IMG/VR virus record: IMGVR_UViG_3300025039_000014
Span: 40,760-104,759 of that record
Length of the DNA stretch: 64,000 nt
Direction: 5' to 3' (one strand)
From: a virus
Part shown: piece after piece, positions 1 to 64,000 of the stretch
Layout: each line of letters opens with the position of its first letter
How positions within the stretch are numbered: the stretch's first letter is position 1
Notes under the pieces: generated by a model
What the model saw: the letters and a program-made list of their open reading frames with translations, nothing else
What the model was told of the DNA's origin: nothing
Databases searched by the model: none
Made by a program: the position numbers and the translations under genes

Positions 1-642
1 CAAGAGTCCGACGACGAGCCGGAAATCGACGACACGATCGAGGCTGAGATCAAGGCAGCGGAGCGCGAGCGCAAGCTGAAAGAAGCGACCATGAGCGAGG
101 ACGAGGTCGAAGCCGCCCAGGCCAAGTCTGCCAAGACCGGCAAGGCCGGCAAGAAGTCGCGTGCTCCAGTAACCGCTGCCCCCCGCGAGCCGAGCGAAGC
201 CATCGATGTCGCTGCGCTGATCGCGTCCAAAGTGCAGCCGACGATGAGTCACTGGAAGATGATACCGGGCATGGACGAGGAAACGGCCGAACTCTTCAAG
301 GCGGAACTCGAGGCACAGTTCGAGGCACTGCCCAAGAAGACTCGCGAGAAAGCCGTGAACCTGATGGATTGGTTCGTCCGCGGCCGCTCGCTCTCCGTCT
401 TCGTCGGTATCGCCTTCGACGTGCTATCCAGCCAGGGCGAGATCACGCCGGCGGACCTGCGCAATCGCTATCAGTCGAATCCGGGCAAGTCGTATACCCA
501 GGGCACGGCCAATGCGCAGACCGGCCAGGTGATGCAGATTCTGCGCACCTTCCAGATCATCGACAGCGACGGCAAGATCAACGAAAAGCACGCCATGATC
601 AGCGCGTTCAAGGAGCGCGAGGTGGAAGACAAGGTCGCATGA
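1..642 (+). CDS. Unknown protein, 3' part of a gene cut by the window edge
   Basis: The frame is open from base 1, so the gene starts upstream; the ATG at 91 is probably internal. 213 codons are visible. The first ~70 residues are charged and low-complexity (acidic DDE runs, then Ala/Lys-rich), the rest is a mixed helical domain with the stretch WFVRGRSLSVFVGIAFDVL and a basic C-terminal end. I do not recognise the family. It is the last gene of its unit: a GC hairpin (661-679) and an intrinsic terminator (738-764) follow. An alternative is a start at ATG 91, but no convincing ribosome binding site is seen there. Confidence 0.75.
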   Translation, partial: QESDDEPEIDDTIEAEIKAAERERKLKEATMSEDEVEAAQAKSAKTGKAGKKSRAPVTAAPREPSEAIDVAALIASKVQPTMSHWKMIPGMDEETAELFKAELEAQFEALPKKTREKAVNLMDWFVRGRSLSVFVGIAFDVLSSQGEITPADLRNRYQSNPGKSYTQGTANAQTGQVMQILRTFQIIDSDGKINEKHAMISAFKEREVEDKVA

Positions 643-737
643 CCCAGTCATCAATAGGTCGCGGGGTCGCGTGCCCCGCTTCCTTCTAGGTCTTCGATGA
701 GGGTCTAGCGGGAAGAGAGAGGTAGCTGTGTGTGCGC

Positions 738-764
738 GGGGCTCCAAGTGAGCCCCATTTTTTT
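738..764 (+). terminator. Intrinsic terminator
   Basis: A perfect 7-bp stem GGGGCTC/GAGCCCC with a 5-base loop is followed by A and seven T. It ends the leftmost transcription unit. A weaker hairpin GCGGGG/CCCCGC lies at 661-679. Confidence 0.9.
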
Positions 765-902
765 GGCCTGCAAAATTAAACCAAGGTGTTGATTCAAAAC
801 GGTTCGCTGAGACCAACGTGTTGAGATTAACCATCTGATAATTAGGGTCTTTTATTATGCAGGCTATCTCGATATGGTCCCGGTTAACAGGAGATCATTG
901 CC

Positions 903-1202
903 ATGCAATACACGCTGACCTATCACTTCGTGGACAAGGAAGGCCGGGTCTATGACACCTGGTTCGAAAGCAGCACCCGGACACAGCCGTGGGAATGTAT
1001 CGACCTCTCATGGCGTGGCGAGATACCCGTAGCCGGAGACGAAATTAGCTTCTGGAAACACAGCGGGGAACAACAGCGCCATCGCGTCACGGCGATCATT
1101 CAAGATCGTCAATTCTGCTACGGATACCAGGACACCGAGGACGTCCAGCATGCATCCACCTGCGATGTGATGCTACGTGCGCGAGTGATCGACATCGACT
1201 AG
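903..1202 (+). CDS. Hypothetical protein, 99 aa
   Basis: The ATG is preceded by AGGAGA at a suitable distance (near 889-894). The protein is compact and beta-rich in appearance, with no membrane segment or signal peptide: it opens with YTLTYHFVDKEGRVYDTWFE and ends in RARVIDID. I do not recognise the family. It is monocistronic, lying between the terminator at 738-764 and the palindrome at 1375. The 170-base gap after it contains a short hairpin (CTCCAG/CTGGAG, around 1293-1314) and nothing else I can name. Confidence 0.75.
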   Translation: MQYTLTYHFVDKEGRVYDTWFESSTRTQPWECIDLSWRGEIPVAGDEISFWKHSGEQQRHRVTAIIQDRQFCYGYQDTEDVQHASTCDVMLRARVIDID

Positions 1203-1374
1203 CGTCGGGAAGCGCTCAATCTGCGCGTCTGAGAGCGTTACCTGCTCGACAGTTATCTCGTTACACGTCAGAGACTCCCAGCGACTCCAGCGCGTCTCTG
1301 GAGCAATCCCAGTAATCGCAACACCCCTCCCAAAAAGACGTTGTCGACCCCGGAAGAAAATGCAACTATAAGCA

Positions 1375-1394
1375 GTAAGTCAATACTTACTTAC
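1375..1394. promoter_or_regulatory. Palindromic operator-like site 1
   Basis: GTAAGTCAATACTTACTTAC, 12 bp before the ATG of the 1407 gene. It is a member of the 16-copy palindrome family. TATAAG lies just upstream (1367-1372), compatible with a -10 box. Confidence 0.8.
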
Positions 1395-1406
1395 GGCTAA
1401 TAGAAA

Positions 1407-1793
1407 ATGTTCAACCTGGATCAGCTGTTCGTTCGCCGGCCACGAGCCGTCCACATCGAACCCTTCACCGTAAACAAGGCCGACGAGGTCATTCGTGACA
1501 GCGCTGGCCACCCGATCATTTTCTACATCAAGACCCGCGAAGGTCGTCGGCTGATCAACCCCGGAATGATGATTGCGACCAAAACTGACGACTATCGCCA
1601 TCCGATGGACGCCGACGTGTTCAATCGCGATTACGTCGCGCTGCTGGGCTACGAGAGCGCACTGGTCGAAGAGTTCAAGCGTCAGATCGCCGCTCAGCTC
1701 AGCACGGCTCTCGCTAGCGAGGCACCGATCGCAGCGATTACCAACCTGGTGGCCATGATCGAGCCGCCGAAATCACTCGAAGTCACGGAGTAA
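1407..1793 (+). CDS. Hypothetical protein, 128 aa
   Basis: The ATG follows palindrome 1 by 12 bp, leaving almost no room for a leader; no strong ribosome binding site is visible. The N-terminal half contains IEPFTVNKADEVIRDSAGHP and GRRLINPGMMIATKTDDYRHP, reminiscent of small phage structural or regulatory proteins. The C-terminal half is a helix rich in Ala. No family was recognised. It is followed 4 bp later by the 1798 gene, so the two form a two-gene operon under palindrome 1. Confidence 0.75.
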   Translation: MFNLDQLFVRRPRAVHIEPFTVNKADEVIRDSAGHPIIFYIKTREGRRLINPGMMIATKTDDYRHPMDADVFNRDYVALLGYESALVEEFKRQIAAQLSTALASEAPIAAITNLVAMIEPPKSLEVTE

Positions 1794-1797
1794 CCGC

Positions 1798-2244
1798 ATG
1801 TCCGAACAGACGACCAATATCGTGCAGGGCCAGTTCATCGAGCTTTCACCCGAAGAGCGAGTTCGATTCATGGCTCACCTGACACTCGGCTTTGGTATCC
1901 AGCCCCAGATGTCGTTCCAGATGCTCGGCACGGTCATGCTGCTGCGTAACGCCCGCCGGATGCCGGATCACGATGAGAGCCAGATGATCCAGATGATGGT
2001 TGATCAGGCAAACAACGAGCTGAGCGTCCCGGCGGAGAATCTGCGAGCGGTCATCGAGCGCACACTGGCACATGCCGAGAGCGTTGTCGTTGCCTATGAG
2101 TCAGCGGTGATCGACGCACGCCAATCCGACACCCCGGTGGATTGGACGCAAGTGGACGATCTGATGAGTGAGCGTGGGGAAGTCATCGGCAGCGACTTCG
2201 TGACCCAGTCAGCGAACGATGAGCAAGCCGAGTTCAAGGCTTGA
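1798..2244 (+). CDS. Hypothetical protein, 148 aa
   Basis: Second gene of the operon behind palindrome 1, starting 4 bp after the stop of the 1407 gene. The protein is acidic and mostly helical, with many Met/Gln residues (for example SQMIQMMVDQANNELSV), no signal peptide and no membrane segment. The C-terminus is acidic. No family was recognised. Transcription probably ends at the terminator at 2346-2370. Confidence 0.75.
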   Translation: MSEQTTNIVQGQFIELSPEERVRFMAHLTLGFGIQPQMSFQMLGTVMLLRNARRMPDHDESQMIQMMVDQANNELSVPAENLRAVIERTLAHAESVVVAYESAVIDARQSDTPVDWTQVDDLMSERGEVIGSDFVTQSANDEQAEFKA

Positions 2245-2345
2245 CCCCCGAGCGCTCGCTTCTAGCCCTGACGCGACGTGATATGATTGTCTTGTTGCAG
2301 AGATGCGATCTACCTTTTTGTGAGAGAGAAGGTTAGTTCTTGAAG

Positions 2346-2370
2346 CCGCCCCACTAGGGCGGTTTTTTTT
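2346..2370 (+). terminator. Intrinsic terminator
   Basis: Stem CCGCCC/GGGCGG with loop CACTA, followed by eight T. It ends the 1407-1798 operon. Confidence 0.92.
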
Positions 2371-2917
2371 GTCTGCTGTCACAGTCGTCACGCCGATGAT
2401 CACGCTTGTGACTCGTAGAATCACCTCAAGGTTAAAATTTTCTTGGCCATTTTGGTCCGTTTCAAAACCTCTGTTGCGAAACATTCTTATCTTGAAAAGA
2501 CCATATCGCTCTTTCCTACCGCATATCAGTGACTTAACCAAAACCCGTCACAACATGAGAAACATTCTCAATAGAGGTTTCGTGAAGGAACCTGGCGGGA
2601 CCAGGTCACTCGCGCCTCCCACCCCGAAACCCATGTGACGTCTGTGACGTTTGAGGTCAAAACATAAGGATCGAGGTGACAACACGAATCACGACCCGGT
2701 CACGCGATAAACCCTACGGATCAAGCGGTTCCGCGCACACCCCGCCCTAGCGTCACGACTCCTACCCCGGCATCACGACAACGTCACGCGAATCAGATAT
2801 CGGGATTCGCTCCACAAAGCGCTCTAAAGCGTTCCCGAGCATGAAGCGCTACGTCGACTCAAGTTGATCAGGGAACGCGCTCAAAACGAAGCGCTGACGT
2901 CTTCCCGAGCATGATGG

Positions 2918-2944
2918 ATCGCTCGAATCGCTCGAATCGCTCGA
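2918..2944. repeat. Tandem 9-bp repeat, three copies
   Basis: ATCGCTCGA is repeated three times without interruption, in a non-coding island just after one copy of the TTCCCGAGCATGA direct repeat. Confidence 0.85.
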
Positions 2945-3007
2945 CAGCACGAAATCGACAGGGATCGACTCCAGAGACACAGATCACGGACCCCGATCCG
3001 AGTGAGA

Positions 3008-3029
3008 CGGTCTCTCGAGCACCAGGCTA
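3008..3029 (+). repeat. GGGTCT-N8/9-CAGGCT repeat, copy 1
   Basis: CGGTCT, nine bases, CAGGCTA. A variant member of a seven-copy family found only in the left-arm non-coding islands. Confidence 0.6.
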
Positions 3030-3065
3030 GCCGCGCCCGACACCATGATCAGCCAGATCCCATGC

Positions 3066-3152
3066 GGCAGACCTATATCTCTGTTGTCTGTGTTTTCAGA
3101 GAGTGATGGATTTATAGATGGAGACAGGCACCCGAGCTAAAAACAAAACCTC
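3066..3152 (+). repeat. Duplicated non-coding element, copy A
   Basis: This 87-bp stretch matches 49191-49275 along its whole length with a 2-bp gap and scattered substitutions. The last 28 bp (3125-3152) are identical in both copies. Each copy contains TTTATAG directly followed by ATG, then codons for M-E-(T/A)-G-T-R-A-K-N-K-T-S. In copy A CCCGAG (3131-3136) can pair with CTCGGG (3154-3159). It could be a promoter plus leader, a small RNA or a leader-peptide element; see the finding on the duplicated element. Confidence 0.85.
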
Positions 3153-3717
3153 ACTCGGGAGAGACGAAATCCCTGGAAACCTGGAATGGGAAACACCTCG
3201 GAACCGGGGTTTCTCCCAACTCACAAAGCCTGATCACCAGGAGTCCGGGGCTGCGCCGCGTCTAGGCTTCCCGGATCACCATGAAAAAGGGTCTCGCTCT
3301 GACCAGGCTCAGGCAACGGGTCTTTCCCAACCAGGCTCCCGAACACCACGGAATCAGGAAACCAAGTGCCAGGACTCAGCCAGCCGGATTCCGGGAACAC
3401 CAAGAAAATGGGTGAAATGTTTCCAGGGCTCAGGCTCGGGGGAAAGAGAAACCAGAGTGAGGAAACCGAATCGACCAGGAGAAAGACAATCCGGGAGAGA
3501 AAGCGAACCTGAACCTCAAGGGAACAGAGAGAGCCTGATGAGCATGGGAGAGAATGAATCCAAGGAGATCATGAGTGTGGGAGTGATAGAGCTGTGGAAA
3601 AGGCAGAGAGACGGGAGAGGACGGATAGACGGGAAGAGGTATGGAAACGGGGAAAGCGGAGAGAATAGAGGTAGAGAAAAACGGGAGAGAGATGGTGACG
3701 GGGAAACGGGGACATAA
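3118..3717 (+). other. Long open frame of doubtful coding value, purine-rich
   Basis: An ATG inside duplicated element A opens a 199-codon frame. The product would be extremely polar (rich in R, G, E, N and S) with no hydrophobic core. The last ~120 nt are about 85% purine, a composition that disfavours stop codons by itself. The equivalent frame of copy B stops after 23 codons, so only the first 12 codons are shared. I read it as mostly a compositional artefact, possibly with a real leader peptide at its start. Confidence 0.3.
3289..3338 (+). repeat. GGGTCT-N8/9-CAGGCT repeats, copies 2 and 3
   Basis: Two members occur nearly head to tail: GGGTCT-N9-CAGGCT at 3289-3309 and GGGTCT-N8-CAGGCT at 3318-3337. 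Confidence 0.65.
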
Positions 3718-4845
3718 GGGGCCGGGGCATTGCCGCCTCTGCCAATCACTCGCCTGGCCGCCTAACCTTGGTCACAGCCTCCACAGCCATCCCGAGCGCC
3801 CATCTCCCTTTCTCTCCCAGGCATCGCCGATTCGCACCATACTCGGGAAAGGGAAGCTATCCACATAGACACCGACACCAAGGGAGAATCGGGAAAGGCG
3901 AGCGATGCACCTATAGAGCGACGCCAAGGGATTGAGCCCGTGGTCGATCGCAAAGTGAAGGCACCGGGAGAGACCTTGCTAATGCCGGTCATGGGGATTT
4001 TTCGCCTCCCGAATCGGTGACGCTCGCGAGGGTCATGGTGCTCGAGGAACGACCTCGGTGGACACGCCGCGACACCACTCGGCGAGGCGAATGTAACCGT
4101 CGGTTACCTTGTCTGAATAGCCGCTGAAAACAGGGTTATTTCACGGCTTAAAATTGGTGAGTGCAAATAGGCCAGAGGGCAGTGCGTTTTTTCGAGACGG
4201 ATTTACAGACATAACACCGCGCCGGACCAGAGCTCATTTTTTCGAGCAGCATCGCAAGTATAAGACCGCAGGTGCGACCTGGCCGTCAAGGGCTTCCTCG
4301 GAGCCCAGCATCCACGGGGGTTCGTTCCTCTACCTCACCTGACGACTCGATTCGCTTCCCCATTAAAAATCGGAGTTATTATAATAAGAAAAAAACTATC
4401 GTTCTTCAGCGTAGAAATTAGTTTCACTCGGTTACAGCTTTAAATTGCAGGGTTTTGCCCCTGCTGTGCTCGCCCTTTAAATTCTTTACTTAAATATTAA
4501 TCCAAACTTTAAAATAATATCGCGGTTACACATTCTGAGGTGCTTCTCTGCAAGCTCATCCTTCCCCTCACCCCGCGTGGCTGGGCGCTTGTAGCCACAA
4601 ATGCACACGCAAGAGGTGGTAGTAGATCGGATGACAACACATGGCAATACATGATCAGGAACCCGAGAGTCGGTCATCGCTCAAAAATGAGCGATATGAA
4701 AAAAAGTGGCTCCGAAAGCAAATAAGGGCTTGCCTGCATCGCAAGGGCAATATAAGTTTTAAATCGTCGACGTTACGCGTTGGCAATGAAACCCACACGC
4801 AACAACACACGCCCACTACACGGCGTGACGAGAGAGGTATGCCTG
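3718..4845. other. Non-coding island, AT-rich in its second half
   Basis: No credible gene is seen. 3845-3868 and 3891-3916 are diverged members of the GGGAAAGGC repeat family best seen at 8305-8427. 4093-4107 is a perfect 15-bp palindrome. About 4360-4780 is strongly AT-rich with a hairpin GCAGGG/CCCTGC near 4447-4464, and could hold promoters for the 4846 gene, but no single promoter stands out. Confidence 0.45.
4093..4107. promoter_or_regulatory. Palindrome, possible operator
   Basis: GTAACCGTCGGTTAC is a perfect inverted repeat around a central base triplet, in a non-coding island. It resembles but is not a member of the 20-bp palindrome family. Confidence 0.4.
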
Positions 4846-5337
4846 ATGGAAACGCAGAGACTGGAAGCGGTAACGAGAATGACAGAGGGAGAGATCGAGA
4901 TCGTCAAGTGCGGCGATGAAACGATTGTCTGCCACTACGATGCGCCGTCCGTGACGCTCTATGGTGATGTGCAGCACCTGGCGGTGTTCAACGTGACGCT
5001 GACCGATCCGGATCGCTTCCCTGACCACCTGCTCTACCGTAGCTATGTGGTGACGCTGTGGCAGGAACCTGGAAATGATCCGTTCTACCAGACGTCTATC
5101 AAAGCCGTGGTGTGTCCGGTGAAGAGTCAGCGAAGGATCGAGGCGCCGAAGATGTGGTGGTCTATGCCCCTCATGTCGAAGATGAATTTGCTGCCCGATA
5201 ACTCGACGGCCGAGCTGAGCGAAGACATGCTGGAAGCCATTGCGAATCGAGCGGCGAAGGAAATGGTATTGGGAGCTTGTGCGCCTGTGCATCCGGTAAC
5301 GACTGCATGGTCTTCGGCGCATTCTTCGCTGGTATGA
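4846..5337 (+). CDS. Hypothetical protein, 163 aa
   Basis: I chose ATG 4846 because AGAGAGG (4831-4837) lies at the right distance; an upstream in-frame ATG at 4780 has no such site. The protein is beta-rich in its first two thirds (EIEIVKCGDETIVCHYDAP, then YRSYVVTLWQ) and ends in a short helical segment. It has five or more Cys, no signal peptide and no membrane segment. No family was recognised. It is single, placed after an AT-rich 1.1-kb non-coding stretch. Confidence 0.65.
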   Translation: METQRLEAVTRMTEGEIEIVKCGDETIVCHYDAPSVTLYGDVQHLAVFNVTLTDPDRFPDHLLYRSYVVTLWQEPGNDPFYQTSIKAVVCPVKSQRRIEAPKMWWSMPLMSKMNLLPDNSTAELSEDMLEAIANRAAKEMVLGACAPVHPVTTAWSSAHSSLV

Positions 5338-5419
5338 AACGAACCCTCTCCAGTGCGACCTAGTTTGCAGACCGGAGAGCACACGGGAAAGGGTTTGAGC
5401 AGGACTATACCGCTAAGGG

Positions 5420-5444
5420 AGGGTCAGGGGGAAACCCTGACTCT
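5420..5444 (+). promoter_or_regulatory. Strong leader hairpin before the 5466 gene
   Basis: A 10-bp stem (AGGGTCAGGG pairing with CCCTGACTCT, one G-T pair) with a 5-base loop sits about 20 bases before the start. It has no T-run, so it may be an mRNA leader structure or a weak terminator of the 4846 gene. Confidence 0.5.
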
Positions 5445-5465
5445 CTCGTAGTCTAGGAGAACACC

Positions 5466-5696
5466 ATGGCAAAGAAATCACTGAATGGCTGGATGCGGCT
5501 GTGGATCGGTATCTCGAGCTTGTGGATCGGCCTATGGGTCGCCTTGGGCATTACCGTCAGCATGACAGCCACAAACCCAAATTTTGACTACACCGACATG
5601 ACACCCACGCTTCTGGTAACCCTCGCTCCACCCGCCGTTCTCTTCGGCCTCGGTCATTTCGTGGCCTGGATTCGCCGCGGCTTCTCTCACGACTGA
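5466..5696 (+). CDS. Small membrane protein, 76 aa
   Basis: The start is well supported by TAGGAGAA seven bases upstream. There are two clear hydrophobic segments, at about residues 9-33 (SSLWIGLWVALGITV) and 47-69 (TLLVTLAPPAVLFGLGHFV), with a basic end RRGFSHD, giving a two-pass inner-membrane protein. No family was recognised. It converges with the leftward 5687-5893 gene, and their 3' ends overlap by 10 bp. A superinfection-exclusion or other lysogeny function would be a guess. Confidence 0.75.
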   Translation: MAKKSLNGWMRLWIGISSLWIGLWVALGITVSMTATNPNFDYTDMTPTLLVTLAPPAVLFGLGHFVAWIRRGFSHD

Positions 5697-5893
5697 GATT
5701 CCGCCCACTCTTTTGCCGACAGCCAGGCGTCTTGCGGACGGGACTCTTCGGCGATCTGCTGAGCGTTCGGTAACACCACGGCGTAGAGCGTGCGGCCGTA
5801 TCTCGAGGTCTTGATGCACTTGGTGCCGGCAGGCAACAGCGCCATGGCTTGGTCTTTGTGCGAGGGGGTCGGTTTCTTGTCGAAGGTAATCAT
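5687..5893 (-). CDS. Hypothetical protein, 68 aa
   Basis: A short leftward gene starting at ATG 5893-5891. It encodes a small soluble protein (MITFDKKPTPSHKDQAMALL, ending AWLSAKEWAESQS). Its stop overlaps the end of the convergent membrane-protein gene. It lies 16 bp downstream of the leftward secreted-protein gene 5910-6290, so the two are probably one transcript. No family was recognised. Confidence 0.6.
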   Translation of the reverse strand: MITFDKKPTPSHKDQAMALLPAGTKCIKTSRYGRTLYAVVLPNAQQIAEESRPQDAWLSAKEWAESQS

Positions 5894-5909
5894 GGCTATT
5901 TCCTAACGC

Positions 5910-6290
5910 TCATCTACAAGATAGCTCTGGGCGACTTTGAACGAACAACATGAAGGCGCTTGGGGCATTGGTAACCGGGCTGATCTGCTCCGATGTCTGG
6001 AGATACTCCCAGAACTGATCAAAGATTCCCTCTATATTGGCGGTAGAACTCATACAGACGGGTAAATCTAGACCTGCGTTGACGTTGTAGAACGAAAAGG
6101 CCTTTTGCATATCCAGCATGCCGCGCACATAGGCTTGGTAGACAATGGGGGACTGAGCATGGAATTGGATTAACCTCCCCACCGTCTGTCCATTCAAATT
6201 TTGAGAATCCGCTGACGCGTCATCTGCCTGAGAAACCGGAGCCATGCATAAGGCTAAGCTGACCAGAACCAATCTTGCAAAAATTCTCAT
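5910..6290 (-). CDS. Secreted protein with Rap1a/Tai-like pattern, 126 aa
   Basis: I place the start at 6290 because the residues that follow form a textbook signal peptide (MRIFARLVLVSLALCMAPV, cleavage after SQA). The mature part has the order expected of the Rap1a/Tai family: a helix with a YV-G-D element (QAYVRGMLDMQKAF), a central Cys (LPVCMSST), a second helix ending in WEYLQT, and a C-terminal Cys. That family includes periplasmic immunity proteins of type VI effectors. The match is by pattern only. A periplasmic product on a phage suggests a lysogeny trait. Transcription enters through, or is stopped by, the leftward terminator at 6349-6389. Confidence 0.6.
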   Translation of the reverse strand: MRIFARLVLVSLALCMAPVSQADDASADSQNLNGQTVGRLIQFHAQSPIVYQAYVRGMLDMQKAFSFYNVNAGLDLPVCMSSTANIEGIFDQFWEYLQTSEQISPVTNAPSAFMLFVQSRPELSCR

Positions 6291-6348
6291 CGAAAATCTC
6301 TCCGTGGTTATCATACAAATATCGGCCATCATGACGGTCTCATTAAGC

Positions 6349-6389
6349 AAAAAAATGGCCCTGGCGTCGTAGGGGAGACGGCCAGGGCC
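6349..6389 (-). terminator. Leftward intrinsic terminator
   Basis: On the minus strand GGCCCTGGC pairs with GCCAGGGCC (9 bp) and is followed by A and seven U. It lies upstream of the leftward secreted-protein gene, so it either ends a short leftward RNA or attenuates that gene. Confidence 0.88.
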
Positions 6390-6491
6390 ACAACCGAGAG
6401 GGTGGGACTCTCGGGTGTTACGCAGGGAACAAGACGAACGAGTGGTGAACTCAAATCCGCCTTGAGAACCGATACTCGCCGAGAGCTAACC
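6349..6491 (-). ncRNA. Candidate leftward small RNA
   Basis: Between palindrome 2 (6492-6511) and the leftward terminator (6349-6389) there is no reading frame of interest, but there is a second perfect hairpin (CCGAGAG/CTCTCGG, 6394-6414). A transcript starting at or near the palindrome would be about 140 nt with two stable hairpins and a U-tail, the form of an Hfq-type small RNA. The same arrangement also fits a regulated leader of the 5910-6290 gene. Confidence 0.4.
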
Positions 6492-6511
6492 ATAAGTCAA
6501 TGGTTACTTAC
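6492..6511. promoter_or_regulatory. Palindromic operator-like site 2
   Basis: ATAAGTCAATGGTTACTTAC. It is paired with site 3, 361 bp away; the two flank an empty region between a leftward and a rightward unit. Confidence 0.7.
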
Positions 6512-6872
6512 CCATAAGAATAAAAAACCAGAAACGACAACGCCCGAGGGGTAGTCACGATCTCGTCGGGAAGACCGTTCTATGCCCACGGGCGCTTTGC
6601 AGTATTGGCGTCCTGGCAGAGACGACAAACATGATGGGGATCGGCTTATCGACGAGCACCCCGCCAGGACGCTCCCAGTATAAGCACGCTTTCGAGAGCA
6701 CGCCAAGCGGCGGTGTGACGGGCTTGGACTGATTTTCCTGGTCATGAATCGTCAATCGCTTACAGACCGTGTTAGAGCGGCTCGATCGAGAATCCAGAGA
6801 GAACAGTCGATCGCCGTCGAGGCACGCGAGACACTGTCTCTCGCAGCGCATGAGTCTCTTCGGCTCAGGCTA
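6512..6872. other. Non-coding region between two operator sites
   Basis: I see no credible gene. 6852-6872 is a copy of the GGGTCT-type repeat (GAGTCT-N8-CAGGCTA) that directly abuts palindrome 3 at 6873. Confidence 0.5.
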
Positions 6873-6892
6873 GTAAGTCATTGGTTACTGAC
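6873..6892. promoter_or_regulatory. Palindromic operator-like site 3
   Basis: GTAAGTCATTGGTTACTGAC, followed by a second half-site-like TAAAGTCATTGAC. It precedes the rightward gene at 7024. Confidence 0.7.
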
Positions 6893-7023
6893 TAAAGTCA
6901 TTGACAGACAGGCCGTTCTATAAGAACACTAGGAGTTAGAGGCAGTCAGTAAACGCTGATACCGGCCTTCCAATAACGAGTGATTTTCTCTCTCCCGCAG
7001 TCGCAACAATTCGAAGGTGATGT

Positions 7024-7380
7024 ATGGCACTCTCCGCACTGTCGTTCGTTCCCGCCCACAATCGCGACCAGATCGACATGGAATACGTCGAGACCATGGC
7101 GCAGTTCATGGGTATCGATCTCTCCCAGATACGCCAGGACATGAAAGACCGTGCCGAACGTAACCAGGAGCTCCACGAGATCGCCTGGCGGGAACGCGAA
7201 AACCCCAATTGGGAAACGTCGAAAGCCTTTCACCGCTACGAGCAGGTCTTCTCTCATGGCTCGGCACAGGTCTTTTACAACGACTGGTTCGATCGCTATG
7301 CGGTCTATGGGCTCAAGAAAGGCACCCAGGAGCCGAAATCTTTGGAAGAGGCGATACGGCTCGTCTACGAGAACAATTAA
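7024..7380 (+). CDS. Hypothetical protein, 118 aa
   Basis: The ATG follows GAAGGTGATGT, a good ribosome binding site. The protein is soluble, helical and charged (for example DMKDRAERNQELHEIAWRER), with an aromatic patch FYNDWFDRYAVYGL near residue 85. No family was recognised. It is the first gene of a two-gene unit with 7399-7749, behind palindrome 3. Confidence 0.72.
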   Translation: MALSALSFVPAHNRDQIDMEYVETMAQFMGIDLSQIRQDMKDRAERNQELHEIAWRERENPNWETSKAFHRYEQVFSHGSAQVFYNDWFDRYAVYGLKKGTQEPKSLEEAIRLVYENN

Positions 7381-7398
7381 CCCATAGAGGCGAAACTG

Positions 7399-7749
7399 AT
7401 GGCGGTTGGCATGCTGACCATAGAAGACAGCTACGTAGACCATGAGAACGGTGAGGTCTTCCTGTTACTGGTCAGGAAGGATTATCAAGGCGAAATAATT
7501 TCGGTGGACATTGGCGTGGTGGAGAGCGATCGCGATGTTCTGCCGAGAGACCTGGACTTTCTCAAGCCCGATTTGATCTCTCGCTCCGCAAAGCATGGCA
7601 AGAACTGCGTAATGAACCAGTTCTCTGCCATCAAACGGGGCATCCCCTCGCATGAAGCCCTCAAACTCCACGCTCCAAAGAAAATCAGACCATCATGGGC
7701 TCCCAATCTGTCGGATGCTTTGTGGCTACCGAAAAAGCCGGATAGCTGA
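7399..7749 (+). CDS. Hypothetical protein, 116 aa
   Basis: It starts 18 bp after the preceding gene, behind GAGGCGAAACTG. The N-terminal half is beta-rich (GMLTIEDSYVDHENGEVFLL) and the C-terminal half is basic and Pro-containing. No signal peptide, membrane segment or known motif is seen. It is followed by a 1.1-kb non-coding repeat island. Confidence 0.68.
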   Translation: MAVGMLTIEDSYVDHENGEVFLLLVRKDYQGEIISVDIGVVESDRDVLPRDLDFLKPDLISRSAKHGKNCVMNQFSAIKRGIPSHEALKLHAPKKIRPSWAPNLSDALWLPKKPDS

Positions 7750-7810
7750 TTTCGTGAAAGGTTAGCTATCAACACGTAGAGCGCATCGCCGAGATAATGA
7801 CCATAGCCAA

Positions 7811-7879
7811 GGGTCTCTCCCGCTCAGGCTAAGGGTCTCTCTTCGCCAGGCTACCGAGGGGTCTTTTTCTCGCAGGCTA
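7811..7879 (+). repeat. GGGTCT-N8-CAGGCTA repeats, copies 5-7
   Basis: Three 21-bp units at 7811-7831, 7833-7853 and 7859-7879. The outer GGGTCT and CAGGCTA are identical in all three, while the eight central pyrimidine-rich bases vary. Confidence 0.8.
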
Positions 7880-8304
7880 CCAGCACTCACCAAAACGACT
7901 CACCGTGGTGGAAATCTCCCATAAAGCGCCATCTGACGGGTCGACCAGGATCTCACTGTGGTCCTCTCACCGGGGGTGACGTGTCGAACTCGCCCTGCCG
8001 CTCACTGACCTTGAGAGCGTGATTCCCGCCCTACCACTGCCAGTGTCACCCGCTCGCCTGCACACCACGGTCACAGCCACCCAGAATCGCCCCAGGAGCC
8101 ATTCTCCACTCGGAACCGGGCTTGGTGCTGTCTTGCCATGGGGAAAGGGAGACGGGGCTGTCTGGGGCTCGTCTGACCGAGGGTAACGCTGACCAGCACC
8201 AGGATTGACTGCCGGGATGACGAATTGACGGTGATCGCCACGCAACCGACTCACCATGGGGAAAGGGAAACGGGTCCGGTGAGAATCCGGGTGCCACGGT
8301 CACA

Positions 8305-8427
8305 GGGAAAGGCTGGCGATCCACTGCTCTCGGTGAGAACCAAGGTCACTGGGAACGGGAAAGGCTGGCGATCCAACCGGGAACGGGAAAGGCTGGCTTT
8401 GCATTTTTGGGAAAGGCTGGCGATCCA
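8305..8427 (+). repeat. GGGAAAGGCTGGCGATCCA repeats, four copies
   Basis: Three identical 19-bp copies lie at 8305-8323, 8357-8375 and 8409-8427, plus a 13-bp core at 8385-8397. Diverged relatives sit at 3845-3868 and 3891-3916. They are unevenly spaced (52, 28 and 24 bp), so this is not a simple tandem array and not a CRISPR. Confidence 0.9.
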
Positions 8428-8846
8428 TAGACCGTGGTGGATAGCCGTGGTGCGGGGTGCTGCCAGCCGCGATTTTTGGCGGCGGCGACGTTGCCACGAC
8501 GGGTTTTTGCCGCTGGTTACTTTGCCACCCAACGATTTTGTGGCTAACGACTTGGTGATGTTTTCGCCAGCCTGCTAATGATTAGCCACCCAATCGTTTC
8601 TTTGCTGGTCAATCCTCCGGTTCGTTCGCGTCATATCCATTAGCAGCATACGCGTTAATTCTAAGCGTGATTTGCTCGGGGAAATCAATCTTTTTTTGGT
8701 CAAATTCCCTCATAGCGGGAATTTATAGGGTGTTTACGCGTCATAGTTTTATTTGTGTTTACGCGTTAACAGTAAATCGATAATCTGGATACGTGCTCAA
8801 GACGAAGCACACAAAAAAAAGTCTCTCTCTCATTAAGGAAATCATC

Positions 8847-9479
8847 ATGAAAATCACAGCTAACGATCGCACTATTGCTACTAACTCCAACGAAAAGAAA
8901 GTTTCGTTGTCTGAAAAATTCAATCTTGTCAAGACGCACGTTTCTTCTCTTGCTATCACGTCTAAGCAAACGAAGATTAAGGAGACGCAAAGCGCAATTA
9001 TCGACGCATCCAAAAAGCGCGTCGAGAACTACGAAGCGAAAGCGCAGCGCAACGAAACAGACTATCGCGAATTAACAGTCGAAGTGACTCACGCAAAATA
9101 TAACGCGTCGTTGCTCGACTTGGACGCAAAAGCGATGAAATACACTATCGACAAGAACATCAATCTCGCATCCGCTGTTAATGAGTCGCGCGAATATAAG
9201 AAACGTCTCAAGTCGTTTTTGGAAGCGTGCGCGAACAACGACGCATCCAAACTCGACAAAGCGCTAGCGAAGCTACAAGCGCACATGAAAGCGTCCAGCG
9301 CATCCGCTATCACTGTCGCGCAAGTCGCGACAATCATGGAACACAGCACGACGACGCAAGCGAGCTACTTTAAGAAATTCGCGACAATCCTCGGAGTTGT
9401 ATCGTCCGAACGCTCTAATCAGTCTCCTATGACAATCAATAAAGAAAGCGATGTTTATAAAGACTTCGTTTCACTCTAA
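8847..9479 (+). CDS. Unknown protein, 210 aa, foreign composition
   Basis: ATG 8847 is preceded by AAGGAAATC. The protein is Lys/Ala/Ser/Asn-rich, almost Gly-free (one Gly) and very probably helical or coiled-coil through residues 60-160. There is no signal peptide or membrane segment. Ala is never encoded by GCC, unlike neighbouring genes. A terminator follows at 9493-9516. I do not recognise the family. Codon use and the lack of GGC mark it as transferred together with the 9545 gene. Confidence 0.8.
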   Translation: MKITANDRTIATNSNEKKVSLSEKFNLVKTHVSSLAITSKQTKIKETQSAIIDASKKRVENYEAKAQRNETDYRELTVEVTHAKYNASLLDLDAKAMKYTIDKNINLASAVNESREYKKRLKSFLEACANNDASKLDKALAKLQAHMKASSASAITVAQVATIMEHSTTTQASYFKKFATILGVVSSERSNQSPMTINKESDVYKDFVSL

Positions 9480-9492
9480 TTGATCGACACAT

Positions 9493-9516
9493 AAGCGCAC
9501 TCCTTAGAGTGCGCTT
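9493..9516 (+). terminator. Intrinsic terminator
   Basis: A 10-bp stem AAGCGCACTC/GAGTGCGCTT with loop CTTA, followed by TCTC. The U-run is weak, but the stem is long. Confidence 0.75.
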
Positions 9517-9544
9517 TCTCACTGGATTCCGAGGACAATTCGAC

Positions 9545-9850
9545 ATGATTAAATTCATTATCCGCAATAACACAAAGCGCTTTTACAATGCGCACGCTGT
9601 CGCGCAAGTCGACGCGCAGATGATAAACACTCGCATCGTCTACTTCGTTCGCGCTGGATATATCATCGACACGAAAGCGCATCCATCATGCGCAGACTTT
9701 GAGCGTCAGCACGTCGCAACATATGCGACACGACAGGATGCGGAACACGCAGCGTATGACGCAATTGACGGAATCGCTAACGAAGTCGACTTCGACGTGA
9801 TCGAAGCGTATTTTTATCGCTATCATGTCCAGCAATTCAAAGCAGCGTAG
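9545..9850 (+). CDS. Unknown protein, 101 aa, foreign composition
   Basis: ATG 9545 is preceded by GAGGACAATT. The sequence opens MIKFIIRNNTKRFYNAH and ends with an aromatic helix (FDVIEAYFYRYHVQQF). It looks like a small soluble alpha/beta protein. It shares the GGC-free, GCGC-rich composition of the 8847 gene and lies 28 bp after that gene's terminator. No family was recognised. Confidence 0.72.
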   Translation: MIKFIIRNNTKRFYNAHAVAQVDAQMINTRIVYFVRAGYIIDTKAHPSCADFERQHVATYATRQDAEHAAYDAIDGIANEVDFDVIEAYFYRYHVQQFKAA

Positions 9851-10304
9851 CGCGTCCAGCAGCGCGCAGAGAGCGCGTTAACGTCAATCCGCTGTCATGA
9901 TATGGATTCGATGTTAGCGCGTCTCTGAGGACGAAATAGAGCGATTGAGGATTAGCTAATGAAAGCGAGGACGATGGAGACATTAGGACGACATGAATTA
10001 GCAAAGTCTTAGAAATTCCCGACTTAGTGGCTGGGCATAGCCGCCTCAATTTCCCATTCCCGGCACTCCCCTTATACCACCAGGCCCCAGCCCCAGAGCC
10101 CCGCCCTTATACCACCGGCTACGAGTTCCCCGCGTCCCAAGCGTCCCCGCATCCCGAGTCCGACCGCCTGCCGTGAATCACCGAGCCCCATCGCCACCCC
10201 TGACCGACGTGAACCCGTGCCTTATACGACCGCGACCACCCGGCGTTGCCGGCAGTCTCAGCCCGCTCACAAGCCCTGGGCGTTGCCAGGGCTCCAAGTC
10301 GACC
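9851..10304. other. Non-coding region with CCTTATACCACC repeats
   Basis: No credible gene is seen. After 10027 the + strand becomes very C-rich. CCTTATACCACC occurs at 10070-10081 and 10105-10116, with a one-base variant at 10220-10231. A GC hairpin (GCCCTGG/CCAGGGC, around 10272-10292) lies just beyond the stop of the leftward 10305 gene and may end its transcript, though it lacks a U-run. Confidence 0.5.
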
Positions 10305-10751
10305 CTAGCTCCCTTCTCTAACGATCTTTTGAGGCGTAATTCCGCACCAGGTGTTCAAGCCCACCAAGTCTGCAAGCTCTTCTGCCGTCGACTCGCAGGC
10401 TTTCACAGAGGTCGTGGACTTGATCGAAACGTAGCTACCCATGAAGGTGATCGACGTCGGGGTAGCTTTGCTCAAATCTTCGTTCATATCTGGCAGCACG
10501 ACAGCCTCTGTCTTGACGCAGCGAAACTCTGCGTCCGCGTTAGGCCCTTTCACATCGCCAACTACCTCGGAAAGCTTGGTCGCAATCTCGACGCAATAAT
10601 CCTCGTCATCCGCGATTTTATCGCCCTGCAAAACCACGTTGATAGGTGGCGTATCGTCAAAAGCGTGGTGCCCTACTATTGTCCATCGAAAATCGGCAAG
10701 CGCCGTCGATGAAAAGAGCAAGGTGCTCGCGGCGATTAAAAACAACTTCAT
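10305..10751 (-). CDS. Secreted protein of unknown function, 148 aa
   Basis: A clear signal peptide (MKLFLIAASTLLFSSTALA, then DFRW) follows AGGGGAAATC on the minus strand. The mature part has four Cys (DYCVEIAT, FRCVKTE, VKACEST, TWCGITP), as expected for a small disulfide-bonded periplasmic protein. It is divergent from serS, with 145 bp between them. No family was recognised. Together with 5910-6290 it makes two exported products in the left arm, suggesting lysogenic-conversion genes. Confidence 0.78.
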   Translation of the reverse strand: MKLFLIAASTLLFSSTALADFRWTIVGHHAFDDTPPINVVLQGDKIADDEDYCVEIATKLSEVVGDVKGPNADAEFRCVKTEAVVLPDMNEDLSKATPTSITFMGSYVSIKSTTSVKACESTAEELADLVGLNTWCGITPQKIVREGS

Positions 10752-10851
10752 GATTTCCCCTTTGTCATGACTCGGCTAATCGGCCGGCACTTCTGTGTTA
10801 TCGGCTGAAACCTAGAATTCTGCTGTTTGCTCGATAGTCCCCCCACGCTGA

Positions 10852-12174
<1,323 letters not shown>

Positions 12175-12240
12175 TTTGGTCTGTGCGCCTGAGTGATCGG
12201 GCGCTTTTCACGTTGCGACGTGTAAGGGTTTCGCCCTATA

Positions 12241-12260
12241 GTAAGTAAATACTTACTTAC
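12241..12260. promoter_or_regulatory. Palindromic operator-like site 4
   Basis: GTAAGTAAATACTTACTTAC. TATAGT (12237-12242) overlaps its left edge and TTGCGA lies 18 bp further upstream (12213-12218), a plausible promoter whose -10 would be covered by a bound protein. Confidence 0.85.
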
Positions 12261-12277
12261 TGCAAGGTAATCTGCGC

Positions 12278-12667
12278 ATGGCCACTCTCTTCTCGAAATC
12301 CCCGGTTGCTGATCAGCACGCCAAGACCGCTTTTGATCATGCCGACAAGGCTATTGCCTCGCTCACCAACGCTCACACAAGCGCCGTGGAGGAAATGGCA
12401 ACGATCGAAAGTCAGATCGCCGCCCTCGAGGATCGCCGCGCAGAGTTGACCGTGCGTCGTGACAATATCGGTCGAGTCATCGAGTCGCTGGATAACAGCC
12501 TGTTCTTCCAGATGATTCAGGGCGAGGTTTACTCCACGACCAAGACGCCGTTCGATTTTGTGCCTCCGACGAAACCGGTCAAGCCTATCGACCCGTCCGC
12601 AGACCCGATTGGACCGACGCCAGAAGTTCGTCTCTACACCGACGCCACGATGACCAAGGAGCTCTGA
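12278..12667 (+). CDS. Coiled-coil hypothetical protein, 129 aa
   Basis: The ATG lies 17 bp after palindrome 4. Residues ~15-85 are a helical coiled coil (SAVEEMATIESQIAALEDRR); the C-terminal 40 residues are Pro-rich. No family was recognised. It is the first gene of a two-gene unit that ends at the terminator at 12912-12936. TATAGT/TTGCGA at the palindrome is the best promoter candidate in the window. Confidence 0.75.
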   Translation: MATLFSKSPVADQHAKTAFDHADKAIASLTNAHTSAVEEMATIESQIAALEDRRAELTVRRDNIGRVIESLDNSLFFQMIQGEVYSTTKTPFDFVPPTKPVKPIDPSADPIGPTPEVRLYTDATMTKEL

Positions 12668-12669
12668 TC

Positions 12670-12867
12670 ATGCGCACCCTGCTCCAAGCCATCGGCCTGT
12701 TCTTCCTGTGCCTTAACGCCGTCGTGTTGATTGGAGGCTACTTCCTGATCATGCATTTCGGATGGGGCTTGTCTGTCCAGAACTGGAACTGGATCGTGAT
12801 GGGTCCGATCTCGATCATGATCCTGTCCCTGATCTTCAAGACAATCGGGAAAGCCCTGTCGAGATAA
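12670..12867 (+). CDS. Small membrane protein, 65 aa
   Basis: It starts 2 bp after the preceding stop. There are two hydrophobic segments, at about residues 5-30 (QAIGLFFLCLNAVVLIGGYF) and 39-57 (NWIVMGPISIMILSLIF), with a basic tail (KTIGKALSR). Likely a two-pass inner-membrane protein. No family was recognised. A bidirectional terminator follows. Confidence 0.7.
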   Translation: MRTLLQAIGLFFLCLNAVVLIGGYFLIMHFGWGLSVQNWNWIVMGPISIMILSLIFKTIGKALSR

Positions 12868-12911
12868 TATCGAGACAAAGAATCCCCAGCAGAGTTATTA
12901 ACCTGCTAAAG

Positions 12912-12936
12912 AAAAAGGCGCCTTGTGCGCCTTTTT
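12912..12936. terminator. Bidirectional intrinsic terminator
   Basis: AAAAAGGCGC/GCGCCTTTTT with a 5-base loop. A/T tracts on both sides serve the convergent 12670 (+) and 12936 (-) genes. Confidence 0.92.
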
Positions 12937-13304
12937 CATTCCTTGGCGTTGTCGCTGCCTGGATCGTTTTCTTTACTCTCTGACTCGCCGTTTTGGGCGC
13001 GGGTGATCTCGCTAAGCAGCTGGCGCACGCGGTCAACCGTCAAGTTTCGCTCGGGCACGACGGTCGACGTATTCATTCGACGAGTCTGGCTCTGCCGGCG
13101 CTTCTCTGCCAGCAACCGCTTCTTCTCAAGCATCTTCTCATTGAGCATTTTGAGCGCGGTATCGTGACTAATGTGGCGGAGTAGTTCGGACACCACCACC
13201 TCGTTGGTCAGCCCGGTGGCCACTGCCAGCTTGCGCAGGTTCTCATGCGCCTTGGGCTCAAGTTTCAGATTGACGGCAATCTGTTTCGAATCGTTGGTGA
13301 TCAT
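12936..13304 (-). CDS. Ribbon-helix-helix-like DNA-binding protein, 122 aa
   Basis: Residues ~7-45 read as a strand then two helices (KQIAVNLKLEPKAHENLRKL, then a turn at TGLTNEVVVSELL), the layout of Arc/CopG/MetJ-type dimeric repressors. This is followed by a basic coiled helix and an acidic, Ser/Asn-rich tail. It lies downstream of the 13319 helicase gene in the same direction, with 14 bp between them, so both are under palindrome 5. Because RHH dimers bind short inverted or tandem repeats, it is one candidate for the protein that reads the 20-bp palindromes. The family call is by pattern only. Confidence 0.55.
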   Translation of the reverse strand: MITNDSKQIAVNLKLEPKAHENLRKLAVATGLTNEVVVSELLRHISHDTALKMLNEKMLEKKRLLAEKRRQSQTRRMNTSTVVPERNLTVDRVRQLLSEITRAQNGESESKENDPGSDNAKE

Positions 13305-13318
13305 TCCTACGTCTCTAA

Positions 13319-14917
13319 CTAGCCGGTTGTTATACCCATCGTCCCGAGATCGAAATCCCGAGGACCATAGACGATATTCTCGTTGAATCCCGGTGTGTTC
13401 TGGACGATCGCTAACCGCTCAAGCGAGTGTTGCCGCAAGTGGTTGTTCGACTGATCAATAAAGTCGATGATCAGCGCCACGTTGGCACCCTGCTTCTTCG
13501 CCCGCAGTCCGCGACCGATACGTTGTCTCAGTGCTACTTCTGCCTTCCCACCACCGGCCAGGATCACGCACCCTACCGCTGGCACGTCCACACCGACATC
13601 CATGATCGTCGAGCCAATCAGCACTTGGGTATTGCCGTCACGGAGATCGTTGAGCGCATCTTGCCGAGTCTGCTTCGATGATTCGCCGAAGACGAAATTA
13701 ACCCGAAGGCCGGCTTCGGACATACGTTTTTCGAGCAGTCGCCCGTGCGCCTTCTGGAGCACCAAGAGCATGACGGGTAAACCGAGCTCGGCAGCACGCA
13801 AAGCCTCCTTCACAATTAAGGCATTGCGCGTAGCGTTATATATGATGCCGAGCTTATACGCTCGCTGCCATCCGGTGCCATTCCCCAGCACCGTGCTTTT
13901 CACACCAGTCTCATTCATCTGTTTCAGGCCGAGCCTGTCGGGACTATAACCGACGGTGTGATATCGAAAATAGGGGCGCGCCAAAACACCGCGCTCGATG
14001 AGCTCTTTTTCGGTAACGCGAGCCATGACCGGACCCGTGCAAGCCAGCAGTCGCATGTTGGCTTCCTGGTCGTCCTTCATGAACGGTGTCGCTGTCAGCG
14101 CGAGTCTGAAATGCGCGTTGCGACAGGCATCCATGATGGCGTAATACGAGTTGCCCGAGACCTCGTGCGCTTCTTCCAAGATCACGAATTCGACCATCTC
14201 CAGATATTTGAGCGTTGCTGCTCTGACCTTCGCCTGGCGTTCCTGTTCCGCTTTCGGCTTCGAACGATCCGGCTCCTTGAGCCGCTGCACCAGCGTCTGA
14301 ACCATTGCCACCGTGACGGCACGACGCGGCGCGAACTCGCCGTCTCCAATGACGCCGACCTGCTTGCCCTTGAAGAACGTATCGCCGTTGTCCAACTGGA
14401 ACGTGAACGATTCTTCGAAGGCTCTCTGCATCTGATACATCAGCACAAATCGGGTGGTGATGAACAGCGTCGGCCGGCGAATCCTCGAGACCGCCATGTT
14501 GGCCACCCGACTCTTGCCGCCACCCGTCGCGATCTGCGCGATCCCCGCCCCTTCCCGCACTAGCGTGCGCACGACCTTCGGCTGGTAGTCGTATTGAGCG
14601 GTGTAGCCGAAACCGTCGATTCGAGGCATGTCCGGGCCGAGTGCTTCCGGCAGAGGCTTCTGGATCACCTGGGGCACAAAACCGCGTTTCTTGAGCTCTG
14701 CGCACAGCGGCTTGGTGAATCCCGCCGGGAACGTCGCATTACCCCATTCGAAAAACGTCGAGACGCCATCCCAGTCGTCGTTCCTGGCAGCGTATGAGTA
14801 TTCCGATCCGGCTGACTTATACGAGGTCAAGGATTGGACAATTTCTTTCACCTTGACGCTGTCGTCGACCAGCTTGGCGACCCTGGCATTACGGGCGATT
14901 CGAATGATCTGCCCCAT
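13319..14917 (-). CDS. Superfamily 2 DNA/RNA helicase (UvsW/RecG-style)
   Basis: A 532-residue ATP-dependent helicase. Motif I is ATGGGKS (about residue 140), motif II is LEEAHE in place of DEAH (about 257), motif III is LTATP, and the second RecA-like domain ends with the arginine-rich motif VI (RQRIGRGLR). The ~110-residue N-terminus resembles the UvsW/DEAD-box phage helicases that handle branched or invading DNA, suggesting a role in recombination-dependent replication or repair. It is leftward, with palindrome 5 located 39 bp upstream of the start, and is co-directional with the RHH-like gene. Confidence 0.88.
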   Translation of the reverse strand: MGQIIRIARNARVAKLVDDSVKVKEIVQSLTSYKSAGSEYSYAARNDDWDGVSTFFEWGNATFPAGFTKPLCAELKKRGFVPQVIQKPLPEALGPDMPRIDGFGYTAQYDYQPKVVRTLVREGAGIAQIATGGGKSRVANMAVSRIRRPTLFITTRFVLMYQMQRAFEESFTFQLDNGDTFFKGKQVGVIGDGEFAPRRAVTVAMVQTLVQRLKEPDRSKPKAEQERQAKVRAATLKYLEMVEFVILEEAHEVSGNSYYAIMDACRNAHFRLALTATPFMKDDQEANMRLLACTGPVMARVTEKELIERGVLARPYFRYHTVGYSPDRLGLKQMNETGVKSTVLGNGTGWQRAYKLGIIYNATRNALIVKEALRAAELGLPVMLLVLQKAHGRLLEKRMSEAGLRVNFVFGESSKQTRQDALNDLRDGNTQVLIGSTIMDVGVDVPAVGCVILAGGGKAEVALRQRIGRGLRAKKQGANVALIIDFIDQSNNHLRQHSLERLAIVQNTPGFNENIVYGPRDFDLGTMGITTG

Positions 14918-14955
14918 GTGATTGCTCTCCGTGTGGCGATTGCCTTACACTGCCT

Positions 14956-14975
14956 GTAAGTAAGTGCTTACTTAC
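14956..14975. promoter_or_regulatory. Palindromic operator-like site 5
   Basis: GTAAGTAAGTGCTTACTTAC, a perfect consensus copy in the 110-bp gap between the leftward helicase and the rightward ParB-like operon. It could control both. A partial second site (GTAAGTATAAGTG) lies at 15003-15015. Confidence 0.88.
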
Positions 14976-15027
14976 CTTTAATGCGGGAAAAAATGTCCAC
15001 GCGTAAGTATAAGTGAAGACTAACACG

Positions 15028-15693
15028 ATGAGCGAAATCCAGAAAGTAGACCCTCGGGAACTCCGCAAAAATTCTTGGAATACCAACAAGATGACGGCGG
15101 AAAACGAGGAAAAGCTGAGAACCAGCGTCCGGCGCAATGGCTTGCTCGGCGTGGTGCTGGTTCGAGAGCTGAAAGACGGCTCTATGGAGATCGTCGGCGG
15201 CGAACACCGCGTCGATATCGCTATCGAGGACGGTCAGTCAACGGTCAACGTCCAAAACCTGGGCAAGATCAGCGATGCTCGCGCCAAGGAAATGATGCTG
15301 CTGGACAACGGCCGCTACGGACAGGATGACCCATTCGAACTGGCCGGCATTCTGGACGAGCTCGCCGCCGGCGGCGACGTGGATCTCTCCACCTTCATGC
15401 CCTTCGCCAGCGAGGACATGGACAAGCTGCTAAGCACCACCGACATCGACCTCGACAGTCTCGATTACCTCGACGAGCCGGACTACACCGGCGTCGAAGT
15501 CACCACCGAGAAGCGTGAGTCGAAAGTCCAGTCGCATCAGGTGCTGCGCTTCAAGGTCACGATGGACGACGCCGCGGCCGTGAAGCGCGTGATCGACAAG
15601 ATCATGGAGTCACGGGGCTTCACCGAAGAGGACTCGCTGACCAACGCCGGTGATGCCCTGGTCTACCTGGCGGGGGAATACGCCAATGAGTAA
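15028..15693 (+). CDS. ParB-like nuclease-domain protein 1
   Basis: Residues ~4-110 fit the ParB/Srx N-terminal fold: VDPRELRKNSWNTNKM, then LLGVVLVREL, then the signature IVGGEHRVDIA (G-E-H-R at 58-61), which in ParB binds CTP or nucleotide phosphates. The C-terminal ~100 residues (SFDYLDEPDYTGVE-like acidic stretch) are of unknown type; no classical ParB helix-turn-helix is seen. I chose ATG 15028 over GTG 15013. It is the first gene of a six-gene operon with overlapping ends. There is no ParA partner, so plasmid-style partition is unlikely. Confidence 0.82.
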   Translation: MSEIQKVDPRELRKNSWNTNKMTAENEEKLRTSVRRNGLLGVVLVRELKDGSMEIVGGEHRVDIAIEDGQSTVNVQNLGKISDARAKEMMLLDNGRYGQDDPFELAGILDELAAGGDVDLSTFMPFASEDMDKLLSTTDIDLDSLDYLDEPDYTGVEVTTEKRESKVQSHQVLRFKVTMDDAAAVKRVIDKIMESRGFTEEDSLTNAGDALVYLAGEYANE

Positions 15694-16360
15694 CGACCGC
15701 GGCGGCCAGGAGATCGTCTACCTCGATCCCAAGACCCTTATTCCCTACGAGAACAACGTCAAGCGCCACCCGCGCAAGCACATCGAGGCGCTGAAAGCTC
15801 TGATGCTGCGTCACGGCTTCTCGAAGGGAAACCCCATCCAGGTCGACCGCAACATGGTCATCATCGCTGGACACGGCCGCACGGAAGCCGCGTGCGAGCT
15901 TGAGATGCCGGTGGTGCCGGTTGTCATCCGTTCGGACCTGTCCGACGACGAGGTGAAGCGCTGGCGTCTGGAAGAGAACAAGTCGGTCTCCAACGACTAC
16001 GACGTGGTCGGCATGAAGGCCGAGATTGCCGATCTACTGGATCTCGATGGGCCGTTGGTCGGCTTCGACGAGAAAGAGTGGGCGGTGCTGACCGAAGACC
16101 TCACGGCTGACTTCGATGCCGACTCGATGATCGCCGATCTCGAGGCCGAGATGGAATCCGCCGCGAAGCATCACGACGAGACCACCGAGAAGGCTCGCAC
16201 CGAACAGGTGGCGATCACCGATCTTCTGGGATTCCGGCATGTGCCGGCGGCGCAGCAGCGCAAGATCGTCAAGTTCGTGGCGCGCCTCGAAGCTGAAACC
16301 GGCAAGACCGGCGCTGATGCCTTCCTGGCTCACATCGATCAGAGCGAGGGCGCGGCATGA
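15686..16360 (+). CDS. ParB-like nuclease-domain protein 2
   Basis: It overlaps the end of the first ParB-like gene by 8 bp. Residues 9-110 carry a second, different ParB-like domain: YLDPKTLIPYENNVKRHP, then IQVDRNMVIIAGHGRTEAA (G-H-G-R at 62-65) and LSDDEVKRWRLEENKS, a hallmark of phage ParB-N proteins. The C-terminal ~100 residues are helical with AITDLLGFRHVPAAQQRKIV, which may be a partner-binding tail. Two unlike ParB domains side by side suggest a heterodimer or a two-substrate enzyme. It ends in ATGA, shared with the ABC-ATPase start. Confidence 0.85.
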   Translation: MSNDRGGQEIVYLDPKTLIPYENNVKRHPRKHIEALKALMLRHGFSKGNPIQVDRNMVIIAGHGRTEAACELEMPVVPVVIRSDLSDDEVKRWRLEENKSVSNDYDVVGMKAEIADLLDLDGPLVGFDEKEWAVLTEDLTADFDADSMIADLEAEMESAAKHHDETTEKARTEQVAITDLLGFRHVPAAQQRKIVKFVARLEAETGKTGADAFLAHIDQSEGAA

Positions 16361-16995
16361 GCGACATCGTCATCGACAAGCGATTCAGCTCCCGCGTGAC
16401 GCGCACCGATCGTGTGCTCGAAGTGGCCGAAGCCTTCGGGCTGGGCCTTGAGGATCGCGAGTTCGTGATCTACGACCAGCTGTCCGTCCAGGTCGAGCGT
16501 GGTGATGTCGTCTACATCAACGGGCAGTCCGGTTCCGGCAAGTCGTTGGCGCTGCGCGAGATCGCTCGCCAGTTGGCCGACCAGGGCATGCGCGTCGCCA
16601 ACATCGACGAGATCGCCCTGGAAGACGTCCCGTTGATCGATCAGATCGGCACCGACACCAACGACGCGGTTCGCCTGCTGTCGCTGGCTGGGCTCAACGA
16701 TGCCTATCTGCTGGTGCGATCCCCTGCCGAGCTTTCCGATGGTCAGAAATATCGCTTCCGGCTGGCCAAGGTCATCGAGTCCGGCGCCGACGTGTGGGTC
16801 GCCGACGAGTTCTGCGCGGTCTTGGATCGCGAAACCGCAAAGGTCGTCTCGTTCAACGTCCAGCGCACGGCACGCAAGGCTGGCGCCACGGTGATCGTGG
16901 CCACCACCCATACCGACTTGGTAGAAGACCTCAAGCCAAGTCTGGTGATCGAGAAGTATTACAAGGCCAAAGTCAGCATGGAGAGACCCGCATGA
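16357..16995 (+). CDS. Stand-alone ABC-type ATPase
   Basis: 212 residues form one nucleotide-binding domain: Walker A GQSGSGKS (56-63), ABC signature LSDGQ (126-130, D for the second G), Walker B VWVADE (146-151) and H-loop TTHTD (H185). No membrane segment and no permease partner are encoded nearby, so this is not a transporter. ABC ATPases coupled to ParB-like and GNAT proteins occur in phage gene clusters proposed to modify DNA or protein; this is recalled, not searched. The start overlaps the previous stop (ATGA) and the end overlaps the next start (ATGA). Confidence 0.88.
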   Translation: MSDIVIDKRFSSRVTRTDRVLEVAEAFGLGLEDREFVIYDQLSVQVERGDVVYINGQSGSGKSLALREIARQLADQGMRVANIDEIALEDVPLIDQIGTDTNDAVRLLSLAGLNDAYLLVRSPAELSDGQKYRFRLAKVIESGADVWVADEFCAVLDRETAKVVSFNVQRTARKAGATVIVATTHTDLVEDLKPSLVIEKYYKAKVSMERPA

Positions 16996-17471
16996 GTGAT
17001 GCTTCGACAACAGACGGACCCGCTACCGATACCTCTACGGTCGACCATGCGAAGACCATTCAGATCGTCGAGAAGCGCTGCAAGAAGCACGGTGTGGCGA
17101 TCGTCACGATCCAGCCGTTCAGTGCGCGCCTGTTCGTGTTCAGAGGTCTCGATACCTACAGCGACAAGCTCAAGGCGATCTTCGGCGTCGAGACGCAGAT
17201 GGGCTGCATCCTGCAAGACCTGAACGTCGGTGGTTTCTTCGGCTCCGAGTTGGACGTCAACGGCTGCCCGATTCTGGTGCTGGCGATCGATGGCACGACG
17301 AAATACCCGGAAGAAGCCATCTGGCACGAAGCGCTGCACGCGACCTTCGTCATCCTGGACCTCTACGGGGTCGAGTTCGACGTCGATAACCACGAAATCT
17401 ACACCTACACCCAGGGCTACATCGTCAGTCAGATTCGCCAGCAACTCTACGGGCGAGAGTCGTTTCGATGA
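16992..17471 (+). CDS. Small HExxH zincin-like protein, 159 aa
   Basis: The sequence contains AIWHEALHATFVILDLYGVE: H112-E113-A-L-H116 is a canonical HExxH zinc site, and D/E residues follow within 25 positions (FDVDNHEIY), a possible third ligand. This points to a metal-dependent peptidase or a zincin-fold accessory. There is no signal peptide, so it would act in the cytoplasm. ATGA overlaps bind it on both sides to the ABC ATPase and the acyltransferase-like gene. No family name is recognised. A zincin in this gene set is the most unusual part of the operon. Confidence 0.72.
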   Translation: MSDASTTDGPATDTSTVDHAKTIQIVEKRCKKHGVAIVTIQPFSARLFVFRGLDTYSDKLKAIFGVETQMGCILQDLNVGGFFGSELDVNGCPILVLAIDGTTKYPEEAIWHEALHATFVILDLYGVEFDVDNHEIYTYTQGYIVSQIRQQLYGRESFR

Positions 17472-18373
17472 TCCCGAATGACGTCGCGATCCGCCGGCCG
17501 GCCGCCTCTGAGTGGTCGGAGGGCTTCTCGTTGCTGTCGCGAATGGTCCTCGAGCGCGGCACCCGCGAAGACTGGCTGGCGCTGCACGATCTTCACTACA
17601 AGACCGAGACTGACTCCTTCGGCCAGACCTACTACCGCTGCACGCTCGACGGCACGCTGATCGGCGTGGTCGTCACGGCCTACCCGAAGCTGTTGCTGGA
17701 ACCGCGTCATCGCATGTTCCCGAAGATCAAGCCGACCGGCGGCTCCAAGCTCACCAATACGGCGCGGGCGAAGTTCGTGAATGACCTGTTCGCGATCGTC
17801 AACCGCTCGGTCGTTGACACGCTCTACCGCGGTGTCGGCGTCTCCTATCGGATGCTCAACCTGGCCGCCCGGATGCATCCACGCCAGGTGGTGGAGATCC
17901 AATCGGCCATGTCGAAATTCTCGCCCTTCGCCATGAAGGCAGGGTTCCTCTTCGCCAAGCCGATCCCGAACAAGAACTACGCCAAAGGCGTAGCGATGGT
18001 CACTCGTTTCTTCGATAGCCATCCGATGGACACCGTCGGCCTGCTCGAAGAGATCGACGCCATGCCGGACTCGCTCAAGCTCAAGACCCTGCGTGAGCTC
18101 ACGGCGTTCTATTACAAGTGCTCGGCGCTTGAGAAGACCGGTCGCAACCTGGGTCGCGGCCTGGCTGACCTGGATTACGAGCCTGCCGAGCTGATCGCCA
18201 AGATTCAGGGACTGATCTTCGCCTCCCCGCTCTATGGCGCCTATCGCAATCCTGACTTTGGCCGTGCGCTGCCCGACCGGCTACCGCTGGCCGCGTTCGA
18301 TCTCCAAAGTCCCAACGAACCGCTGAACCTCGCTGCCCTGGAAACCCTGATTGGAAGCGTCCCCGATGAGTGA
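17468..18373 (+). CDS. GNAT/Mom-like acyltransferase, 301 aa
   Basis: Residues ~5-165 fit a GNAT fold: a substrate-facing strand DGTLIGVVVTAYPKLLLEPR, the acyl-CoA-binding turn YRGVGVSYRML (R121-G-V-G), and the late strand-helix VVEIQSAMSKFSPFAMKAGF typical of GNATs linked to ABC ATPases. Phage Mu Mom, which modifies adenine, belongs to the same fold. The C-terminal ~135 residues are helical and unique. Coupling to ParB-like and ABC genes makes DNA modification a reasonable hypothesis; protein acylation is the alternative. Starts and ends overlap its neighbours by 4 and 8 bp. Confidence 0.72.
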   Translation: MIPNDVAIRRPAASEWSEGFSLLSRMVLERGTREDWLALHDLHYKTETDSFGQTYYRCTLDGTLIGVVVTAYPKLLLEPRHRMFPKIKPTGGSKLTNTARAKFVNDLFAIVNRSVVDTLYRGVGVSYRMLNLAARMHPRQVVEIQSAMSKFSPFAMKAGFLFAKPIPNKNYAKGVAMVTRFFDSHPMDTVGLLEEIDAMPDSLKLKTLRELTAFYYKCSALEKTGRNLGRGLADLDYEPAELIAKIQGLIFASPLYGAYRNPDFGRALPDRLPLAAFDLQSPNEPLNLAALETLIGSVPDE

Positions 18374-18659
18374 ATACCGCATGACCCAGAAGCAGCTCCA
18401 GATCATCACCGCGATCCACGAGCACCAGAAGAACCACAAGCAGGACATCGACCTGGATCAGCTGCTGGGCTCTCTGCCCTACGAGACGACCAAGGAATCG
18501 ATGCAGTTCAGCCTGCGAGCCCTGATCAAGAAGGGTCTGCTGGCGAAGGTAGGCGACGCCGTGATTCGTCGTGGACGGGCTCGTCGGACCTATCGGCTGA
18601 CGCTGATGGCCAAGGAAATGTTCCGGCTGGGGTCAGAAAAATCACACACACCAGCTTAA
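18366..18659 (+). CDS. Winged-helix DNA-binding protein, 97 aa
   Basis: The order is helix (MTQKQLQIITAIHEH), helix (DLDQLLGSLPYET), recognition-like helix (TKESMQFSLRALIKKGLLAK), and a wing (VGDAVIRRGRARRTYRLT). This is a MarR/PadR-like winged helix. It is the last gene of the six-gene operon, overlapping the acyltransferase-like gene by 8 bp. It may autoregulate the operon or act as a DNA-targeting subunit. It is followed by a 1-kb region with no gene. Confidence 0.72.
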   Translation: MSEYRMTQKQLQIITAIHEHQKNHKQDIDLDQLLGSLPYETTKESMQFSLRALIKKGLLAKVGDAVIRRGRARRTYRLTLMAKEMFRLGSEKSHTPA

Positions 18660-19700
18660 AGTATTGATACAATCGGCAGAAGCTGTGCCAAGCAAATATC
18701 ACTGATACCACCGATAAAACTCATACCACCGAACGCCCACTCGACACCGATATCACCGACTCCCCGCGACTCACACCTGCCGACATGACCGCTATCACCT
18801 GGCTTCACCTCCGCTAAGACCGACTGCACGCGATACCCAGGTTCAAGACCGAGACCACCGAGACAACCGATCGCTGACAGACCGCGCTGAAAGCGCAACG
18901 ACGACGCACTGAACGAACCGACAGTCACCCGGCGCCACGATCACCGATATCACCGCCCTATTCCGACGGCCAAGAGATCCGACCATCCCCAGAATGGTCC
19001 CAGGTGGGAAGCGAGTCCGGTATGTGTCCGCATCATGTTCTGGAAATTCAGGTCGGTCCCGTCCGACAAGGTCAATATCTATCGGCCTCATTGGCACAAA
19101 CTCTCCAGACATAGAGCGCAGTTGGCGCGAAAAATCGTCGTCTGGGAGACGGGGAAGTTGCGCCTTCTCCCTTTGTGCGTTTCTGGCGAAAAATTCTGAG
19201 AGCACAGGATAACGCGAAATAATGCTTTCTAATCAATGCTTTACAGAGAAAACGCAACCCCGCTCATCCGAGGATATTGGGATCAAAAACACCCCTTCAT
19301 CCGAGGCATCCAAATTCTCTCTAAAGTATTGTTTTGAAACGAGAAAAGAGTTTTTAGCTCCGATGCCTCAGTCCCTCTATAAATACACTCTCAAAACAAG
19401 AACCCCTAAAAACAGAATATTCAGTTTACGCAAAGTTAACGCGTAAACGTAAACGAAAAACCATCTGATATACGCGTAAAAATTCGGCCAGCGCGGGCCG
19501 CCGACCCTGACGACGGGAAACCTCGGAACGGATCGGAACCTGGCGGCGACCACCCGCCCAATGACTCTCTGAAAATCTGATCTTCGTGCCCCTGCTCAAA
19601 TTTGCGTTCTAAGCGACGATATCGCTCCGATCCACCCCGACATACAGGGTAGCTTCGGAAAATCGCTGAGAACGCATCCCTGATCGATTGGGAGCGATTT
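18660..19700. other. Non-coding region before the terminase genes
   Basis: No credible gene is seen. 18660-18960 is built from ACCGA-type microrepeats, with CACCGATATCACCG at 18745-18758 and 18942-18955 and ATACCACCGA at about 18703 and 18723. About 19200-19480 is AT-rich, with a direct repeat CATCCGAGG and GTTAACGCGTAAAC (19435-19448), the reverse complement of 8757-8770. Being adjacent to terS, this is a candidate packaging (cos/pac) or promoter region; no direct proof is visible. Confidence 0.45.
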
Positions 19701-20345
19701 ATGAGCGACACGAAGACTGCACGAAAGCGAATGTCTCCGAGCCAGTGGGCAGAAGCGCGTGCGATGTGGGCGTCGGGCGAGTTCACGCTGGAACAGATCG
19801 CCGAGAAATACGGCGTCGCCCGCGAAACCCTGTCGCGCCGGTTCGCCAAGGACGGGGTCAAGAAGGGTCAGAGCCAGATCGATCGCAAGGTCGAGCAGGA
19901 GCTGATCGAGAAAGCCGTCCAGGCTGCCGACAAGTGGGCGGAGCGCGGCGAACAAGCCCGCGAATCGTTCTTCAAGATGAACAAGATGGTCGTCGCGCTG
20001 ACCGGCAAGGTCTTGCAAGACGCGATCGCCGGGGGCAAGGGGCTCTACACCGCCCAGGCCGACCTCAAGGCACTCCAGATGACATCGATCATTCTGGAGA
20101 AGACTCGGGCGAATCAGTGGGCCGTCGTGGGTCTCGACAAGGAAACCGACAACGACGACGAAATCCCCCAGCTGCTGGTGCGCACGCTGACCCCGGATCA
20201 GGTCGTCGAACTCCAGCGCATGCAGCATCAGGTAACGCCGGAAGACGAGATCGAGGTCGGCGACGCCGAACCCTACCTCGAAGACATCGATGTTCTCGAT
20301 GACGAAGACGACGATGCGGTTATCGTCGAAGAGGCCGACGACTAA
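19701..20345 (+). CDS. Terminase small subunit
   Basis: A 214-residue DNA-recognition subunit of the packaging motor. The N-terminus has a helix-turn-helix (SGEFTLEQIAEKYGVARETL, then SRRFAKDG), the centre is a helical oligomerisation region, and the C-terminus is very acidic (LDDEDDDAVIVEEADD). It follows GGGAGCGATTT and is immediately followed by the large subunit (the stop TAA is adjacent to, and overlaps by one base, the next ATG). The size and gene order are standard for siphoviruses. Confidence 0.88.
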   Translation: MSDTKTARKRMSPSQWAEARAMWASGEFTLEQIAEKYGVARETLSRRFAKDGVKKGQSQIDRKVEQELIEKAVQAADKWAERGEQARESFFKMNKMVVALTGKVLQDAIAGGKGLYTAQADLKALQMTSIILEKTRANQWAVVGLDKETDNDDEIPQLLVRTLTPDQVVELQRMQHQVTPEDEIEVGDAEPYLEDIDVLDDEDDDAVIVEEADD

Positions 20346-21580
20346 TGGCCGCCGTCATCGATCTCAGCCTTCACGACAAGCAGATGGAAGTCTTCTCCGA
20401 CCCGGCGCGATTCAAGGTCGTCGTGGCCGGCCGGCGCTGGGGCAAGTCTCGTCTGTCGCTGACCTCGATGCTGCGCGCCGCCCGGATGCCCCGCTCTCGG
20501 GTCTGGTATATCGCGCCGACCTTCCGCATGGCCAAGCAGATCATGTGGGACGAGCTGCTGGAGATGATCCCCAAGCAGTGGGTCAGGAAGACCAACCACT
20601 CGACCCTTACGGTGGTGCTCAAGAACAAGACCGAAATCTCGCTCAAGGGTGCCGACCGCCCCGATACCCTGCGCGGTGTCGCGCTGAACTACGTGGTCCT
20701 CGACGAATTTCAGGACATGAAGGCCGACGTCTGGGTCAAGGTGCTTCGCCCGACGCTGTCGTCAACCGGCGGACACGCACTGATCATCGGCACCCCGAAG
20801 GCGTTCAACTACCTCTACGAGCTGTGGAAGCTCGGTCAGGATGGCCGCTCGAAGCAGTGGAAGTCCTGGCAGTTCGAAACCGCCTCATCGCCCTTCATCC
20901 CGGCATCCGAAATCGAAGCAGCCCGCGAGGACATGGACCCCAAGTCGTTCGCACAGGAATACCTGGCGAGCTTCGCCACCATGTCGGGCCGAGTCTACTA
21001 CCCGTTCGATCGCATGGAGCATGTCGGCACCTATGCGTTCAACCCCGCCCTGCCGATCTGGGTGGGCCAGGATTTCAACATCGACCCGATGTCCTCGGTG
21101 GTCATGCAGCCGCAGAGCAACGGCGATATCTGGATCGTCGACGAGATGATTTTGCCATCCTCGAATACGGCCGAAGTGTGTGACGAGCTGGAGCGCAAGT
21201 TCTGGCGCTGGCAGTCCAATTTGACGGTTTACCCCGATCCAGCCGGAGGCCAGCGCCAACACGCCCGCGGCGAAACCGATATGGACATCTTTCGGGAACG
21301 CGGCTTCAAGCGGCTCAAATACAAGCGCCGGCACCCGGCGATCGCCGACCGCGTCAACGCGGTCAACTCGATGCTGATGAGTGCATCCGGCCAGGTTCGC
21401 CTGCGCGTGGACGCGAGCTGCCGTCAAACGATCTCGGCCTTCGAACAGACGCTTTACAAGCCAGGCAGTCGGGACATCGACAAGGCCGCCGGTGTGGAGC
21501 ACCCGGCCGATGCGCTGGGCTACTGCATCGACCTCGAACGTCCGGTGCGGAAATTCAAGCCGATGGGCGCTTCTTTCTGA
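20345..21580 (+). CDS. Terminase large subunit
   Basis: A 411-residue packaging ATPase/nuclease. Walker A GRRWGKS (residues ~30-36), Walker B YVVLDEF (~119-125), and coupling motif IIGTPKAFN. The RNase H-like nuclease domain carries acidic residues at VGQDFNI, DPAGG and the C-terminal HPADALGY. It is shorter than many TerL (450-550 aa) but has both domains. It is the last gene before palindrome 6. The only gene pair in front is terS-terL, so the packaging transcript probably starts in the 18.7-19.7 kb region. Confidence 0.95.
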   Translation: MAAVIDLSLHDKQMEVFSDPARFKVVVAGRRWGKSRLSLTSMLRAARMPRSRVWYIAPTFRMAKQIMWDELLEMIPKQWVRKTNHSTLTVVLKNKTEISLKGADRPDTLRGVALNYVVLDEFQDMKADVWVKVLRPTLSSTGGHALIIGTPKAFNYLYELWKLGQDGRSKQWKSWQFETASSPFIPASEIEAAREDMDPKSFAQEYLASFATMSGRVYYPFDRMEHVGTYAFNPALPIWVGQDFNIDPMSSVVMQPQSNGDIWIVDEMILPSSNTAEVCDELERKFWRWQSNLTVYPDPAGGQRQHARGETDMDIFRERGFKRLKYKRRHPAIADRVNAVNSMLMSASGQVRLRVDASCRQTISAFEQTLYKPGSRDIDKAAGVEHPADALGYCIDLERPVRKFKPMGASF

Positions 21581-21588
21581 CCTATGGA

Positions 21589-21608
21589 GTAAGTAAGTAT
21601 TTACTTAC
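21589..21608. promoter_or_regulatory. Palindromic operator-like site 6
   Basis: GTAAGTAAGTATTTACTTAC, between the terminase large subunit stop and the portal start. Confidence 0.85.
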
Positions 21609-21655
21609 TCTCTAATTTATGGTTACATTCCACACTAGGCAAAAGAGTGAACCGC

Positions 21656-23179
21656 ATGGATCTCAAGAAACTCGTCAAGCGTCGCCATCCCGAGTTCGCG
21701 GGAAAGCTGACTCACTGGCAGTTCCTCCATGCCACTTATCAGGGTGGACGGGATTGGTTTGACCAACACATCTTCCGCTATCTGAAAGAAGGCGATTGCG
21801 AGTTCAAGGATCGCAAGTCACGCGCCTACCGTTTCAACCACACCCGAGAAATCGTCAACCTGGTCAACAAATACGTCTTTCGCGGTGACATCACCCGCAA
21901 GAAGGACGCTGACAAGGCGATTCTCGACTTCTGGAAACGAACCACTCGCGACGGCATCTGCATCGACGAATTCATGCGTCAGGCAGATATCGAATCCTCG
22001 ATCTACGGTCGCGTCTGGATCGTCGTCGACTCCACCCACAAAGGCGAAGCGGTATCCAAGGCCGACGAGCGTTTGAACGGCTCGAAGACCTACGCCTACG
22101 TGGTGCCACCGACCCACATGCTCGATATGGGCACTGACGATGACGGCCAACTGCTGTGGATGTTGTTCTACGAACCGACCCGAGACGACGATGACCCGTT
22201 TACGTCCTCCGGTGCGATCGAGGACCGCTGGCGTCTCTGGACCCGAACGAGCTGGTCTCTGTATGCCCTGAGTGAAGAGAAAGGGCCGGACGGCGAGCCC
22301 CTGGTCATCGAGATGGATAAGGGCGACAACCACCTGGGCGAAGTGCCGGTGGTGCCGCTCGACGCGATGGTCTGTCATGAGTCGCGCTACTCGTCACCGG
22401 CGCTGATCAATGACATCGCCTACCTGGATCGAGCGGTCGCCAACTACCTCTCGAACCTCGACGCGATCATCCAGGACCAGACGTTTTCGCAGCTGGCGAT
22501 TCCGGCGCAGAACATGATGCCGGGCGACAAGGAATACAACCAGATGGTCGCGATGGGCACCAACCGGGTGTTCGTCTTCGACGGTGGCGAAGGTGGTTCA
22601 GGCCCCTTCTTCCTCTCGCCTGACGTCAAGCAGGCGCATCTGATCCTCGAAGTGGTCAGCAAGATCATCAACGAAATCTACCACTCGGTAGGTGTCGCCG
22701 GTGAGCGGACCAAAGAGGACAACTCGAAGGGTATCGACAACAGCTCTGGCGTCGCCAAAGCCTACGACTTCGAGCGGGTCAACAGCCTGCTTGCATCGAA
22801 GTCGAGCGCCCTGCAACGCGCGGAGAACCGAATTTCCCGACTGGCGGCGATGTATGCCGGAGTCGAGATGGACGCGGATGACCGCGTCGTGGATTACCCG
22901 AAGTCGTATGACGTTCGGGGTCTGACGGATGAATTCGCTGTGGCCGAGCAACTGAGCCTCATCGACGCGCCGGAAACCGTCAGACGCGAGCAGATGCGCT
23001 CGCTGGTCGACAAGCTCTTCCCGAACCTCACGGACGATGTGCGTGCGGCGATCGAGAAGGAACTGGAGAAGTTCCCCGCGTCACCCGAAGCCTTGCCTGG
23101 CATGCCGCCACTTCCGCAGCAGCCGGCACAGCAAGAGGATGACGCCCCTACCCAGCAGGACCAGTGGACCGCCGAGTGA
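21656..23179 (+). CDS. Portal protein
   Basis: A 507-residue portal, the dodecameric DNA-entry ring. The evidence is the position after terL, the size, and the portal-like sequence: RFNHTREIVNLVNKYVFRGD, the wing/clip-like YVVPPTHMLDMGTDDDGQLL, a long helix near residues 330-400 (SSGVAKAYDFERVNSLLASK), and a Pro/Gln-rich C-terminal tail. I chose ATG 21656 (after AAAAGAGTGA) rather than GTG 21647. It lies behind palindrome 6. Confidence 0.88.
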   Translation: MDLKKLVKRRHPEFAGKLTHWQFLHATYQGGRDWFDQHIFRYLKEGDCEFKDRKSRAYRFNHTREIVNLVNKYVFRGDITRKKDADKAILDFWKRTTRDGICIDEFMRQADIESSIYGRVWIVVDSTHKGEAVSKADERLNGSKTYAYVVPPTHMLDMGTDDDGQLLWMLFYEPTRDDDDPFTSSGAIEDRWRLWTRTSWSLYALSEEKGPDGEPLVIEMDKGDNHLGEVPVVPLDAMVCHESRYSSPALINDIAYLDRAVANYLSNLDAIIQDQTFSQLAIPAQNMMPGDKEYNQMVAMGTNRVFVFDGGEGGSGPFFLSPDVKQAHLILEVVSKIINEIYHSVGVAGERTKEDNSKGIDNSSGVAKAYDFERVNSLLASKSSALQRAENRISRLAAMYAGVEMDADDRVVDYPKSYDVRGLTDEFAVAEQLSLIDAPETVRREQMRSLVDKLFPNLTDDVRAAIEKELEKFPASPEALPGMPPLPQQPAQQEDDAPTQQDQWTAE

Positions 23180-23230
23180 CCGGCGCCCACACCACCCGAT
23201 AGGCCAAGAGACCGGCCATAGGAGCTTGAG

Positions 23231-24142
23231 ATGAAGAAGTCGAAGTCGAAGTCGCGATTCTGGTTTGCGCGCTTCAACCAACTGAGCGTTCCCCTGATGG
23301 CCGAAGCCGATGACGGCAGTAACGGCGGTGACGGTGGCGGCGCAGCCGGTGGTAGCGGTGAAAGCAAGCCGAACGAAAAGCCCGATGGCGAAGGCGCTGG
23401 TGATACCGGTGGCGACGACAAAGGCGCTGGAGACGGTGACAAAGGCGGTGACGACAAGGGTGGCGAAGGTAAGCCCTCCGAGTCCGAGGCGAAGCTGCTC
23501 AAAGAGGTCATGACGCGCAAACAGGCGCAGAAAGACTTGGAGAACAAGCTGAAAGCCTTCGGGGAAGTGACCCCGGAACAGGTCAAGGCGCTGCTGGATG
23601 CCGAAGCAACCCGCAAGGCTGCCGAAGCGGATGCGCAGAAGTCCGACCTGGAGAAGCGTGGCGAGTTCGATCGGCTCAAGCAGGTAATGCTCGATGAGCA
23701 CGAGAAGACGGTCGGCACGAAAGATACGCGGATTGGCGAGCTGGAAACGACCAATCAGTCCCTGATCAAGCAGATCGAGGACATGACGGTCGGTGCGAGC
23801 TTCGCGAGTTCGAAGTTTATCGGCGAAGAGATGCTGCTGACCCCGAGCAAGGCTCGTGTGGTTTACGGCACTCACTTCGACGTGAAGGACGGCAAGGTTG
23901 TCGGTTACGACAAACCTGCCGGCGCCCCGGAGCGGACCACGCTGGTGAATGGTCGCGGCGAGCCGCTGAGCTTCGAGGACGCCATGAAGAAACTGGTCGA
24001 GATAGACCCGGAACGCGACAGTCTGCTTCGCAGCAAGTCAAAGCCCGGCTCTGGATCGAATCAGCCCGCGGGCGGGCCAAAGGATGAGAAGGTGTCGAAA
24101 GGCATCGGTCGAATTTCCGCTGGTCTTGCCTCTGAACTGTAG
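23231..24142 (+). CDS. Scaffold protein
   Basis: A 303-residue assembly scaffold. Residues ~30-90 are a Gly/Asp/Lys low-complexity linker. Residues ~90-190 are a charged coiled coil (KLLKEVMTRKQAQKDLENKL). The C-terminal part is basic and Gly/Ser-rich, the region that usually contacts the capsid shell. Position between portal and major capsid supports the call. No protease domain is seen, and no separate prohead protease is encoded. The start ATG follows GGAGCTTGAG. Confidence 0.8.
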   Translation: MKKSKSKSRFWFARFNQLSVPLMAEADDGSNGGDGGGAAGGSGESKPNEKPDGEGAGDTGGDDKGAGDGDKGGDDKGGEGKPSESEAKLLKEVMTRKQAQKDLENKLKAFGEVTPEQVKALLDAEATRKAAEADAQKSDLEKRGEFDRLKQVMLDEHEKTVGTKDTRIGELETTNQSLIKQIEDMTVGASFASSKFIGEEMLLTPSKARVVYGTHFDVKDGKVVGYDKPAGAPERTTLVNGRGEPLSFEDAMKKLVEIDPERDSLLRSKSKPGSGSNQPAGGPKDEKVSKGIGRISAGLASEL

Positions 24143-24165
24143 GGTTTTTCAGAGAGGTCATTGCC

Positions 24166-25056
24166 ATGCCTTTGCTAGTTGAAGAGGCCGCCAAACTGTC
24201 CGAAGCGGACGTCAAACGCGGCATCATCGAAGAGATTATCGACAAGGAAGACCTGCTCGCCGTTCTGCCGTTCGTGCAGACCGCCGGCAAGTCTTACGAC
24301 TACAACCGCGAGAAGACGCTGAGCGAAGCCGAGTTCCTCGATCCGTATGACGCAGTGCCGGAAGGCGGCGCCACGTTCGAAGAAGTCACGACCAAGCTGC
24401 GCATCCTCGCTGGCGACGTCGACATCGACAACTTCCTCGCCGAAACCCAGTCCGATCTGAACGACCAGGTGGCCATTCAGGTTCAGGCAAAGGCCAAGGC
24501 AATCACCCGCAAGTTCCGTCGTCATCTGGTCCAGGGCGACAGCGTTACCGAAGCCAAAGGCTTCGACGGCGTGTTCAAGCTGGTGAACGCCGATCAGCGT
24601 ATCGCCGGTGGCGAGAACGCCATGTCGTTCACGCTGCTCGACGAGCTGCTGGACGCTGTGCCGAACGGTGCCGACGTGCTGTTCATGCACTCCAGCCACA
24701 TTCGTGCCCTGCGTGCGCTTCTGCGTGCGACCGGCGGCCTGGAGCCGGCCCACGTCATGATGCAGAACTTCGGTCGCCCGATGCTGACGCACAACGGCGT
24801 GCCGATCCTGGTCAACGACTTCATGCCGGTGACTGATAACGCTGGCGTCAAGTCCGCGTCCATCATCGCCACCCGCCTGAACGAGTCTGACGGCCTGCAC
24901 GGTCTGTTCGGTGGCACGTCTGCCGGTGTCCGCTTCGAGAAAGTCGGCACCGTCCAGAACAAGGATGCGACTCGCTACCGCGTCAAGTGGTATGCCGGTC
25001 TCGCCCTCAAGTCCACTAAGTCGCTCGCGACTGCGGACGCTGTGAAGCTGAGCTGA
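24166..25056 (+). CDS. Major capsid protein (HK97 fold)
   Basis: A 296-residue shell protein. It resembles the short HK97-fold capsid family: an N-terminal arm (residues 1-40), an E-loop-like beta hairpin (SYDYNREKTLSEAEFLDPYD), a spine helix (QSDLNDQVAIQVQAKAKAIT), the P-domain with DVLFMHSSHIRALRALLRAT, and a C-terminal beta layer (ATRYRVKWYAGLALKSTKSL). It is followed by a T-run, palindrome 7 and an intrinsic terminator, a break often found after the most highly expressed head gene. Confidence 0.9.
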   Translation: MPLLVEEAAKLSEADVKRGIIEEIIDKEDLLAVLPFVQTAGKSYDYNREKTLSEAEFLDPYDAVPEGGATFEEVTTKLRILAGDVDIDNFLAETQSDLNDQVAIQVQAKAKAITRKFRRHLVQGDSVTEAKGFDGVFKLVNADQRIAGGENAMSFTLLDELLDAVPNGADVLFMHSSHIRALRALLRATGGLEPAHVMMQNFGRPMLTHNGVPILVNDFMPVTDNAGVKSASIIATRLNESDGLHGLFGGTSAGVRFEKVGTVQNKDATRYRVKWYAGLALKSTKSLATADAVKLS

Positions 25057-25075
25057 TTTTTTTCGGCGACAGCTG

Positions 25076-25095
25076 GTAAGTCATAACTTACTTAC
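25076..25095. promoter_or_regulatory. Palindromic operator-like site 7
   Basis: GTAAGTCATAACTTACTTAC, directly after the capsid gene and 4 bp before an intrinsic terminator. Confidence 0.8.
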
Positions 25096-25097
25096 CG

Positions 25098-25131
25098 AAG
25101 GGGCGGATGGGGAAACTCACCGCCCCTTTTT
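25098..25131 (+). terminator. Intrinsic terminator after the capsid gene
   Basis: AAGGGGCGG pairs with CCGCCCCTT around a 13-base loop, followed by a T-run. It separates the capsid gene from the next head gene. Confidence 0.88.
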
Positions 25132-25148
25132 ACCATCAGGAGACTGCC

Positions 25149-25679
25149 ATGAAAGTTCGTATCGTCGATAAAGTCCTCGCCGGCTACACCGGCATGCTCT
25201 ATCAGTTCGAATTCCTCGATGGCGTCAACCTCACCGACCTGACAGATGCTCAGGCGGCGATGATCGGCGCTGTCATGCGTGTCGAGAACGTGGAATCCGG
25301 CCAACAGGTCGGTGCAGGCGTCGACGCGATCAATGCTCGGAACGTGACCCTGTCCGACGCCCAGGCCAAGGAGCAGATCACCGCGGATCAGACCGCAGTG
25401 GATAACGCCTCAGTCATCAAATCCCCCAGTGAGATCGACGACGATGCGACCCATGACAGCGTTGTCGTGATCAACGAAGACACACTCGCGGCAACTACTC
25501 CGGTGGTGACGCTGAGCGAACCGACGGCTGCCGAAGTCTGGACGGCCGATTCTCTGGCCGCTGTCGCAGATGCCAAAGGGATTGCCGGTCTTCGCGCCAT
25601 CGCTGAGCCGAAAGGCATCAAGGGTCGCTCGATCAACGAGCTGATCCGCGAAATCCTCGCGGCCCAAGCGGAGAAGTAA
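25149..25679 (+). CDS. Head protein with HeH/LEM-like C-terminus, 176 aa
   Basis: I chose ATG 25149, preceded by CAGGAGACTGCC; an upstream GTG (25107) lies inside the terminator. The N-terminus (MKVRIVDKVLAGYTGMLYQF) is a small beta unit. The C-terminal ~40 residues (DAKGIAGLRAIAEPKGIKGR, then SINELIREILAA) match the short helix-extension-helix/LEM-like element that ends many phage head-completion proteins. The role is probably head decoration or completion. It is followed 3 bp later by the adaptor-like gene. Confidence 0.65.
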   Translation: MKVRIVDKVLAGYTGMLYQFEFLDGVNLTDLTDAQAAMIGAVMRVENVESGQQVGAGVDAINARNVTLSDAQAKEQITADQTAVDNASVIKSPSEIDDDATHDSVVVINEDTLAATTPVVTLSEPTAAEVWTADSLAAVADAKGIAGLRAIAEPKGIKGRSINELIREILAAQAEK

Positions 25680-25682
25680 GCC

Positions 25683-26489
25683 ATGATCATCCGTGACGCC
25701 GGCGATGCTATCACCCTGTCCTTGAGCACAGCCGACTTCGGCACCGTCTCCGAGGTCAACTACCGCATCATCAACGCCTCCGGCGTCACGGTGCAGGAAT
25801 CCGTGGCTGCAACTCTCGATGCCCTGTCCCAGATGGCCGTCGTCGAGATTCCGCAGTCTCTGACCGCCCTGCCCGATGACATGGACCGGATGCTGCTGAT
25901 CGTTCGTTTGGACGTCCTGGGTAGCCAGGGCTCGTTCGTTGACGAACACCTGGTCATGGTCCGTCAGCGCAAGACCCTGGTGATTCCGGCCGAGTCCTTT
26001 CAGACGGTCAACGACGCCATCCTGCGCTCGATGGACATCATCGACATCGACAACTGGCATACAGCCGACGCGGACGCCCGCCGTCTCGCGCTGATCGAAG
26101 CCGGTGCCCGCCTCAAGCGGATTCGCTACCTGGTCTTTGGCGATCGCACCTACGTGCCGATGAACCGGATCACGATCTATCCCGACCTGACCGATGACGA
26201 TGATGACTTCGGCGCACATCTGTTCGAATACATGAATCGAGACCAGTTCCTCGCCCTGCCCCGTTCGTTCCTGCGCGATCTCTACCGCGCCCAGATCATG
26301 GAAGCCGACGTGATCCTGGGACCGGAGACCGCCGAGCAGAAACGTCTGTCCGGGATCATGTCCGATACCGTCGGCGAGACCTCGCAGATGTTCCGCACTG
26401 GTCGCCCGGTCGAGCTGCCGGTTTCCAAGCGGGCATTCCGTGAGATCTGCCGCTGGATCGACAACGTCTGGAGAATTGGTCGTGGATGA
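25683..26489 (+). CDS. Head-tail connector-like protein, 268 aa
   Basis: It starts 3 bp after the previous gene. The N-terminal ~100 residues are beta-rich (ISLST-like sandwich: TLSLSTADFGTVSEVNYRI), and the C-terminal part is helical with repeated Asp (DDDDDFGAHLFEYMNRDQFL). It sits where the gp6-like adaptor is normally found, so a connector role is inferred from order. It overlaps the next gene by 8 bp. Confidence 0.6.
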   Translation: MIIRDAGDAITLSLSTADFGTVSEVNYRIINASGVTVQESVAATLDALSQMAVVEIPQSLTALPDDMDRMLLIVRLDVLGSQGSFVDEHLVMVRQRKTLVIPAESFQTVNDAILRSMDIIDIDNWHTADADARRLALIEAGARLKRIRYLVFGDRTYVPMNRITIYPDLTDDDDDFGAHLFEYMNRDQFLALPRSFLRDLYRAQIMEADVILGPETAEQKRLSGIMSDTVGETSQMFRTGRPVELPVSKRAFREICRWIDNVWRIGRG

Positions 26490-27189
26490 TCGCCTGGCGC
26501 TGCACGACAGCTATGCCGAGCAGGCGCGGCAGTTGGAGCAGCACTTCGCGTTCACCGTCACCGGCGTCAAGGAGACGGCTGTGCAACGGGCTCGCCTCAT
26601 GGGTGGGCTCGCTCGCATGATCGACGACGTGCAAAGCGGCCTGAACCTGGCGGCGGACATGCGTCGCAAGGGCTATCGCCAGCTGGTCGACGAGATCACG
26701 TCCAGCTCTCCACGGACAGGCGCCTATTTTGCAGGCAGCTCCTATTCACACGACTTCGACGGGTATTTCAGCTTCGCGGCTGAACTGGCCACGACCCGGC
26801 TTGAGCAGGACGTGAGCAACCGGATCGCGCAAGTCATGCGTGACATTCGTCAAATCGCGCTGATGTCTCGCTCCATGCGCGACAACAGACGCTGGGATCA
26901 ATCCGCAGCGCTCCTACGAGCGCGTGAGAGCGTCGAAAATCGTCTTTCCATATCAGCGGATAGACGCGGACGCGAACAGCGCACAGAGCGCTTTTCTGCG
27001 CTGCTGGTGCGAGGTCTGTCCGTGGGAATGATGGTTGACTCGACAGTGCTGCACGGGGCGACCGATCGCTACAAGCTGTTCAGCTACGACGCCGATGACC
27101 TGGGTGAACTGACTGCCGCCGAGTTCCAGGAGCGCCGGGAAGAGATTTTCCATCCACAGAGCCGTCGATTTCTTGTGCCCATATCGTAA
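26482..27189 (+). CDS. Head/neck protein of unknown family, 235 aa
   Basis: I chose GTG 26482, nine bases after GGAGAATT and overlapping the previous stop. The protein is mostly helical (residues 10-75 and 110-170), with Arg-rich ADRRGREQRTERFSALLVRG in the centre. Its TAA (27187-27189) lies inside palindrome 8. The position suggests a minor head or neck component; no known family was recognised. Confidence 0.62.
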   Translation: MDDRLALHDSYAEQARQLEQHFAFTVTGVKETAVQRARLMGGLARMIDDVQSGLNLAADMRRKGYRQLVDEITSSSPRTGAYFAGSSYSHDFDGYFSFAAELATTRLEQDVSNRIAQVMRDIRQIALMSRSMRDNRRWDQSAALLRARESVENRLSISADRRGREQRTERFSALLVRGLSVGMMVDSTVLHGATDRYKLFSYDADDLGELTAAEFQERREEIFHPQSRRFLVPIS

Positions 27190-27205
27190 GTAAGTGCTTA
27201 CTTAC
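27186..27205. promoter_or_regulatory. Palindromic operator-like site 8
   Basis: GTAAGTAAGTGCTTACTTAC. It contains the stop codon of the preceding head gene (TAA 27187-27189). TAGAAT (27219-27224) downstream could be a -10 box. Confidence 0.88.
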
Positions 27206-27223
27206 AAGGTCTCAGAGGGTAGA

Positions 27224-27586
27224 ATGACCATGTTTCGAGCCAACACGATGTGTCAGTTGCAGGCGAGAGCGGGTTTCGACGAATACGGCGATCCGCAGTT
27301 TGGTCCGTCAAAACGAATCAAGTGCTCCGTGGTTCGTCTGGCTAGATCGAGCGCTCCCTCTTCGGTTCGAGCGGACAGCTCAGGGTCACGCGGCAAGGCG
27401 GATCAGATGGAGTCCGACGCCGTTATCCTGATGCCGCCTTCCTGGGAGCCCTCGATGGGGGCAAAGGTCGCGATCCTCGGGATGACCCTCGAGATCGTCG
27501 GTATGCATCCGCGGCTCAACATCATGGGGCGCCTGGATCACTACGAGGTGAGTCTGAACGCATGGCCATCAGCGTCAAGGGCATAG
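27224..27586 (+). CDS. Head-closure-like protein, 120 aa
   Basis: I chose ATG 27224, behind CAGAGGGTAGA; ATG 27230 is also possible. A frame from GTG 27194 would begin within palindrome 8. The sequence is beta-rich with SDAVILMPPSWEPSMGAKVA and GRLDHYEVSLNAW, consistent with a small head-closure (gp9/gp16-like) protein at this position. It overlaps the next gene by 25 bp. Confidence 0.6.
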   Translation: MTMFRANTMCQLQARAGFDEYGDPQFGPSKRIKCSVVRLARSSAPSSVRADSSGSRGKADQMESDAVILMPPSWEPSMGAKVAILGMTLEIVGMHPRLNIMGRLDHYEVSLNAWPSASRA

Positions 27587-28044
27587 GCACTCTCAATCGG
27601 CGTCTGGAGACAATCTCCGAGCGCACCGATCGCGAACTATCCCTGCTGCTCAAGAAGGCGGCCATGGAGATGAAGCACCGCGTCGAGCAACAGACGCACC
27701 GCGACACCGGCGCGCTGGAGTCGGCGATTCGTCTCAAGGAGACGCGAACTGGCATCAACGGTCGGCGTGCCTACGAGGTTTTCGTCGATCCCGAAAAGCG
27801 CCGTAGGGTAAAGCGCAAGGGTTCCTGGTCTCGCCAGCGTGTCGCGACCTACGCCCGGCGTCTCGAGAATGGAGACTGGGGCGATAAGCTCGGGCCTCGC
27901 TCTCGCGCCAAGAACAATGAGATCGCTGGCAGTGGCATGCGAGTGGGACCAGGGTTTTTCTCGCGTAGCGCAGCCTACGTCTACGACCGGTATATCGGCC
28001 AGATGCGCCGAGCTGTGAAGCGCATAACGCGCAGGAGGCGGTGA
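27562..28044 (+). CDS. HK97 gp10-like neck/tail-completion protein
   Basis: 160 residues. The opening (MAISVKGIGTLNRRLETISE) and the helix KKAAMEMKHRVEQQTHRDTG followed by SAIRLKETRTG are typical of the HK97 gp10 family. The rest is Arg-rich (KRRRVKRKGSWSRQRVATYA). It probably works as the tail-terminator or neck adaptor. It is in an overlapping run: 25 bp with the previous gene, 1 bp with the next. Confidence 0.75.
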   Translation: MAISVKGIGTLNRRLETISERTDRELSLLLKKAAMEMKHRVEQQTHRDTGALESAIRLKETRTGINGRRAYEVFVDPEKRRRVKRKGSWSRQRVATYARRLENGDWGDKLGPRSRAKNNEIAGSGMRVGPGFFSRSAAYVYDRYIGQMRRAVKRITRRRR

Positions 28045-28418
28045 TGATCGCGATGGCAATTGCCAACCGGCTGCGCGGCGTGATCGACGACGCCCCGGTC
28101 CACTTCAACTTCATTCCGGCGGATGAGCAGATCGCCATCATGGTCGATTCGCCAATCCCCGGATTCGAGCTCGATCCCGAACTACCGGGCTACTTCAACG
28201 ATATGTTCGAGGTCGTGATTCGGCACACCACAGCGCGTCATGGGCTGGAACTGTGCCGACAGGCCGTCGACAAGCTGGTCATCACAAACCAGCGGTTCGG
28301 CGATTATCACTTCAACTTCATCCGTGCGATCACCGAGCCCGCGGTATACCCAACGGCCAAAAGTGGACTCCGAGAGTTCGCGGTTCGCTTCGAGTTCAGT
28401 TGTTACCAAGCCATCTGA
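28044..28418 (+). CDS. Tail-terminator-like protein, 124 aa
   Basis: I chose ATG 28044, overlapping the previous TGA by one base; GTG 28041 is the alternative. The protein has the order seen in lambda U-like terminators: helix MAIANRLRGVIDDAPVHF, central beta strands with FEVVIRHTTARHGLELCRQA, and a C-terminal strand EFAVRFEFSCYQ. The position directly before the tube protein supports this. No specific motif was used. Confidence 0.6.
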   Translation: MIAMAIANRLRGVIDDAPVHFNFIPADEQIAIMVDSPIPGFELDPELPGYFNDMFEVVIRHTTARHGLELCRQAVDKLVITNQRFGDYHFNFIRAITEPAVYPTAKSGLREFAVRFEFSCYQAI

Positions 28419-28433
28419 CACAGGAGAGACACA

Positions 28434-28913
28434 ATGGCTCGCGAAAACATCAAACTGGGTGCGTGCAATGTCACGTTCAAAGACACTGCGTTGGGTCTGA
28501 CCAAGGGTGGCGTCGAGGTCGCAGTCGAAACCACCACTTACGAAGTCAACGTCGATCAGCACGGTGATGCGGCCGTTGACGAGTGGATCACCAAGCGTGC
28601 ATTCACCGTCACAGTGCCGCTGGCCGAAACCACACTGGAACTACTCGGCCTGGCCCTGCCCGGCTCAACCGTCATTGCCGGGCAACTGGTCGTCAAGAAT
28701 GCGGTCGGTCTGTCTCTCATCGACGGCGCCGGCGAGCTTTCGCTGATGCCGCAGAACGGCACCGCCGATGACAAGGTGGTCTTTCCGAAGGCGAACACCG
28801 CCGGCAACTTCTCGTTCGCGTATCGCCACAACGAAGAGCGCGTCTACTCGGTGGAATTCAAGGTCTACCCGGATGACGAGCAGGTGTTGGCCATGTTCGG
28901 CACTGCTGTATGA
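28434..28913 (+). CDS. Major tail tube protein
   Basis: 159 residues, beta-rich throughout, as expected for the tube fold: VEVAVETTTYEVNVDQHGDA, then AFTVTVPLAETTLELLGLAL, and a final FSFAYRHNEERVYSVEFKVY. It has a good ribosome binding site (CAGGAGAGACACA). It is the single gene between the terminator-like gene and palindrome 9 plus a terminator, in the same arrangement as the capsid gene. Confidence 0.82.
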   Translation: MARENIKLGACNVTFKDTALGLTKGGVEVAVETTTYEVNVDQHGDAAVDEWITKRAFTVTVPLAETTLELLGLALPGSTVIAGQLVVKNAVGLSLIDGAGELSLMPQNGTADDKVVFPKANTAGNFSFAYRHNEERVYSVEFKVYPDDEQVLAMFGTAV

Positions 28914-28927
28914 TTTGAGGCTAGACA

Positions 28928-28947
28928 GTAAGTCAGCACTTACTTAC
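28928..28947. promoter_or_regulatory. Palindromic operator-like site 9
   Basis: GTAAGTCAGCACTTACTTAC, 15 bp after the tail tube stop and 4 bp before a terminator. Confidence 0.82.
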
Positions 28948-28951
28948 TATT

Positions 28952-28975
28952 AGGGGCCTGAGATGGCCCCTTTTT
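28952..28975 (+). terminator. Intrinsic terminator after the tail tube gene
   Basis: AGGGGCC/GGCCCCT stem with a 6-base loop and a run of T. It has the same layout as the one behind the capsid gene. Confidence 0.88.
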
Positions 28976-28995
28976 CGTTCCCCGGAGCAACACCC

Positions 28996-29337
28996 ATGGA
29001 AATCCTCAACCTCGACGAAATGAGCAATGTGGTGAAGCAGTTCACCTACAAAGGCGAGACCTACGACATCTGCGAGATCAGCCTGGACGGCTTCATCGAG
29101 ATGACGACAGCTCAGAAAGACGCAGAGGCGAAGGAAGCCGCCGGGGAGATGACCCAGAAAGACCTGATCGTGTCCTACCGCGACATGATCAAACGGATGA
29201 TTCCGGCGATCACCAACGAGACGCTGGGCTCGATGTCGATGCGTCAGCTCAAGACCCTGATGGATTTCATCAACACCGGCGAGATCGACCAGGACATCAT
29301 CGAGCAGGCCAAAGCCGAAGCTGACGCAAAAAAGTAA
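28996..29337 (+). CDS. Tail assembly chaperone G-like, 113 aa
   Basis: I chose ATG 28996 behind CCCGGAGCAAC; an upstream in-frame ATG (28963) lies inside the terminator. The sequence begins MEILNLDEMSNVVKQFTYKG and is helical after residue 30, as is usual for G-type chaperones that bind the tape measure protein. It ends GCA AAA AAG TAA: the A-AAA-AAG run is a -1 frameshift site, producing a longer G-GT form. The start, size and place before the tape measure gene are all standard. Confidence 0.85.
   Translation: MEILNLDEMSNVVKQFTYKGETYDICEISLDGFIEMTTAQKDAEAKEAAGEMTQKDLIVSYRDMIKRMIPAITNETLGSMSMRQLKTLMDFINTGEIDQDIIEQAKAEADAKK
29328..29334 (+). promoter_or_regulatory. Programmed -1 frameshift site A-AAA-AAG
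   Basis: The heptamer lies in the correct phase (A AAA AAG) directly before the G stop codon at 29335. The -1 frame is open from here to 29669. This is the best slippery sequence for the E. coli ribosome and is the conserved tail-chaperone mechanism. Confidence 0.9.
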
Positions 29338-29669
29338 GCGGGTCAGATGAGCCGGAAATCGAGGCGATAGACCTCGGTTTTTACCTGTCCCGCGTGATGC
29401 GGTTCTACGCCATGAACTACAGGGAAGTCCTCGCGCTTCCCTTGCACACGTTCTGGATGCTGAACCGAAATGTTTCCCGAATCCAAGCCGAAGAAGACCT
29501 TCGCGCATTCCGCCTCCTGGTAGCTGCACAGCATGGGGAAGGTGCCGCCGAGACGTTCCGTGATCTCCAGACAGAGATCGGCACGCCGGTCGTCACTGTT
29601 GCCCGCATGCAAACCGGTGCGATCCAGCGCCTAAAGCAGTTGGCGGGAGCAGGGAATGAACGACGATGA
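29328..29669 (+). CDS. GT extension of the tail assembly chaperone
   Basis: This frame is reached by -1 slippage from the G gene and would yield a G-GT fusion of about 224 residues (28996-29669). The T part includes DEPEIEAIDLGFYLSRVMRF and AMNYREVLALPLHTFWMLNR, with no good independent start near its beginning; an internal start at GTG 29394 has no ribosome binding site. It overlaps the tape measure start by 14 bp. The fusion is needed in small amounts for tail length control in lambda-like phages. Confidence 0.85.
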   Translation, partial: KKVSGSDEPEIEAIDLGFYLSRVMRFYAMNYREVLALPLHTFWMLNRNVSRIQAEEDLRAFRLLVAAQHGEGAAETFRDLQTEIGTPVVTVARMQTGAIQRLKQLAGAGNERR

Positions 29670-32600
29670 CATTCAGGTAGTCCTGACCCTCGAGGACCAG
29701 GAATTCACTCTCGGCATCAAGAATGCCAAGCGGCTCATCAACGAATTTCGAGGCAGCGTCCACTCAGCCGCTTCATCGAACAAGAAGCTCGATACCTCCT
29801 TCGAGCACCTGGTCAGTCGAACCCGCGATTTCACCGTCATTCTAGCCGGCGCCCAAGCCGCCCTTCGCACGATCTGGGATACCACTGTCGGTTGGCAGAT
29901 GCAGATCATGCGCGCAGCCGGCGACATCGAAAAATTCCAGGTGATGATGAAGGGTATGTCGCAGGAGACCAGCAACGCCTCCCGCGAGCTGGAAGCTCTC
30001 AGCAATACCAAGTTCATTACCACGTTCGCTCAAAACGCTCCCTTCAAGATGGACGCGCTGATCGACACCTTCGTCAAACTCAAGACGGTCGGCATCGATC
30101 CCACCAACGGCAGCATGAAGTCGCTCACCGACTCGGTGGCGGCCTTCGGCGGCAACTCCGACATCCTTCACCGCGCCTCGATCGCTATCCAGCAGATGGT
30201 CGGTAAAGGCGTCATCTCGATGGAAGAACTTCGCCAGCAATTGGGTGAAGCCGTCCCGCGTGCCATGGAAATCATGGCTCGATCGATGGACCTGTCGATG
30301 GGCGAACTGGTCGGAAAGATCCAGACCGGCACCGTGGAGTCGCGTTCAGCCATCTCCAAGATGCTGTCAGAGATGACATTGGTCTTTGGCGGTGCCGGCG
30401 ATCGCATGATGACGACCTGGGACGGCGTGCTCCAGTCACTTGAGGTGAAGTGGAAGCTGTTCCTCAAGGAAGTCGCTGGTGATGGTGACGATGCCAGCAG
30501 CTATTTCAGCACGATCAAGGAAATGGGCCGAGACCTGTCTGACTGGCTCTCTTCTCCCGAAGGATTGCAGTTCGCCAAGGACATGAGCGCTGCCCTCGCC
30601 GACATGGCTATCAAAGCGCAGGAGCTCTTCACCTGGGTCTATCAGAACCGCGACGCCATCATTCAGCTCGGCAAGGCAATGCTGACCTATTTCGTTGCCT
30701 CGCGCATCACGATGGGTATCGCCAACATCATCGGTGCGCTGCGCAACATGAGCGTATCGACTGGCATGGTGGCGACAGGCATGCGGGACTTCTCTTCGCA
30801 GATCGGGAAAGTCCGGGCGGCAAATAGCGCTATGCAGGCATCGCTTGCCACCTCGAACAGCGCGATGATGAACCTCAGCACCCGCGCCACGACACTGGTC
30901 GGCAACGTCGGTCGCATCGGCCTGGCTTTTGCGGGCCTCGCGGGGCCGATCGGTATTGCTGTGTCGATTATCGGCACCGCAGCGATGGCATTCATCAACA
31001 TGCGCCGGGAGAGTAACGAGCTCGCGGCCAGCATCATTCGAACGCGAGGTGTTGCAGCCACCGACAAGACGCTTGATGAGCTGGCCGAGCAGCGCGAGGA
31101 ACTGGATCGTCAGTTGGCCAACCAGCAGAAGACTCTCCAGAACATCGAGGGCGGAAGCGGTCAAAATCTTCTCGCGAGACTACTCGGCTCTGACAATGAG
31201 AGCAGCAGCGAGATCGTTAAGGGTCAGCTTGAGAAGACCCAGAATGAAATTCAGAAAAACCTCGAGGCCACCCGGCTATCGACAGAGGCCATGACGCAGC
31301 GTCAGGTCGATTTGGCGGTGTCTGCGACGCAGCGAATCGTCAGTGACGGCATGTCACCACTACAGGCAGCTTTCGATAAACGAAGTGTCGAGCTGTCGAA
31401 GCAGCTCAATGACGCCAAGGGCGACGCCAAAGTCGTGAAGCAGATTCACGACGATCGCCTGTCGGCCGCAGAGAATCTGCGCGACGGTCAGGTAGAAATC
31501 CTTGATCAGCAGATTGTGGCTGAGCGTGGTCGCCTGGCGAAATTGCAGGAGCTCAATGGCGCGATCACGGATGAAGAACAGGCGTCCAGCAACGCTGTCG
31601 TCAACTACCTGAACGATCGCAAGACTCAGGTAGCCCAAGCATTCGAGAATTTCCGGCAGACCTACAACGCGGCGAACCAGTTCGTCGTCAAGCCGACGAA
31701 GCCGACGAAGCTATCCAAGGCAGACGACCCCGCTTATATCGCCAAGCAGCAATCGGATGCGGCGATCAATTCCGCCGAACGTCTTTTCAAGTCGCTGGAT
31801 GTTCAGGCAGCGAAGGCGCAGGGTCAGCTGGCAGAGACTAACCCCATTCTCGAACAAACCAACGAGAAACTTCGACAGCTCTGGTCACAGGTCAGAGTCG
31901 AGGACATGCCAGCGTTCGAAGCGTTCAGCGAAAGCGCCCGCGAAGCCGCCGAAAACCTCTATCAGTTGCAGCAGCAGAAGAAGGCAACCGATGAGAGCGA
32001 TCGCGCCTACATGAAGATGTTGGGCGACACTGCCGGCGCTCTGGACGACACCGAAGAGGGACGACTGCTTCGCGCTAAGGTGCAAACCCTCGAGATCGCC
32101 GAGCAGGTCAAAGAATACGACAAGCTGATCGCCCGGATGCGCGAGTTCAACGTCGCGCCGGAAGAGATTCAGAAACTCGAGGCTGCCAAAGCCGCCTATC
32201 AGTCATCGGCCATGGACAAGGTCTCTCGCGATGCCGAATCGTCCTGGCAGTCGATGCTGCGCAGCATGCGCGAGTTCAAGACCGACTGGGCGGGCATGTG
32301 GCAGGACTCGTCCAACATGGCGATCGACGAGATGGTCCGGTTCGCCAAGTCGGGCAAGCTCTCCATGACCGGACTCATCGACCACGTCCTCGAGCAGCTT
32401 CTTCGCATCCAGTTGCAGAAGAGCATGGTTACGCCTCTGAGCAATCTGCTCGATGCCGGCGTCAACGCGGCGGTGGGTTACTACACCGGCGGCATGGGCG
32501 GTGCGCAATCCTATACCGGATCATTCGGCGCCAACCTCGGCACCGGCTCTCAGACCCAATCCTACGGCGGCAACTTCGGCTCCTACCTCAAGACCACCGC

Positions 32601-32949
32601 AAGCGCGATGGGCAACATCATGACCGAGTGGGGGCCGGCCAAGCTCAACAAATACGCCAAGGGTGGCATCGCCAAGTCACCACAGATTTCCGTATTCGGC
32701 GAGGGCGCCACGCCGGAAGCCTACGTCCCCCTGCCCGACGGCCGCTCGATCCCGGTGACGATGTCCGGCGGCGGCCAGGGCACACCGAATGTCCAGTTCA
32801 ACCTGATCAACCAGTCCGGCCAAGAAGTCTCCGCAGAGCAGCAGGGAGGCGGCCGATTCGATGGCGAAACCTTCGTGCTCGATGTGGTCCTCAAGGCGGT
32901 CAATCGACCCGGCGATTTCCGTGATGGCATGAAAGGAGCAATGCGCTAA
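29656..32949 (+). CDS. Tail tape measure protein
   Basis: 1097 residues. The N-terminal ~330 residues hold the conserved tape-measure domain (ALSNTKFITTFAQNAPFKMD, then VGKGVISMEELRQQLGEAVP). Hydrophobic helices lie near residues 410-450 (LAFAGLAGPIGIAVSIIGTA). Residues 460-900 are a long helical repeat region whose length sets the tail length (roughly 150-165 nm if 0.15 nm per residue, a rule of thumb). The C-terminal 150 residues are Gly/Ser-rich and compact (AKSPQISVFGEGATPEAYVP), like other tape measures. Confidence 0.92.
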   Translation: MNDDDIQVVLTLEDQEFTLGIKNAKRLINEFRGSVHSAASSNKKLDTSFEHLVSRTRDFTVILAGAQAALRTIWDTTVGWQMQIMRAAGDIEKFQVMMKGMSQETSNASRELEALSNTKFITTFAQNAPFKMDALIDTFVKLKTVGIDPTNGSMKSLTDSVAAFGGNSDILHRASIAIQQMVGKGVISMEELRQQLGEAVPRAMEIMARSMDLSMGELVGKIQTGTVESRSAISKMLSEMTLVFGGAGDRMMTTWDGVLQSLEVKWKLFLKEVAGDGDDASSYFSTIKEMGRDLSDWLSSPEGLQFAKDMSAALADMAIKAQELFTWVYQNRDAIIQLGKAMLTYFVASRITMGIANIIGALRNMSVSTGMVATGMRDFSSQIGKVRAANSAMQASLATSNSAMMNLSTRATTLVGNVGRIGLAFAGLAGPIGIAVSIIGTAAMAFINMRRESNELAASIIRTRGVAATDKTLDELAEQREELDRQLANQQKTLQNIEGGSGQNLLARLLGSDNESSSEIVKGQLEKTQNEIQKNLEATRLSTEAMTQRQVDLAVSATQRIVSDGMSPLQAAFDKRSVELSKQLNDAKGDAKVVKQIHDDRLSAAENLRDGQVEILDQQIVAERGRLAKLQELNGAITDEEQASSNAVVNYLNDRKTQVAQAFENFRQTYNAANQFVVKPTKPTKLSKADDPAYIAKQQSDAAINSAERLFKSLDVQAAKAQGQLAETNPILEQTNEKLRQLWSQVRVEDMPAFEAFSESAREAAENLYQLQQQKKATDESDRAYMKMLGDTAGALDDTEEGRLLRAKVQTLEIAEQVKEYDKLIARMREFNVAPEEIQKLEAAKAAYQSSAMDKVSRDAESSWQSMLRSMREFKTDWAGMWQDSSNMAIDEMVRFAKSGKLSMTGLIDHVLEQLLRIQLQKSMVTPLSNLLDAGVNAAVGYYTGGMGGAQSYTGSFGANLGTGSQTQSYGGNFGSYLKTTASAMGNIMTEWGPAKLNKYAKGGIAKSPQISVFGEGATPEAYVPLPDGRSIPVTMSGGGQGTPNVQFNLINQSGQEVSAEQQGGGRFDGETFVLDVVLKAVNRPGDFRDGMKGAMR

Positions 32950-33326
32950 TGGCCTACGAAACGATGCCTAACTTCGGGGCGATGCCGGGCACCACCCAGG
33001 AGGACTCGGAGAAGTTCGCAACCTCTCGCGAAGACAACGCCGTCGGTCAGAACACCGAAGGCGGCTACACCATTTCACGCCCGAAGAATGGTCAGCCGGC
33101 GCGCCGCCTGTTCGAGACGGGCTTCGGCCCGCTCAACAACGTCCAGAAGGAACAGCTTGAAGAGTTCGACAACCGCGTCGGCACCATCAAGCCCTTCTAC
33201 TACCAGCATCCACGCAACGGCGAGCTGATCCTTTGCCAACTTCAGGAGCGCTTGAAGTTCTCCTATATCGGCAAAGGCACCACGGCACGGTGGAACGTCA
33301 CCCTCATCAAGCTGCGAGAAGTCTAA
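32949..33326 (+). CDS. Lambda M-like minor tail protein
   Basis: 125 residues, overlapping the tape measure stop by one base. The sequence carries FNxG-like PARRLFETGFGPLNNVQKEQ and TIKPFYYQHPRNGELILCQL, with a final strand RWNVTLIKLREV. The size and position between the tape measure and L-like genes fit the gpM family, which begins the tail tip. Overlap with the next start is one base. Confidence 0.75.
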   Translation: MAYETMPNFGAMPGTTQEDSEKFATSREDNAVGQNTEGGYTISRPKNGQPARRLFETGFGPLNNVQKEQLEEFDNRVGTIKPFYYQHPRNGELILCQLQERLKFSYIGKGTTARWNVTLIKLREV

Positions 33327-33952
33327 TGGCCAACCACCACTCCATCGCTACCGTGATCGACAAGAACCGCGTCGCCTCCCTGGAGGCGTTTGTGCCGATG
33401 ATGGTGATCGAGGTCATCAACGACAAGACCGGCGCTCATGTCGATACCCTGCGAGTCTGCAAAAACGGCAACGCTGACCTGACCTATCGGGGTGACCTCT
33501 ACGTGTCGACGGACTTCAAGATGTCGTTCACGACCGAAGCCGACCGCCCTTCCGAATGCAACATCAATTTCTTCGATCGCACCAGTGTCGTCACCCGCTA
33601 CATGGAGACCTATCGCGGCGGCATCGGCTTCAAGATCGATCTGTTCTTCGTCAACACCGGTGACATGAGCCAGCCGCCCGAGTTCAAGGAAACCTTCTCG
33701 GTGCGCAGCGCATCAGCGGACACCGGCACCTACATGATCACCTTCACCCTGGGCATGGAAAACCCTTTGTCACTGCGCGTGCCGCGCCGGACTCAGCGTC
33801 GAGACCGGTGTCAGTGGCGCTACAAGGGCGACGAGTGTCGCTACTCCGGGAGTCTGAAATCGTGCGACTACACTTTGCAGGGCGATAACGGCTGCGCCGC
33901 CCACAACAACGTGAAGTATTTCGGTGGATTCCCTGGCATTAACCCCGCATAA
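33326..33952 (+). CDS. Lambda L-like tail-tip protein with Cys cluster
   Basis: I chose ATG 33326, overlapping the M stop by one base. It has 208 residues, close to lambda gpL (232). The N-terminal part is beta-rich (FVPMMVIEVINDKTGAHVDT). The C-terminal ~50 residues contain four spaced Cys (RCQWRYKGDEC, SCDYTL, GCAAHNN), matching the pattern that binds an iron-sulfur cluster in lambda gpL. Only the spacing was seen; cluster binding is known for the family. Palindrome 10 follows 3 bp after the stop. Confidence 0.8.
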   Translation: MANHHSIATVIDKNRVASLEAFVPMMVIEVINDKTGAHVDTLRVCKNGNADLTYRGDLYVSTDFKMSFTTEADRPSECNINFFDRTSVVTRYMETYRGGIGFKIDLFFVNTGDMSQPPEFKETFSVRSASADTGTYMITFTLGMENPLSLRVPRRTQRRDRCQWRYKGDECRYSGSLKSCDYTLQGDNGCAAHNNVKYFGGFPGINPA

Positions 33953-33955
33953 TGA

Positions 33956-33975
33956 GTAAGTAAATGCTTACTTAC
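33956..33975. promoter_or_regulatory. Palindromic operator-like site 10
   Basis: GTAAGTAAATGCTTACTTAC. It contains the start ATG (33964-33966) of the K-like gene, so bound protein would cover the start of that gene's coding sequence. Confidence 0.88.
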
Positions 33976-34428
33976 TCTGATCTCCTAACTGCGACTTTCC
34001 GCTACAACGCACGCGGCCCCAGCCATTTCGATTGCTATGGCCTTTGCATGGAGGTGTCCCGCCGACTCGGCAGGACGCTACCCGAAATTCTGACCCCCAA
34101 CGGACTGCTGAACATGCAGGAGTTGCTGCGCGAAGAGACCGAAAACGGCATTCGCTGGCGTCCTGTCCCGGCAACCGAAGGCGAATGGGGTGTCATGACG
34201 GGCCATCCACGCATCGGTCCACCCATCGAATACGGGATCAAGTCGGGCGCGATCGCCTACTTCCGAGTCAAGGGCTTGCTGGCGCACGTCGGAATCATCA
34301 TCGGCCCTGACAGGTTTCTACACGCCTGGGAAAGGGCCGGTGGGGTTTGTTGCGAAAGGCTGTCCGCCTGGGAACCTCGCTTGGTAGGAATCTATGAGCA
34401 CAAGTCTGATCCCCGTTGTCCAGATTGA
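33964..34428 (+). CDS. Lambda K-like NlpC/P60 tail peptidase
   Basis: 154 residues. The catalytic Cys lies in HFDCYGLCMEV (residue ~23) and the His in LAHVGIIIGPDRFLHAWERA (residue ~103), the C-H order of NlpC/P60 enzymes that cleave peptidoglycan or process tail-tip proteins. The in-frame start must be ATG 33964 within palindrome 10: a stop codon (TAA) precedes it directly and the next Met lies beyond the catalytic Cys. No Shine-Dalgarno sequence is visible. It overlaps the J-like gene by 35 bp. Confidence 0.85.
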   Translation: MLTYSDLLTATFRYNARGPSHFDCYGLCMEVSRRLGRTLPEILTPNGLLNMQELLREETENGIRWRPVPATEGEWGVMTGHPRIGPPIEYGIKSGAIAYFRVKGLLAHVGIIIGPDRFLHAWERAGGVCCERLSAWEPRLVGIYEHKSDPRCPD

Positions 34429-37400
34429 GCCGCAGCACGTCAACCTGATCGTGGTTTACAACGCGCTGGACCTGCGCGACCGCGAGACCGCCAAGCTCAA
34501 CTTCGATCCCTCCAAAACCCTCGCCGATTACATGCAGGGTCTCGAAGACGTCGATCAGTGGTCGGTATCGATCAACGGCGAGTCCTACTCTCCCGATGAC
34601 TGGGTATTGATCAATCCCGCGCCTGACGACTACATCACGGTCGTTCCGATCCCCTATGGCGGCGGCGGCGGCAGCAAGAACATCATGCGCATGGTTGCCC
34701 TGGTAGCCATCGCCGTCGTGGCGCCCTACGCCGCGGCCTACATGCTCGGCACCACCGTCGCGGCGATGGGTATTGCCGGCGCAGCACTGACCGGCGTGAT
34801 CACCATGGCCGGCGGCATGCTGGTCAACGCCCTGCTGCCGCCATCAGTGCCCTCAGCCAACAACTCGGTCAGTCAGAGCGAGTCGCCCACCTACGGCATC
34901 GACGGTTCGAAGAACACCCAGACCGAAGACACGATCATTCCGCTGATCTACGGCTCATACCGTTACGCCGGCAACATCGTCAATCTCTCGACCGATAACG
35001 AGGGCAAGACACAGATCGTGAAAGCGATGATGGTCGTCTCGGAGGGTGAGATCGACGGTATCTCCGACTTCCAGGTCAACGATCAGCCTTTCGACAACTA
35101 CGAAGACGTCGAAACCGACTGGCGCCCAGGCGCTGCCAACCAGACCGCTTATGGCTGGTTCCAGGACACCAAGCGGATGGTCAACAAGGCCATCACGCTG
35201 TCGACCGAAGAGTGGGCGCAACACACCACCGAAGGTGAGATCGATCGTTTCCGTCTCGACTACCTCTGGCCGCAGGGTCTGGTCAGTATCAACGACAAGG
35301 GCAAGCGGACGGTCTATCAGGCCGAGATGAAAGCTCAGTATCGCAAGGCAGGCACGACAGCCTGGATCGATCTGCCACAGCGAATCTACACCGAAGCCGC
35401 GACCAGTCAGCCCTACCGTGTGTCTTTCGAGTCGCCGAAGCTCGCTGAAGGCATCTACGAGATTCGCACCCGTCGCCTGAACAACAAGGCCACCGAGGTC
35501 AACGTCTCTGACACGGTGCAGCTGGCCGATATCGTCGAGATCATCGACGACCGGGTGCCCTACAACCACACGGCCTCCTTCGCCATCCGAGTTCGCCTGA
35601 CCGATCAGCTCGGCAGCCTGCCGAAGATGACCGCGAAAATCCGCGGTATCAAGGTCGCCAAATACACCTACAACGGCGAACTCATCACTCGCGAGTGGTC
35701 AAACAACCCGGCCTGGATCGCAGTCGACCTGCTGACCAACAAGCGCTATGGCGCCGGCCTGGTGCTGTCTCGCATCGACTGGCGAGCATTCAACGACTGG
35801 GCGCAGTTCTGCCTCGACAATGAGCTGACCTTCAACGGCGTGTTCGACACATTCAGCAACGCCTGGGATGCCGCTCAGGTTGTGCTGCGCGTGGGCCACG
35901 CTCGATTCACCACTATCGGCACAACGCTCTCCCTCGCGATCTACCGCGCCAGCGAACCGGTGATGATGTTCGGCAACGGCAACATCATAGAGGGCTCGCT
36001 GAAACTCAACTGGTCGAGCATCGAAGATCGCTCCAACGAATTCGAGATCGAGTTCTACGACAAGGAGCTGGACAACAAGCAGAACACCGTCCGCCTGATC
36101 AACGAAGACTCAATCGCTCGCGGCGACATGCAACGCATCTCGACGACCCGCATGGTGGGTATCGACAACGAGAAGCAGGCATACAACGAGGCACTGTTCC
36201 AGAAGGCGATGAACGAAGGGCTGGTGATGTCCGGTCAGCTCGAAGCGCCAATCGAAGCGATGGTGTGTGGTGTGGGCGACGTGGTGCTGGTGCAGCACGA
36301 CATGCCGCAGTGGGGCGAGTCCGGCCGCATACGTCCGGGTTCGACAGCGAAGATCATCAAGATAGACCGCACGCTCGAGATCGGCGCATCACCGGTGAAT
36401 ATGTCGATGATGGTTCACCACTCGGTTGTGAAGCGCGCCAGCCCGACAGTGGCAATTGTCAACCACAACTCGGGCAGCGTGTTCATCCAGGGAGTGCCGG
36501 CGTCTGTCGCGGCCACACGCCTGGTCTTCGGCGACCAGGATCGCCGGATTCTCTCGATCCGCTCGGCCAACGGCTACACCGAGATCCAATTGGCGGACAC
36601 CGATGGCTTGGCTGTCGGCACCGGATTCGAGCTCTGGGATACCGATGTCATCGAAGCGCGTCAGATCGCGTCCTACGATGCGGAAACCTCGCAGATCACG
36701 CTGGTCAGCGCGCTCGGCCAAGTGCCGGCTGATCTGAGCAATTACATGATCGGTGTCACCGACAAGGCCGCGAAGCCATTCACGGTCGTTGGCGTATCGG
36801 GCGACGGCGATTATTCCCGCGTGCTCAAGCTGATCGAATACAACGAGACCATCTTCGATCCGGCCAACTTCCAGCCGACGCCGATCTATTCACGTCCGGT
36901 CCAGACAGTTCAGCATGTCCGCGATCTGACGGTGATCGAAGACAGTATCATCAAGTCCGCCTCGCTGATCAGCAGCCTTATCGTGAGCTGGAGCCTGCCG
37001 GAAGATGGCAACTACGCCGGCGCCAAGGTCTATATCGCTCGCAACGGCGGAGAGATGGAGATCCACGGTATCGCCGGCGCGGGCGTGACCTCCTACCACC
37101 TGCAAGCCAAGTTCGGCGAAGAGCTAGTGATCCGCGTGGTGGCATACGACGGCGGTGGACGCACGGCGAACTACAACACCGCCCCGCAGGTCACCTACAA
37201 CGTCACGGGCAGTCTCGATGTGCCAGCCAACGTCACCGGCTTCACGGCGCGCCTGGATCGTGACGGTGTCGAGCTGAACTGGATCAAGCTCGCTGATCCT
37301 GATGTCGTTGGCTACGAGATTCGCGAAGGCGAGGATTGGGAGACCGGCACCCTGATCGTCGAGGATCACGCCGGCACCCGTTTCTTCACCACCCTGAAAG

Positions 37401-40400
37401 AGAACGGCGTCTACTCCTACTGGATCAAGGCCATCGATCTCCGCGGCGCCATGTCTCGCGTCGCGACAACCGCCTCCGTGCGCGAGCTGATTACCCCGCC
37501 CGTGCCGGATGGCGTGTCCATCACGGTGACGGCGTTCACGGCGACCATCGTCATCGCTGCCGCCCCGTTCGGTATCACCTGGGAAGTCTGGCGTTCCAAC
37601 GCGCCGCTGCTAAACGGTCAAATTCTGTCGAATGCTGTCCTGGCCGGCACCGGCGACACCGTGCAGATCGTGGGTCTGGACTACGACACGACCTACTACC
37701 TGTATATTCGCGGCCGTTCGGCGTTCGGTGTCAGCGCCTGGTATCCGACACAGTTCCAGACCAGCGCCGATCCTGCCGAGATTATGGAGTTCATCGCTGG
37801 TCAGATCGATGAGTCGGCACTGGCCCAGGAGCTGGCTAAAGAGATCGAGAAAATCTCTGCGCCCGAGGGAATCGTTGGCTCCGTCAATGAGCGCCTTGCC
37901 GGCGTCCGTGATGACCTAGCCGATGAGGCTGTGCGCGTCGACGGTTTGATCAACGAGGCGAACGAGTCGACCAACAAGGTGCAGCAGAACCTGTTGGACG
38001 AAACCGTCAGACTCGACGGCCGTGTAGACGGTATTTCACTGTCGATTGATGCCACCCAACTGACTCTCTCTCAACGAGACGATGAGCTGGCACAACGCCT
38101 TCTCGAAGCCGAGACTTCCATCGTCGACGAGGCCAGGGCCAGTAAGGATCGCGATTCTGCGCTGACCGAGACTGTCCAGGGCATCACGGCCACCTTCGAA
38201 GATAATAACGCCTACCTGGGCGAGCTCCGTCGGGTCGAGGCTGAGCGTGACGCGATTCAGGCTATCCAGTTCGAAGCTCTTGCCGTCACCGCAGCCAACC
38301 GAACCGCATCGATCCGCACCGAGAAGCAGATTCGTATCGATGGCGACACGGCAGAGGCTAGTGAGCGCTCCGCCCTCGAGGTTCGGGTTAACGACAACGA
38401 AGGCGCCATCGTCACCGAGTCTTTGACTCGCGCCGACGAGCTATCTGTCATCTCATCCCGGATCGGTGAGCTGTCTGCGAAGCTGGATGCCGTTCCGCAG
38501 TTCGGCTCAGGGTTCGAGCCCGGCACTGATTTGACGCAGTGGCAAGTGCCGACGACTGACACCCTGACGGTCCAGTCAGTCGACATTTACCAGGGCACGC
38601 AATCAGCCCTGCTGACGTCATCCTCGGCTACCCCGACGCCTGGCACCGACGGTATCGGTGTAACGCGTGCGTTGATCCCCTCCGGGGCGGCGGAAGCGTT
38701 CGAGGGCTACGAGATCGTGGTTCAGATCGCGGCCAAGCAGCCGGCGGACAATCCCACTGCCGAGTTCGCAATTGCCTTCGCTACCAACGGTGTCGGCAGC
38801 AGCACCTGGCGCATGTTCACGCCGACGCCGTCCTGGGACGTCTACCAGTTCACTTGGCAGGTGCCGGAAGGCTCGACGGTTGGTGTCAACAACATCGCGA
38901 TCTGGGCGGACACCTCCGGCTCAGGAAAGGGGCTTCTGGTGGATGGCGTCACGGTTCGCCGTGCGAATGCCGAGATCAGCGAGATCACCGCCGCGATCAC
39001 CACCGAGCAGGAAGCTCGCGTCAGCGCCGATGAAGCGCTGTCCACGGATATCCAAGCGACCACTGCGCGTCTGGGACTCGCCGAAGCCGCCATTCTCGAA
39101 GAGATCACCGCTCGCGCGACCGCCGAGGAAGCGACCACCGGTCAGATCACCGCCATCACGACGCGGGTGGGTGACAACGAGACTCGGATCGCCGAAGAGA
39201 CGCAAGCACGAACCACCCAGACCGACGCCCTGGCCACCCGCACGACCGCCATGGAGACGCGGATGGGTGAAGCCGAAGGCGCCATCACCTCAGAGACCGA
39301 AACACGGGCCACGGCGGATGAAGCACTCGGTCTCCAGATCGAAGAGATCAAGGCTGAGATGGGTGGCGATACCGCCGCAGTGGTCGAGGAACGTCAGGCG
39401 CGTGTCACGGCCGACAGCGCCCTCGCCTACCAAATCTCGAGCGTATCGGCACGCGTCGACGACGCAGCGGCACAGCTTCTCAACGAGCAGCGAGTTCAGA
39501 TCGAGCAGGCAAGCCTCGACGCGGTGCAATTCGAGGCGATCGAAGCCTCACGCGCCGGAAGCACGGCATCCATTCGCACCGAGCAAAACATTCGCCTGGA
39601 AGATGACCTGGCCGAAGCCTCCCGACGCGAGTCGATCGAGACACAAGTCGGCGATCTGGAGTCGACGATTACCGAGGAAGCGGTAGCCCGAAGCACCGCC
39701 GATATGACCCTGGCCGACCAGATCAGCCAGGTTTCAAGCAAGGTCGATCAGAACCAGGCCAGCGTCTCCGAACAGATCAAGACCTCGATCACCGGTAATT
39801 CGTTGATTCGTGATGGTTCGTTTGAGCTGGGTGATCTGGCCCTCTGGGGCGGCAGCGCCGTCAGTATTTCGAATATCAGAGAACGCCGTGACAGCACCTC
39901 GCCACTGAACCAAAACGCGCCGGCACGTTACTTCGTGGAGCTTGATGACGTAAACCACGACACCACAGCCTACCTGCATAACCAAGGTATGGTTCCTGTC
40001 ACGCCAGGTGCGCAATACACCTTCGATGCTTCCTATGCAGTCAGAGGCGAAGGCGACATCAGTATCGAGTTCTCGGTGCGATTTTTCGACCAAGATGGCA
40101 ATCAGGTTTCTTGGCCGTCGATCAAGCGTGTCAACCATGCAGAGACCGTTGCGTGGCTGAAACTCGGGCCGGTAACGCTCACCGCTCCGGCAGATGGCGT
40201 CCAAGCGATGATTATCATCGGTCGGATCTCGGGTGGCTCCGGCAGCCTGCTCGTGACCAACATCCGCGGCTATCGGGTGGATGAGGCGCTGGCTTCCAAG
40301 ATCGATCAGGTCCAGGCATCGATCGGCCCCAACATCGCCACCGCGATGACAGCCTACGAAACCAAAATCGATGCTAATTCGTCACGTTCGTCGCTTTCCA

Positions 40401-41974
40401 CGAACCTGACCAGCCAGTATCAGAGCTTCGTCGCGAGTCAGCTCACCAAATACGAAACCACGTCCACCGCCAACCTGGCGCGATCCACCCTACAGACCGA
40501 CGTTCAGGCGTATACCGACAACAAGTTTTCGGCGGTTCAGCTCACCGCGTCGGCGACCGCCTCGGGCACCAGTCTCGTTACCAACGGACTGTTCGCCAAC
40601 GGTTCGATCGAGGGCTGGGGCGATTCCACGCTGGTCAGGATTCTCAACAAATCAGACAGCGCGTCGGTCATCTACAAGAACTGCCCCACCAATTACTTCG
40701 CCGAGTTCGGTGACGATCAGCACGACCTCGACCGCTACTTCGTCGGCGAGTGGAAAGACTGCGCCGCCCACGAAGAGTTTGCCGGCAAGTTCAGTTGTTG
40801 TCGGGGTAGTAGTTCCGGCGGCCGGCTGGATATCGCGATTCAGTGGCGAGACGTCGATGGCGTGCTTTTCTTAGGCGAAACCATGCAAACGGTGACGTTG
40901 ACCGATGAGGCTGCCGGCTCCTGGCAAACCTCGGAGGTCAGCTCGACCATCTCCCCCGGTGGAGCGGTGAGAGCCCGCGTTCTCATTACCCGCAAGGCCG
41001 GGAGTTTCGGAAAGCTCTATTTCACCAACGTGGTGATGGTGCGCAACGACCCGGCACTGAACGCCTTCTACACCGCCAAGGTCAGCTCGAATGGCCTTAT
41101 CGGAGGCTTTGGCATCTACAACAACGGTCTGACTGTTGACGCCGGATTCGAGGTCGACAAGTTCTGGATCGGCCGCACGGAGGGCAAGGTCAAACCCTTC
41201 GTCGTGATGAACGGCAGCGTCTACATGGACGACGCCATGATCAACACCGTGACGATCGGCAAGCTGCGCTCGGCGACAGGCGGCGTCATCATTTCCGGCG
41301 GCAAGATCAAGGCGGAATTTATCGACGCTGACAATCTGGTCGTGAAATCAGCTGCGACGTTCACCGGTCAGGGCTCGCTATCCAAGAAAAACTCGCTGGG
41401 CTATTCGGAGGTTACAGGCACCAAGCCGCCGACCGATGCTGACCGCACGGCTTCGAACATCTCGTATGACACCAAGCGCGCCGGCGGTCGAAATATCGGC
41501 GACGTGCTCGAGGACGTGGCTGTCACTCGAAACCGGACGAACTACTGGATTCGTCCAGGCGAGACGACGATCAATGGCAACGCCATCTACACCGGGGACG
41601 CATACGTCGACACCCTTCAGATCAAGGGCGGAGCCATCATCGTGCCGCGTCAGGCGTTCGGTGTGGGTCAGGCTTCGGCTTCGCTCAGCATCGGCTCAGG
41701 CGTCTTCCCAGGCCCGATGGTGACGCTGATCTGCATGGCGTCGTTCACCAAACTCGGCGATGGCGACCAGCGGGTGATCATCGAGTATCGCAATCGCGAG
41801 CAGTTGAACGAGTGGATCAAGCTGGTGACGGAATGGCCGGACACCTACACGATCTCAACCATCATGGGCTTTCGTCAGATCGGCAACACCGGCGTTCACG
41901 ATGTCCGTGCGCGCTTCACCGACTCGAACAGTGACGGTCGAGTGTCACTGGTCTTCTTCCTGGGGCAACGCTAA
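34394..41974 (+). CDS. I+J-like tail-tip fibre / host-specificity protein, 2526 aa
   Basis: Tail-tip protein for receptor recognition. Residues 1-90 resemble lambda gpI (small beta domain), followed by two hydrophobic helices (~95-145, IGATTVAAMGIAG-like) and a linker; lambda has I and J as separate genes, so this is a fusion. Residues ~150-850 are the J-like ring region, ~855-1115 fibronectin-III-like repeats, ~1120-1340 and ~1520-1790 Ala/Glu-rich coiled coils with a duplicated unit (STASIRTEQNIR near 1715 and RTASIRTEKQIR near 1300), ~1365-1510, ~1800-1930 and ~2060-2210 beta-sandwich, sugar-binding-like modules, and a beta-rich C-terminal tip. The length is about twice lambda J. Confidence 0.9.
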   Translation: MSTSLIPVVQIEPQHVNLIVVYNALDLRDRETAKLNFDPSKTLADYMQGLEDVDQWSVSINGESYSPDDWVLINPAPDDYITVVPIPYGGGGGSKNIMRMVALVAIAVVAPYAAAYMLGTTVAAMGIAGAALTGVITMAGGMLVNALLPPSVPSANNSVSQSESPTYGIDGSKNTQTEDTIIPLIYGSYRYAGNIVNLSTDNEGKTQIVKAMMVVSEGEIDGISDFQVNDQPFDNYEDVETDWRPGAANQTAYGWFQDTKRMVNKAITLSTEEWAQHTTEGEIDRFRLDYLWPQGLVSINDKGKRTVYQAEMKAQYRKAGTTAWIDLPQRIYTEAATSQPYRVSFESPKLAEGIYEIRTRRLNNKATEVNVSDTVQLADIVEIIDDRVPYNHTASFAIRVRLTDQLGSLPKMTAKIRGIKVAKYTYNGELITREWSNNPAWIAVDLLTNKRYGAGLVLSRIDWRAFNDWAQFCLDNELTFNGVFDTFSNAWDAAQVVLRVGHARFTTIGTTLSLAIYRASEPVMMFGNGNIIEGSLKLNWSSIEDRSNEFEIEFYDKELDNKQNTVRLINEDSIARGDMQRISTTRMVGIDNEKQAYNEALFQKAMNEGLVMSGQLEAPIEAMVCGVGDVVLVQHDMPQWGESGRIRPGSTAKIIKIDRTLEIGASPVNMSMMVHHSVVKRASPTVAIVNHNSGSVFIQGVPASVAATRLVFGDQDRRILSIRSANGYTEIQLADTDGLAVGTGFELWDTDVIEARQIASYDAETSQITLVSALGQVPADLSNYMIGVTDKAAKPFTVVGVSGDGDYSRVLKLIEYNETIFDPANFQPTPIYSRPVQTVQHVRDLTVIEDSIIKSASLISSLIVSWSLPEDGNYAGAKVYIARNGGEMEIHGIAGAGVTSYHLQAKFGEELVIRVVAYDGGGRTANYNTAPQVTYNVTGSLDVPANVTGFTARLDRDGVELNWIKLADPDVVGYEIREGEDWETGTLIVEDHAGTRFFTTLKENGVYSYWIKAIDLRGAMSRVATTASVRELITPPVPDGVSITVTAFTATIVIAAAPFGITWEVWRSNAPLLNGQILSNAVLAGTGDTVQIVGLDYDTTYYLYIRGRSAFGVSAWYPTQFQTSADPAEIMEFIAGQIDESALAQELAKEIEKISAPEGIVGSVNERLAGVRDDLADEAVRVDGLINEANESTNKVQQNLLDETVRLDGRVDGISLSIDATQLTLSQRDDELAQRLLEAETSIVDEARASKDRDSALTETVQGITATFEDNNAYLGELRRVEAERDAIQAIQFEALAVTAANRTASIRTEKQIRIDGDTAEASERSALEVRVNDNEGAIVTESLTRADELSVISSRIGELSAKLDAVPQFGSGFEPGTDLTQWQVPTTDTLTVQSVDIYQGTQSALLTSSSATPTPGTDGIGVTRALIPSGAAEAFEGYEIVVQIAAKQPADNPTAEFAIAFATNGVGSSTWRMFTPTPSWDVYQFTWQVPEGSTVGVNNIAIWADTSGSGKGLLVDGVTVRRANAEISEITAAITTEQEARVSADEALSTDIQATTARLGLAEAAILEEITARATAEEATTGQITAITTRVGDNETRIAEETQARTTQTDALATRTTAMETRMGEAEGAITSETETRATADEALGLQIEEIKAEMGGDTAAVVEERQARVTADSALAYQISSVSARVDDAAAQLLNEQRVQIEQASLDAVQFEAIEASRAGSTASIRTEQNIRLEDDLAEASRRESIETQVGDLESTITEEAVARSTADMTLADQISQVSSKVDQNQASVSEQIKTSITGNSLIRDGSFELGDLALWGGSAVSISNIRERRDSTSPLNQNAPARYFVELDDVNHDTTAYLHNQGMVPVTPGAQYTFDASYAVRGEGDISIEFSVRFFDQDGNQVSWPSIKRVNHAETVAWLKLGPVTLTAPADGVQAMIIIGRISGGSGSLLVTNIRGYRVDEALASKIDQVQASIGPNIATAMTAYETKIDANSSRSSLSTNLTSQYQSFVASQLTKYETTSTANLARSTLQTDVQAYTDNKFSAVQLTASATASGTSLVTNGLFANGSIEGWGDSTLVRILNKSDSASVIYKNCPTNYFAEFGDDQHDLDRYFVGEWKDCAAHEEFAGKFSCCRGSSSGGRLDIAIQWRDVDGVLFLGETMQTVTLTDEAAGSWQTSEVSSTISPGGAVRARVLITRKAGSFGKLYFTNVVMVRNDPALNAFYTAKVSSNGLIGGFGIYNNGLTVDAGFEVDKFWIGRTEGKVKPFVVMNGSVYMDDAMINTVTIGKLRSATGGVIISGGKIKAEFIDADNLVVKSAATFTGQGSLSKKNSLGYSEVTGTKPPTDADRTASNISYDTKRAGGRNIGDVLEDVAVTRNRTNYWIRPGETTINGNAIYTGDAYVDTLQIKGGAIIVPRQAFGVGQASASLSIGSGVFPGPMVTLICMASFTKLGDGDQRVIIEYRNREQLNEWIKLVTEWPDTYTISTIMGFRQIGNTGVHDVRARFTDSNSDGRVSLVFFLGQR

Positions 41975-42510
41975 TGGCAGATGAAACGACGGCAACGACC
42001 GAGATCGAAGCCGATGACGAGGAATACGGGGTGGTGTCGTCAAAGGACGACCTGCCCTTCGTGATGCCGATGGAAGAGTTCCCCGAACTCCCGGAAGGCG
42101 GTATTCAGGAGCCAGTGCCGCTGGTGAAGTTCACGGTCTACAACAACGAGACCGGTCGAGTCACCCAGTTTGGGGAATGCGCTGCCGATGAGCTGGAATT
42201 TCAGGACCAGGACGAACCTCACCTGACCGTCATCGAGGGCGTTTACCATTTCGACGACTACTACGTCGACCTGGCCACCCATGAACCTCGCGAGAAGCAA
42301 AACTACCTCTACCGGCTCGAGACCACGCCGCTGACGCTGACGATCATTGGCCTGCCCGCCGGAACGAAACTGGCAGTTGCCGGTATGGCTCTTGTGACCG
42401 ACGAAGAGGCAACGGAGATCGACTTCGACGTGCCCGGCACGCACGAAATCAGCCTGTCGGGACTGGTCTCTCATCACAACACCAGCTTCGAGGTGACGAT
42501 CGATGGCTAA
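41974..42510 (+). CDS. Probable tail-fibre-associated protein, 178 aa
   Basis: It starts one base before the J-like stop. It is very acidic at the N-terminus (EIEADDEEYGVVSSKDDLPF), with beta-rich segments after residue 50 and a final strand module with SLSGLVSHHNTSFEVTIDG. I infer a small fibre component or chaperone by position. It overlaps the next gene by 8 bp. Confidence 0.65.
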   Translation: MADETTATTEIEADDEEYGVVSSKDDLPFVMPMEEFPELPEGGIQEPVPLVKFTVYNNETGRVTQFGECAADELEFQDQDEPHLTVIEGVYHFDDYYVDLATHEPREKQNYLYRLETTPLTLTIIGLPAGTKLAVAGMALVTDEEATEIDFDVPGTHEISLSGLVSHHNTSFEVTIDG

Positions 42511-42904
42511 ACTGTCCGTCCGCAAATTCGAGTGCCAGGATGCGGCGATCGCCGATCACTGTCTCAAGGTCGATCAGGCTGCCGAAGAGGCACGCTCGCG
42601 GTTTCTGACCTCCGGCACCGGCCAAGCCATGGCCTATCAGTCGAAGTTCGAGGATGCCTCGCGCTTTCTCGCCAATGAGGCTGGCGCCTTCCCATGGCTC
42701 GGGGCGGAAGCCGAGATTCGGGACAAGACGATGCGCGAGGTGGCGACAGTCATCGTAGAGACCCGCAAAAAGTGGGACATGATCGGTTCCACTATAGAGA
42801 TCCATCGTCTCCAGGCGAAACAGGCAATTCGCGATGCCAAGACACCGGCAATCATGCATGCGATCGCCGAAAGCACCGTCAAAGCTCTCTCAGAACTCGC
42901 GTGA
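42503..42904 (+). CDS. Helical tail-region protein, 133 aa
   Basis: The sequence is helical throughout (ADHCLKVDQAAEEARSRFLT, then TVIVETRKKWDMIGSTIEIH) with no signal peptide or membrane segment. It is coupled to the previous gene by an 8-bp overlap. It may be a fibre-assembly chaperone; no family was recognised. The gene ends 15 bp before palindrome 11. Confidence 0.62.
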   Translation: MAKLSVRKFECQDAAIADHCLKVDQAAEEARSRFLTSGTGQAMAYQSKFEDASRFLANEAGAFPWLGAEAEIRDKTMREVATVIVETRKKWDMIGSTIEIHRLQAKQAIRDAKTPAIMHAIAESTVKALSELA

Positions 42905-42919
42905 GGGCTTGACAAAATA

Positions 42920-42939
42920 GTAAGTAAGCGCTTACTTAC
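42920..42939. promoter_or_regulatory. Palindromic operator-like site 11, with -35 box
   Basis: GTAAGTAAGCGCTTACTTAC. A perfect TTGACA lies 5 bp before it (42909-42914). A -10 at normal spacing would fall inside the palindrome (TTACTT or TACTTA). This is the promoter in front of the lysis genes. Confidence 0.88.
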
Positions 42940-42986
42940 CATGATATGATTGCCCGGTCATTAACCTTTGGCGGGGAGATTGCGAC

Positions 42987-43343
42987 GTGAAGGATACGAT
43001 CACTGAGGAAGTGGTTTCGACCCTTGCCTCTCAACCTATTGGCGATGCGATCCCCGAACCGGTGCTGAACTGGGCCGACAAAAGTCTCTGGATCGTCATG
43101 GGCTTCATTCTGTTGGGTCATGTCGCACGCAATCTCGTCTCCGACGAGCCATTCAATATCCGCAAGTTCATCGGGGAAATGATCCTCGCCGCCATCGGGG
43201 CTGTCTCGATCTACGTGATGGGACTGCTACAGGGGCTGCCCGAGCCACAGATCATCTTCATCGGCCTACTGACTAGCCTGGGCGGTCTGCGAGCTCTCGA
43301 ATGGGCCGCGAAGATCACTCGTGCGGTCAAGAAAATCTCGTAA
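42987..43343 (+). CDS. Holin-like membrane protein, 118 aa
   Basis: Two to three hydrophobic segments: about residues 32-50 (LWIVMGFILLGHVARNL), 64-84 (EMILAAIGAVSIYVMGLL) and 88-105 (PQIIFIGLLTSLGGLRAL), with a basic C-terminus (AKITRAVKKIS). It stands directly before the endolysin, behind palindrome 11 with a perfect TTGACA -35 box. It fits a holin that controls lysis timing. A GATTGCGACGTG leader provides the ribosome binding site (GGGGAG, 42972-42977). Confidence 0.75.
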   Translation: MKDTITEEVVSTLASQPIGDAIPEPVLNWADKSLWIVMGFILLGHVARNLVSDEPFNIRKFIGEMILAAIGAVSIYVMGLLQGLPEPQIIFIGLLTSLGGLRALEWAAKITRAVKKIS

Positions 43344-43355
43344 GGAGATAGACCC

Positions 43356-43841
43356 ATGCAATTCGCACTCAACTTCCCCCGTCGTGAGTTCGAGCTTTCC
43401 CAGACTGCCGTTCGCAAGGGTATCGATAACACGGTCCCCGACGAGCTCGTGCCGAATGCCGCTCGCCTTTCCTGGTGGCTGCAAGAGCTTCGCAACAAGA
43501 TCAACCGGCTTCACCGCCAAGAGTCTCGCTCGCGTGAGCTGCCGATCGTCATCACCTCCGGTTATCGCTGCCCGGCGCTGAACGAAGCCATCGGCGGCGC
43601 CGAGAATTCGCAGCACTCCAAGGCAGAAGCCGTCGACATTCACGTCCCTGGCATGACCTCGCGTCAGCTCGTCGACTTCATCGTGGCCAACCAACCCGGC
43701 TACGACCAGATGATCGAAGAGTTCGGCCAGTGGGTGCATGTCAGCGTGACCACTCGCCCGCGTGGGGAAGTGCTCGTTGCCAAGCGCAACTCTCGGGGCA
43801 AGGTCAGCTACGCCCCTCTCGTGACGCAAGAAGAAGCCTAA
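43356..43841 (+). CDS. Endolysin, M15-family peptidase
   Basis: 161 residues. The M15 zinc site is clear: SGYRCPALNEAIGG, then SQHSKAEAVDIHV (His and Asp ligands) and the late EFGQWVHVSV (His ligand). It cleaves the peptide cross-links of peptidoglycan at lysis. There is no signal peptide, so it is released through the holin. It starts 12 bp after the holin behind AAGGAGATAGACC and is followed by the terminator at 43848-43867. Confidence 0.9.
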   Translation: MQFALNFPRREFELSQTAVRKGIDNTVPDELVPNAARLSWWLQELRNKINRLHRQESRSRELPIVITSGYRCPALNEAIGGAENSQHSKAEAVDIHVPGMTSRQLVDFIVANQPGYDQMIEEFGQWVHVSVTTRPRGEVLVAKRNSRGKVSYAPLVTQEEA

Positions 43842-43847
43842 TCCTGG

Positions 43848-43867
43848 GCCGGCTCCGGCCGGCTTTT
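43848..43867 (+). terminator. Intrinsic terminator after the endolysin
   Basis: GCCGGC/GCCGGC stem, TCCG loop, four T. It overlaps the leader of the next small gene. Confidence 0.75.
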
Positions 43868-43878
43868 CGAGGTGAATC

Positions 43879-44088
43879 ATGACCGACACCGATGCAATCG
43901 CCACGATCTCTGGCTTGACCACGGAGGCCAATAACGAGACCACCGCGATCCAGACCGCTTATTCGAATTTCGACGCGTCCAAAGCGGCATTGACCCAGGC
44001 CGAAGCGGAAGTTTCTGCGCGACTAACGCTCATGGACAAGCGGGTTCGCTACGTCATCAATCGATATGGGGAAGGCAATGGCGCTTGA
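43879..44088 (+). CDS. Hypothetical protein, 69 aa
   Basis: It starts behind CGAGGTGAATC. A short helical protein (TAIQTAYSNFDASKAALTQA) with a basic end (DKRVRYVINRYGEGNGA). There is no signal peptide or membrane segment, so it is not a typical spanin. It overlaps the first spike-like gene by 11 bp and probably functions with it. Confidence 0.6.
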   Translation: MTDTDAIATISGLTTEANNETTAIQTAYSNFDASKAALTQAEAEVSARLTLMDKRVRYVINRYGEGNGA

Positions 44089-45523
44089 TCCGAATCTACA
44101 GGTCTCGATCGACAGTCTCCAGACCGCTCATACCAGCGTGATCGAAGCCGTTCGGGGCTACACCGGTGGCAGTATCGCCAAGAGCACCAATGATCTGCTG
44201 CTGAAACACGCCAGCGCCAATCGCGGAATCGATGAAGCCGAGTCCGGGTTAATCAATCAGATTCTGGCTCTCGACAATGCCCCGGTGCCTTCTTTCCTAG
44301 CTGGTTTCATCCGTCGCTCGTTCATGAAAGGCGAAGCCTCCATCGATCATGGCTATACGGCCAATCAACTCCTTGGATTCAAACGAGCCTCGGTGAAATG
44401 GGCGTTTGGTCCCGGCGGCAATATCACTCAGGTGCCGGTCGACACCCTGGCCTATGCCTATGACCCCCTGACCGGTTATCCGATTGGCGCGCTTTTGGAA
44501 GGCGCAGCGACGAACATTCGCCCCTACTCACATGAGTTCAGCCGCTGGCCCGTTGCCAATGGCTCGACCTTCTCAACCTCATCTGAATCGACCGTCATCG
44601 ACGGCATTGGCCCGTGGAAATTCAACGAGGGCACACAGACTGACGTTCAGCACTACTTCCTCCACGGCGCAAGGCTGACTGCTGGATTCTGGACCGACTC
44701 GATCATCGTCAAAGCCGGTGAGCGTTCCAAGATCGAGATCAGAGTCACCGACTATGGACCCTCAAGCCAAGCCGGGTTTGATCTCGAGAATGGTCAGATT
44801 TTCAACCAGCCATCGCCGTCGCAATCCTCAGCCAAGATGACCAAGTTGCCCAATGGCTACTGGCTCTGCGAGGTGACTTTCTACGTCGATGCCGAGGCCG
44901 ACGGCAACGTGCTCTACATGCTGAGCAAGGACGGTGGCGTCAACGAAGCGTATGCCGGTGAGGGAGACAAGGGCGTCTACATGCTTCATGCCCAGCTTGA
45001 GGCCAACTCATGCTCTACATCTCGAATTCTTTGCGCCGGAACGCCAACCTCTCGCGCTGCCGATGATCCGACCTGGGAGTTGGATGATTCTCACAACAAG
45101 GAAGGGTTCTCGTTCTATCTGGAGGGCGTCCAGGGTTCCCGTCAGGGAACCGCGTTGTTCTATTCGAATGTCGGAGGTCTCGATAGTCATCTTCGCGTCG
45201 GCTTCCCGGACAACAACAGCGCGGCGGTGTGGTTCAACCAGAACAACGCCGGTGCCCGCAGCATTCCGCTTTCCGATTTCCCCTCCTACGTCCCAGGCAC
45301 TCCATTCAAATTGGCAGTCAGCGTAGGGCCGACCAAGATCGCAGTCGCCCTCAACGGTGAGCTGTCGAGGATGGATATCAGCAGCCGCGGCGTCCCCGCC
45401 GTCAATCGTGCGCGGCTCGGCGCCATTTCGGATACCAACAATGGCATCAATGGGCAAATCGTCGAGTTTCGCGAGTTCCCCATGGTGCTCAGTGAAGAGC
45501 AGGTTTTGGAGATGACCACATGA
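44078..45523 (+). CDS. Spike/fibre-like protein, copy 1, 481 aa
   Basis: I chose ATG 44078, which follows GGGGAAGG directly; ATG 44066 is the alternative. The N-terminal ~65 residues are a helical attachment region, residues ~95-140 share GPGGNITQVPVDTLAYAYDP with the next gene, residues ~150-330 form a beta module, and ~335-475 a LamG/concanavalin-like module ending RARLGAISDTNNGINGQIVE. It fits a receptor-binding or head/tail spike. It is the first of two tandem paralogs. Confidence 0.72.
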   Translation: MALDPNLQVSIDSLQTAHTSVIEAVRGYTGGSIAKSTNDLLLKHASANRGIDEAESGLINQILALDNAPVPSFLAGFIRRSFMKGEASIDHGYTANQLLGFKRASVKWAFGPGGNITQVPVDTLAYAYDPLTGYPIGALLEGAATNIRPYSHEFSRWPVANGSTFSTSSESTVIDGIGPWKFNEGTQTDVQHYFLHGARLTAGFWTDSIIVKAGERSKIEIRVTDYGPSSQAGFDLENGQIFNQPSPSQSSAKMTKLPNGYWLCEVTFYVDAEADGNVLYMLSKDGGVNEAYAGEGDKGVYMLHAQLEANSCSTSRILCAGTPTSRAADDPTWELDDSHNKEGFSFYLEGVQGSRQGTALFYSNVGGLDSHLRVGFPDNNSAAVWFNQNNAGARSIPLSDFPSYVPGTPFKLAVSVGPTKIAVALNGELSRMDISSRGVPAVNRARLGAISDTNNGINGQIVEFREFPMVLSEEQVLEMTT

Positions 45524-46950
45524 CGCAGACGCTCGATACCGCCCATGCCGCGTCAATCACCGAGCTACAGACGCGTCACGCCAAACTGATGACCTCGGTG
45601 CGCAACTATACCGACACCAGCGTCACGGCATCGACAGCCGAGCTCACCGCCGCCCGCTCTGCCCTGATGGATAACATCGACGCCAAGGAGCAATCGCTGC
45701 TGGGCCTGGCACAGAGAAAGGCGACGAAGCCACTCCCCTCGATGATTCTGGACTTCCGAGAGCAGGTGTTTCTCCAAGGCAATCGTATCATCGAGCGCGG
45801 CCGTGACGTTGCCGATCTGCTCCAGGTGCTGCGTGGCTCGTCGAAGTGGTGCTTTGGCCCTACCGGCAATGTCCGTGAATTCCCGGCGAACACCGTTGCC
45901 TACGCCTACGATCCGACGACCGGAGAGGCAAAAGGTATTTCCCTGGAAGGTGCCGGCACCAACCTGCACCCCTACAGCACGGACATGACCAACGCGAATG
46001 TAACTCGCCTGAGATGCGATGTTGCGGTCTCAAGCGAAACCTCTCCTATTACGGGTCAAAAAGCTTTCAAGCTGACCTGCCTTGAGAACAACACGACAGG
46101 CTTAGATCCCGGCACGTTCAGCGTCACCAATGGAACGAAATACACCACCACCGTCATCGCCAAAGCGGGATCGGCAAACGGCATTACGCTGGTCTTCAAG
46201 TCATTTCAGTCGGGCTGGCAAGCGGGTGAGATTCGATTCGATGGGTCTGTCGATTCCTCGACGGGATCGGGTTGGAAACTCGAAGAGCAATGCGATCTGC
46301 GCGATGGATGGGTAATGGCGCGCGTGTCCTGCACGGCAAGTCAGGATTCGACCGCAGCCTCGGTTGAGTATCGCATCACCCACAATGACGCGAACCCAGC
46401 CGTTGGACAGACTATCCATCTCGCCCACTGGCAGATCGAGACCGGCAACGGATCGACGATCATTCCGACAGCCGCAACGGCCGTTACCCGTGCAGCCGAC
46501 AACATGCTGCGCGACCTGTCGTTCGAGCATAACCCCAACGGCTTCACCTTCTATGTCGAAGGTGTGCAGACCTCCGACACCGGATCGCTGGTGTTCTATT
46601 CCCTGAACAACAGCACAAGCAAGAGTATCCGAGTGGGTGTGCCGTCCAACAATAACGCGATCTTCTGGGTGAATTACGATCGCCTGGCCAATATCTCTAC
46701 GACCAACTTCCCGGTAGTGAAAGGCGGCAGCAACAAGATTGCGGTGTCCGTGAATGCCACGCGCTTCGCGGTCGCCTGCAATGGTTCTGTCAGCTATACC
46801 AGCACGCCTCCCCAGGGTATCCCGATCTTCAACCGCGCCAAGCTTGGTGCTATCTCCGACACCAACAACGCCATCAACGGCACCATCGCTGAGTTCCGCG
46901 CCTACCCGATGGCGATGGAAGCGGCCGATCTGATCGTTCTTACTACCTGA
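45520..46950 (+). CDS. Spike/fibre-like protein, copy 2, 476 aa
   Basis: It overlaps copy 1 by 4 bp (ATGA). The two proteins have the same architecture and matching landmarks: FGPTGNVREFPANTVAYAYD at ~110 and RAKLGAISDTNNAINGTIAE near the end; the N-terminal helical regions and the centres have diverged. Tandem duplication followed by divergence is the simplest origin, as in phages that vary receptor binding. No catalytic motif is seen. Confidence 0.72.
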   Translation: MTQTLDTAHAASITELQTRHAKLMTSVRNYTDTSVTASTAELTAARSALMDNIDAKEQSLLGLAQRKATKPLPSMILDFREQVFLQGNRIIERGRDVADLLQVLRGSSKWCFGPTGNVREFPANTVAYAYDPTTGEAKGISLEGAGTNLHPYSTDMTNANVTRLRCDVAVSSETSPITGQKAFKLTCLENNTTGLDPGTFSVTNGTKYTTTVIAKAGSANGITLVFKSFQSGWQAGEIRFDGSVDSSTGSGWKLEEQCDLRDGWVMARVSCTASQDSTAASVEYRITHNDANPAVGQTIHLAHWQIETGNGSTIIPTAATAVTRAADNMLRDLSFEHNPNGFTFYVEGVQTSDTGSLVFYSLNNSTSKSIRVGVPSNNNAIFWVNYDRLANISTTNFPVVKGGSNKIAVSVNATRFAVACNGSVSYTSTPPQGIPIFNRAKLGAISDTNNAINGTIAEFRAYPMAMEAADLIVLTT

Positions 46951-46965
46951 TACGAGACCCTGCCC

Positions 46966-47550
46966 ATGCGTGATGCTCTGCTCTATGTCGCCACTTTCAA
47001 AACTCTGGTTAATCACCTGGCGATCCACTATCCCAACATGCTCGAGCGTGATGGGAACGGCGCGATCGTTACTCCCCCGGTGGTCACAGGATTCGCTCGC
47101 ACCCCGGCGATCACCGATGGCACCGCCGTGATGGTCTACGTCCGTCTCCAGGATGAAGAGGTCGAGGATTGGCGCGGTATGCCGGGCGTCGAGATCATGG
47201 CCGAGACCGTATTCACCGGCCCCGGCACGGCTCAGCGCATCTATGACCAGGTGTTTGCCGACGAAGTGAAGTATGCACGCTACAAAGCGCTCTATCCGCA
47301 CGACCCATACGCGATCGAGACAGGGCTTCTCGCCTACACCCTGACTGCCGAATTCAGCGAGCCGACCGAAGTCGTGGTTCAGCTCGACGACGAGCCGCAA
47401 ACACTGATCATGACCGACGTCTACAAGCTGTCCGTGACGCCGGACGTCAGTGTAAGCGTGGACCACGAGGGTGTCGTGCTGAGCGAACCCGTCGTGGAGA
47501 CCCGCACCATCACGCCCTCGGCGTGGATCGGTGTTCTTGCTGGAGCCTGA
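46966..47550 (+). CDS. Hypothetical protein, 194 aa
   Basis: It starts 15 bp after the second spike-like gene. The first ~120 residues are mixed alpha/beta (TAVMVYVRLQDEEVEDWRGM, then AYTLTAEFSEPTEVV); residues ~125-190 are a repetitive beta stretch (SVTPDVSVSVDHEGVVLSEP). No family was recognised. It may be a virion or adhesion accessory. Confidence 0.68.
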   Translation: MRDALLYVATFKTLVNHLAIHYPNMLERDGNGAIVTPPVVTGFARTPAITDGTAVMVYVRLQDEEVEDWRGMPGVEIMAETVFTGPGTAQRIYDQVFADEVKYARYKALYPHDPYAIETGLLAYTLTAEFSEPTEVVVQLDDEPQTLIMTDVYKLSVTPDVSVSVDHEGVVLSEPVVETRTITPSAWIGVLAGA

Positions 47551-47553
47551 CAC

Positions 47554-47961
47554 ATGGGACTCTTTGCCAGGTTGTTCGGTAGTGACAACGTCATCCAGAA
47601 AGCCGCGGATGGCATCTACAATGGCGTCGACAAGGCGATCTACACCCAGGAAGAGAAAGCGATTGGCTTCCTCAACCTGCTGAAAGCCTACGAGCCGTTC
47701 AAATTGGCCCAGCGACTGCTCGCGCTGACCGTCACGGTGCCCTATGTGACCGTGTGGCTCTGTTGCGCGCTGATGCTGGTGATCGCGGGCTTCGTTGAGC
47801 CGGCTTATGGCAAACAGCTCGATGAGGCGGCGCGCACGCTCGGGGAGTTGAATAACGACACGCTGGGCATGCCAGTCGCCTTAGTGCTGTCGTTTTACTT
47901 CGCCGGCGGTGCGCTCGAGGGAGTCGTCGACAAGATTCGCTCCAAGCAGGTGAAATCCTAG
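47554..47961 (+). CDS. Second holin-like membrane protein, 135 aa
   Basis: The N-terminus is amphipathic (MGLFARLFGSDNVIQKAADG). Two strong hydrophobic segments lie at ~55-80 (LLALTVTVPYVTVWLCCALM, then LVIAGFVEP) and ~103-122 (GMPVALVLSFYFAGGALEGV). The layout resembles three-TM-type holins found next to phage lysis genes. It is 4 kb from the endolysin, so its role is uncertain. It is the last gene before a hairpin (GGCGGAC/GTCCGCC, about 47969-48003) and palindrome 12. Confidence 0.65.
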   Translation: MGLFARLFGSDNVIQKAADGIYNGVDKAIYTQEEKAIGFLNLLKAYEPFKLAQRLLALTVTVPYVTVWLCCALMLVIAGFVEPAYGKQLDEAARTLGELNNDTLGMPVALVLSFYFAGGALEGVVDKIRSKQVKS

Positions 47962-48009
47962 AGAAAAGGCGGACAAAGCATATGGTTTTGCCTTCGTCCG
48001 CCTGATAGA

Positions 48010-48029
48010 GTAAGTAATCGCTTACTTAC
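48010..48029. promoter_or_regulatory. Palindromic operator-like site 12
   Basis: GTAAGTAATCGCTTACTTAC. TAGAGT overlaps its left edge. It stands 148 bp before phoH, with a terminator between them. Confidence 0.85.
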
Positions 48030-48136
48030 TGGATTTTAGGCCGATGCTGTCATGCCAACGACCCTACGATCTGGATCGACCGCCCTGTCTCGCGACAGGT
48101 GCGTGGCGTGAACGGGTGTCTCTGACTGTGTGATTG

Positions 48137-48165
48137 AAGGCGGGCTTCGGCTCGCCTTTCCTTTT
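48137..48165 (+). terminator. Terminator or attenuator in the phoH leader
   Basis: AAGGCGGGC and GCTCGCCTT pair (one G-T) around a TTCG tetraloop, followed by TTCCTTTT. It lies between palindrome 12 and the phoH start, so a transcript from the palindrome would have to pass it. Confidence 0.75.
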
Positions 48166-48177
48166 AAGGGTCGACCG

Positions 48178-48987
48178 ATGTCTCGAAGCTATAACGGCAA
48201 GCAGCAGAAGCGTCAGGAACGACGGTCCAGCAAGCGTAGGGATCGAGCCGATGTCGTGGCCCTGTTCGACAACCATCGCGAACAGGCAGGCGCCGAGATC
48301 CAGCGCGATCTGATGCGTTTCATGTCCACGGCCAACGCCAAACGCTCCAGCGAGCCCGTCCAGGCACGCAACGAGACTCAGGGTCACTACATCATCTCGA
48401 TCCAGGGGAACGATGTCACCGTCGGCACTGGCCCTGCGGGGGCCGGCAAGACCTGGGTAGCTACCGCACTGGCCTGTGAGGCGCTGATGGCCAAGGACGT
48501 CGAGAAGATCATCGTCACCCGCCCGGTGGTCGAGGCGGAAGAATCACTCGGGTTCCTTCCTGGCGAGATCATGGATAAGTTCGCGCCCTACTTCGTCCCG
48601 ATCCGTGAGGTCATGGACGAGCGCCTGGGTAAGGGCTTCGTCGACTATCTGATCGGGACCGGCAAGATCGAGATCGCCCCTCTGGCCTACATGCGGGGCC
48701 GAACGCACAAGAACGCTTTCGTGATTCTCGACGAAGCGCAGAACACCACGCCTAAGCAGATGAAGTTGTTCCTCACCCGTCTCGGCGAGAACACGCGTGT
48801 CGTCATCAATGGTGACGCCTCGCAGCAGGACATTCGCGCAAAGCTCAACGGCTTGGATGATGTCGTTCAACGGTTCAGCCGGACCCCTGGCTTTGGGGTG
48901 ATCGCGTTCGACCGGGCAGACGTTGTCCGCTCGGCGTTGGCGCAGATCATTGTGTCGAACTACGAAGACAATCCAGTCGCAGCTTAG
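48178..48987 (+). CDS. PhoH-like ATPase
   Basis: 269 residues. Walker A GPAGAGKTW (residues ~102-110), Walker B AFVILDEAQNTTP (~178-190), and the PhoH-typical RPVVEAEESLGFLPGE and VINGDASQQD are all present. PhoH proteins are P-loop ATPases related to SF1 helicases and are common in phages, where they may act on RNA or DNA. I chose ATG 48178, preceded by AAGGG; GTG 48130 lies within the leader hairpin. Control by palindrome 12 and the leader terminator is likely. Confidence 0.9.
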   Translation: MSRSYNGKQQKRQERRSSKRRDRADVVALFDNHREQAGAEIQRDLMRFMSTANAKRSSEPVQARNETQGHYIISIQGNDVTVGTGPAGAGKTWVATALACEALMAKDVEKIIVTRPVVEAEESLGFLPGEIMDKFAPYFVPIREVMDERLGKGFVDYLIGTGKIEIAPLAYMRGRTHKNAFVILDEAQNTTPKQMKLFLTRLGENTRVVINGDASQQDIRAKLNGLDDVVQRFSRTPGFGVIAFDRADVVRSALAQIIVSNYEDNPVAA

Positions 48988-49127
48988 CGCAGTGTAGCGA
49001 TGCTATCCCTGATAGCGTCAGAATCGACCCAGAAAGCGTCCCTGAGCGCGTTCGAGCTTCACGACACAAGATGACGCTTGGAAACTCGGAACGGAGCGCA
49101 CACGCAAACAGGGAGCGATTCACCCCC

Positions 49128-49156
49128 AGCCCTCGATCAGACGATCGGGGGCTTTT
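49128..49156 (+). terminator. Intrinsic terminator
   Basis: AGCCCTCGATC pairs with GATCGGGGGCT around AGAC, followed by TTTT. It lies 140 bp after phoH. Confidence 0.8.
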
Positions 49157-49190
49157 CATTGCGCGGTTCGCCGGGTCCGAGCAGCTGTGA

Positions 49191-49275
49191 GGCAGACCTA
49201 TAACTCTATTATCTGTGTTTATCTGGAAATGTATTTATAGATGGAAGCAGGCACCCGAGCTAAAAACAAAACCTC
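49191..49275 (+). repeat. Duplicated non-coding element, copy B
   Basis: Matches 3066-3152 over its whole length, with an identical 28-bp end (49248-49275). It includes TTTATAG directly followed by ATG (49241) and the same 12-codon opening frame; here that frame stops after 23 codons (49310-49312). It lies in the 550-bp gene-free region 48988-49535, between the terminator at 49128-49156 and palindrome 13. Nothing else can be named in that gap. Confidence 0.85.
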
Positions 49276-49501
49276 TCCGGTCCCGACAAGGTTTCCGACA
49301 CCCTGGAGCTGAGGAAAGGCAGGAAAGGGAGTGATCCCGGCCCTGGGGTTTCCCCGTCAGCAGTTCCAGATGGTCAACGTAGTGAAGCCGGGCGTGTTGC
49401 GCATGCCGCCGCCGCGCCAGGAGCCGGCCCTCTCGAACATACCCCTCCCCCAACGCGAAGATTTGATTGCTGCCCCGGATCAGAGAGTGCTAACTTATGC
49501 A

Positions 49502-49521
49502 GTCACTAAGCACTTACTTAC
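49502..49521. promoter_or_regulatory. Palindromic operator-like site 13
   Basis: GTCACTAAGCACTTACTTAC. The right arm is perfect, the left arm has two changes. It lies 14 bp before the ATG at 49536. Confidence 0.72.
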
Positions 49522-49535
49522 TGTTAGAGAAAACA

Positions 49536-50360
49536 ATGAACTCTCCCGCGAAACGCGTCGTGCATACCAGCACGAGCAAGCCGCCTAAAAGCGTGCCAAT
49601 GGCGAAGCTCCCAGACAATTTGGTCGAGCGCTATCGGGCACGTCGTGACGGCAGTTTCGAGTTCTATGATCAATTCTCTTCCGTCGAGCTCGACGCGGTC
49701 ATGTCCGATGGTATCCCGCGAGACCTGCTGGAGAAGGAAGCAGACCTGCTGCTCTCCAAATGGTTCGATTATCGCCCGTATCACCTGTGGCGCGCCGCCG
49801 CGATCTTCCTCGAAGCCTACCGCTCCGAACACGCCTGGGTGATGCGCAAGCGCGAGGACATCTCCAGCCACTGGTTTCACAAGGGTATCAAGGCGAAGAC
49901 GCTCCACACCCTCGGATCACAACAGCTGATCGCCCTTTGGAAGTCGCGTCAGGCTGCCGACTCGATCGGCGCCCCCTACGACTTCTACTGCCGCGAGCTC
50001 TTGAATTGGGCTGAGCATCGCAACTGGACTCACCTGCCGCGGATCAATCAGCTCTACACAGAGGATCACGTCGAGGTCGTCAAGGACTTGCTGGCCAAGG
50101 ATCGCGTCGCTCGGCTGCGCTACGCCACCGAGCCTTGCTTCGGCAACGAGCAGTTCGCCGGCGAGCTTCACCAGAACGATTACCACCGCTATCTGATCGC
50201 ACAGATCAAGCAGAGAGCACATCCCGTTTTCTCACTAGGTGGCGCGGTCTTTCGCCGTTGCCATCTACCCGAAGCCGTTGCCAGAGATCACTTTGGCGAT
50301 GCGCTAGTGGATGAAGCTCTACGTCTCGCCGACCAGCTCTATCCGAACGACACCCTGTGA
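49536..50360 (+). CDS. Unknown protein at the head of the replication genes, 274 aa
   Basis: I chose ATG 49536 (14 bp after palindrome 13). The N-terminal ~25 residues are basic and disordered (SPAKRVVHTSTSKPPKSVPM). The rest is helical with many aromatic residues (KWFDYRPYHLWRAAAIFLEA, then DFYCRELLNWAEHRNW) and a Cys-containing FRRCHLPEAVARDHFGDA near the end. Its place before the Hfq-like and helicase genes suggests replication or regulation; no family was recognised. Confidence 0.7.
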   Translation: MNSPAKRVVHTSTSKPPKSVPMAKLPDNLVERYRARRDGSFEFYDQFSSVELDAVMSDGIPRDLLEKEADLLLSKWFDYRPYHLWRAAAIFLEAYRSEHAWVMRKREDISSHWFHKGIKAKTLHTLGSQQLIALWKSRQAADSIGAPYDFYCRELLNWAEHRNWTHLPRINQLYTEDHVEVVKDLLAKDRVARLRYATEPCFGNEQFAGELHQNDYHRYLIAQIKQRAHPVFSLGGAVFRRCHLPEAVARDHFGDALVDEALRLADQLYPNDTL

Positions 50361-50411
50361 TCGTCAGCACACACTGACATCGCATTCAAAGCACACACGG
50401 AGCAATCAACC

Positions 50412-50738
50412 ATGAAACCAGTTACAACCATCACCTCAGTCGAATCCCGCTCTCGTCGTGTGGACGCTGCCACCGGTCACAAGCCGTCTTTTAGCAGCAA
50501 GCCGGGGACCGAGAAGCGTCCGCCGACACGTCGCAACCTGGAGCAGCACGAAGCCGCCCTGATTCCCTCGATCCGCTCGCGATCGCCGATCAGACTGGTG
50601 CTGATTGACGGCACCTGCATGGAAGGCGTGATCGCCATCGGCTTTGACCGCTATTCCATCGGCATCGAATATCAGGGCAATCGCGAAAGCGTGTTCAAGT
50701 CCTCGATCGCCCGCATCATTACGCCGATCGGAGCCTGA
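50412..50738 (+). CDS. Hfq-like RNA-binding protein, 108 aa
   Basis: Residues ~45-105 align with Hfq: helix HEAALIPSIRSR, Sm1-like strands SPIRLVLIDGTCMEGVIAIG, then FDRYSIGIEYQ and the Sm2-like SVFKSSIARIITP. In E. coli Hfq the last part reads VYKHAIS; here it is VFKSSIA, keeping Lys but not the His. The first ~42 residues are a basic, disordered extension absent from Hfq. The family binds RNA as a hexamer and promotes sRNA-mRNA pairing. It is 52 bp after the 49536 gene and 3 bp before the helicase gene. The fold is inferred from pattern. Confidence 0.72.
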   Translation: MKPVTTITSVESRSRRVDAATGHKPSFSSKPGTEKRPPTRRNLEQHEAALIPSIRSRSPIRLVLIDGTCMEGVIAIGFDRYSIGIEYQGNRESVFKSSIARIITPIGA

Positions 50739-50741
50739 TGC

Positions 50742-52127
50742 ATGACTGCTGCCGCCGTTATCGCAGGTATCGGTGGCGCAGCCGGCTCAGCCAGTGCAGC
50801 GCCGCCCTCTCCGTTCGACCCTGACTATGAGGTCAAGGTGGTCGCGCATATCCTGCGCGACACCCATTTCATGCGTCAGTGTGATGATCTAGTCGACCGA
50901 GAGTATTTCGAATCGGCCTCGACCCGCTTCCTGGTCGGTGTGGCAAAGAACCACTTCAAGAAATACGGCTCCGCGCCCGATATTCGAACGCTCGCGATCT
51001 ACATCAAGAAGGCCAGCGCAACCGGCCGACTCAAGTCGGGTATGATCGATGACATCAAGGAAACACTCGGTCAGGCGTTTCGGGAGTCACTGGGCGACGT
51101 CAATTACGTCGTCGAGCAGGTGTCATCTTTCGCACGTCACAAAGCGCTGCAATCGTCGATCATGCGGGTCATCGACGACATGGAGAAAGCCGAAAAGCTG
51201 GGCCAAGATTTCGATTTCAGCCAGGCAGAGAAGGAATTCTCCAAGGCGCTGATGATCGGCACCAACGACGCGAACAACGGCTATGACTACTTCGAGTCGA
51301 TCAGCTCCCGCACCGAAGCCCGAGAAGAACGCAAAGCTGGTGTGGCGCCGGATCAGGGTATTACCTCCGGCTATCCAGCGATCGACACCCTGCTCTATCA
51401 CAAGGGCTGGGGTCGCGGCGAAATGGTGCTGTTCATGGGTCCACCCAAGAGCGGAAAATCGACAGCGCTGGGGCAGTTCGGAATCAATGCGGCACTGGCG
51501 GGCTTCGATGTCCTCTACGTGACCCTAGAGGTCGCCGATCTGATCATGGCCGATCGTATCGATGCCACCCTGGCGGATACTAAGGTGCATGAGTTGACCG
51601 ATAAGTCGGGCTCGGTGAAAGATGAGATCGAGAAGCTGGCTTCATCGTCCGGCAAATTCATCATCCATCAGTATCCGACGGGGAGTTTTACCCCCAAGCA
51701 GCTGTGTCGTCTCATAGAGCACTACAAAGCTCGCGGAATCGTCTTCGACCAAGTGGTCGTCGACTACGGAGACATCATGGCGCCAGACTTTCGCTCAACG
51801 GACCCGATCGAGAACAGCAAGAGCATCTACGTGGGTTTGCGCGCCGCTGCCATGACGTATGACGTCGCCCTTTTGTCAGCGACTCAGACCAACCGCGACG
51901 GAGCCAGAAATGCGACCGCCGGCATGACCGACGTCGCCGAGGATTTCAACAAAATTCGAATTGCCGATCTGGTGATCTCGATCAACAAAACAGAAGAAGA
52001 AAAGGCCGCCGGGGAAGCCCGCCTGTATTTCGCTGCGTCGCGAAACCAGCGCAGCGACATCACGGTGCGGATCGGCCAAGACCTGGAAAAGATGAAGTTC
52101 CTAACCAAAATTCTGGACATTACCTGA
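50742..52127 (+). CDS. DnaB-like replicative helicase
   Basis: 461 residues. An N-terminal helical domain (~1-180) is followed by a RecA-like domain with Walker A GPPKSGKST (~228-236), Walker B DQVVVDYGDIM (~340-350), the sensor SATQTNRDG, and an arginine-finger region FAASRNQRSDITVRI. It would unwind the phage replication fork. It starts 4 bp after the Hfq-like gene and overlaps the next gene by one base, placing the Hfq-like protein in the replication operon. Confidence 0.9.
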   Translation: MTAAAVIAGIGGAAGSASAAPPSPFDPDYEVKVVAHILRDTHFMRQCDDLVDREYFESASTRFLVGVAKNHFKKYGSAPDIRTLAIYIKKASATGRLKSGMIDDIKETLGQAFRESLGDVNYVVEQVSSFARHKALQSSIMRVIDDMEKAEKLGQDFDFSQAEKEFSKALMIGTNDANNGYDYFESISSRTEAREERKAGVAPDQGITSGYPAIDTLLYHKGWGRGEMVLFMGPPKSGKSTALGQFGINAALAGFDVLYVTLEVADLIMADRIDATLADTKVHELTDKSGSVKDEIEKLASSSGKFIIHQYPTGSFTPKQLCRLIEHYKARGIVFDQVVVDYGDIMAPDFRSTDPIENSKSIYVGLRAAAMTYDVALLSATQTNRDGARNATAGMTDVAEDFNKIRIADLVISINKTEEEKAAGEARLYFAASRNQRSDITVRIGQDLEKMKFLTKILDIT

Positions 52128-52369
52128 TGAGCAACGAAAAGCCCCCGAAGAACCGCACGGACTATCAGCGGGACTACCAGCGCGACATGCGAGCCAAGAA
52201 GGTGACGGTGAGCTTTCTGACCGACCCGGATATCAAGGATGACATGAAGCAGATGGCCTCCGATCACGGGTTCAGCTCCATCAAGGCGTTCATGGAAGAC
52301 CTGACCCGGAAATACAACGTGATCAGGGCGGAAGAAGTTGGTAAGAGCGACGATGAAAGCAAGGAGTGA
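52127..52369 (+). CDS. Ribbon-helix-helix-like small protein, 80 aa
   Basis: It overlaps the helicase stop by one base. A charged N-terminal helix (KNRTDYQRDYQRDMRAKK) is followed by strand VTVSFLT and two helices (KDDMKQMASDHGFSSIKAF and MEDLTRKYN), the CopG/Arc type of order. It might be a repressor or a helicase accessory. It is the second RHH-like protein of the window, and a second candidate for binding the 20-bp palindrome. Confidence 0.55.
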   Translation: MSNEKPPKNRTDYQRDYQRDMRAKKVTVSFLTDPDIKDDMKQMASDHGFSSIKAFMEDLTRKYNVIRAEEVGKSDDESKE

Positions 52370-52372
52370 GCG

Positions 52373-52894
52373 ATGGAAGGCACCAACCCGTTTCGATTGA
52401 AGAAACCCTGTGCCAACTGTCCGTTCCGATCCGACGCAGGGGCTATTGATTTAGCCCCTGGTCGTTTGGAAGAGATCGCACGGGACATCACCGAAGGCGA
52501 AGGCAAGACCTTCTTCTGCCACAAGACCCTCTCAGGCAGTCATACCGAAGACGATGAAGGCAACGAGCTCAGCTATGAGCGCGGCGATAAAGACTCCCTC
52601 TGCATCGGCTCTGTCATCTTCCAGCTCAAATACGGACGGCTCCCCATCGGCGCCAGACTCGGATTCATGAGTAAGGATTACGACTACGAGAAACTAATGG
52701 CTCAGTTCGACAGCGTCGTCGACCCCGAAGATGTCTTTACCCCTCGTGCGCATGGCAGATATTGGCTCAAGGACAACGGGGAGTGGATCATCGGGTCTTG
52801 GGATGGTCACTGCTGGGAGACCGATCAACACTTAGGGCTCACCGATAGCGATTACGATGAGATCGGGTCTGCCCTGGTGAACCCGCATGAGTGA
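52373..52894 (+). CDS. Cys-rich CxxCPFR-type protein, 173 aa
   Basis: Residues 13-20 are CANCPFRS, the hallmark of a phage/bacterial protein family of unknown role (I recall it as DUF6283-like); FFCHKT and LCIG follow with further Cys/His, which could complete a zinc site. The C-terminus is acidic and aromatic (GHCWETDQHLGLTDSDYDEI). It lies between the helicase and primase genes and overlaps the primase start by 8 bp, so a replication-linked role is likely. Confidence 0.7.
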   Translation: MEGTNPFRLKKPCANCPFRSDAGAIDLAPGRLEEIARDITEGEGKTFFCHKTLSGSHTEDDEGNELSYERGDKDSLCIGSVIFQLKYGRLPIGARLGFMSKDYDYEKLMAQFDSVVDPEDVFTPRAHGRYWLKDNGEWIIGSWDGHCWETDQHLGLTDSDYDEIGSALVNPHE

Positions 52895-53975
52895 TCTCAA
52901 GACCATGCTCGATGACCTGGATATTCGGGACTATCTCGACACCCAGGGGATCGAATACAAGACCAGCCGCTCGCGCAAAGGAACCCAGCTGATCCTCAAG
53001 GATTGTCCGGTCTGTGGCGGCGACGGCTGGAAGGTCTATCTCAACGAAGAAACGGGGCTGGGAAATTGTTTCCAAGGCGACCATCCTCCCGGCGAGAACT
53101 TCAACAAGTGGTCGTTCATCCGCGCCCATCTCGACAATCCCGCCCCGCGGATGGTGATCGAGCACATCGAGGGATATCTGGACTCGGTCGGCTTCACCAT
53201 CGAGCGTGAGCGCAAGGTGGCCACCTACGAGGCGCTGAGCGAGCTTCCCGAAGATGCCGTTGCATTGCCCACCCCGAGTGGACAGATCGTCTCCTACCTC
53301 CACGATAGAGGCGTCACGGCCAAGCAGTGCGAATACTTTCGCCTGCATTTCTGCGAAAGGGGTGTTTTTCGCTTCAAGACCGACAGCCGCGAACATAGCC
53401 AGGATTTTACCGGTCGCGTGATCATTCCGGTGTTCGACCTGGCTGGCGATTTCAAGACGTTCCAGGGTCGAGACATCACCGGCACTGCCGACGACAAATA
53501 CCGATTCGCCACCGGGCTGCCGGCAGCCGGCGCCTTCCTTTACAACGGCAATAACGCCGTCGGCAAAAGGCATGTCGTCGTAGGCGAAGGCGCCTTCGAT
53601 GTCTGGGCGATTCAGAAGACGCTATGGAGCCGCGAACTCGATGAGATTGAAGCGGTGGGCACCTTCGGCAAGCACCTATCTCACCTGAGCGCCGGTGACG
53701 ACGACCAACTGGGGGCGTTTCTGAACCTCAAGGCTGCCGGTCTCGAGACCATCACCATGCTGTGGGATTCCGAGACCGCCGCGATTCGAGATGCGCTCGG
53801 GGCCTGCGATCTGCTCCAGCAGCACGGCTTCAAGACCCGTCTGGCCACCCTGCCGCCGGGACAAGACCCAGGTGAGTCCACGGAAATTCAGATAAATCAG
53901 GCGATTATCAAAGCGCAGCCCTATTCACGCTCGCTTGCAACAAAAATGCGTTTGCAAATGCTTCACTCCCGATAA
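52887..53975 (+). CDS. Primase with zinc-binding and Toprim domains
   Basis: 362 residues. The N-terminal zinc site CPVCGGDGWK with a later Cys (NCFQGDHPPG) resembles the CHC2-type primase finger. The Toprim core has RHVVVGEGAFDVWAIQ (catalytic Glu) and ETITMLWDSETAA (Asp-x-Glu-like, in place of DxD). It makes RNA primers for the DnaB-like helicase. It ends 19 bp before palindrome 14. Confidence 0.88.
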   Translation: MSDLKTMLDDLDIRDYLDTQGIEYKTSRSRKGTQLILKDCPVCGGDGWKVYLNEETGLGNCFQGDHPPGENFNKWSFIRAHLDNPAPRMVIEHIEGYLDSVGFTIERERKVATYEALSELPEDAVALPTPSGQIVSYLHDRGVTAKQCEYFRLHFCERGVFRFKTDSREHSQDFTGRVIIPVFDLAGDFKTFQGRDITGTADDKYRFATGLPAAGAFLYNGNNAVGKRHVVVGEGAFDVWAIQKTLWSRELDEIEAVGTFGKHLSHLSAGDDDQLGAFLNLKAAGLETITMLWDSETAAIRDALGACDLLQQHGFKTRLATLPPGQDPGESTEIQINQAIIKAQPYSRSLATKMRLQMLHSR

Positions 53976-53993
53976 TCTTATAGCTACACTATA

Positions 53994-54013
53994 GTAAGTA
54001 AGTGCTTAGTTAC
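53994..54013. promoter_or_regulatory. Palindromic operator-like site 14
   Basis: GTAAGTAAGTGCTTAGTTAC. TATAGT (53990-53995) overlaps its left edge, as at site 4. It lies 14 bp before the 54028 gene. Confidence 0.85.
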
Positions 54014-54027
54014 CCTAAGAGGAAATC

Positions 54028-54777
54028 ATGAACGCTTCCCAAATCGACGCCGAGATGGACAATGAAGAATCCCACGTCGTGCCCTACGTCTCCGGCAGCA
54101 TCAAGCTTGCCAACATCGACAGTATCGGCAAACTGGGGTTTTTCTCGCTGAACAACAACATCGGCACCAACCGCTCGGTTGCCATTCCGTTCATCGACAT
54201 CCCCAGCGAGAGCACCCTGCGCTGCATCGCCGAGATCGACAGACTTCCACGAGACTTCGCCGAAGCCTTTGGTGTGGGTCTGACCATCGGGGGGGTTCGT
54301 GACGTCAATTCGGCTTTCTCCAAAGCCTTCCCGGATAGCGACGATATCAGCTGTTCGGTCAGCGACTACCAGGTCAATATTCTGGTCCCTAAGAAGAGCG
54401 AAGTGGGCTCCCAGATCGACAACCGCATCAGAACCTACCACTACGAAATCCTGACGGGTGCAGCGAAGACCGATATCGCGACCTTCCGAAGCTGCATCAA
54501 AGCCGGCGGGTTTCTCCAGAACGGACACATCGTCGAAGCCATTCTCTCCAACACGGTCTTTTCTGTCTGGAACACCAAGGAATTCGACATGCCCAACGGC
54601 ATCGTCAATCAGGTGAAGTGGCTGGGTGCGAGCTATCTGACGAAGAACACCCGCGGAAACTTGTTCCCGCAGCTATCCCCTCTCGTTGCCGAGCTCCAAC
54701 GTAGCCACGCCAACAAGGGCATGCGTGACTCCAACCCCAATTGGGGTGCGCTGGCTGGCCTGGGCAGCCTGTCATGA
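54028..54777 (+). CDS. Unknown protein, 249 aa
   Basis: The ATG follows palindrome 14 by 14 bp, with AAGAGGAAATC as the ribosome binding site. The protein is soluble, beta-rich at first (PYVSGSIKLANIDSIGKLGF), helical in the second half (IRTYHYEILTGAAKTDIATF), with a Gly-rich end. No family was recognised. It overlaps the next gene by 4 bp (ATGA). By place it may be a single-strand-binding or recombination accessory, but no motif proves that. Confidence 0.7.
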   Translation: MNASQIDAEMDNEESHVVPYVSGSIKLANIDSIGKLGFFSLNNNIGTNRSVAIPFIDIPSESTLRCIAEIDRLPRDFAEAFGVGLTIGGVRDVNSAFSKAFPDSDDISCSVSDYQVNILVPKKSEVGSQIDNRIRTYHYEILTGAAKTDIATFRSCIKAGGFLQNGHIVEAILSNTVFSVWNTKEFDMPNGIVNQVKWLGASYLTKNTRGNLFPQLSPLVAELQRSHANKGMRDSNPNWGALAGLGSLS

Positions 54778-55277
54778 AATCCCCCTCCATGAGCGGCGAC
54801 AACATGCACGCCGTGGAGTGTGCTCAGACGAGCCGCTGCGCCTCCTACGCCGTGTGTCAGCACACGGTGTGGGCCTACAAGCAGAGTCGCCTCAAGGGCT
54901 TCGATGACTGCCGTGCGGCGATCAATTCGCGAACCTGCCCCGCCATCAAAATGATGCTGGAGGAAAAGAAGGCAGGGGGACCGATCTACTTCGAATCCTA
55001 CGCCGAGAGTGTGGTGGCAAGGCAGGCCCGAGAAGAGGCAGCGGCGGCAGAACGTGTCGCGCTGACCCGCCGGCCACGCAAGGCAATGGTGACGTCGAGA
55101 ACGGTCGATCCTGGCCGTGACGCGCAGATTGCCGCCGGCTGGAATGAGGCTGACGACACAGTCGCCAAGCGGCTGGCTAAGCAGCGAAAGTCCAAGCCTG
55201 AACTGCCGCCGGTCAGTGACAACCTGTTTGAAGCGGTGGTCAACGAGTTGGCCGCTCAGGAGGCATCCTCCGGCTGA
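54774..55277 (+). CDS. Cys-rich unknown protein, 167 aa
   Basis: Coupled to the previous gene through ATGA. The N-terminal half has five Cys in ECAQTSRCASYAVCQ and DDCRAAINSRTCP, a possible metal site; the rest is helical, basic then acidic (KRLAKQRKSKPELPP). No family was recognised. An intergenic stretch with AGAGAG follows, then the 55346 small gene. Confidence 0.68.
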   Translation: MKSPSMSGDNMHAVECAQTSRCASYAVCQHTVWAYKQSRLKGFDDCRAAINSRTCPAIKMMLEEKKAGGPIYFESYAESVVARQAREEAAAAERVALTRRPRKAMVTSRTVDPGRDAQIAAGWNEADDTVAKRLAKQRKSKPELPPVSDNLFEAVVNELAAQEASSG

Positions 55278-55345
55278 GAAAAAGCATATTTCAGCCCTAG
55301 CGTGTTCGCTCGACACTAGAGAATCACGCAACGAGAGAGCGAACG

Positions 55346-55483
55346 ATGGTCAAGTTTCTGGACGGACTGATGACGCTGTTTCAGGTGGGGGAAAAGCTGA
55401 TCTTGCTGGTGCTGGTGATGCTGCCGGTTTTACCGATGTTGTTCGTGCTGTTTTGGCTGATCAAAGGACTCTGGTCCCTCTAA
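55346..55483 (+). CDS. Tiny membrane protein, 45 aa
   Basis: ATG 55346 follows AACGAGAGAGCGAACG. The product has one long hydrophobic helix (residues ~17-40, KLILLVLVMLPVLPMLFVLF) and a short end LIKGLWSL. It is a single-pass membrane protein. No family can be named; the size and context match the other phage micropeptides in this operon. Confidence 0.65.
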   Translation: MVKFLDGLMTLFQVGEKLILLVLVMLPVLPMLFVLFWLIKGLWSL

Positions 55484-55497
55484 CCGAGAAGAAAGAC

Positions 55498-55767
55498 ATG
55501 ACCCAATCCAACAAAGGCATCATCCACAGCATCAAGCTGATGCACTACCGCCGCAAAGCGCGAGTCTTGATTGCCTCGATCTATGCCCGGCTGGATAAAT
55601 CACCCGGCGGCACTCATATCACGGTTCAGACGAGCCCAAGTCTCCAGCGCGACATCATCCGCGCCGACAAGTATCTGGAAGCCTTGCGCGAACTCGACCC
55701 GGACAATGCCCCGGATACCAATCTGAGCGTATTGATGGGCTTGGAAACCGTCAGGGCGACCGCATGA
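55498..55767 (+). CDS. Hypothetical protein, 89 aa
   Basis: ATG 55498, with AGAAAGAC upstream. The protein is basic at first (IHSIKLMHYRRKARVLIASI), then has a TSPSLQRDIIRADKYLEALR helix. Soluble; no family was recognised. It overlaps the next small gene by ATGA. Confidence 0.65.
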   Translation: MTQSNKGIIHSIKLMHYRRKARVLIASIYARLDKSPGGTHITVQTSPSLQRDIIRADKYLEALRELDPDNAPDTNLSVLMGLETVRATA

Positions 55768-55919
55768 ACCGTTCGATACTGATGCGCGCTGATCGCGCCG
55801 TGCGCATGGGTCAGTTTCAGAAGGTATTCCTCATCTGCCTTCTGGTCCTGGCGCTGATGGCAACAGTGGTCCTGGCGCTGATTGCGTGCGCCGTCGTCAT
55901 CGTTCTTCGCACGTTTTGA
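55764..55919 (+). CDS. Tiny membrane protein, 51 aa
   Basis: Coupled to the previous gene by a 4-bp overlap. A basic N-terminus (RADRAVRMGQFQK) is followed by one long hydrophobic helix (VFLICLLVLALMATVVLALI and on to VVIVLRTF). Likely a single-pass inner-membrane protein. No family can be named. Confidence 0.65.
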   Translation: MNRSILMRADRAVRMGQFQKVFLICLLVLALMATVVLALIACAVVIVLRTF

Positions 55920-55965
55920 ACGCTATTACCCCATAGCGAAACGCACTATTTTTGTGTCTGTAGTA

Positions 55966-55985
55966 GTAAGTAAATAGTTACTTAT
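55966..55985. promoter_or_regulatory. Palindromic operator-like site 15
   Basis: GTAAGTAAATAGTTACTTAT, 21 bp before the 56007 gene. Confidence 0.78.
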
Positions 55986-56006
55986 CCCTAATCATGAGGA
56001 AGCACT

Positions 56007-56708
56007 ATGGCTAAGCAATCAATCCCCTCCGTCCGACTGAACGCCAACATTCGCAAGCTGATCACAGCCAGCGTCATCGAAAAGACCATCTGGCCTTTGA
56101 TGGTCAAGCTCGAAAGCCAACTCGATGCCGTCATCGAGAAAATACGCCTGGAATCAGTAGGGGGTGAAGCAAACGAGAAAATCATTCAGGAGGCGATTAA
56201 TCAAGTCACCCGATTGAACAAGAAGGTCGGCGCGCTTGGTGGTCACGAGATGACGATCAAATGCCACAATCTCACCGACTATCGTATGCAGGTGAATGTT
56301 CGCGGCATGCATATGAGCCTCTATTTCTATGGCAAACAGGGAGAGTTCCCAGGGATTAATTGGGACCGGCTGGCCATTTATGAAGGCGCACGTTACACCC
56401 AGAAAATCTGTTACGCGACAGACTACGCCACGCGCTACGTCATCAAGGACGAGGCGTTGATCGACAGCTACCTCAGCCTTCGCGGACAGATCGAAAAGCT
56501 CGAAGAAGAGGTCAAGTCAGTCTGTCTGACCGTTCGAGGAACACTCGACTCGGTCACGACACTCAACAAGCTCCGCGAAGCCTGGCCCGAGTGCGAAGAA
56601 TACCTGCCCGCCAACATCGAGAACCCGTCGACGCAGATGAAGTTGAACCTGCCGGTCTCGATCGACGCCCTTAACAAGAAACTCACTTCGTTCAAGAAGG
56701 CCGCTTAA
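56007..56708 (+). CDS. Possible Nmad5-like protein, 233 aa
   Basis: A good ribosome binding site (ATGAGGAAGCACT) follows palindrome 15. The protein starts SIPSVRLNANIRKLITASVI and ends with a module LREAWPECEEYLPANIEN then LPVSIDALNKKLTSF. That N- and C-terminal combination resembles phage proteins annotated as nucleotide-modification-associated domain 5; this is from memory. If right, it links to DNA modification and to the 15-18.7 kb operon. The alternative is another phage early protein. Confidence 0.45.
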   Translation: MAKQSIPSVRLNANIRKLITASVIEKTIWPLMVKLESQLDAVIEKIRLESVGGEANEKIIQEAINQVTRLNKKVGALGGHEMTIKCHNLTDYRMQVNVRGMHMSLYFYGKQGEFPGINWDRLAIYEGARYTQKICYATDYATRYVIKDEALIDSYLSLRGQIEKLEEEVKSVCLTVRGTLDSVTTLNKLREAWPECEEYLPANIENPSTQMKLNLPVSIDALNKKLTSFKKAA

Positions 56709-56744
56709 AGCGACCGTCTCGATGCGGAGAGCCATGGAATTTCT

Positions 56745-56930
56745 ATGAGTCGGCTCAAGAAATACGCGGTAATTGCAGGAATTGTTCTGGTCGCATTCAT
56801 CACGCTAATCGTGATGTTTGCGGCCTGGATCAAGAAGGTGTTGTTCATATTGACGGTCATTATGATCGTGACCGTCGCGATCCGCTACCTGGCAAAGAAA
56901 GTCAGAATGCTACCGAGGAAGAAAGTATGA
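56745..56930 (+). CDS. Small two-pass membrane protein, 61 aa
   Basis: Two hydrophobic helices: residues ~7-28 (YAVIAGIVLVAFITLIVMFA) and ~30-48 (KVLFILTVIMIVTVAIRY), with a basic tail (LAKKVRMLPRKKV). It overlaps the TAXI gene start by 4 bp (ATGA) and may be coupled to it. Confidence 0.68.
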   Translation: MSRLKKYAVIAGIVLVAFITLIVMFAAWIKKVLFILTVIMIVTVAIRYLAKKVRMLPRKKV

Positions 56931-57775
56931 AACGAACCATCAGTCGCGGCCTTATGTTGGCCTCCCTCATCGTCTTCGGACTGGGGTTATCCGCATCAGT
57001 CATGGCGGACAACTTGCGCATCTCTACCGGCGCGTCGGGCGGCACCTATCACAACGTCTTCGGGGTGAATCTCGCCGACATCATGCGCGAGCAAGGATTC
57101 CAGCCGCAAACCCTGACGTCCAAAGGTAGCGCGGAGAATCTGGATCGCATTGCCAGTGGCGAGACAGACGTGGGCTTCACTCAGGCCGACGCACTCGCAC
57201 TATGGCTGACCAAGAACCCCGGTGCCGGCGTCGAAATCCTGGGAAAGCTCGGGCAGGAATGCGTCTACCTCGCCGTGTCCGATAGTGGCGACGTGCAGGA
57301 TGAATCGGATCTCGATAACGCCGGAGCCAGCATCGCCGTCGGTGATCAGGGATCGGGCTCGGCCATGACCTGGGACTACCTGCGAACGCTCAACGAGGAC
57401 TACCAGAGCGCGTCGACCTACTACCAGGGCGGTATTCGTGCGCTGGCAAAGGTCAAGACTGGCGAACTGGATGCGTTCCTGTGGGTGACGTCACCCGAGA
57501 ACCTGAATCACAAGTTCCTCCAGGCAGTGCGCACCAGCGGGTCCGGCATGCATCTGGTCGATGTGGACGACTACGGGCTCAACAACAAGCTGCCCAACGG
57601 CGAGCAGGTCTACGAGTTCCGTGATGTCGAGCTTGAAGACGCTATGTTCGCCGACACGGTCGAAGTCCCCTGCACCTCCGTGCTGGTCGTTGCCAGTCGC
57701 GATCTCAATGACAACGCCCTCGAGACCGTCGCCACCGCCGTGATGATGAACGGCAACCGCATCAAGGGTCAGTAA
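56927..57775 (+). CDS. TAXI-type solute-binding protein, 282 aa
   Basis: Signal peptide MKRTISRGLMLASLIVFGLG with cleavage after VMA, then the classical TAXI opening NLRISTGASGGTYHNVFGVN. Further TAXI-like elements are NLDRIASGETDVGFTQADA and the C-terminal half with VEVPCTSVLVVASRDL. TAXI proteins feed TRAP transporters with organic acids or amino acids; no permease is encoded nearby. On a phage this is unusual, and it would act in the periplasm using a host permease or some other role. It is coupled to the preceding membrane protein. Confidence 0.85.
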   Translation: MKRTISRGLMLASLIVFGLGLSASVMADNLRISTGASGGTYHNVFGVNLADIMREQGFQPQTLTSKGSAENLDRIASGETDVGFTQADALALWLTKNPGAGVEILGKLGQECVYLAVSDSGDVQDESDLDNAGASIAVGDQGSGSAMTWDYLRTLNEDYQSASTYYQGGIRALAKVKTGELDAFLWVTSPENLNHKFLQAVRTSGSGMHLVDVDDYGLNNKLPNGEQVYEFRDVELEDAMFADTVEVPCTSVLVVASRDLNDNALETVATAVMMNGNRIKGQ

Positions 57776-57895
57776 CGACCCAACCCGGAGCCGCTGTCCG
57801 GCGGCTCTACCAAACATCTTTCTACCAATCCCGACGCCTCCCCGATGGCGTCACAACCAAGTTACGTCCTGAAATCGACAACTGAGGGTATCCCC

Positions 57896-58204
57896 ATGAG
57901 ACACGAAATCGGTGATCGCGTCGGCGCCATCCAGAGCGCCAACAAAGAGGAAGTCCGACTGCTCGGCTACGGCACCTTCGGTGGCTACAAAGTGCCGCCT
58001 CTCGAGAGCGGTGGTATGGGCGCCGGACTGCATCACGCCGGCTATGCCAACCCTTTCATCAAGCTCGACAGCGGTGAGGAAGTCTTCGGCTGTGAGTGCT
58101 GGTGGGGGCCGGAAGACAAGGTCAAGGAGATGATCGGCGAGCGTCCGGTGATCAACGTAACTGTCGCGGAAATGCGCCAGTCGGAAGAGGTCTCCGAGGA
58201 ATGA
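57896..58204 (+). CDS. Hypothetical protein, 102 aa
   Basis: I chose ATG 57896, behind CTGAGGGTATCC; a frame from upstream ATG 57845 has no site. The sequence MRHEIGDRVGAIQSANKEEV, then LLGYGTFGGYKVP, has the look of a small beta barrel, with CECWWGPEDKV in the second half. I recall similar proteins in many phages but no function. ATGA overlap with the next gene. Confidence 0.68.
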   Translation: MRHEIGDRVGAIQSANKEEVRLLGYGTFGGYKVPPLESGGMGAGLHHAGYANPFIKLDSGEEVFGCECWWGPEDKVKEMIGERPVINVTVAEMRQSEEVSEE

Positions 58205-58428
58205 ATCTGATTGAAAACCACCCGATGCTCGGCGTGACGGTGGACTACGAGCATGACGGTTCCACGATCACGGGCGTCGTCACCGGCGTCCGTAAAGGCA
58301 ATCCCATTCTCAACGTCCGCACCGGGAGCGAGAACAGCGATGCCTATCGCCTGAGAATCAAGCCGGATGACGGTAGCCGTGCGATCTGGACCGAAAGTCT
58401 CGCGGCAGGCGGAGATATCACGGCATGA
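58201..58428 (+). CDS. Hypothetical protein, 75 aa
   Basis: Coupled to the previous gene by ATGA. A small beta-rich sequence (HPMLGVTVDYEHDGSTITGV, then VTGVRKGNPILNVRT), possibly an SH3-like barrel. No family was recognised. Overlaps the next gene by ATGA. Confidence 0.65.
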   Translation: MNLIENHPMLGVTVDYEHDGSTITGVVTGVRKGNPILNVRTGSENSDAYRLRIKPDDGSRAIWTESLAAGGDITA

Positions 58429-58646
58429 GCGTCGTCGCCCTCTTCCTGATCGGGAATCTCGTCTCCGTGTCCTGTGTGATTGCCGCTCTGCTAATCGCGC
58501 TTCGCCAACTTCCCGGCTGGGGCTGGTTCCTGTTCATCGCCGTCATCTGTCATGCATCGATCAAAACTGACGATCTGGACCCCGCGAAATCGCTGTCGAG
58601 TGCCAGCGTCATCGGATCGACACTGGACGAAGAGAACAAAGAGTAA
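58425..58646 (+). CDS. Small membrane protein, 73 aa
   Basis: One or two hydrophobic helices, residues ~3-26 (VVALFLIGNLVSVSCVIAAL) and ~31-44 (GWGWFLFIAVICHA), and an acidic tail (TLDEENKE). Coupled by a 4-bp overlap to the previous gene. Confidence 0.66.
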   Translation: MSVVALFLIGNLVSVSCVIAALLIALRQLPGWGWFLFIAVICHASIKTDDLDPAKSLSSASVIGSTLDEENKE

Positions 58647-58651
58647 TCGCC

Positions 58652-59104
58652 ATGAACGATGCACACACCCCCAACAAGCCTCACGACGCCGACAAGCTCG
58701 TCTCGATGATGAAAGACCTGGAGCTGATCCTTCGCATCGTCAGCACCATGCAGGAGCGCGCCTACACCGCCAACAAAGCGAAGCGCGAGGCTCAGGAAAA
58801 AACACTCAGCGAGGAACGCGGCAGGATCGCGCTCGACATCATCTGTCACTGGCTCAATCACGGCGACGTGCGTCAGTTCCAGATGGCCAATGCCCGGCTG
58901 ACGATGATGCTCCACATTCACCCGTCGCGGGTTGAGAAGACCGTCGAAGAGCTGGCCAACGTCTACGAGCGCCATCTCACCCGATTGCTGTCCGGCGCCA
59001 TCAAGCGCGAGCAGACAGCTCATAACCAGCACGTCGAGCAATTCGCTCAACGCCTCAAGAAATTGCCATTCACAGGAGCCGCGCCATGTGGATTGTTGCG
59101 CTGA
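58652..59104 (+). CDS. Helical unknown protein, 150 aa
   Basis: The ribosome binding site is AGAGTAATCGCC. Almost entirely helical and charged (ERAYTANKAKREAQEKTLSE, then RVEKTVEELANVYERHLTRL). No family was recognised. The 3' end overlaps the next gene by 19 bp. Confidence 0.65.
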   Translation: MNDAHTPNKPHDADKLVSMMKDLELILRIVSTMQERAYTANKAKREAQEKTLSEERGRIALDIICHWLNHGDVRQFQMANARLTMMLHIHPSRVEKTVEELANVYERHLTRLLSGAIKREQTAHNQHVEQFAQRLKKLPFTGAAPCGLLR

Positions 59105-59400
59105 TCTTCGGGGCCATCCCAGCAATGATTTTCTTCGACTGGACCGACTACGAAGACCCGATCTCGCTCGCTCTCACCCTGACCTACTGGACCTTCCTGA
59201 TGATGTCGGTCTTCTACCTGTTCTGGGCGACGTTGATCGGCTATCGCCGGCACCACAAGGCAGGACGAGATAACCCGCTTCGCTATCGCATCAACTACGC
59301 CATCATCATCGGCTCCGTAATGGGCGCCGGTATCGGTCCCATCTTTGGCTCAGCCGGGACGATGATGGCCATTCTCCCCACCATCGCTTTCAACCTCTAA
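59086..59400 (+). CDS. Membrane protein, 104 aa
   Basis: The sequence is mostly hydrophobic, with segments at residues 2-19 (WIVALIFGAIPAMIFF), 27-52 (ISLALTLTYWTFLMMSVFYL) and 74-101 (IIIGSVMGAGIGPIF). A three-pass inner-membrane protein. No family was recognised. It precedes the ligase gene by 9 bp. Confidence 0.68.
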   Translation: MWIVALIFGAIPAMIFFDWTDYEDPISLALTLTYWTFLMMSVFYLFWATLIGYRRHHKAGRDNPLRYRINYAIIIGSVMGAGIGPIFGSAGTMMAILPTIAFNL

Positions 59401-59409
59401 GGGAAACTC

Positions 59410-60720
59410 ATGACTGCTATGCCCGCCATCGAACGTTGCCCCGGCGACACCGTTTACGAACTGATCATCAAAGCCAAGCTGGCCAACCTGGTCACACGAA
59501 AGGCGCTGATCGCCGAACTACTTAACGTCGAGGGGGATGCCTTTGCTCGACGCCAGGAGGTGATGCATTTTCTCTACTCGCCTCTTGTGCGCTTCAACGT
59601 GAAGCCGAAGAAAGACTGGATCGTCGGCACTGATGTGCCAACCGCTACATGGCCACAAGCCCGAGAACTGCTGCTTCAACTGTCGAAGCGCGAGATCACC
59701 GGCAACGCTGCCAAGGAAGCGGCGGAGAACATGATGGCTACACTCAGCCCAGTCTACGCCGACCTGTTCAAGCGATGCCTCGAGAAACGGCCAGACGCGG
59801 GTATGGGGGCCACGATCGTCAACAAAGAGCTGCCGCGCTATATCCCCCAGTTTAAATGCTCTCTGGCGGCCCCGTTCGAACTTCAACGCTGCAAATGGCC
59901 AATGATCGTTCAGCCCAAACTGGATGGCGTTCGAACCCTGGCACACGTCGACATGACTCAGGGCACCGTGAAGCACTACAGCCGCGAGGGACTGGAGTTC
60001 ACCTCCAACGCTCACCTGAACGAAGACCTGATTCGCCTGGCTCACGCCATCGGCCAGATCATCGGTGAGACGAACGGTATCGTGCTGGACGGCGAGGTCT
60101 ATGGGGAGAACTTCAAGGAGACCATCAGCGCGACACGCAAGAAGGATGGCTCCTGCGCCACGACCAAGTTCCACATCTACGATTTCATCCCGGCAGCCGA
60201 CTTCTTCGATCAAGCGTCACACACCATCCAGCAGGAGCGCTCGAAGACCATTCTTGCCGCCTGCGACACGATCAAGATGGAAACGGTCCACTGGGTAGCC
60301 AGCCGGGTAGCGCGTAGCCTGGAGGACGCCATGACCGCCTACGAGACATTCAAGGCTGCTGGCTATGAAGGTGCGGTGCTCAAAGACCCGAGTGTTACCT
60401 ATCGGTTCAAGCGCGGCTTCCACTGGATCAAGATGAAGCCGGAAGAGACGGTCGATCTGCTCATCACTGGCTGGGAAGAAGGAACCGGCAAGTATGTCGG
60501 TCAGATTGGCGCGCTGATCGTCGATTACAGCGGGGTGAGTGTTCGGGTAGGCTCCGGGCTTACCGACGCGCTACGCGTCTCCCTGTGGGCTGAGCGCGAT
60601 GATCTGGAAGGTCGTATGATCGAGGTTAGCTACATGGAAGAAACGCCGGACAAGTCCCTGCGCCACCCGGTCTTCGTCTGCTTCCGCGACCTCCCGGAAG
60701 CCCCTGGCAGCAAGGTCTGA
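59410..60720 (+). CDS. ATP-dependent DNA ligase
   Basis: 436 residues. Motif I KLDGVR in MIVQPKLDGVRTLA (adenylation Lys), motif III DGEVYGENFKE, motif IV EGAVLKD, and motif V KMKPEETVDLLITGW in order, then an OB-fold-like end (VRVGSGLTDALR). Joins nicks during replication or repair. It is shorter than T4 ligase and of the small phage-ligase size class. It is the last gene of its unit; palindrome 16 begins 4 bp after the stop. Confidence 0.9.
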   Translation: MTAMPAIERCPGDTVYELIIKAKLANLVTRKALIAELLNVEGDAFARRQEVMHFLYSPLVRFNVKPKKDWIVGTDVPTATWPQARELLLQLSKREITGNAAKEAAENMMATLSPVYADLFKRCLEKRPDAGMGATIVNKELPRYIPQFKCSLAAPFELQRCKWPMIVQPKLDGVRTLAHVDMTQGTVKHYSREGLEFTSNAHLNEDLIRLAHAIGQIIGETNGIVLDGEVYGENFKETISATRKKDGSCATTKFHIYDFIPAADFFDQASHTIQQERSKTILAACDTIKMETVHWVASRVARSLEDAMTAYETFKAAGYEGAVLKDPSVTYRFKRGFHWIKMKPEETVDLLITGWEEGTGKYVGQIGALIVDYSGVSVRVGSGLTDALRVSLWAERDDLEGRMIEVSYMEETPDKSLRHPVFVCFRDLPEAPGSKV

Positions 60721-60723
60721 ACG

Positions 60724-60743
60724 GTAAGTAAGCATTTGCTTAC
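60724..60743. promoter_or_regulatory. Palindromic operator-like site 16
   Basis: GTAAGTAAGCATTTGCTTAC. It differs from most copies by a matched change on both arms. It lies 4 bp after the ligase stop and is followed by a terminator. Confidence 0.75.
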
Positions 60744-60811
60744 TATGCTGGACAACGGTATAATTGACATTGCACCAGCAGGCGCAGTGCGTTGGTTGTG
60801 ATTTGGGAGAA

Positions 60812-60842
60812 AGGGACACCCTAAGCGTGTCCCTATTTTTTT
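60812..60842 (+). terminator. Intrinsic terminator
   Basis: AGGGACAC pairs with GTGTCCCT around a 7-base loop, then A and seven T. It lies between palindrome 16 and the 60932 gene. Confidence 0.9.
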
Positions 60843-60931
60843 GTGTAAAAATTCATGTCTGCCCATTAAAGAAAATGTGACATTATTCGCGCATAAAATG
60901 ATAGTCACAGAATTTTTTACAGGGGTCGGAA

Positions 60932-62062
60932 ATGAGCGTTTCGCTAATCTTATCGATAGCGTTATTCATCTGTATCTTTTATTTCGCCTATTCACTGTAT
61001 TCGACTATTAAGCCAAACCGTTTTCTGGACACACGAAAGCGTGCGTTCAAAAACGTGTTGGTGGCTGCCTTTTCGATATATGTGGCGGTGTTGGTCAACC
61101 AGCGATATGTCGATTGGGTTAGTGAAAATACTCAACAGGTCGCCGGGAAGCAGAACACCTCACAAGTTGAAGCCGCCGATCAGCAGAAGCCAGTCGATAC
61201 CGAAAGCGAAAAATCAGAATCAGCCATGAAGGTGTCGACTCAGGATTCCCCGGCACCACAGACCTGCGGAACGGAAGGGATCGTCTTCAATGACGTCGTT
61301 GCGGTCAGTGGATCGAATGACATTCACGAGTCACCTGGGAAAGACACCCCTCGCCTCGTGAATGAGAAAGCCACGAAGGCATTAGGTAAGACCTTCTATC
61401 AGAGCGTCGATTCATCAACCTCTGTGCGCCGACTCTGCGTGCAGTCTGACTGGACCGAGATTCAAATCGTTTCGCCAGACTGGCTGACGCACGTCCACGG
61501 CTGGGTTCCCTCGACAGCTCTGCGACAGATCGAGACCGATCAGAGCGGCAAGCGCCAATACGTCGAAGAGGATATCTACTGGGATAAGGACACATCGAAG
61601 TTCAAACCTCAAATCATCGCCGCAGTAAATCGCATCTCGCGGGAAAATGCGCAATGCGTGAAGCCTGAGCCGAGCCTGGTTGCCAAATCACCGAGCAAAA
61701 GCAAGGCTGGCGATCCGGTCTTCTTCCTGACCTGTGAGAATGCCAAAGGGCAGATGTTCAACGTGTGGTTCCGGCCCGATGAAGTGAAAGATCAAACCCA
61801 TTCTTTCGCGGCGATCAAACCGCTCGACCGGACAGTCGCTGTCAATTCCTGCGAGGCGGCAGCCAAGAACGCAGCCACCCACCCCTCGACCGTCGACTTC
61901 TCTCGCATCATGGAACTGGGCTATGCCACACAGCCGTCCGGGCGTTCAGAAGTTATCTCGTCCTTCACGGCCAAGAACTCCTTCAATCTGGAACTGAAAT
62001 ACCAGATTCGCTGCCTGTTCGATGGGAATCAGATGATCGAGACGAGCATCTGGGAAATTTGA
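60932..62062 (+). CDS. Membrane protein with SH3-like domain, 376 aa
   Basis: Two hydrophobic segments at residues ~2-27 (LILSIALFICIFYFAYSL) and ~40-58 (VLVAAFSIYVAVLV), then a low-complexity linker and a domain near 130-200 (DSSTSVRRLCVQSDWTEIQI, then HGWVPSTALRQIE) of the bacterial SH3 type. The C-terminal part has Cys pairs. It is close to host-type membrane proteins and likely a lysogeny (moron) gene next to the integrase. A terminator follows. Confidence 0.75.
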   Translation: MSVSLILSIALFICIFYFAYSLYSTIKPNRFLDTRKRAFKNVLVAAFSIYVAVLVNQRYVDWVSENTQQVAGKQNTSQVEAADQQKPVDTESEKSESAMKVSTQDSPAPQTCGTEGIVFNDVVAVSGSNDIHESPGKDTPRLVNEKATKALGKTFYQSVDSSTSVRRLCVQSDWTEIQIVSPDWLTHVHGWVPSTALRQIETDQSGKRQYVEEDIYWDKDTSKFKPQIIAAVNRISRENAQCVKPEPSLVAKSPSKSKAGDPVFFLTCENAKGQMFNVWFRPDEVKDQTHSFAAIKPLDRTVAVNSCEAAAKNAATHPSTVDFSRIMELGYATQPSGRSEVISSFTAKNSFNLELKYQIRCLFDGNQMIETSIWEI

Positions 62063-62070
62063 TAGGCAAA

Positions 62071-62100
62071 GGGCGCCTCGGCGCCCCGGTATTATTTTTT
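62071..62100 (+). terminator. Intrinsic terminator
   Basis: GGGCGC/GCGCCC with loop CTCG, then CGGTATTATTTTTT. It ends the 60932 gene. The end of the leftward 62092 gene overlaps its tail. Confidence 0.75.
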
Positions 62101-62496
62101 AGCCAAATCTGCCTCCTCAAACAGTTTAGCGAGGTGTGCTTGAACTTTGCGGAGTTCGGGCGTGTCCATAACCGTAACGCCCTCGTTCTCTGCGGTCTCG
62201 CACGTATCTGGTGAACCTCCTGCTGCCACTTCTCGAACATGAAGCGTGTTCTGAAAGTCCTGTTCTAGATGAGCGGTAGAGAAAGGATGGTTTGGATCAG
62301 CAGCGCGATCTGCTACCCCTCTCCAAGAATGGATTTCCTTGTTTGCCCTTCTCCAAGTCATATCGGGCTCAGACTTGACCAAATTTAGAGCCGCCTGCTC
62401 TCTAGCTTTATCTTCACCGTATCTTGCCTTGCAATTCTGAAAACCGCGTTCATGGGGAATAGAAGCACCTACGCACTTAGTGACATCGTCTGACAT
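62092..62496 (-). CDS. Hypothetical protein, 134 aa
   Basis: I chose the ATG at 62496, preceded on the minus strand by GGAGGTGCAATTT, a strong site. The sequence opens MSDDVTKCVGASIPHERGFQ and is then helical (DKAREQAALNLVKSEPDMTW) and ends with LAKLFEEADLAKK. Two to three Cys. No family was recognised. It lies downstream of the integrase in the same direction, with 130 bp between. Confidence 0.65.
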   Translation of the reverse strand: MSDDVTKCVGASIPHERGFQNCKARYGEDKAREQAALNLVKSEPDMTWRRANKEIHSWRGVADRAADPNHPFSTAHLEQDFQNTLHVREVAAGGSPDTCETAENEGVTVMDTPELRKVQAHLAKLFEEADLAKK

Positions 62497-62626
62497 AAAT
62501 TGCACCTCCGATGCGTTGTGTTGGGTTTGTTGAGGTCGTCCCCGACGGACACGATGACTTTTTAACAATAGGGTCACGTAATCGATATTCAAGTCAGAAT
62601 GTAAGATATTTCCTACAAAGATTAAA
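62497..62626. other. Gap between the integrase and the 62092 gene
   Basis: No gene is seen. The sequence is partly AT-rich and holds the ribosome binding site of the leftward gene. It is a possible place for attP, which cannot be recognised without the bacterial attachment sequence. Confidence 0.4.
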
Positions 62627-64000
62627 TCAGAGTTTACTGATATTAGGTGGCCTAGTGATATTTGGCCCACCTTGAGTGTCGGCGATCGCGTTTAGAGTGT
62701 TGCTCAAATGCTGCTGCCGGATATGGCCATAGTTCTTGATCGTAGTCTCGATGTCCGAATGCCCCATGAGCTTGCTCACCGACAGGAAGTCGGCACCAGC
62801 CATGATGAGCTGACTCGCGAAGTTGTGCCGTAGCGTGTAAAGGTCCATGTCATCGGGCAGGTCACACAACGACTTGATCCGCGTCCAGGGCTTCCTGAGA
62901 CCACCTTTCGACAGTCGCTTCCCGGTTCGCGGCGAGGGAAACACCGGCCCCTTCCTCGGATCACCCTGCTGGTCTCTCCACGTCGTGAGCACCTGAGATA
63001 GTTGACCGGCCAGGGGGAAACTCATCCGCCCCATATCGTGGTGAGCAATCTTCTCGATCACCTTGTTGACGATGGTCACGTCGCGATCCAAGTGAGTCCA
63101 CTCAAGACCCAGCACATCTCCGGGGCGAAACCCTCCATAGTAGATGCAGAGGATGGCCGGCACGACGTGGTCGACATAGGTAAGATTGGAGAGATCAGCT
63201 CGGTGCGAATTCGACTTCTTTTGCAGCGAGCGTGCGCGGGCCTCCCGCTTTGATTCATTGTAGCGTTCGAGCCCTTTATGCAGCTCGGTGATCTCCCAAG
63301 GCTCCAGCGCCCTCCTTTCACCCACCGAGTGATTCTCAGCCTCGGTTGCAGGCGGCCTTTTCAGCTTCACCCCTTTCAGTGGATTCGCCGACAGGAACTC
63401 TTCCTCGACCGCATGATTGAGCATCGCCTGGATAACGGCATAGGAGCGCTTGATGGTGACGTGCGCCAATCCCGATCCCTCGAGTCGCATCTGCCAGCGT
63501 TTGACCAGGTGCTTGTCGAGCTCGGTCATGTTCTTGCCACGCCAGCCGGTAAAGTGCCGCTGGAATCGCTGAACGTCGTCCTTGCCGCCTTTGTTGCGTA
63601 GTAGATGGGCCTCGTAATGCCGATCGAAATACCCGCCAACGGAGCGTGAGAGCTCCAACTCCCGCTCACGGGTGGCAGCCGCCTCGTTACGCCTGGCTTC
63701 CTCTAGCCTGGCAATACGATCTGACTTGGGGTCGATACCAAGCGCCAGCTGCCTCGCATAGTCGGCAGCGATGAGTCGCGCATCGCTTGGGGAGATCGCC
63801 GGATAGGTGCCGATCTTGAGCTTCGGCCGGGTGTCATTGACCAGGGAGCGATAGCGGAAATAATAGGTCGGCTTTCCCCGCGTCCCGATCTGAACCAGAA
63901 AACCACTGATCTTGGTGTCGTTTAGGAGGGTTAGCTTGTCGCGAAGCGCAGTTTTGAGGGTCGTTTCGTTGATCATGACCCGTTTAGAACGATCAGCCAT
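62627..64000 (-). CDS. Tyrosine integrase
   Basis: 457 residues, N-terminus at the window edge. The N-terminal ~75 residues are of the DUF4102/P4-type (LKTALRDKLTLLNDTKISGF, LVQIGTRGKPTYYFRYRS); a SAM-like domain spans ~110-210. The catalytic set is present: Arg in GFRPGDVLGL, His-x-x-Arg in TLRHNFAS, a further His in LMGHSDIETT, and the Tyr in IKNYGH. It carries out integration and, with other factors, excision. The start ATG is the last codon of the window; ATG 63976 is an alternative, and the true start could lie beyond the edge. Confidence 0.92.
   Translation of the reverse strand: MADRSKRVMINETTLKTALRDKLTLLNDTKISGFLVQIGTRGKPTYYFRYRSLVNDTRPKLKIGTYPAISPSDARLIAADYARQLALGIDPKSDRIARLEEARRNEAAATRERELELSRSVGGYFDRHYEAHLLRNKGGKDDVQRFQRHFTGWRGKNMTELDKHLVKRWQMRLEGSGLAHVTIKRSYAVIQAMLNHAVEEEFLSANPLKGVKLKRPPATEAENHSVGERRALEPWEITELHKGLERYNESKREARARSLQKKSNSHRADLSNLTYVDHVVPAILCIYYGGFRPGDVLGLEWTHLDRDVTIVNKVIEKIAHHDMGRMSFPLAGQLSQVLTTWRDQQGDPRKGPVFPSPRTGKRLSKGGLRKPWTRIKSLCDLPDDMDLYTLRHNFASQLIMAGADFLSVSKLMGHSDIETTIKNYGHIRQQHLSNTLNAIADTQGGPNITRPPNISKL

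Follow-up and report, generated by a model that had tools for sequence, protein, structure and literature searches.

An altered Hfq-like protein in a phage replication module, encoded directly before a DnaB-like helicase gene, and its probable role in replication control

The window analysed here is a stretch of 64,000 nucleotides (positions 40,760 to 104,759 of virus record IMGVR_UViG_3300025039_000014). It holds a small gene for a protein that a sequence-only reading had taken to be a phage-made variant of Hfq, able to redirect host small-RNA networks. The gene and its surroundings are as follows.

48130–48987, plus strand: PhoH-like ATPase gene (Pfam, PHROG), a neighbour kept in most relatives
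49128–49153, plus strand: terminator-like hairpin between phoH and phrog_2500/hfq-like/dnaB, a consensus match only
49497–50360, plus strand: phrog_2500 family gene (E 6.3e-44), a conserved 5' neighbour with no assigned function, at the same position in relatives
50412–50738, plus strand: gene for the Hfq-like (Sm-fold) protein, 108 aa, with ATG start and TGA stop
50412–50543, plus strand: codons of the basic N-terminal extension before the first helix (residues 1–44), delimited by charge and model confidence
50544–50735, plus strand: codons of the Sm/Hfq domain (residues 45–108), from Pfam, AlphaFold2 and PDB matches
50694–50702, plus strand: codons of F95-K96-S97, by alignment the equivalents of Hfq Y55-K56-H57
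50742–52127, plus strand: DnaB-like replicative helicase gene (PHROG 19, E 2.7e-81; Pfam DnaB_C)
52887–53975, plus strand: DnaG-type primase gene (PHROG 47, E 3.3e-43), a conserved neighbour
62627–64000, minus strand: tyrosine integrase gene at the window end

Only 3 bp separate the Hfq-like stop (ending at 50738) from the dnaB start (50742), the two genes are in the same frame, and the gene does lie inside the replication gene cluster, 5' of the helicase gene, as had been read from the sequence. Compared with its two nearest relatives, it shows purifying selection, with dN/dS at about 0.35–0.39 and dS near saturation. The virus record (104.8 kb) contains terminase, portal, ligase, and tyrosine integrase genes, so the phage looks temperate, and it is probably integrating, in contrast to the plasmid-like SSU5. 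A Halomonas-like host is suggested by the nearest relatives, locus L023 and an element in the Halomonas sulfidaeris chromosome (L122), whose helicases are 65–66% identical to that of the window; in the family of this suggested host, a P0001 relative occurs in only 1 of 151 genomes. In the H. sulfidaeris element the helicase frame is broken and the Hfq-like ORF is intact. Shortly 5' of the Hfq-like start in the window there is also a small inverted repeat, GTCAG-CACACA-CTGAC (50363–50378), a possible leader structure that by eye is not conserved in L023.

The window protein matches the Pfam Hfq family (PF17209) at E 3.4e-6 and 27.0 bits, reaching the cut-off of 27 exactly, and its core by itself scores 28.6 bits. 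Taken alone the Pfam score is borderline; the profile of the family matches Hfq in the PDB at E 2e-13, and Pfam Hfq is matched by 49 of the 52 members in the aligned set. With phmmer, the window protein finds C. crescentus Hfq at E 0.0044, while its 24.4 bits against NCBIfam TIGR02383 are far from the equivalog cut-off of 61.7. Phage_Hfq (PF23874) gave no match to the window protein, or to the 52 aligned members at E 0.01; the window protein has no match to Flag1_repress/FljA (PF03614), and PHROGs assign it no function. AlphaFold2, fed with the relatives collected here, predicts for the single chain an N-terminal helix (45–56) and a five-strand Sm barrel (59–64, 69–78, 82–87, 90–95, and 99–103), with pLDDT of about 95–97 over residues 51–100. 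Among the 50 PDB matches listed, all are Hfq or Hfq-like, with TM normalised to the target of up to 0.93; identity to solved Hfq structures is only about 20%. The Hfq layout first noticed over residues 45–105 is thus borne out by profile comparison and by a model that returns the Sm fold and not a different one. The basic N-terminal extension is also real: the first ~41–44 residues are predicted with low confidence or as disordered, their net charge is about +7 (over the first ~41), and the extension is net-positive in 61 of 64 family members. Judging from these profile matches and the predicted fold, a temperate phage here encodes a genuine yet strongly altered relative of Hfq.

No relative came up when annotated phages and plasmids were searched by tblastn with the window protein, or in a first genome scan, and relatives were therefore reached via the neighbouring helicase. 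The helicase and the phrog_2500 neighbour place the window phage among SSU5-like phages and phage-plasmids, whose module order phrog_2500–(Hfq-like)–dnaB–primase is present in the window at a helicase identity of about 40%. In 105 helicase-anchored loci, the order (phoH)–phrog_2500–[Hfq-like]–dnaB–dnaG is very widely kept. For counts of what fills the slot before dnaB, these were reduced to 77 non-redundant loci; L001, L003, L006, L017, and L022 are one contig, identical in DNA to the window throughout the compared 12.3 kb, and were counted once. A strong family member occupies the slot in 58 of the 77, which argues that the gene is not there by chance, and a weak member in 4. The other 15 have no profile member: in 13 the gap is 120 bp or less, too short for a gene, L081 holds a weak type, and L013 an unrelated-looking ORF. 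The gene is absent from about a fifth of the related loci that have this helicase, so it is either not strictly essential or replaceable.

Strong matches to the slot-ORF profile all lie in the slot, with three exceptions, one of them a cellular Hfq and the other two nickievirus copies overlooked by the slot filter owing to an extended start codon; the Paracoccus match at L021 is an ordinary cellular Hfq and served only as an anchor. The distance from the Hfq-like stop to the dnaB start is mostly −3 to +13 nt across members. Slot proteins are highly diverged in about 5 of the 77 loci, and the weak type of Xenorhabdus and Morganella is joined to the family by profile comparison (92%), with a predicted Hfq fold. 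A Stenotrophomonas slot ORF (69 aa) showed no demonstrable kinship with the family (hhalign probability 1%). Nickievirus genomes have a small gene between phrog_2500 and dnaB, annotated as 'hfq' in Nican01, and the hairong copy, at 31.4 bits against Pfam Hfq, retains the canonical YKH. Some nickievirus copies (L008:3520-3834 and L009:3526-3834) carry an insertion of about 16–20 residues in the loop between Sm strands 3 and 4, which hairong lacks. Aeromonas and Cupriavidus plasmids of 103–135 kb carry an 'RNA chaperone Hfq', in the same slot in the three fetched. These phage and plasmid proteins belong to the same family, in the same slot before dnaB, yet their Hfq names come from annotation pipelines only, and most phage copies are called 'hypothetical protein'. 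At one locus (L005:3-1184), the helicase is seemingly interrupted near the P-loop by an intein-like segment (...VSSHNTGVGKS).

Hfq has been studied as a matchmaker of host small RNAs. Its proximal site takes A/U-rich single strands and free 3' ends, with Q8 and K56 touching the base and H57 touching the ribose, a contact that may favour RNA over DNA; its distal site takes A-rich repeats, and arginines on the rim drive annealing (PMC10628458). We aligned 64 family members with cellular Hfq and compared these surfaces. D40 and K56 are present in all 64 members, position 42 is Tyr or Phe in 62, and position 8, Gln in Hfq, is His in every one, a change that could alter base preference. Position 55 is Phe in 50 members and Tyr in 12, and position 57 is His in 45 and Ser in 18, giving a motif of F-K-H or F-K-S. 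The window protein has H, Y, and F-K-S at the Q8, F42, and Y55-K56-H57 positions, so that Q8 and H57 are replaced; the FKS at residues 95–97 had been correctly picked out in place of YKH, and given the family counts it is a recurrent feature of the clade and not a single odd change. At the positions of the distal A-R-N face (Y25, I30, K31, Q33, Q52, T61), the window protein has V, T, C, E, E, and R, and at the rim (R16/R17/R19) it has I, R, and R; none of the 64 members is basic at all three rim positions. Averaged over columns, entropy is lowest at the proximal pore (0.9 bits; distal face 3.15, rim 2.87), and conservation of the proximal positions exceeds that of position sets drawn at random (p about 1e-4). 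As far as alignment can tell, then, the proximal uridine/3'-end pore is conserved across the family, with Q8 and H57 replaced in the window protein, and the distal face for A-rich mRNA and the arginine annealing rim are lost. As for the earlier suggestion that FKS would change uridine-end binding, H57A by itself takes away only around one third of the RNA binding of E. coli Hfq, K56A around two thirds or more (PMC11012335), and K56 is kept in the family.

The protein probably acts in phage replication control, and not by hijacking small RNAs of the host. In broad terms, we see roughly even chances that it represents a widespread, phage-specific Hfq clade, found in phages and phage-plasmids of alpha-, beta-, and gammaproteobacteria, that has shed the matchmaking surfaces and become part of the replication module, acting in helicase or replication control through RNA binding at the proximal pore or, in FKS forms, in the handling of ssDNA. 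Our preferred specific reading, held tentatively and at slightly less than even confidence, is an Hfq/Sm-like ring that controls its own replication operon by binding phage RNA at the proximal pore. Under this reading, the protein would be an inherited core member, of phage lineage, of the SSU5-like replication module. It would most likely form a ring, whose proximal pore would bind single-stranded, probably U/A-rich RNA or RNA 3' ends, and the disordered basic tail would add non-specific affinity for nucleic acid. Likely targets would be phage transcripts, such as the phrog_2500/hfq-like/dnaB mRNA or a replication-control RNA, and protecting or translationally restraining them would set how much helicase is made and when, or to what copy number, the phage replicates. 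Conservation confined to the proximal pore fits a ring that holds ends or protects RNA, which is favoured over a matchmaker. Co-inheritance speaks for this reading as well: distance matrices of the Hfq-like protein correlate with those of helicase, primase, and phrog_2500 at 0.50–0.53, beyond all 500 permutations. The most concrete precedent, by analogy, is ColE1 RNA I: E. coli Hfq binds it by the proximal face, shielding it from RNase E and reducing copy number, and the distal mutant Y25D retains both binding and protection (PMC11012335). Hfq-like genes next to helicase genes in Thermococcus plasmids are a second precedent (PMC3543421). We count against this explanation that the window contains no Rfam RNA and no tRNA, that the gene is missing from about a fifth of loci, that His in place of Q8 could alter base preference, that H57S takes away a contact that may favour RNA over DNA, and that common descent by itself might account for the correlation with dnaB.

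The main rival to operon control is an accessory role at the replisome, with a six-fold Sm ring beside the six-fold DnaB ring binding ssDNA or the helicase and aiding loading, and with FKS forms binding DNA; we consider this unlikely, though the best placed of the alternatives. DNA binding is more plausible where His57 is Ser, as in 18 of 64 members, because the His57 contact, which may favour RNA over DNA, is then lost and ssDNA becomes a possible ligand (PMC10628458). The gene adjoins dnaB with almost no gap in nearly all members, the tails are basic, and a crystal structure of E. coli Hfq with dsDNA exists (5uk7). However, H57 is kept in 45 of 64 members, and the gene is often missing from phages with the same helicase family. 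In the distance matrices, moreover, the Hfq-like protein has a lower partial correlation with the helicase (0.16) than with the other two neighbours (0.32 and 0.22).

FljA is a translational repressor acting on fliC. By likeness to it, the slot protein might specifically repress translation from a single mRNA leader, on a host or a phage transcript, which we regard as rather improbable. The diverged slot proteins of the Xenorhabdus type score 22.3 bits against Pfam Flag1_repress/FljA, and have a predicted Hfq fold, but this link is below the cut-off of 24, and the window protein itself has no FljA match. SSU5 (L138, NC_018843), which has no slot gene, carries a strong homologue of FljA, the phase-1 flagellin repressor, elsewhere in its genome (record 96897-97343; 271.7 bits). 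Sequence and modelling together hint that FljA could have come from phages and be related to Sm-fold proteins.

The original proposal, in which a phage Hfq takes over small RNAs of the host and thereby redirects its regulation, now appears very unlikely. The Hfq fold speaks for it, as does the proximal pore, which in Hfq holds the 3' ends of small RNAs, and all 8 host genomes of related elements that were checked have their own hfq, so competition would be possible. Such a takeover needs the distal face and the arginine rim, however, and both are lost family-wide; moreover, the slot is a conserved replication position and not that of an accessory gene. Mixed hexamers with host Hfq, by co-assembly or poisoning, are the least probable reading: the fold is the same and the hosts of related elements have an Hfq of their own, but identity to solved Hfq structures is only about 20% and residues elsewhere in the fold have diverged too.

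In the open-access full-text literature, we found no paper describing this helicase-adjacent family of phage Hfq-like proteins; already known are the automatic naming of some members as Hfq and the separate Pfam Phage_Hfq family. The latter is likewise a phage Hfq-like family, and its only trace here is one diverged slot protein at 13.4 bits. Bacterial Hfq (PF17209, TIGR02383) shares the helix and five-strand Sm fold and the D40/K56/aromatic-42 pore, but differs in keeping Q8, YKH, the distal face, and the rim, and usually has a C-terminal tail where the window family has a basic N-terminal one. Hfq-like proteins of Thermococcus and Methanocaldococcus plasmids are also encoded on mobile elements in one transcription unit with a helicase; they are archaeal, mostly zinc finger fusions, and encoded 3' of the helicase (in Thermococcus plasmids directly downstream of it), whereas the window gene lies 5' (PMC3543421). 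Hfq3 of B. anthracis pXO1 is another Hfq on a mobile element, but its overexpression phenotype needs distal-face residues that the window family lacks (PMC5348863). FljA (PF03614) is weakly related to the most diverged slot proteins, and not to the window protein.

A large viral lineage that keeps one of the three RNA-binding surfaces of Hfq, tied to a replicative helicase, offers a natural test of what the proximal pore does alone and of whether Hfq-type rings act in the DNA replication of mobile elements, a question previously raised for archaeal plasmids. Because SSU5-like phage-plasmids spread resistance genes, control of their replication is also of practical interest.

Two further genes in the window are of note. 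One (17468-18370) matches phrog_886, a phage family of ABC-transporter ATP-binding subunits, at E 4.5e-115. The other (56927-57775) is an ORF with a signal-peptide-like start that, as an impression from its sequence, resembles a periplasmic solute-binding protein, which is unusual for a phage replication region.
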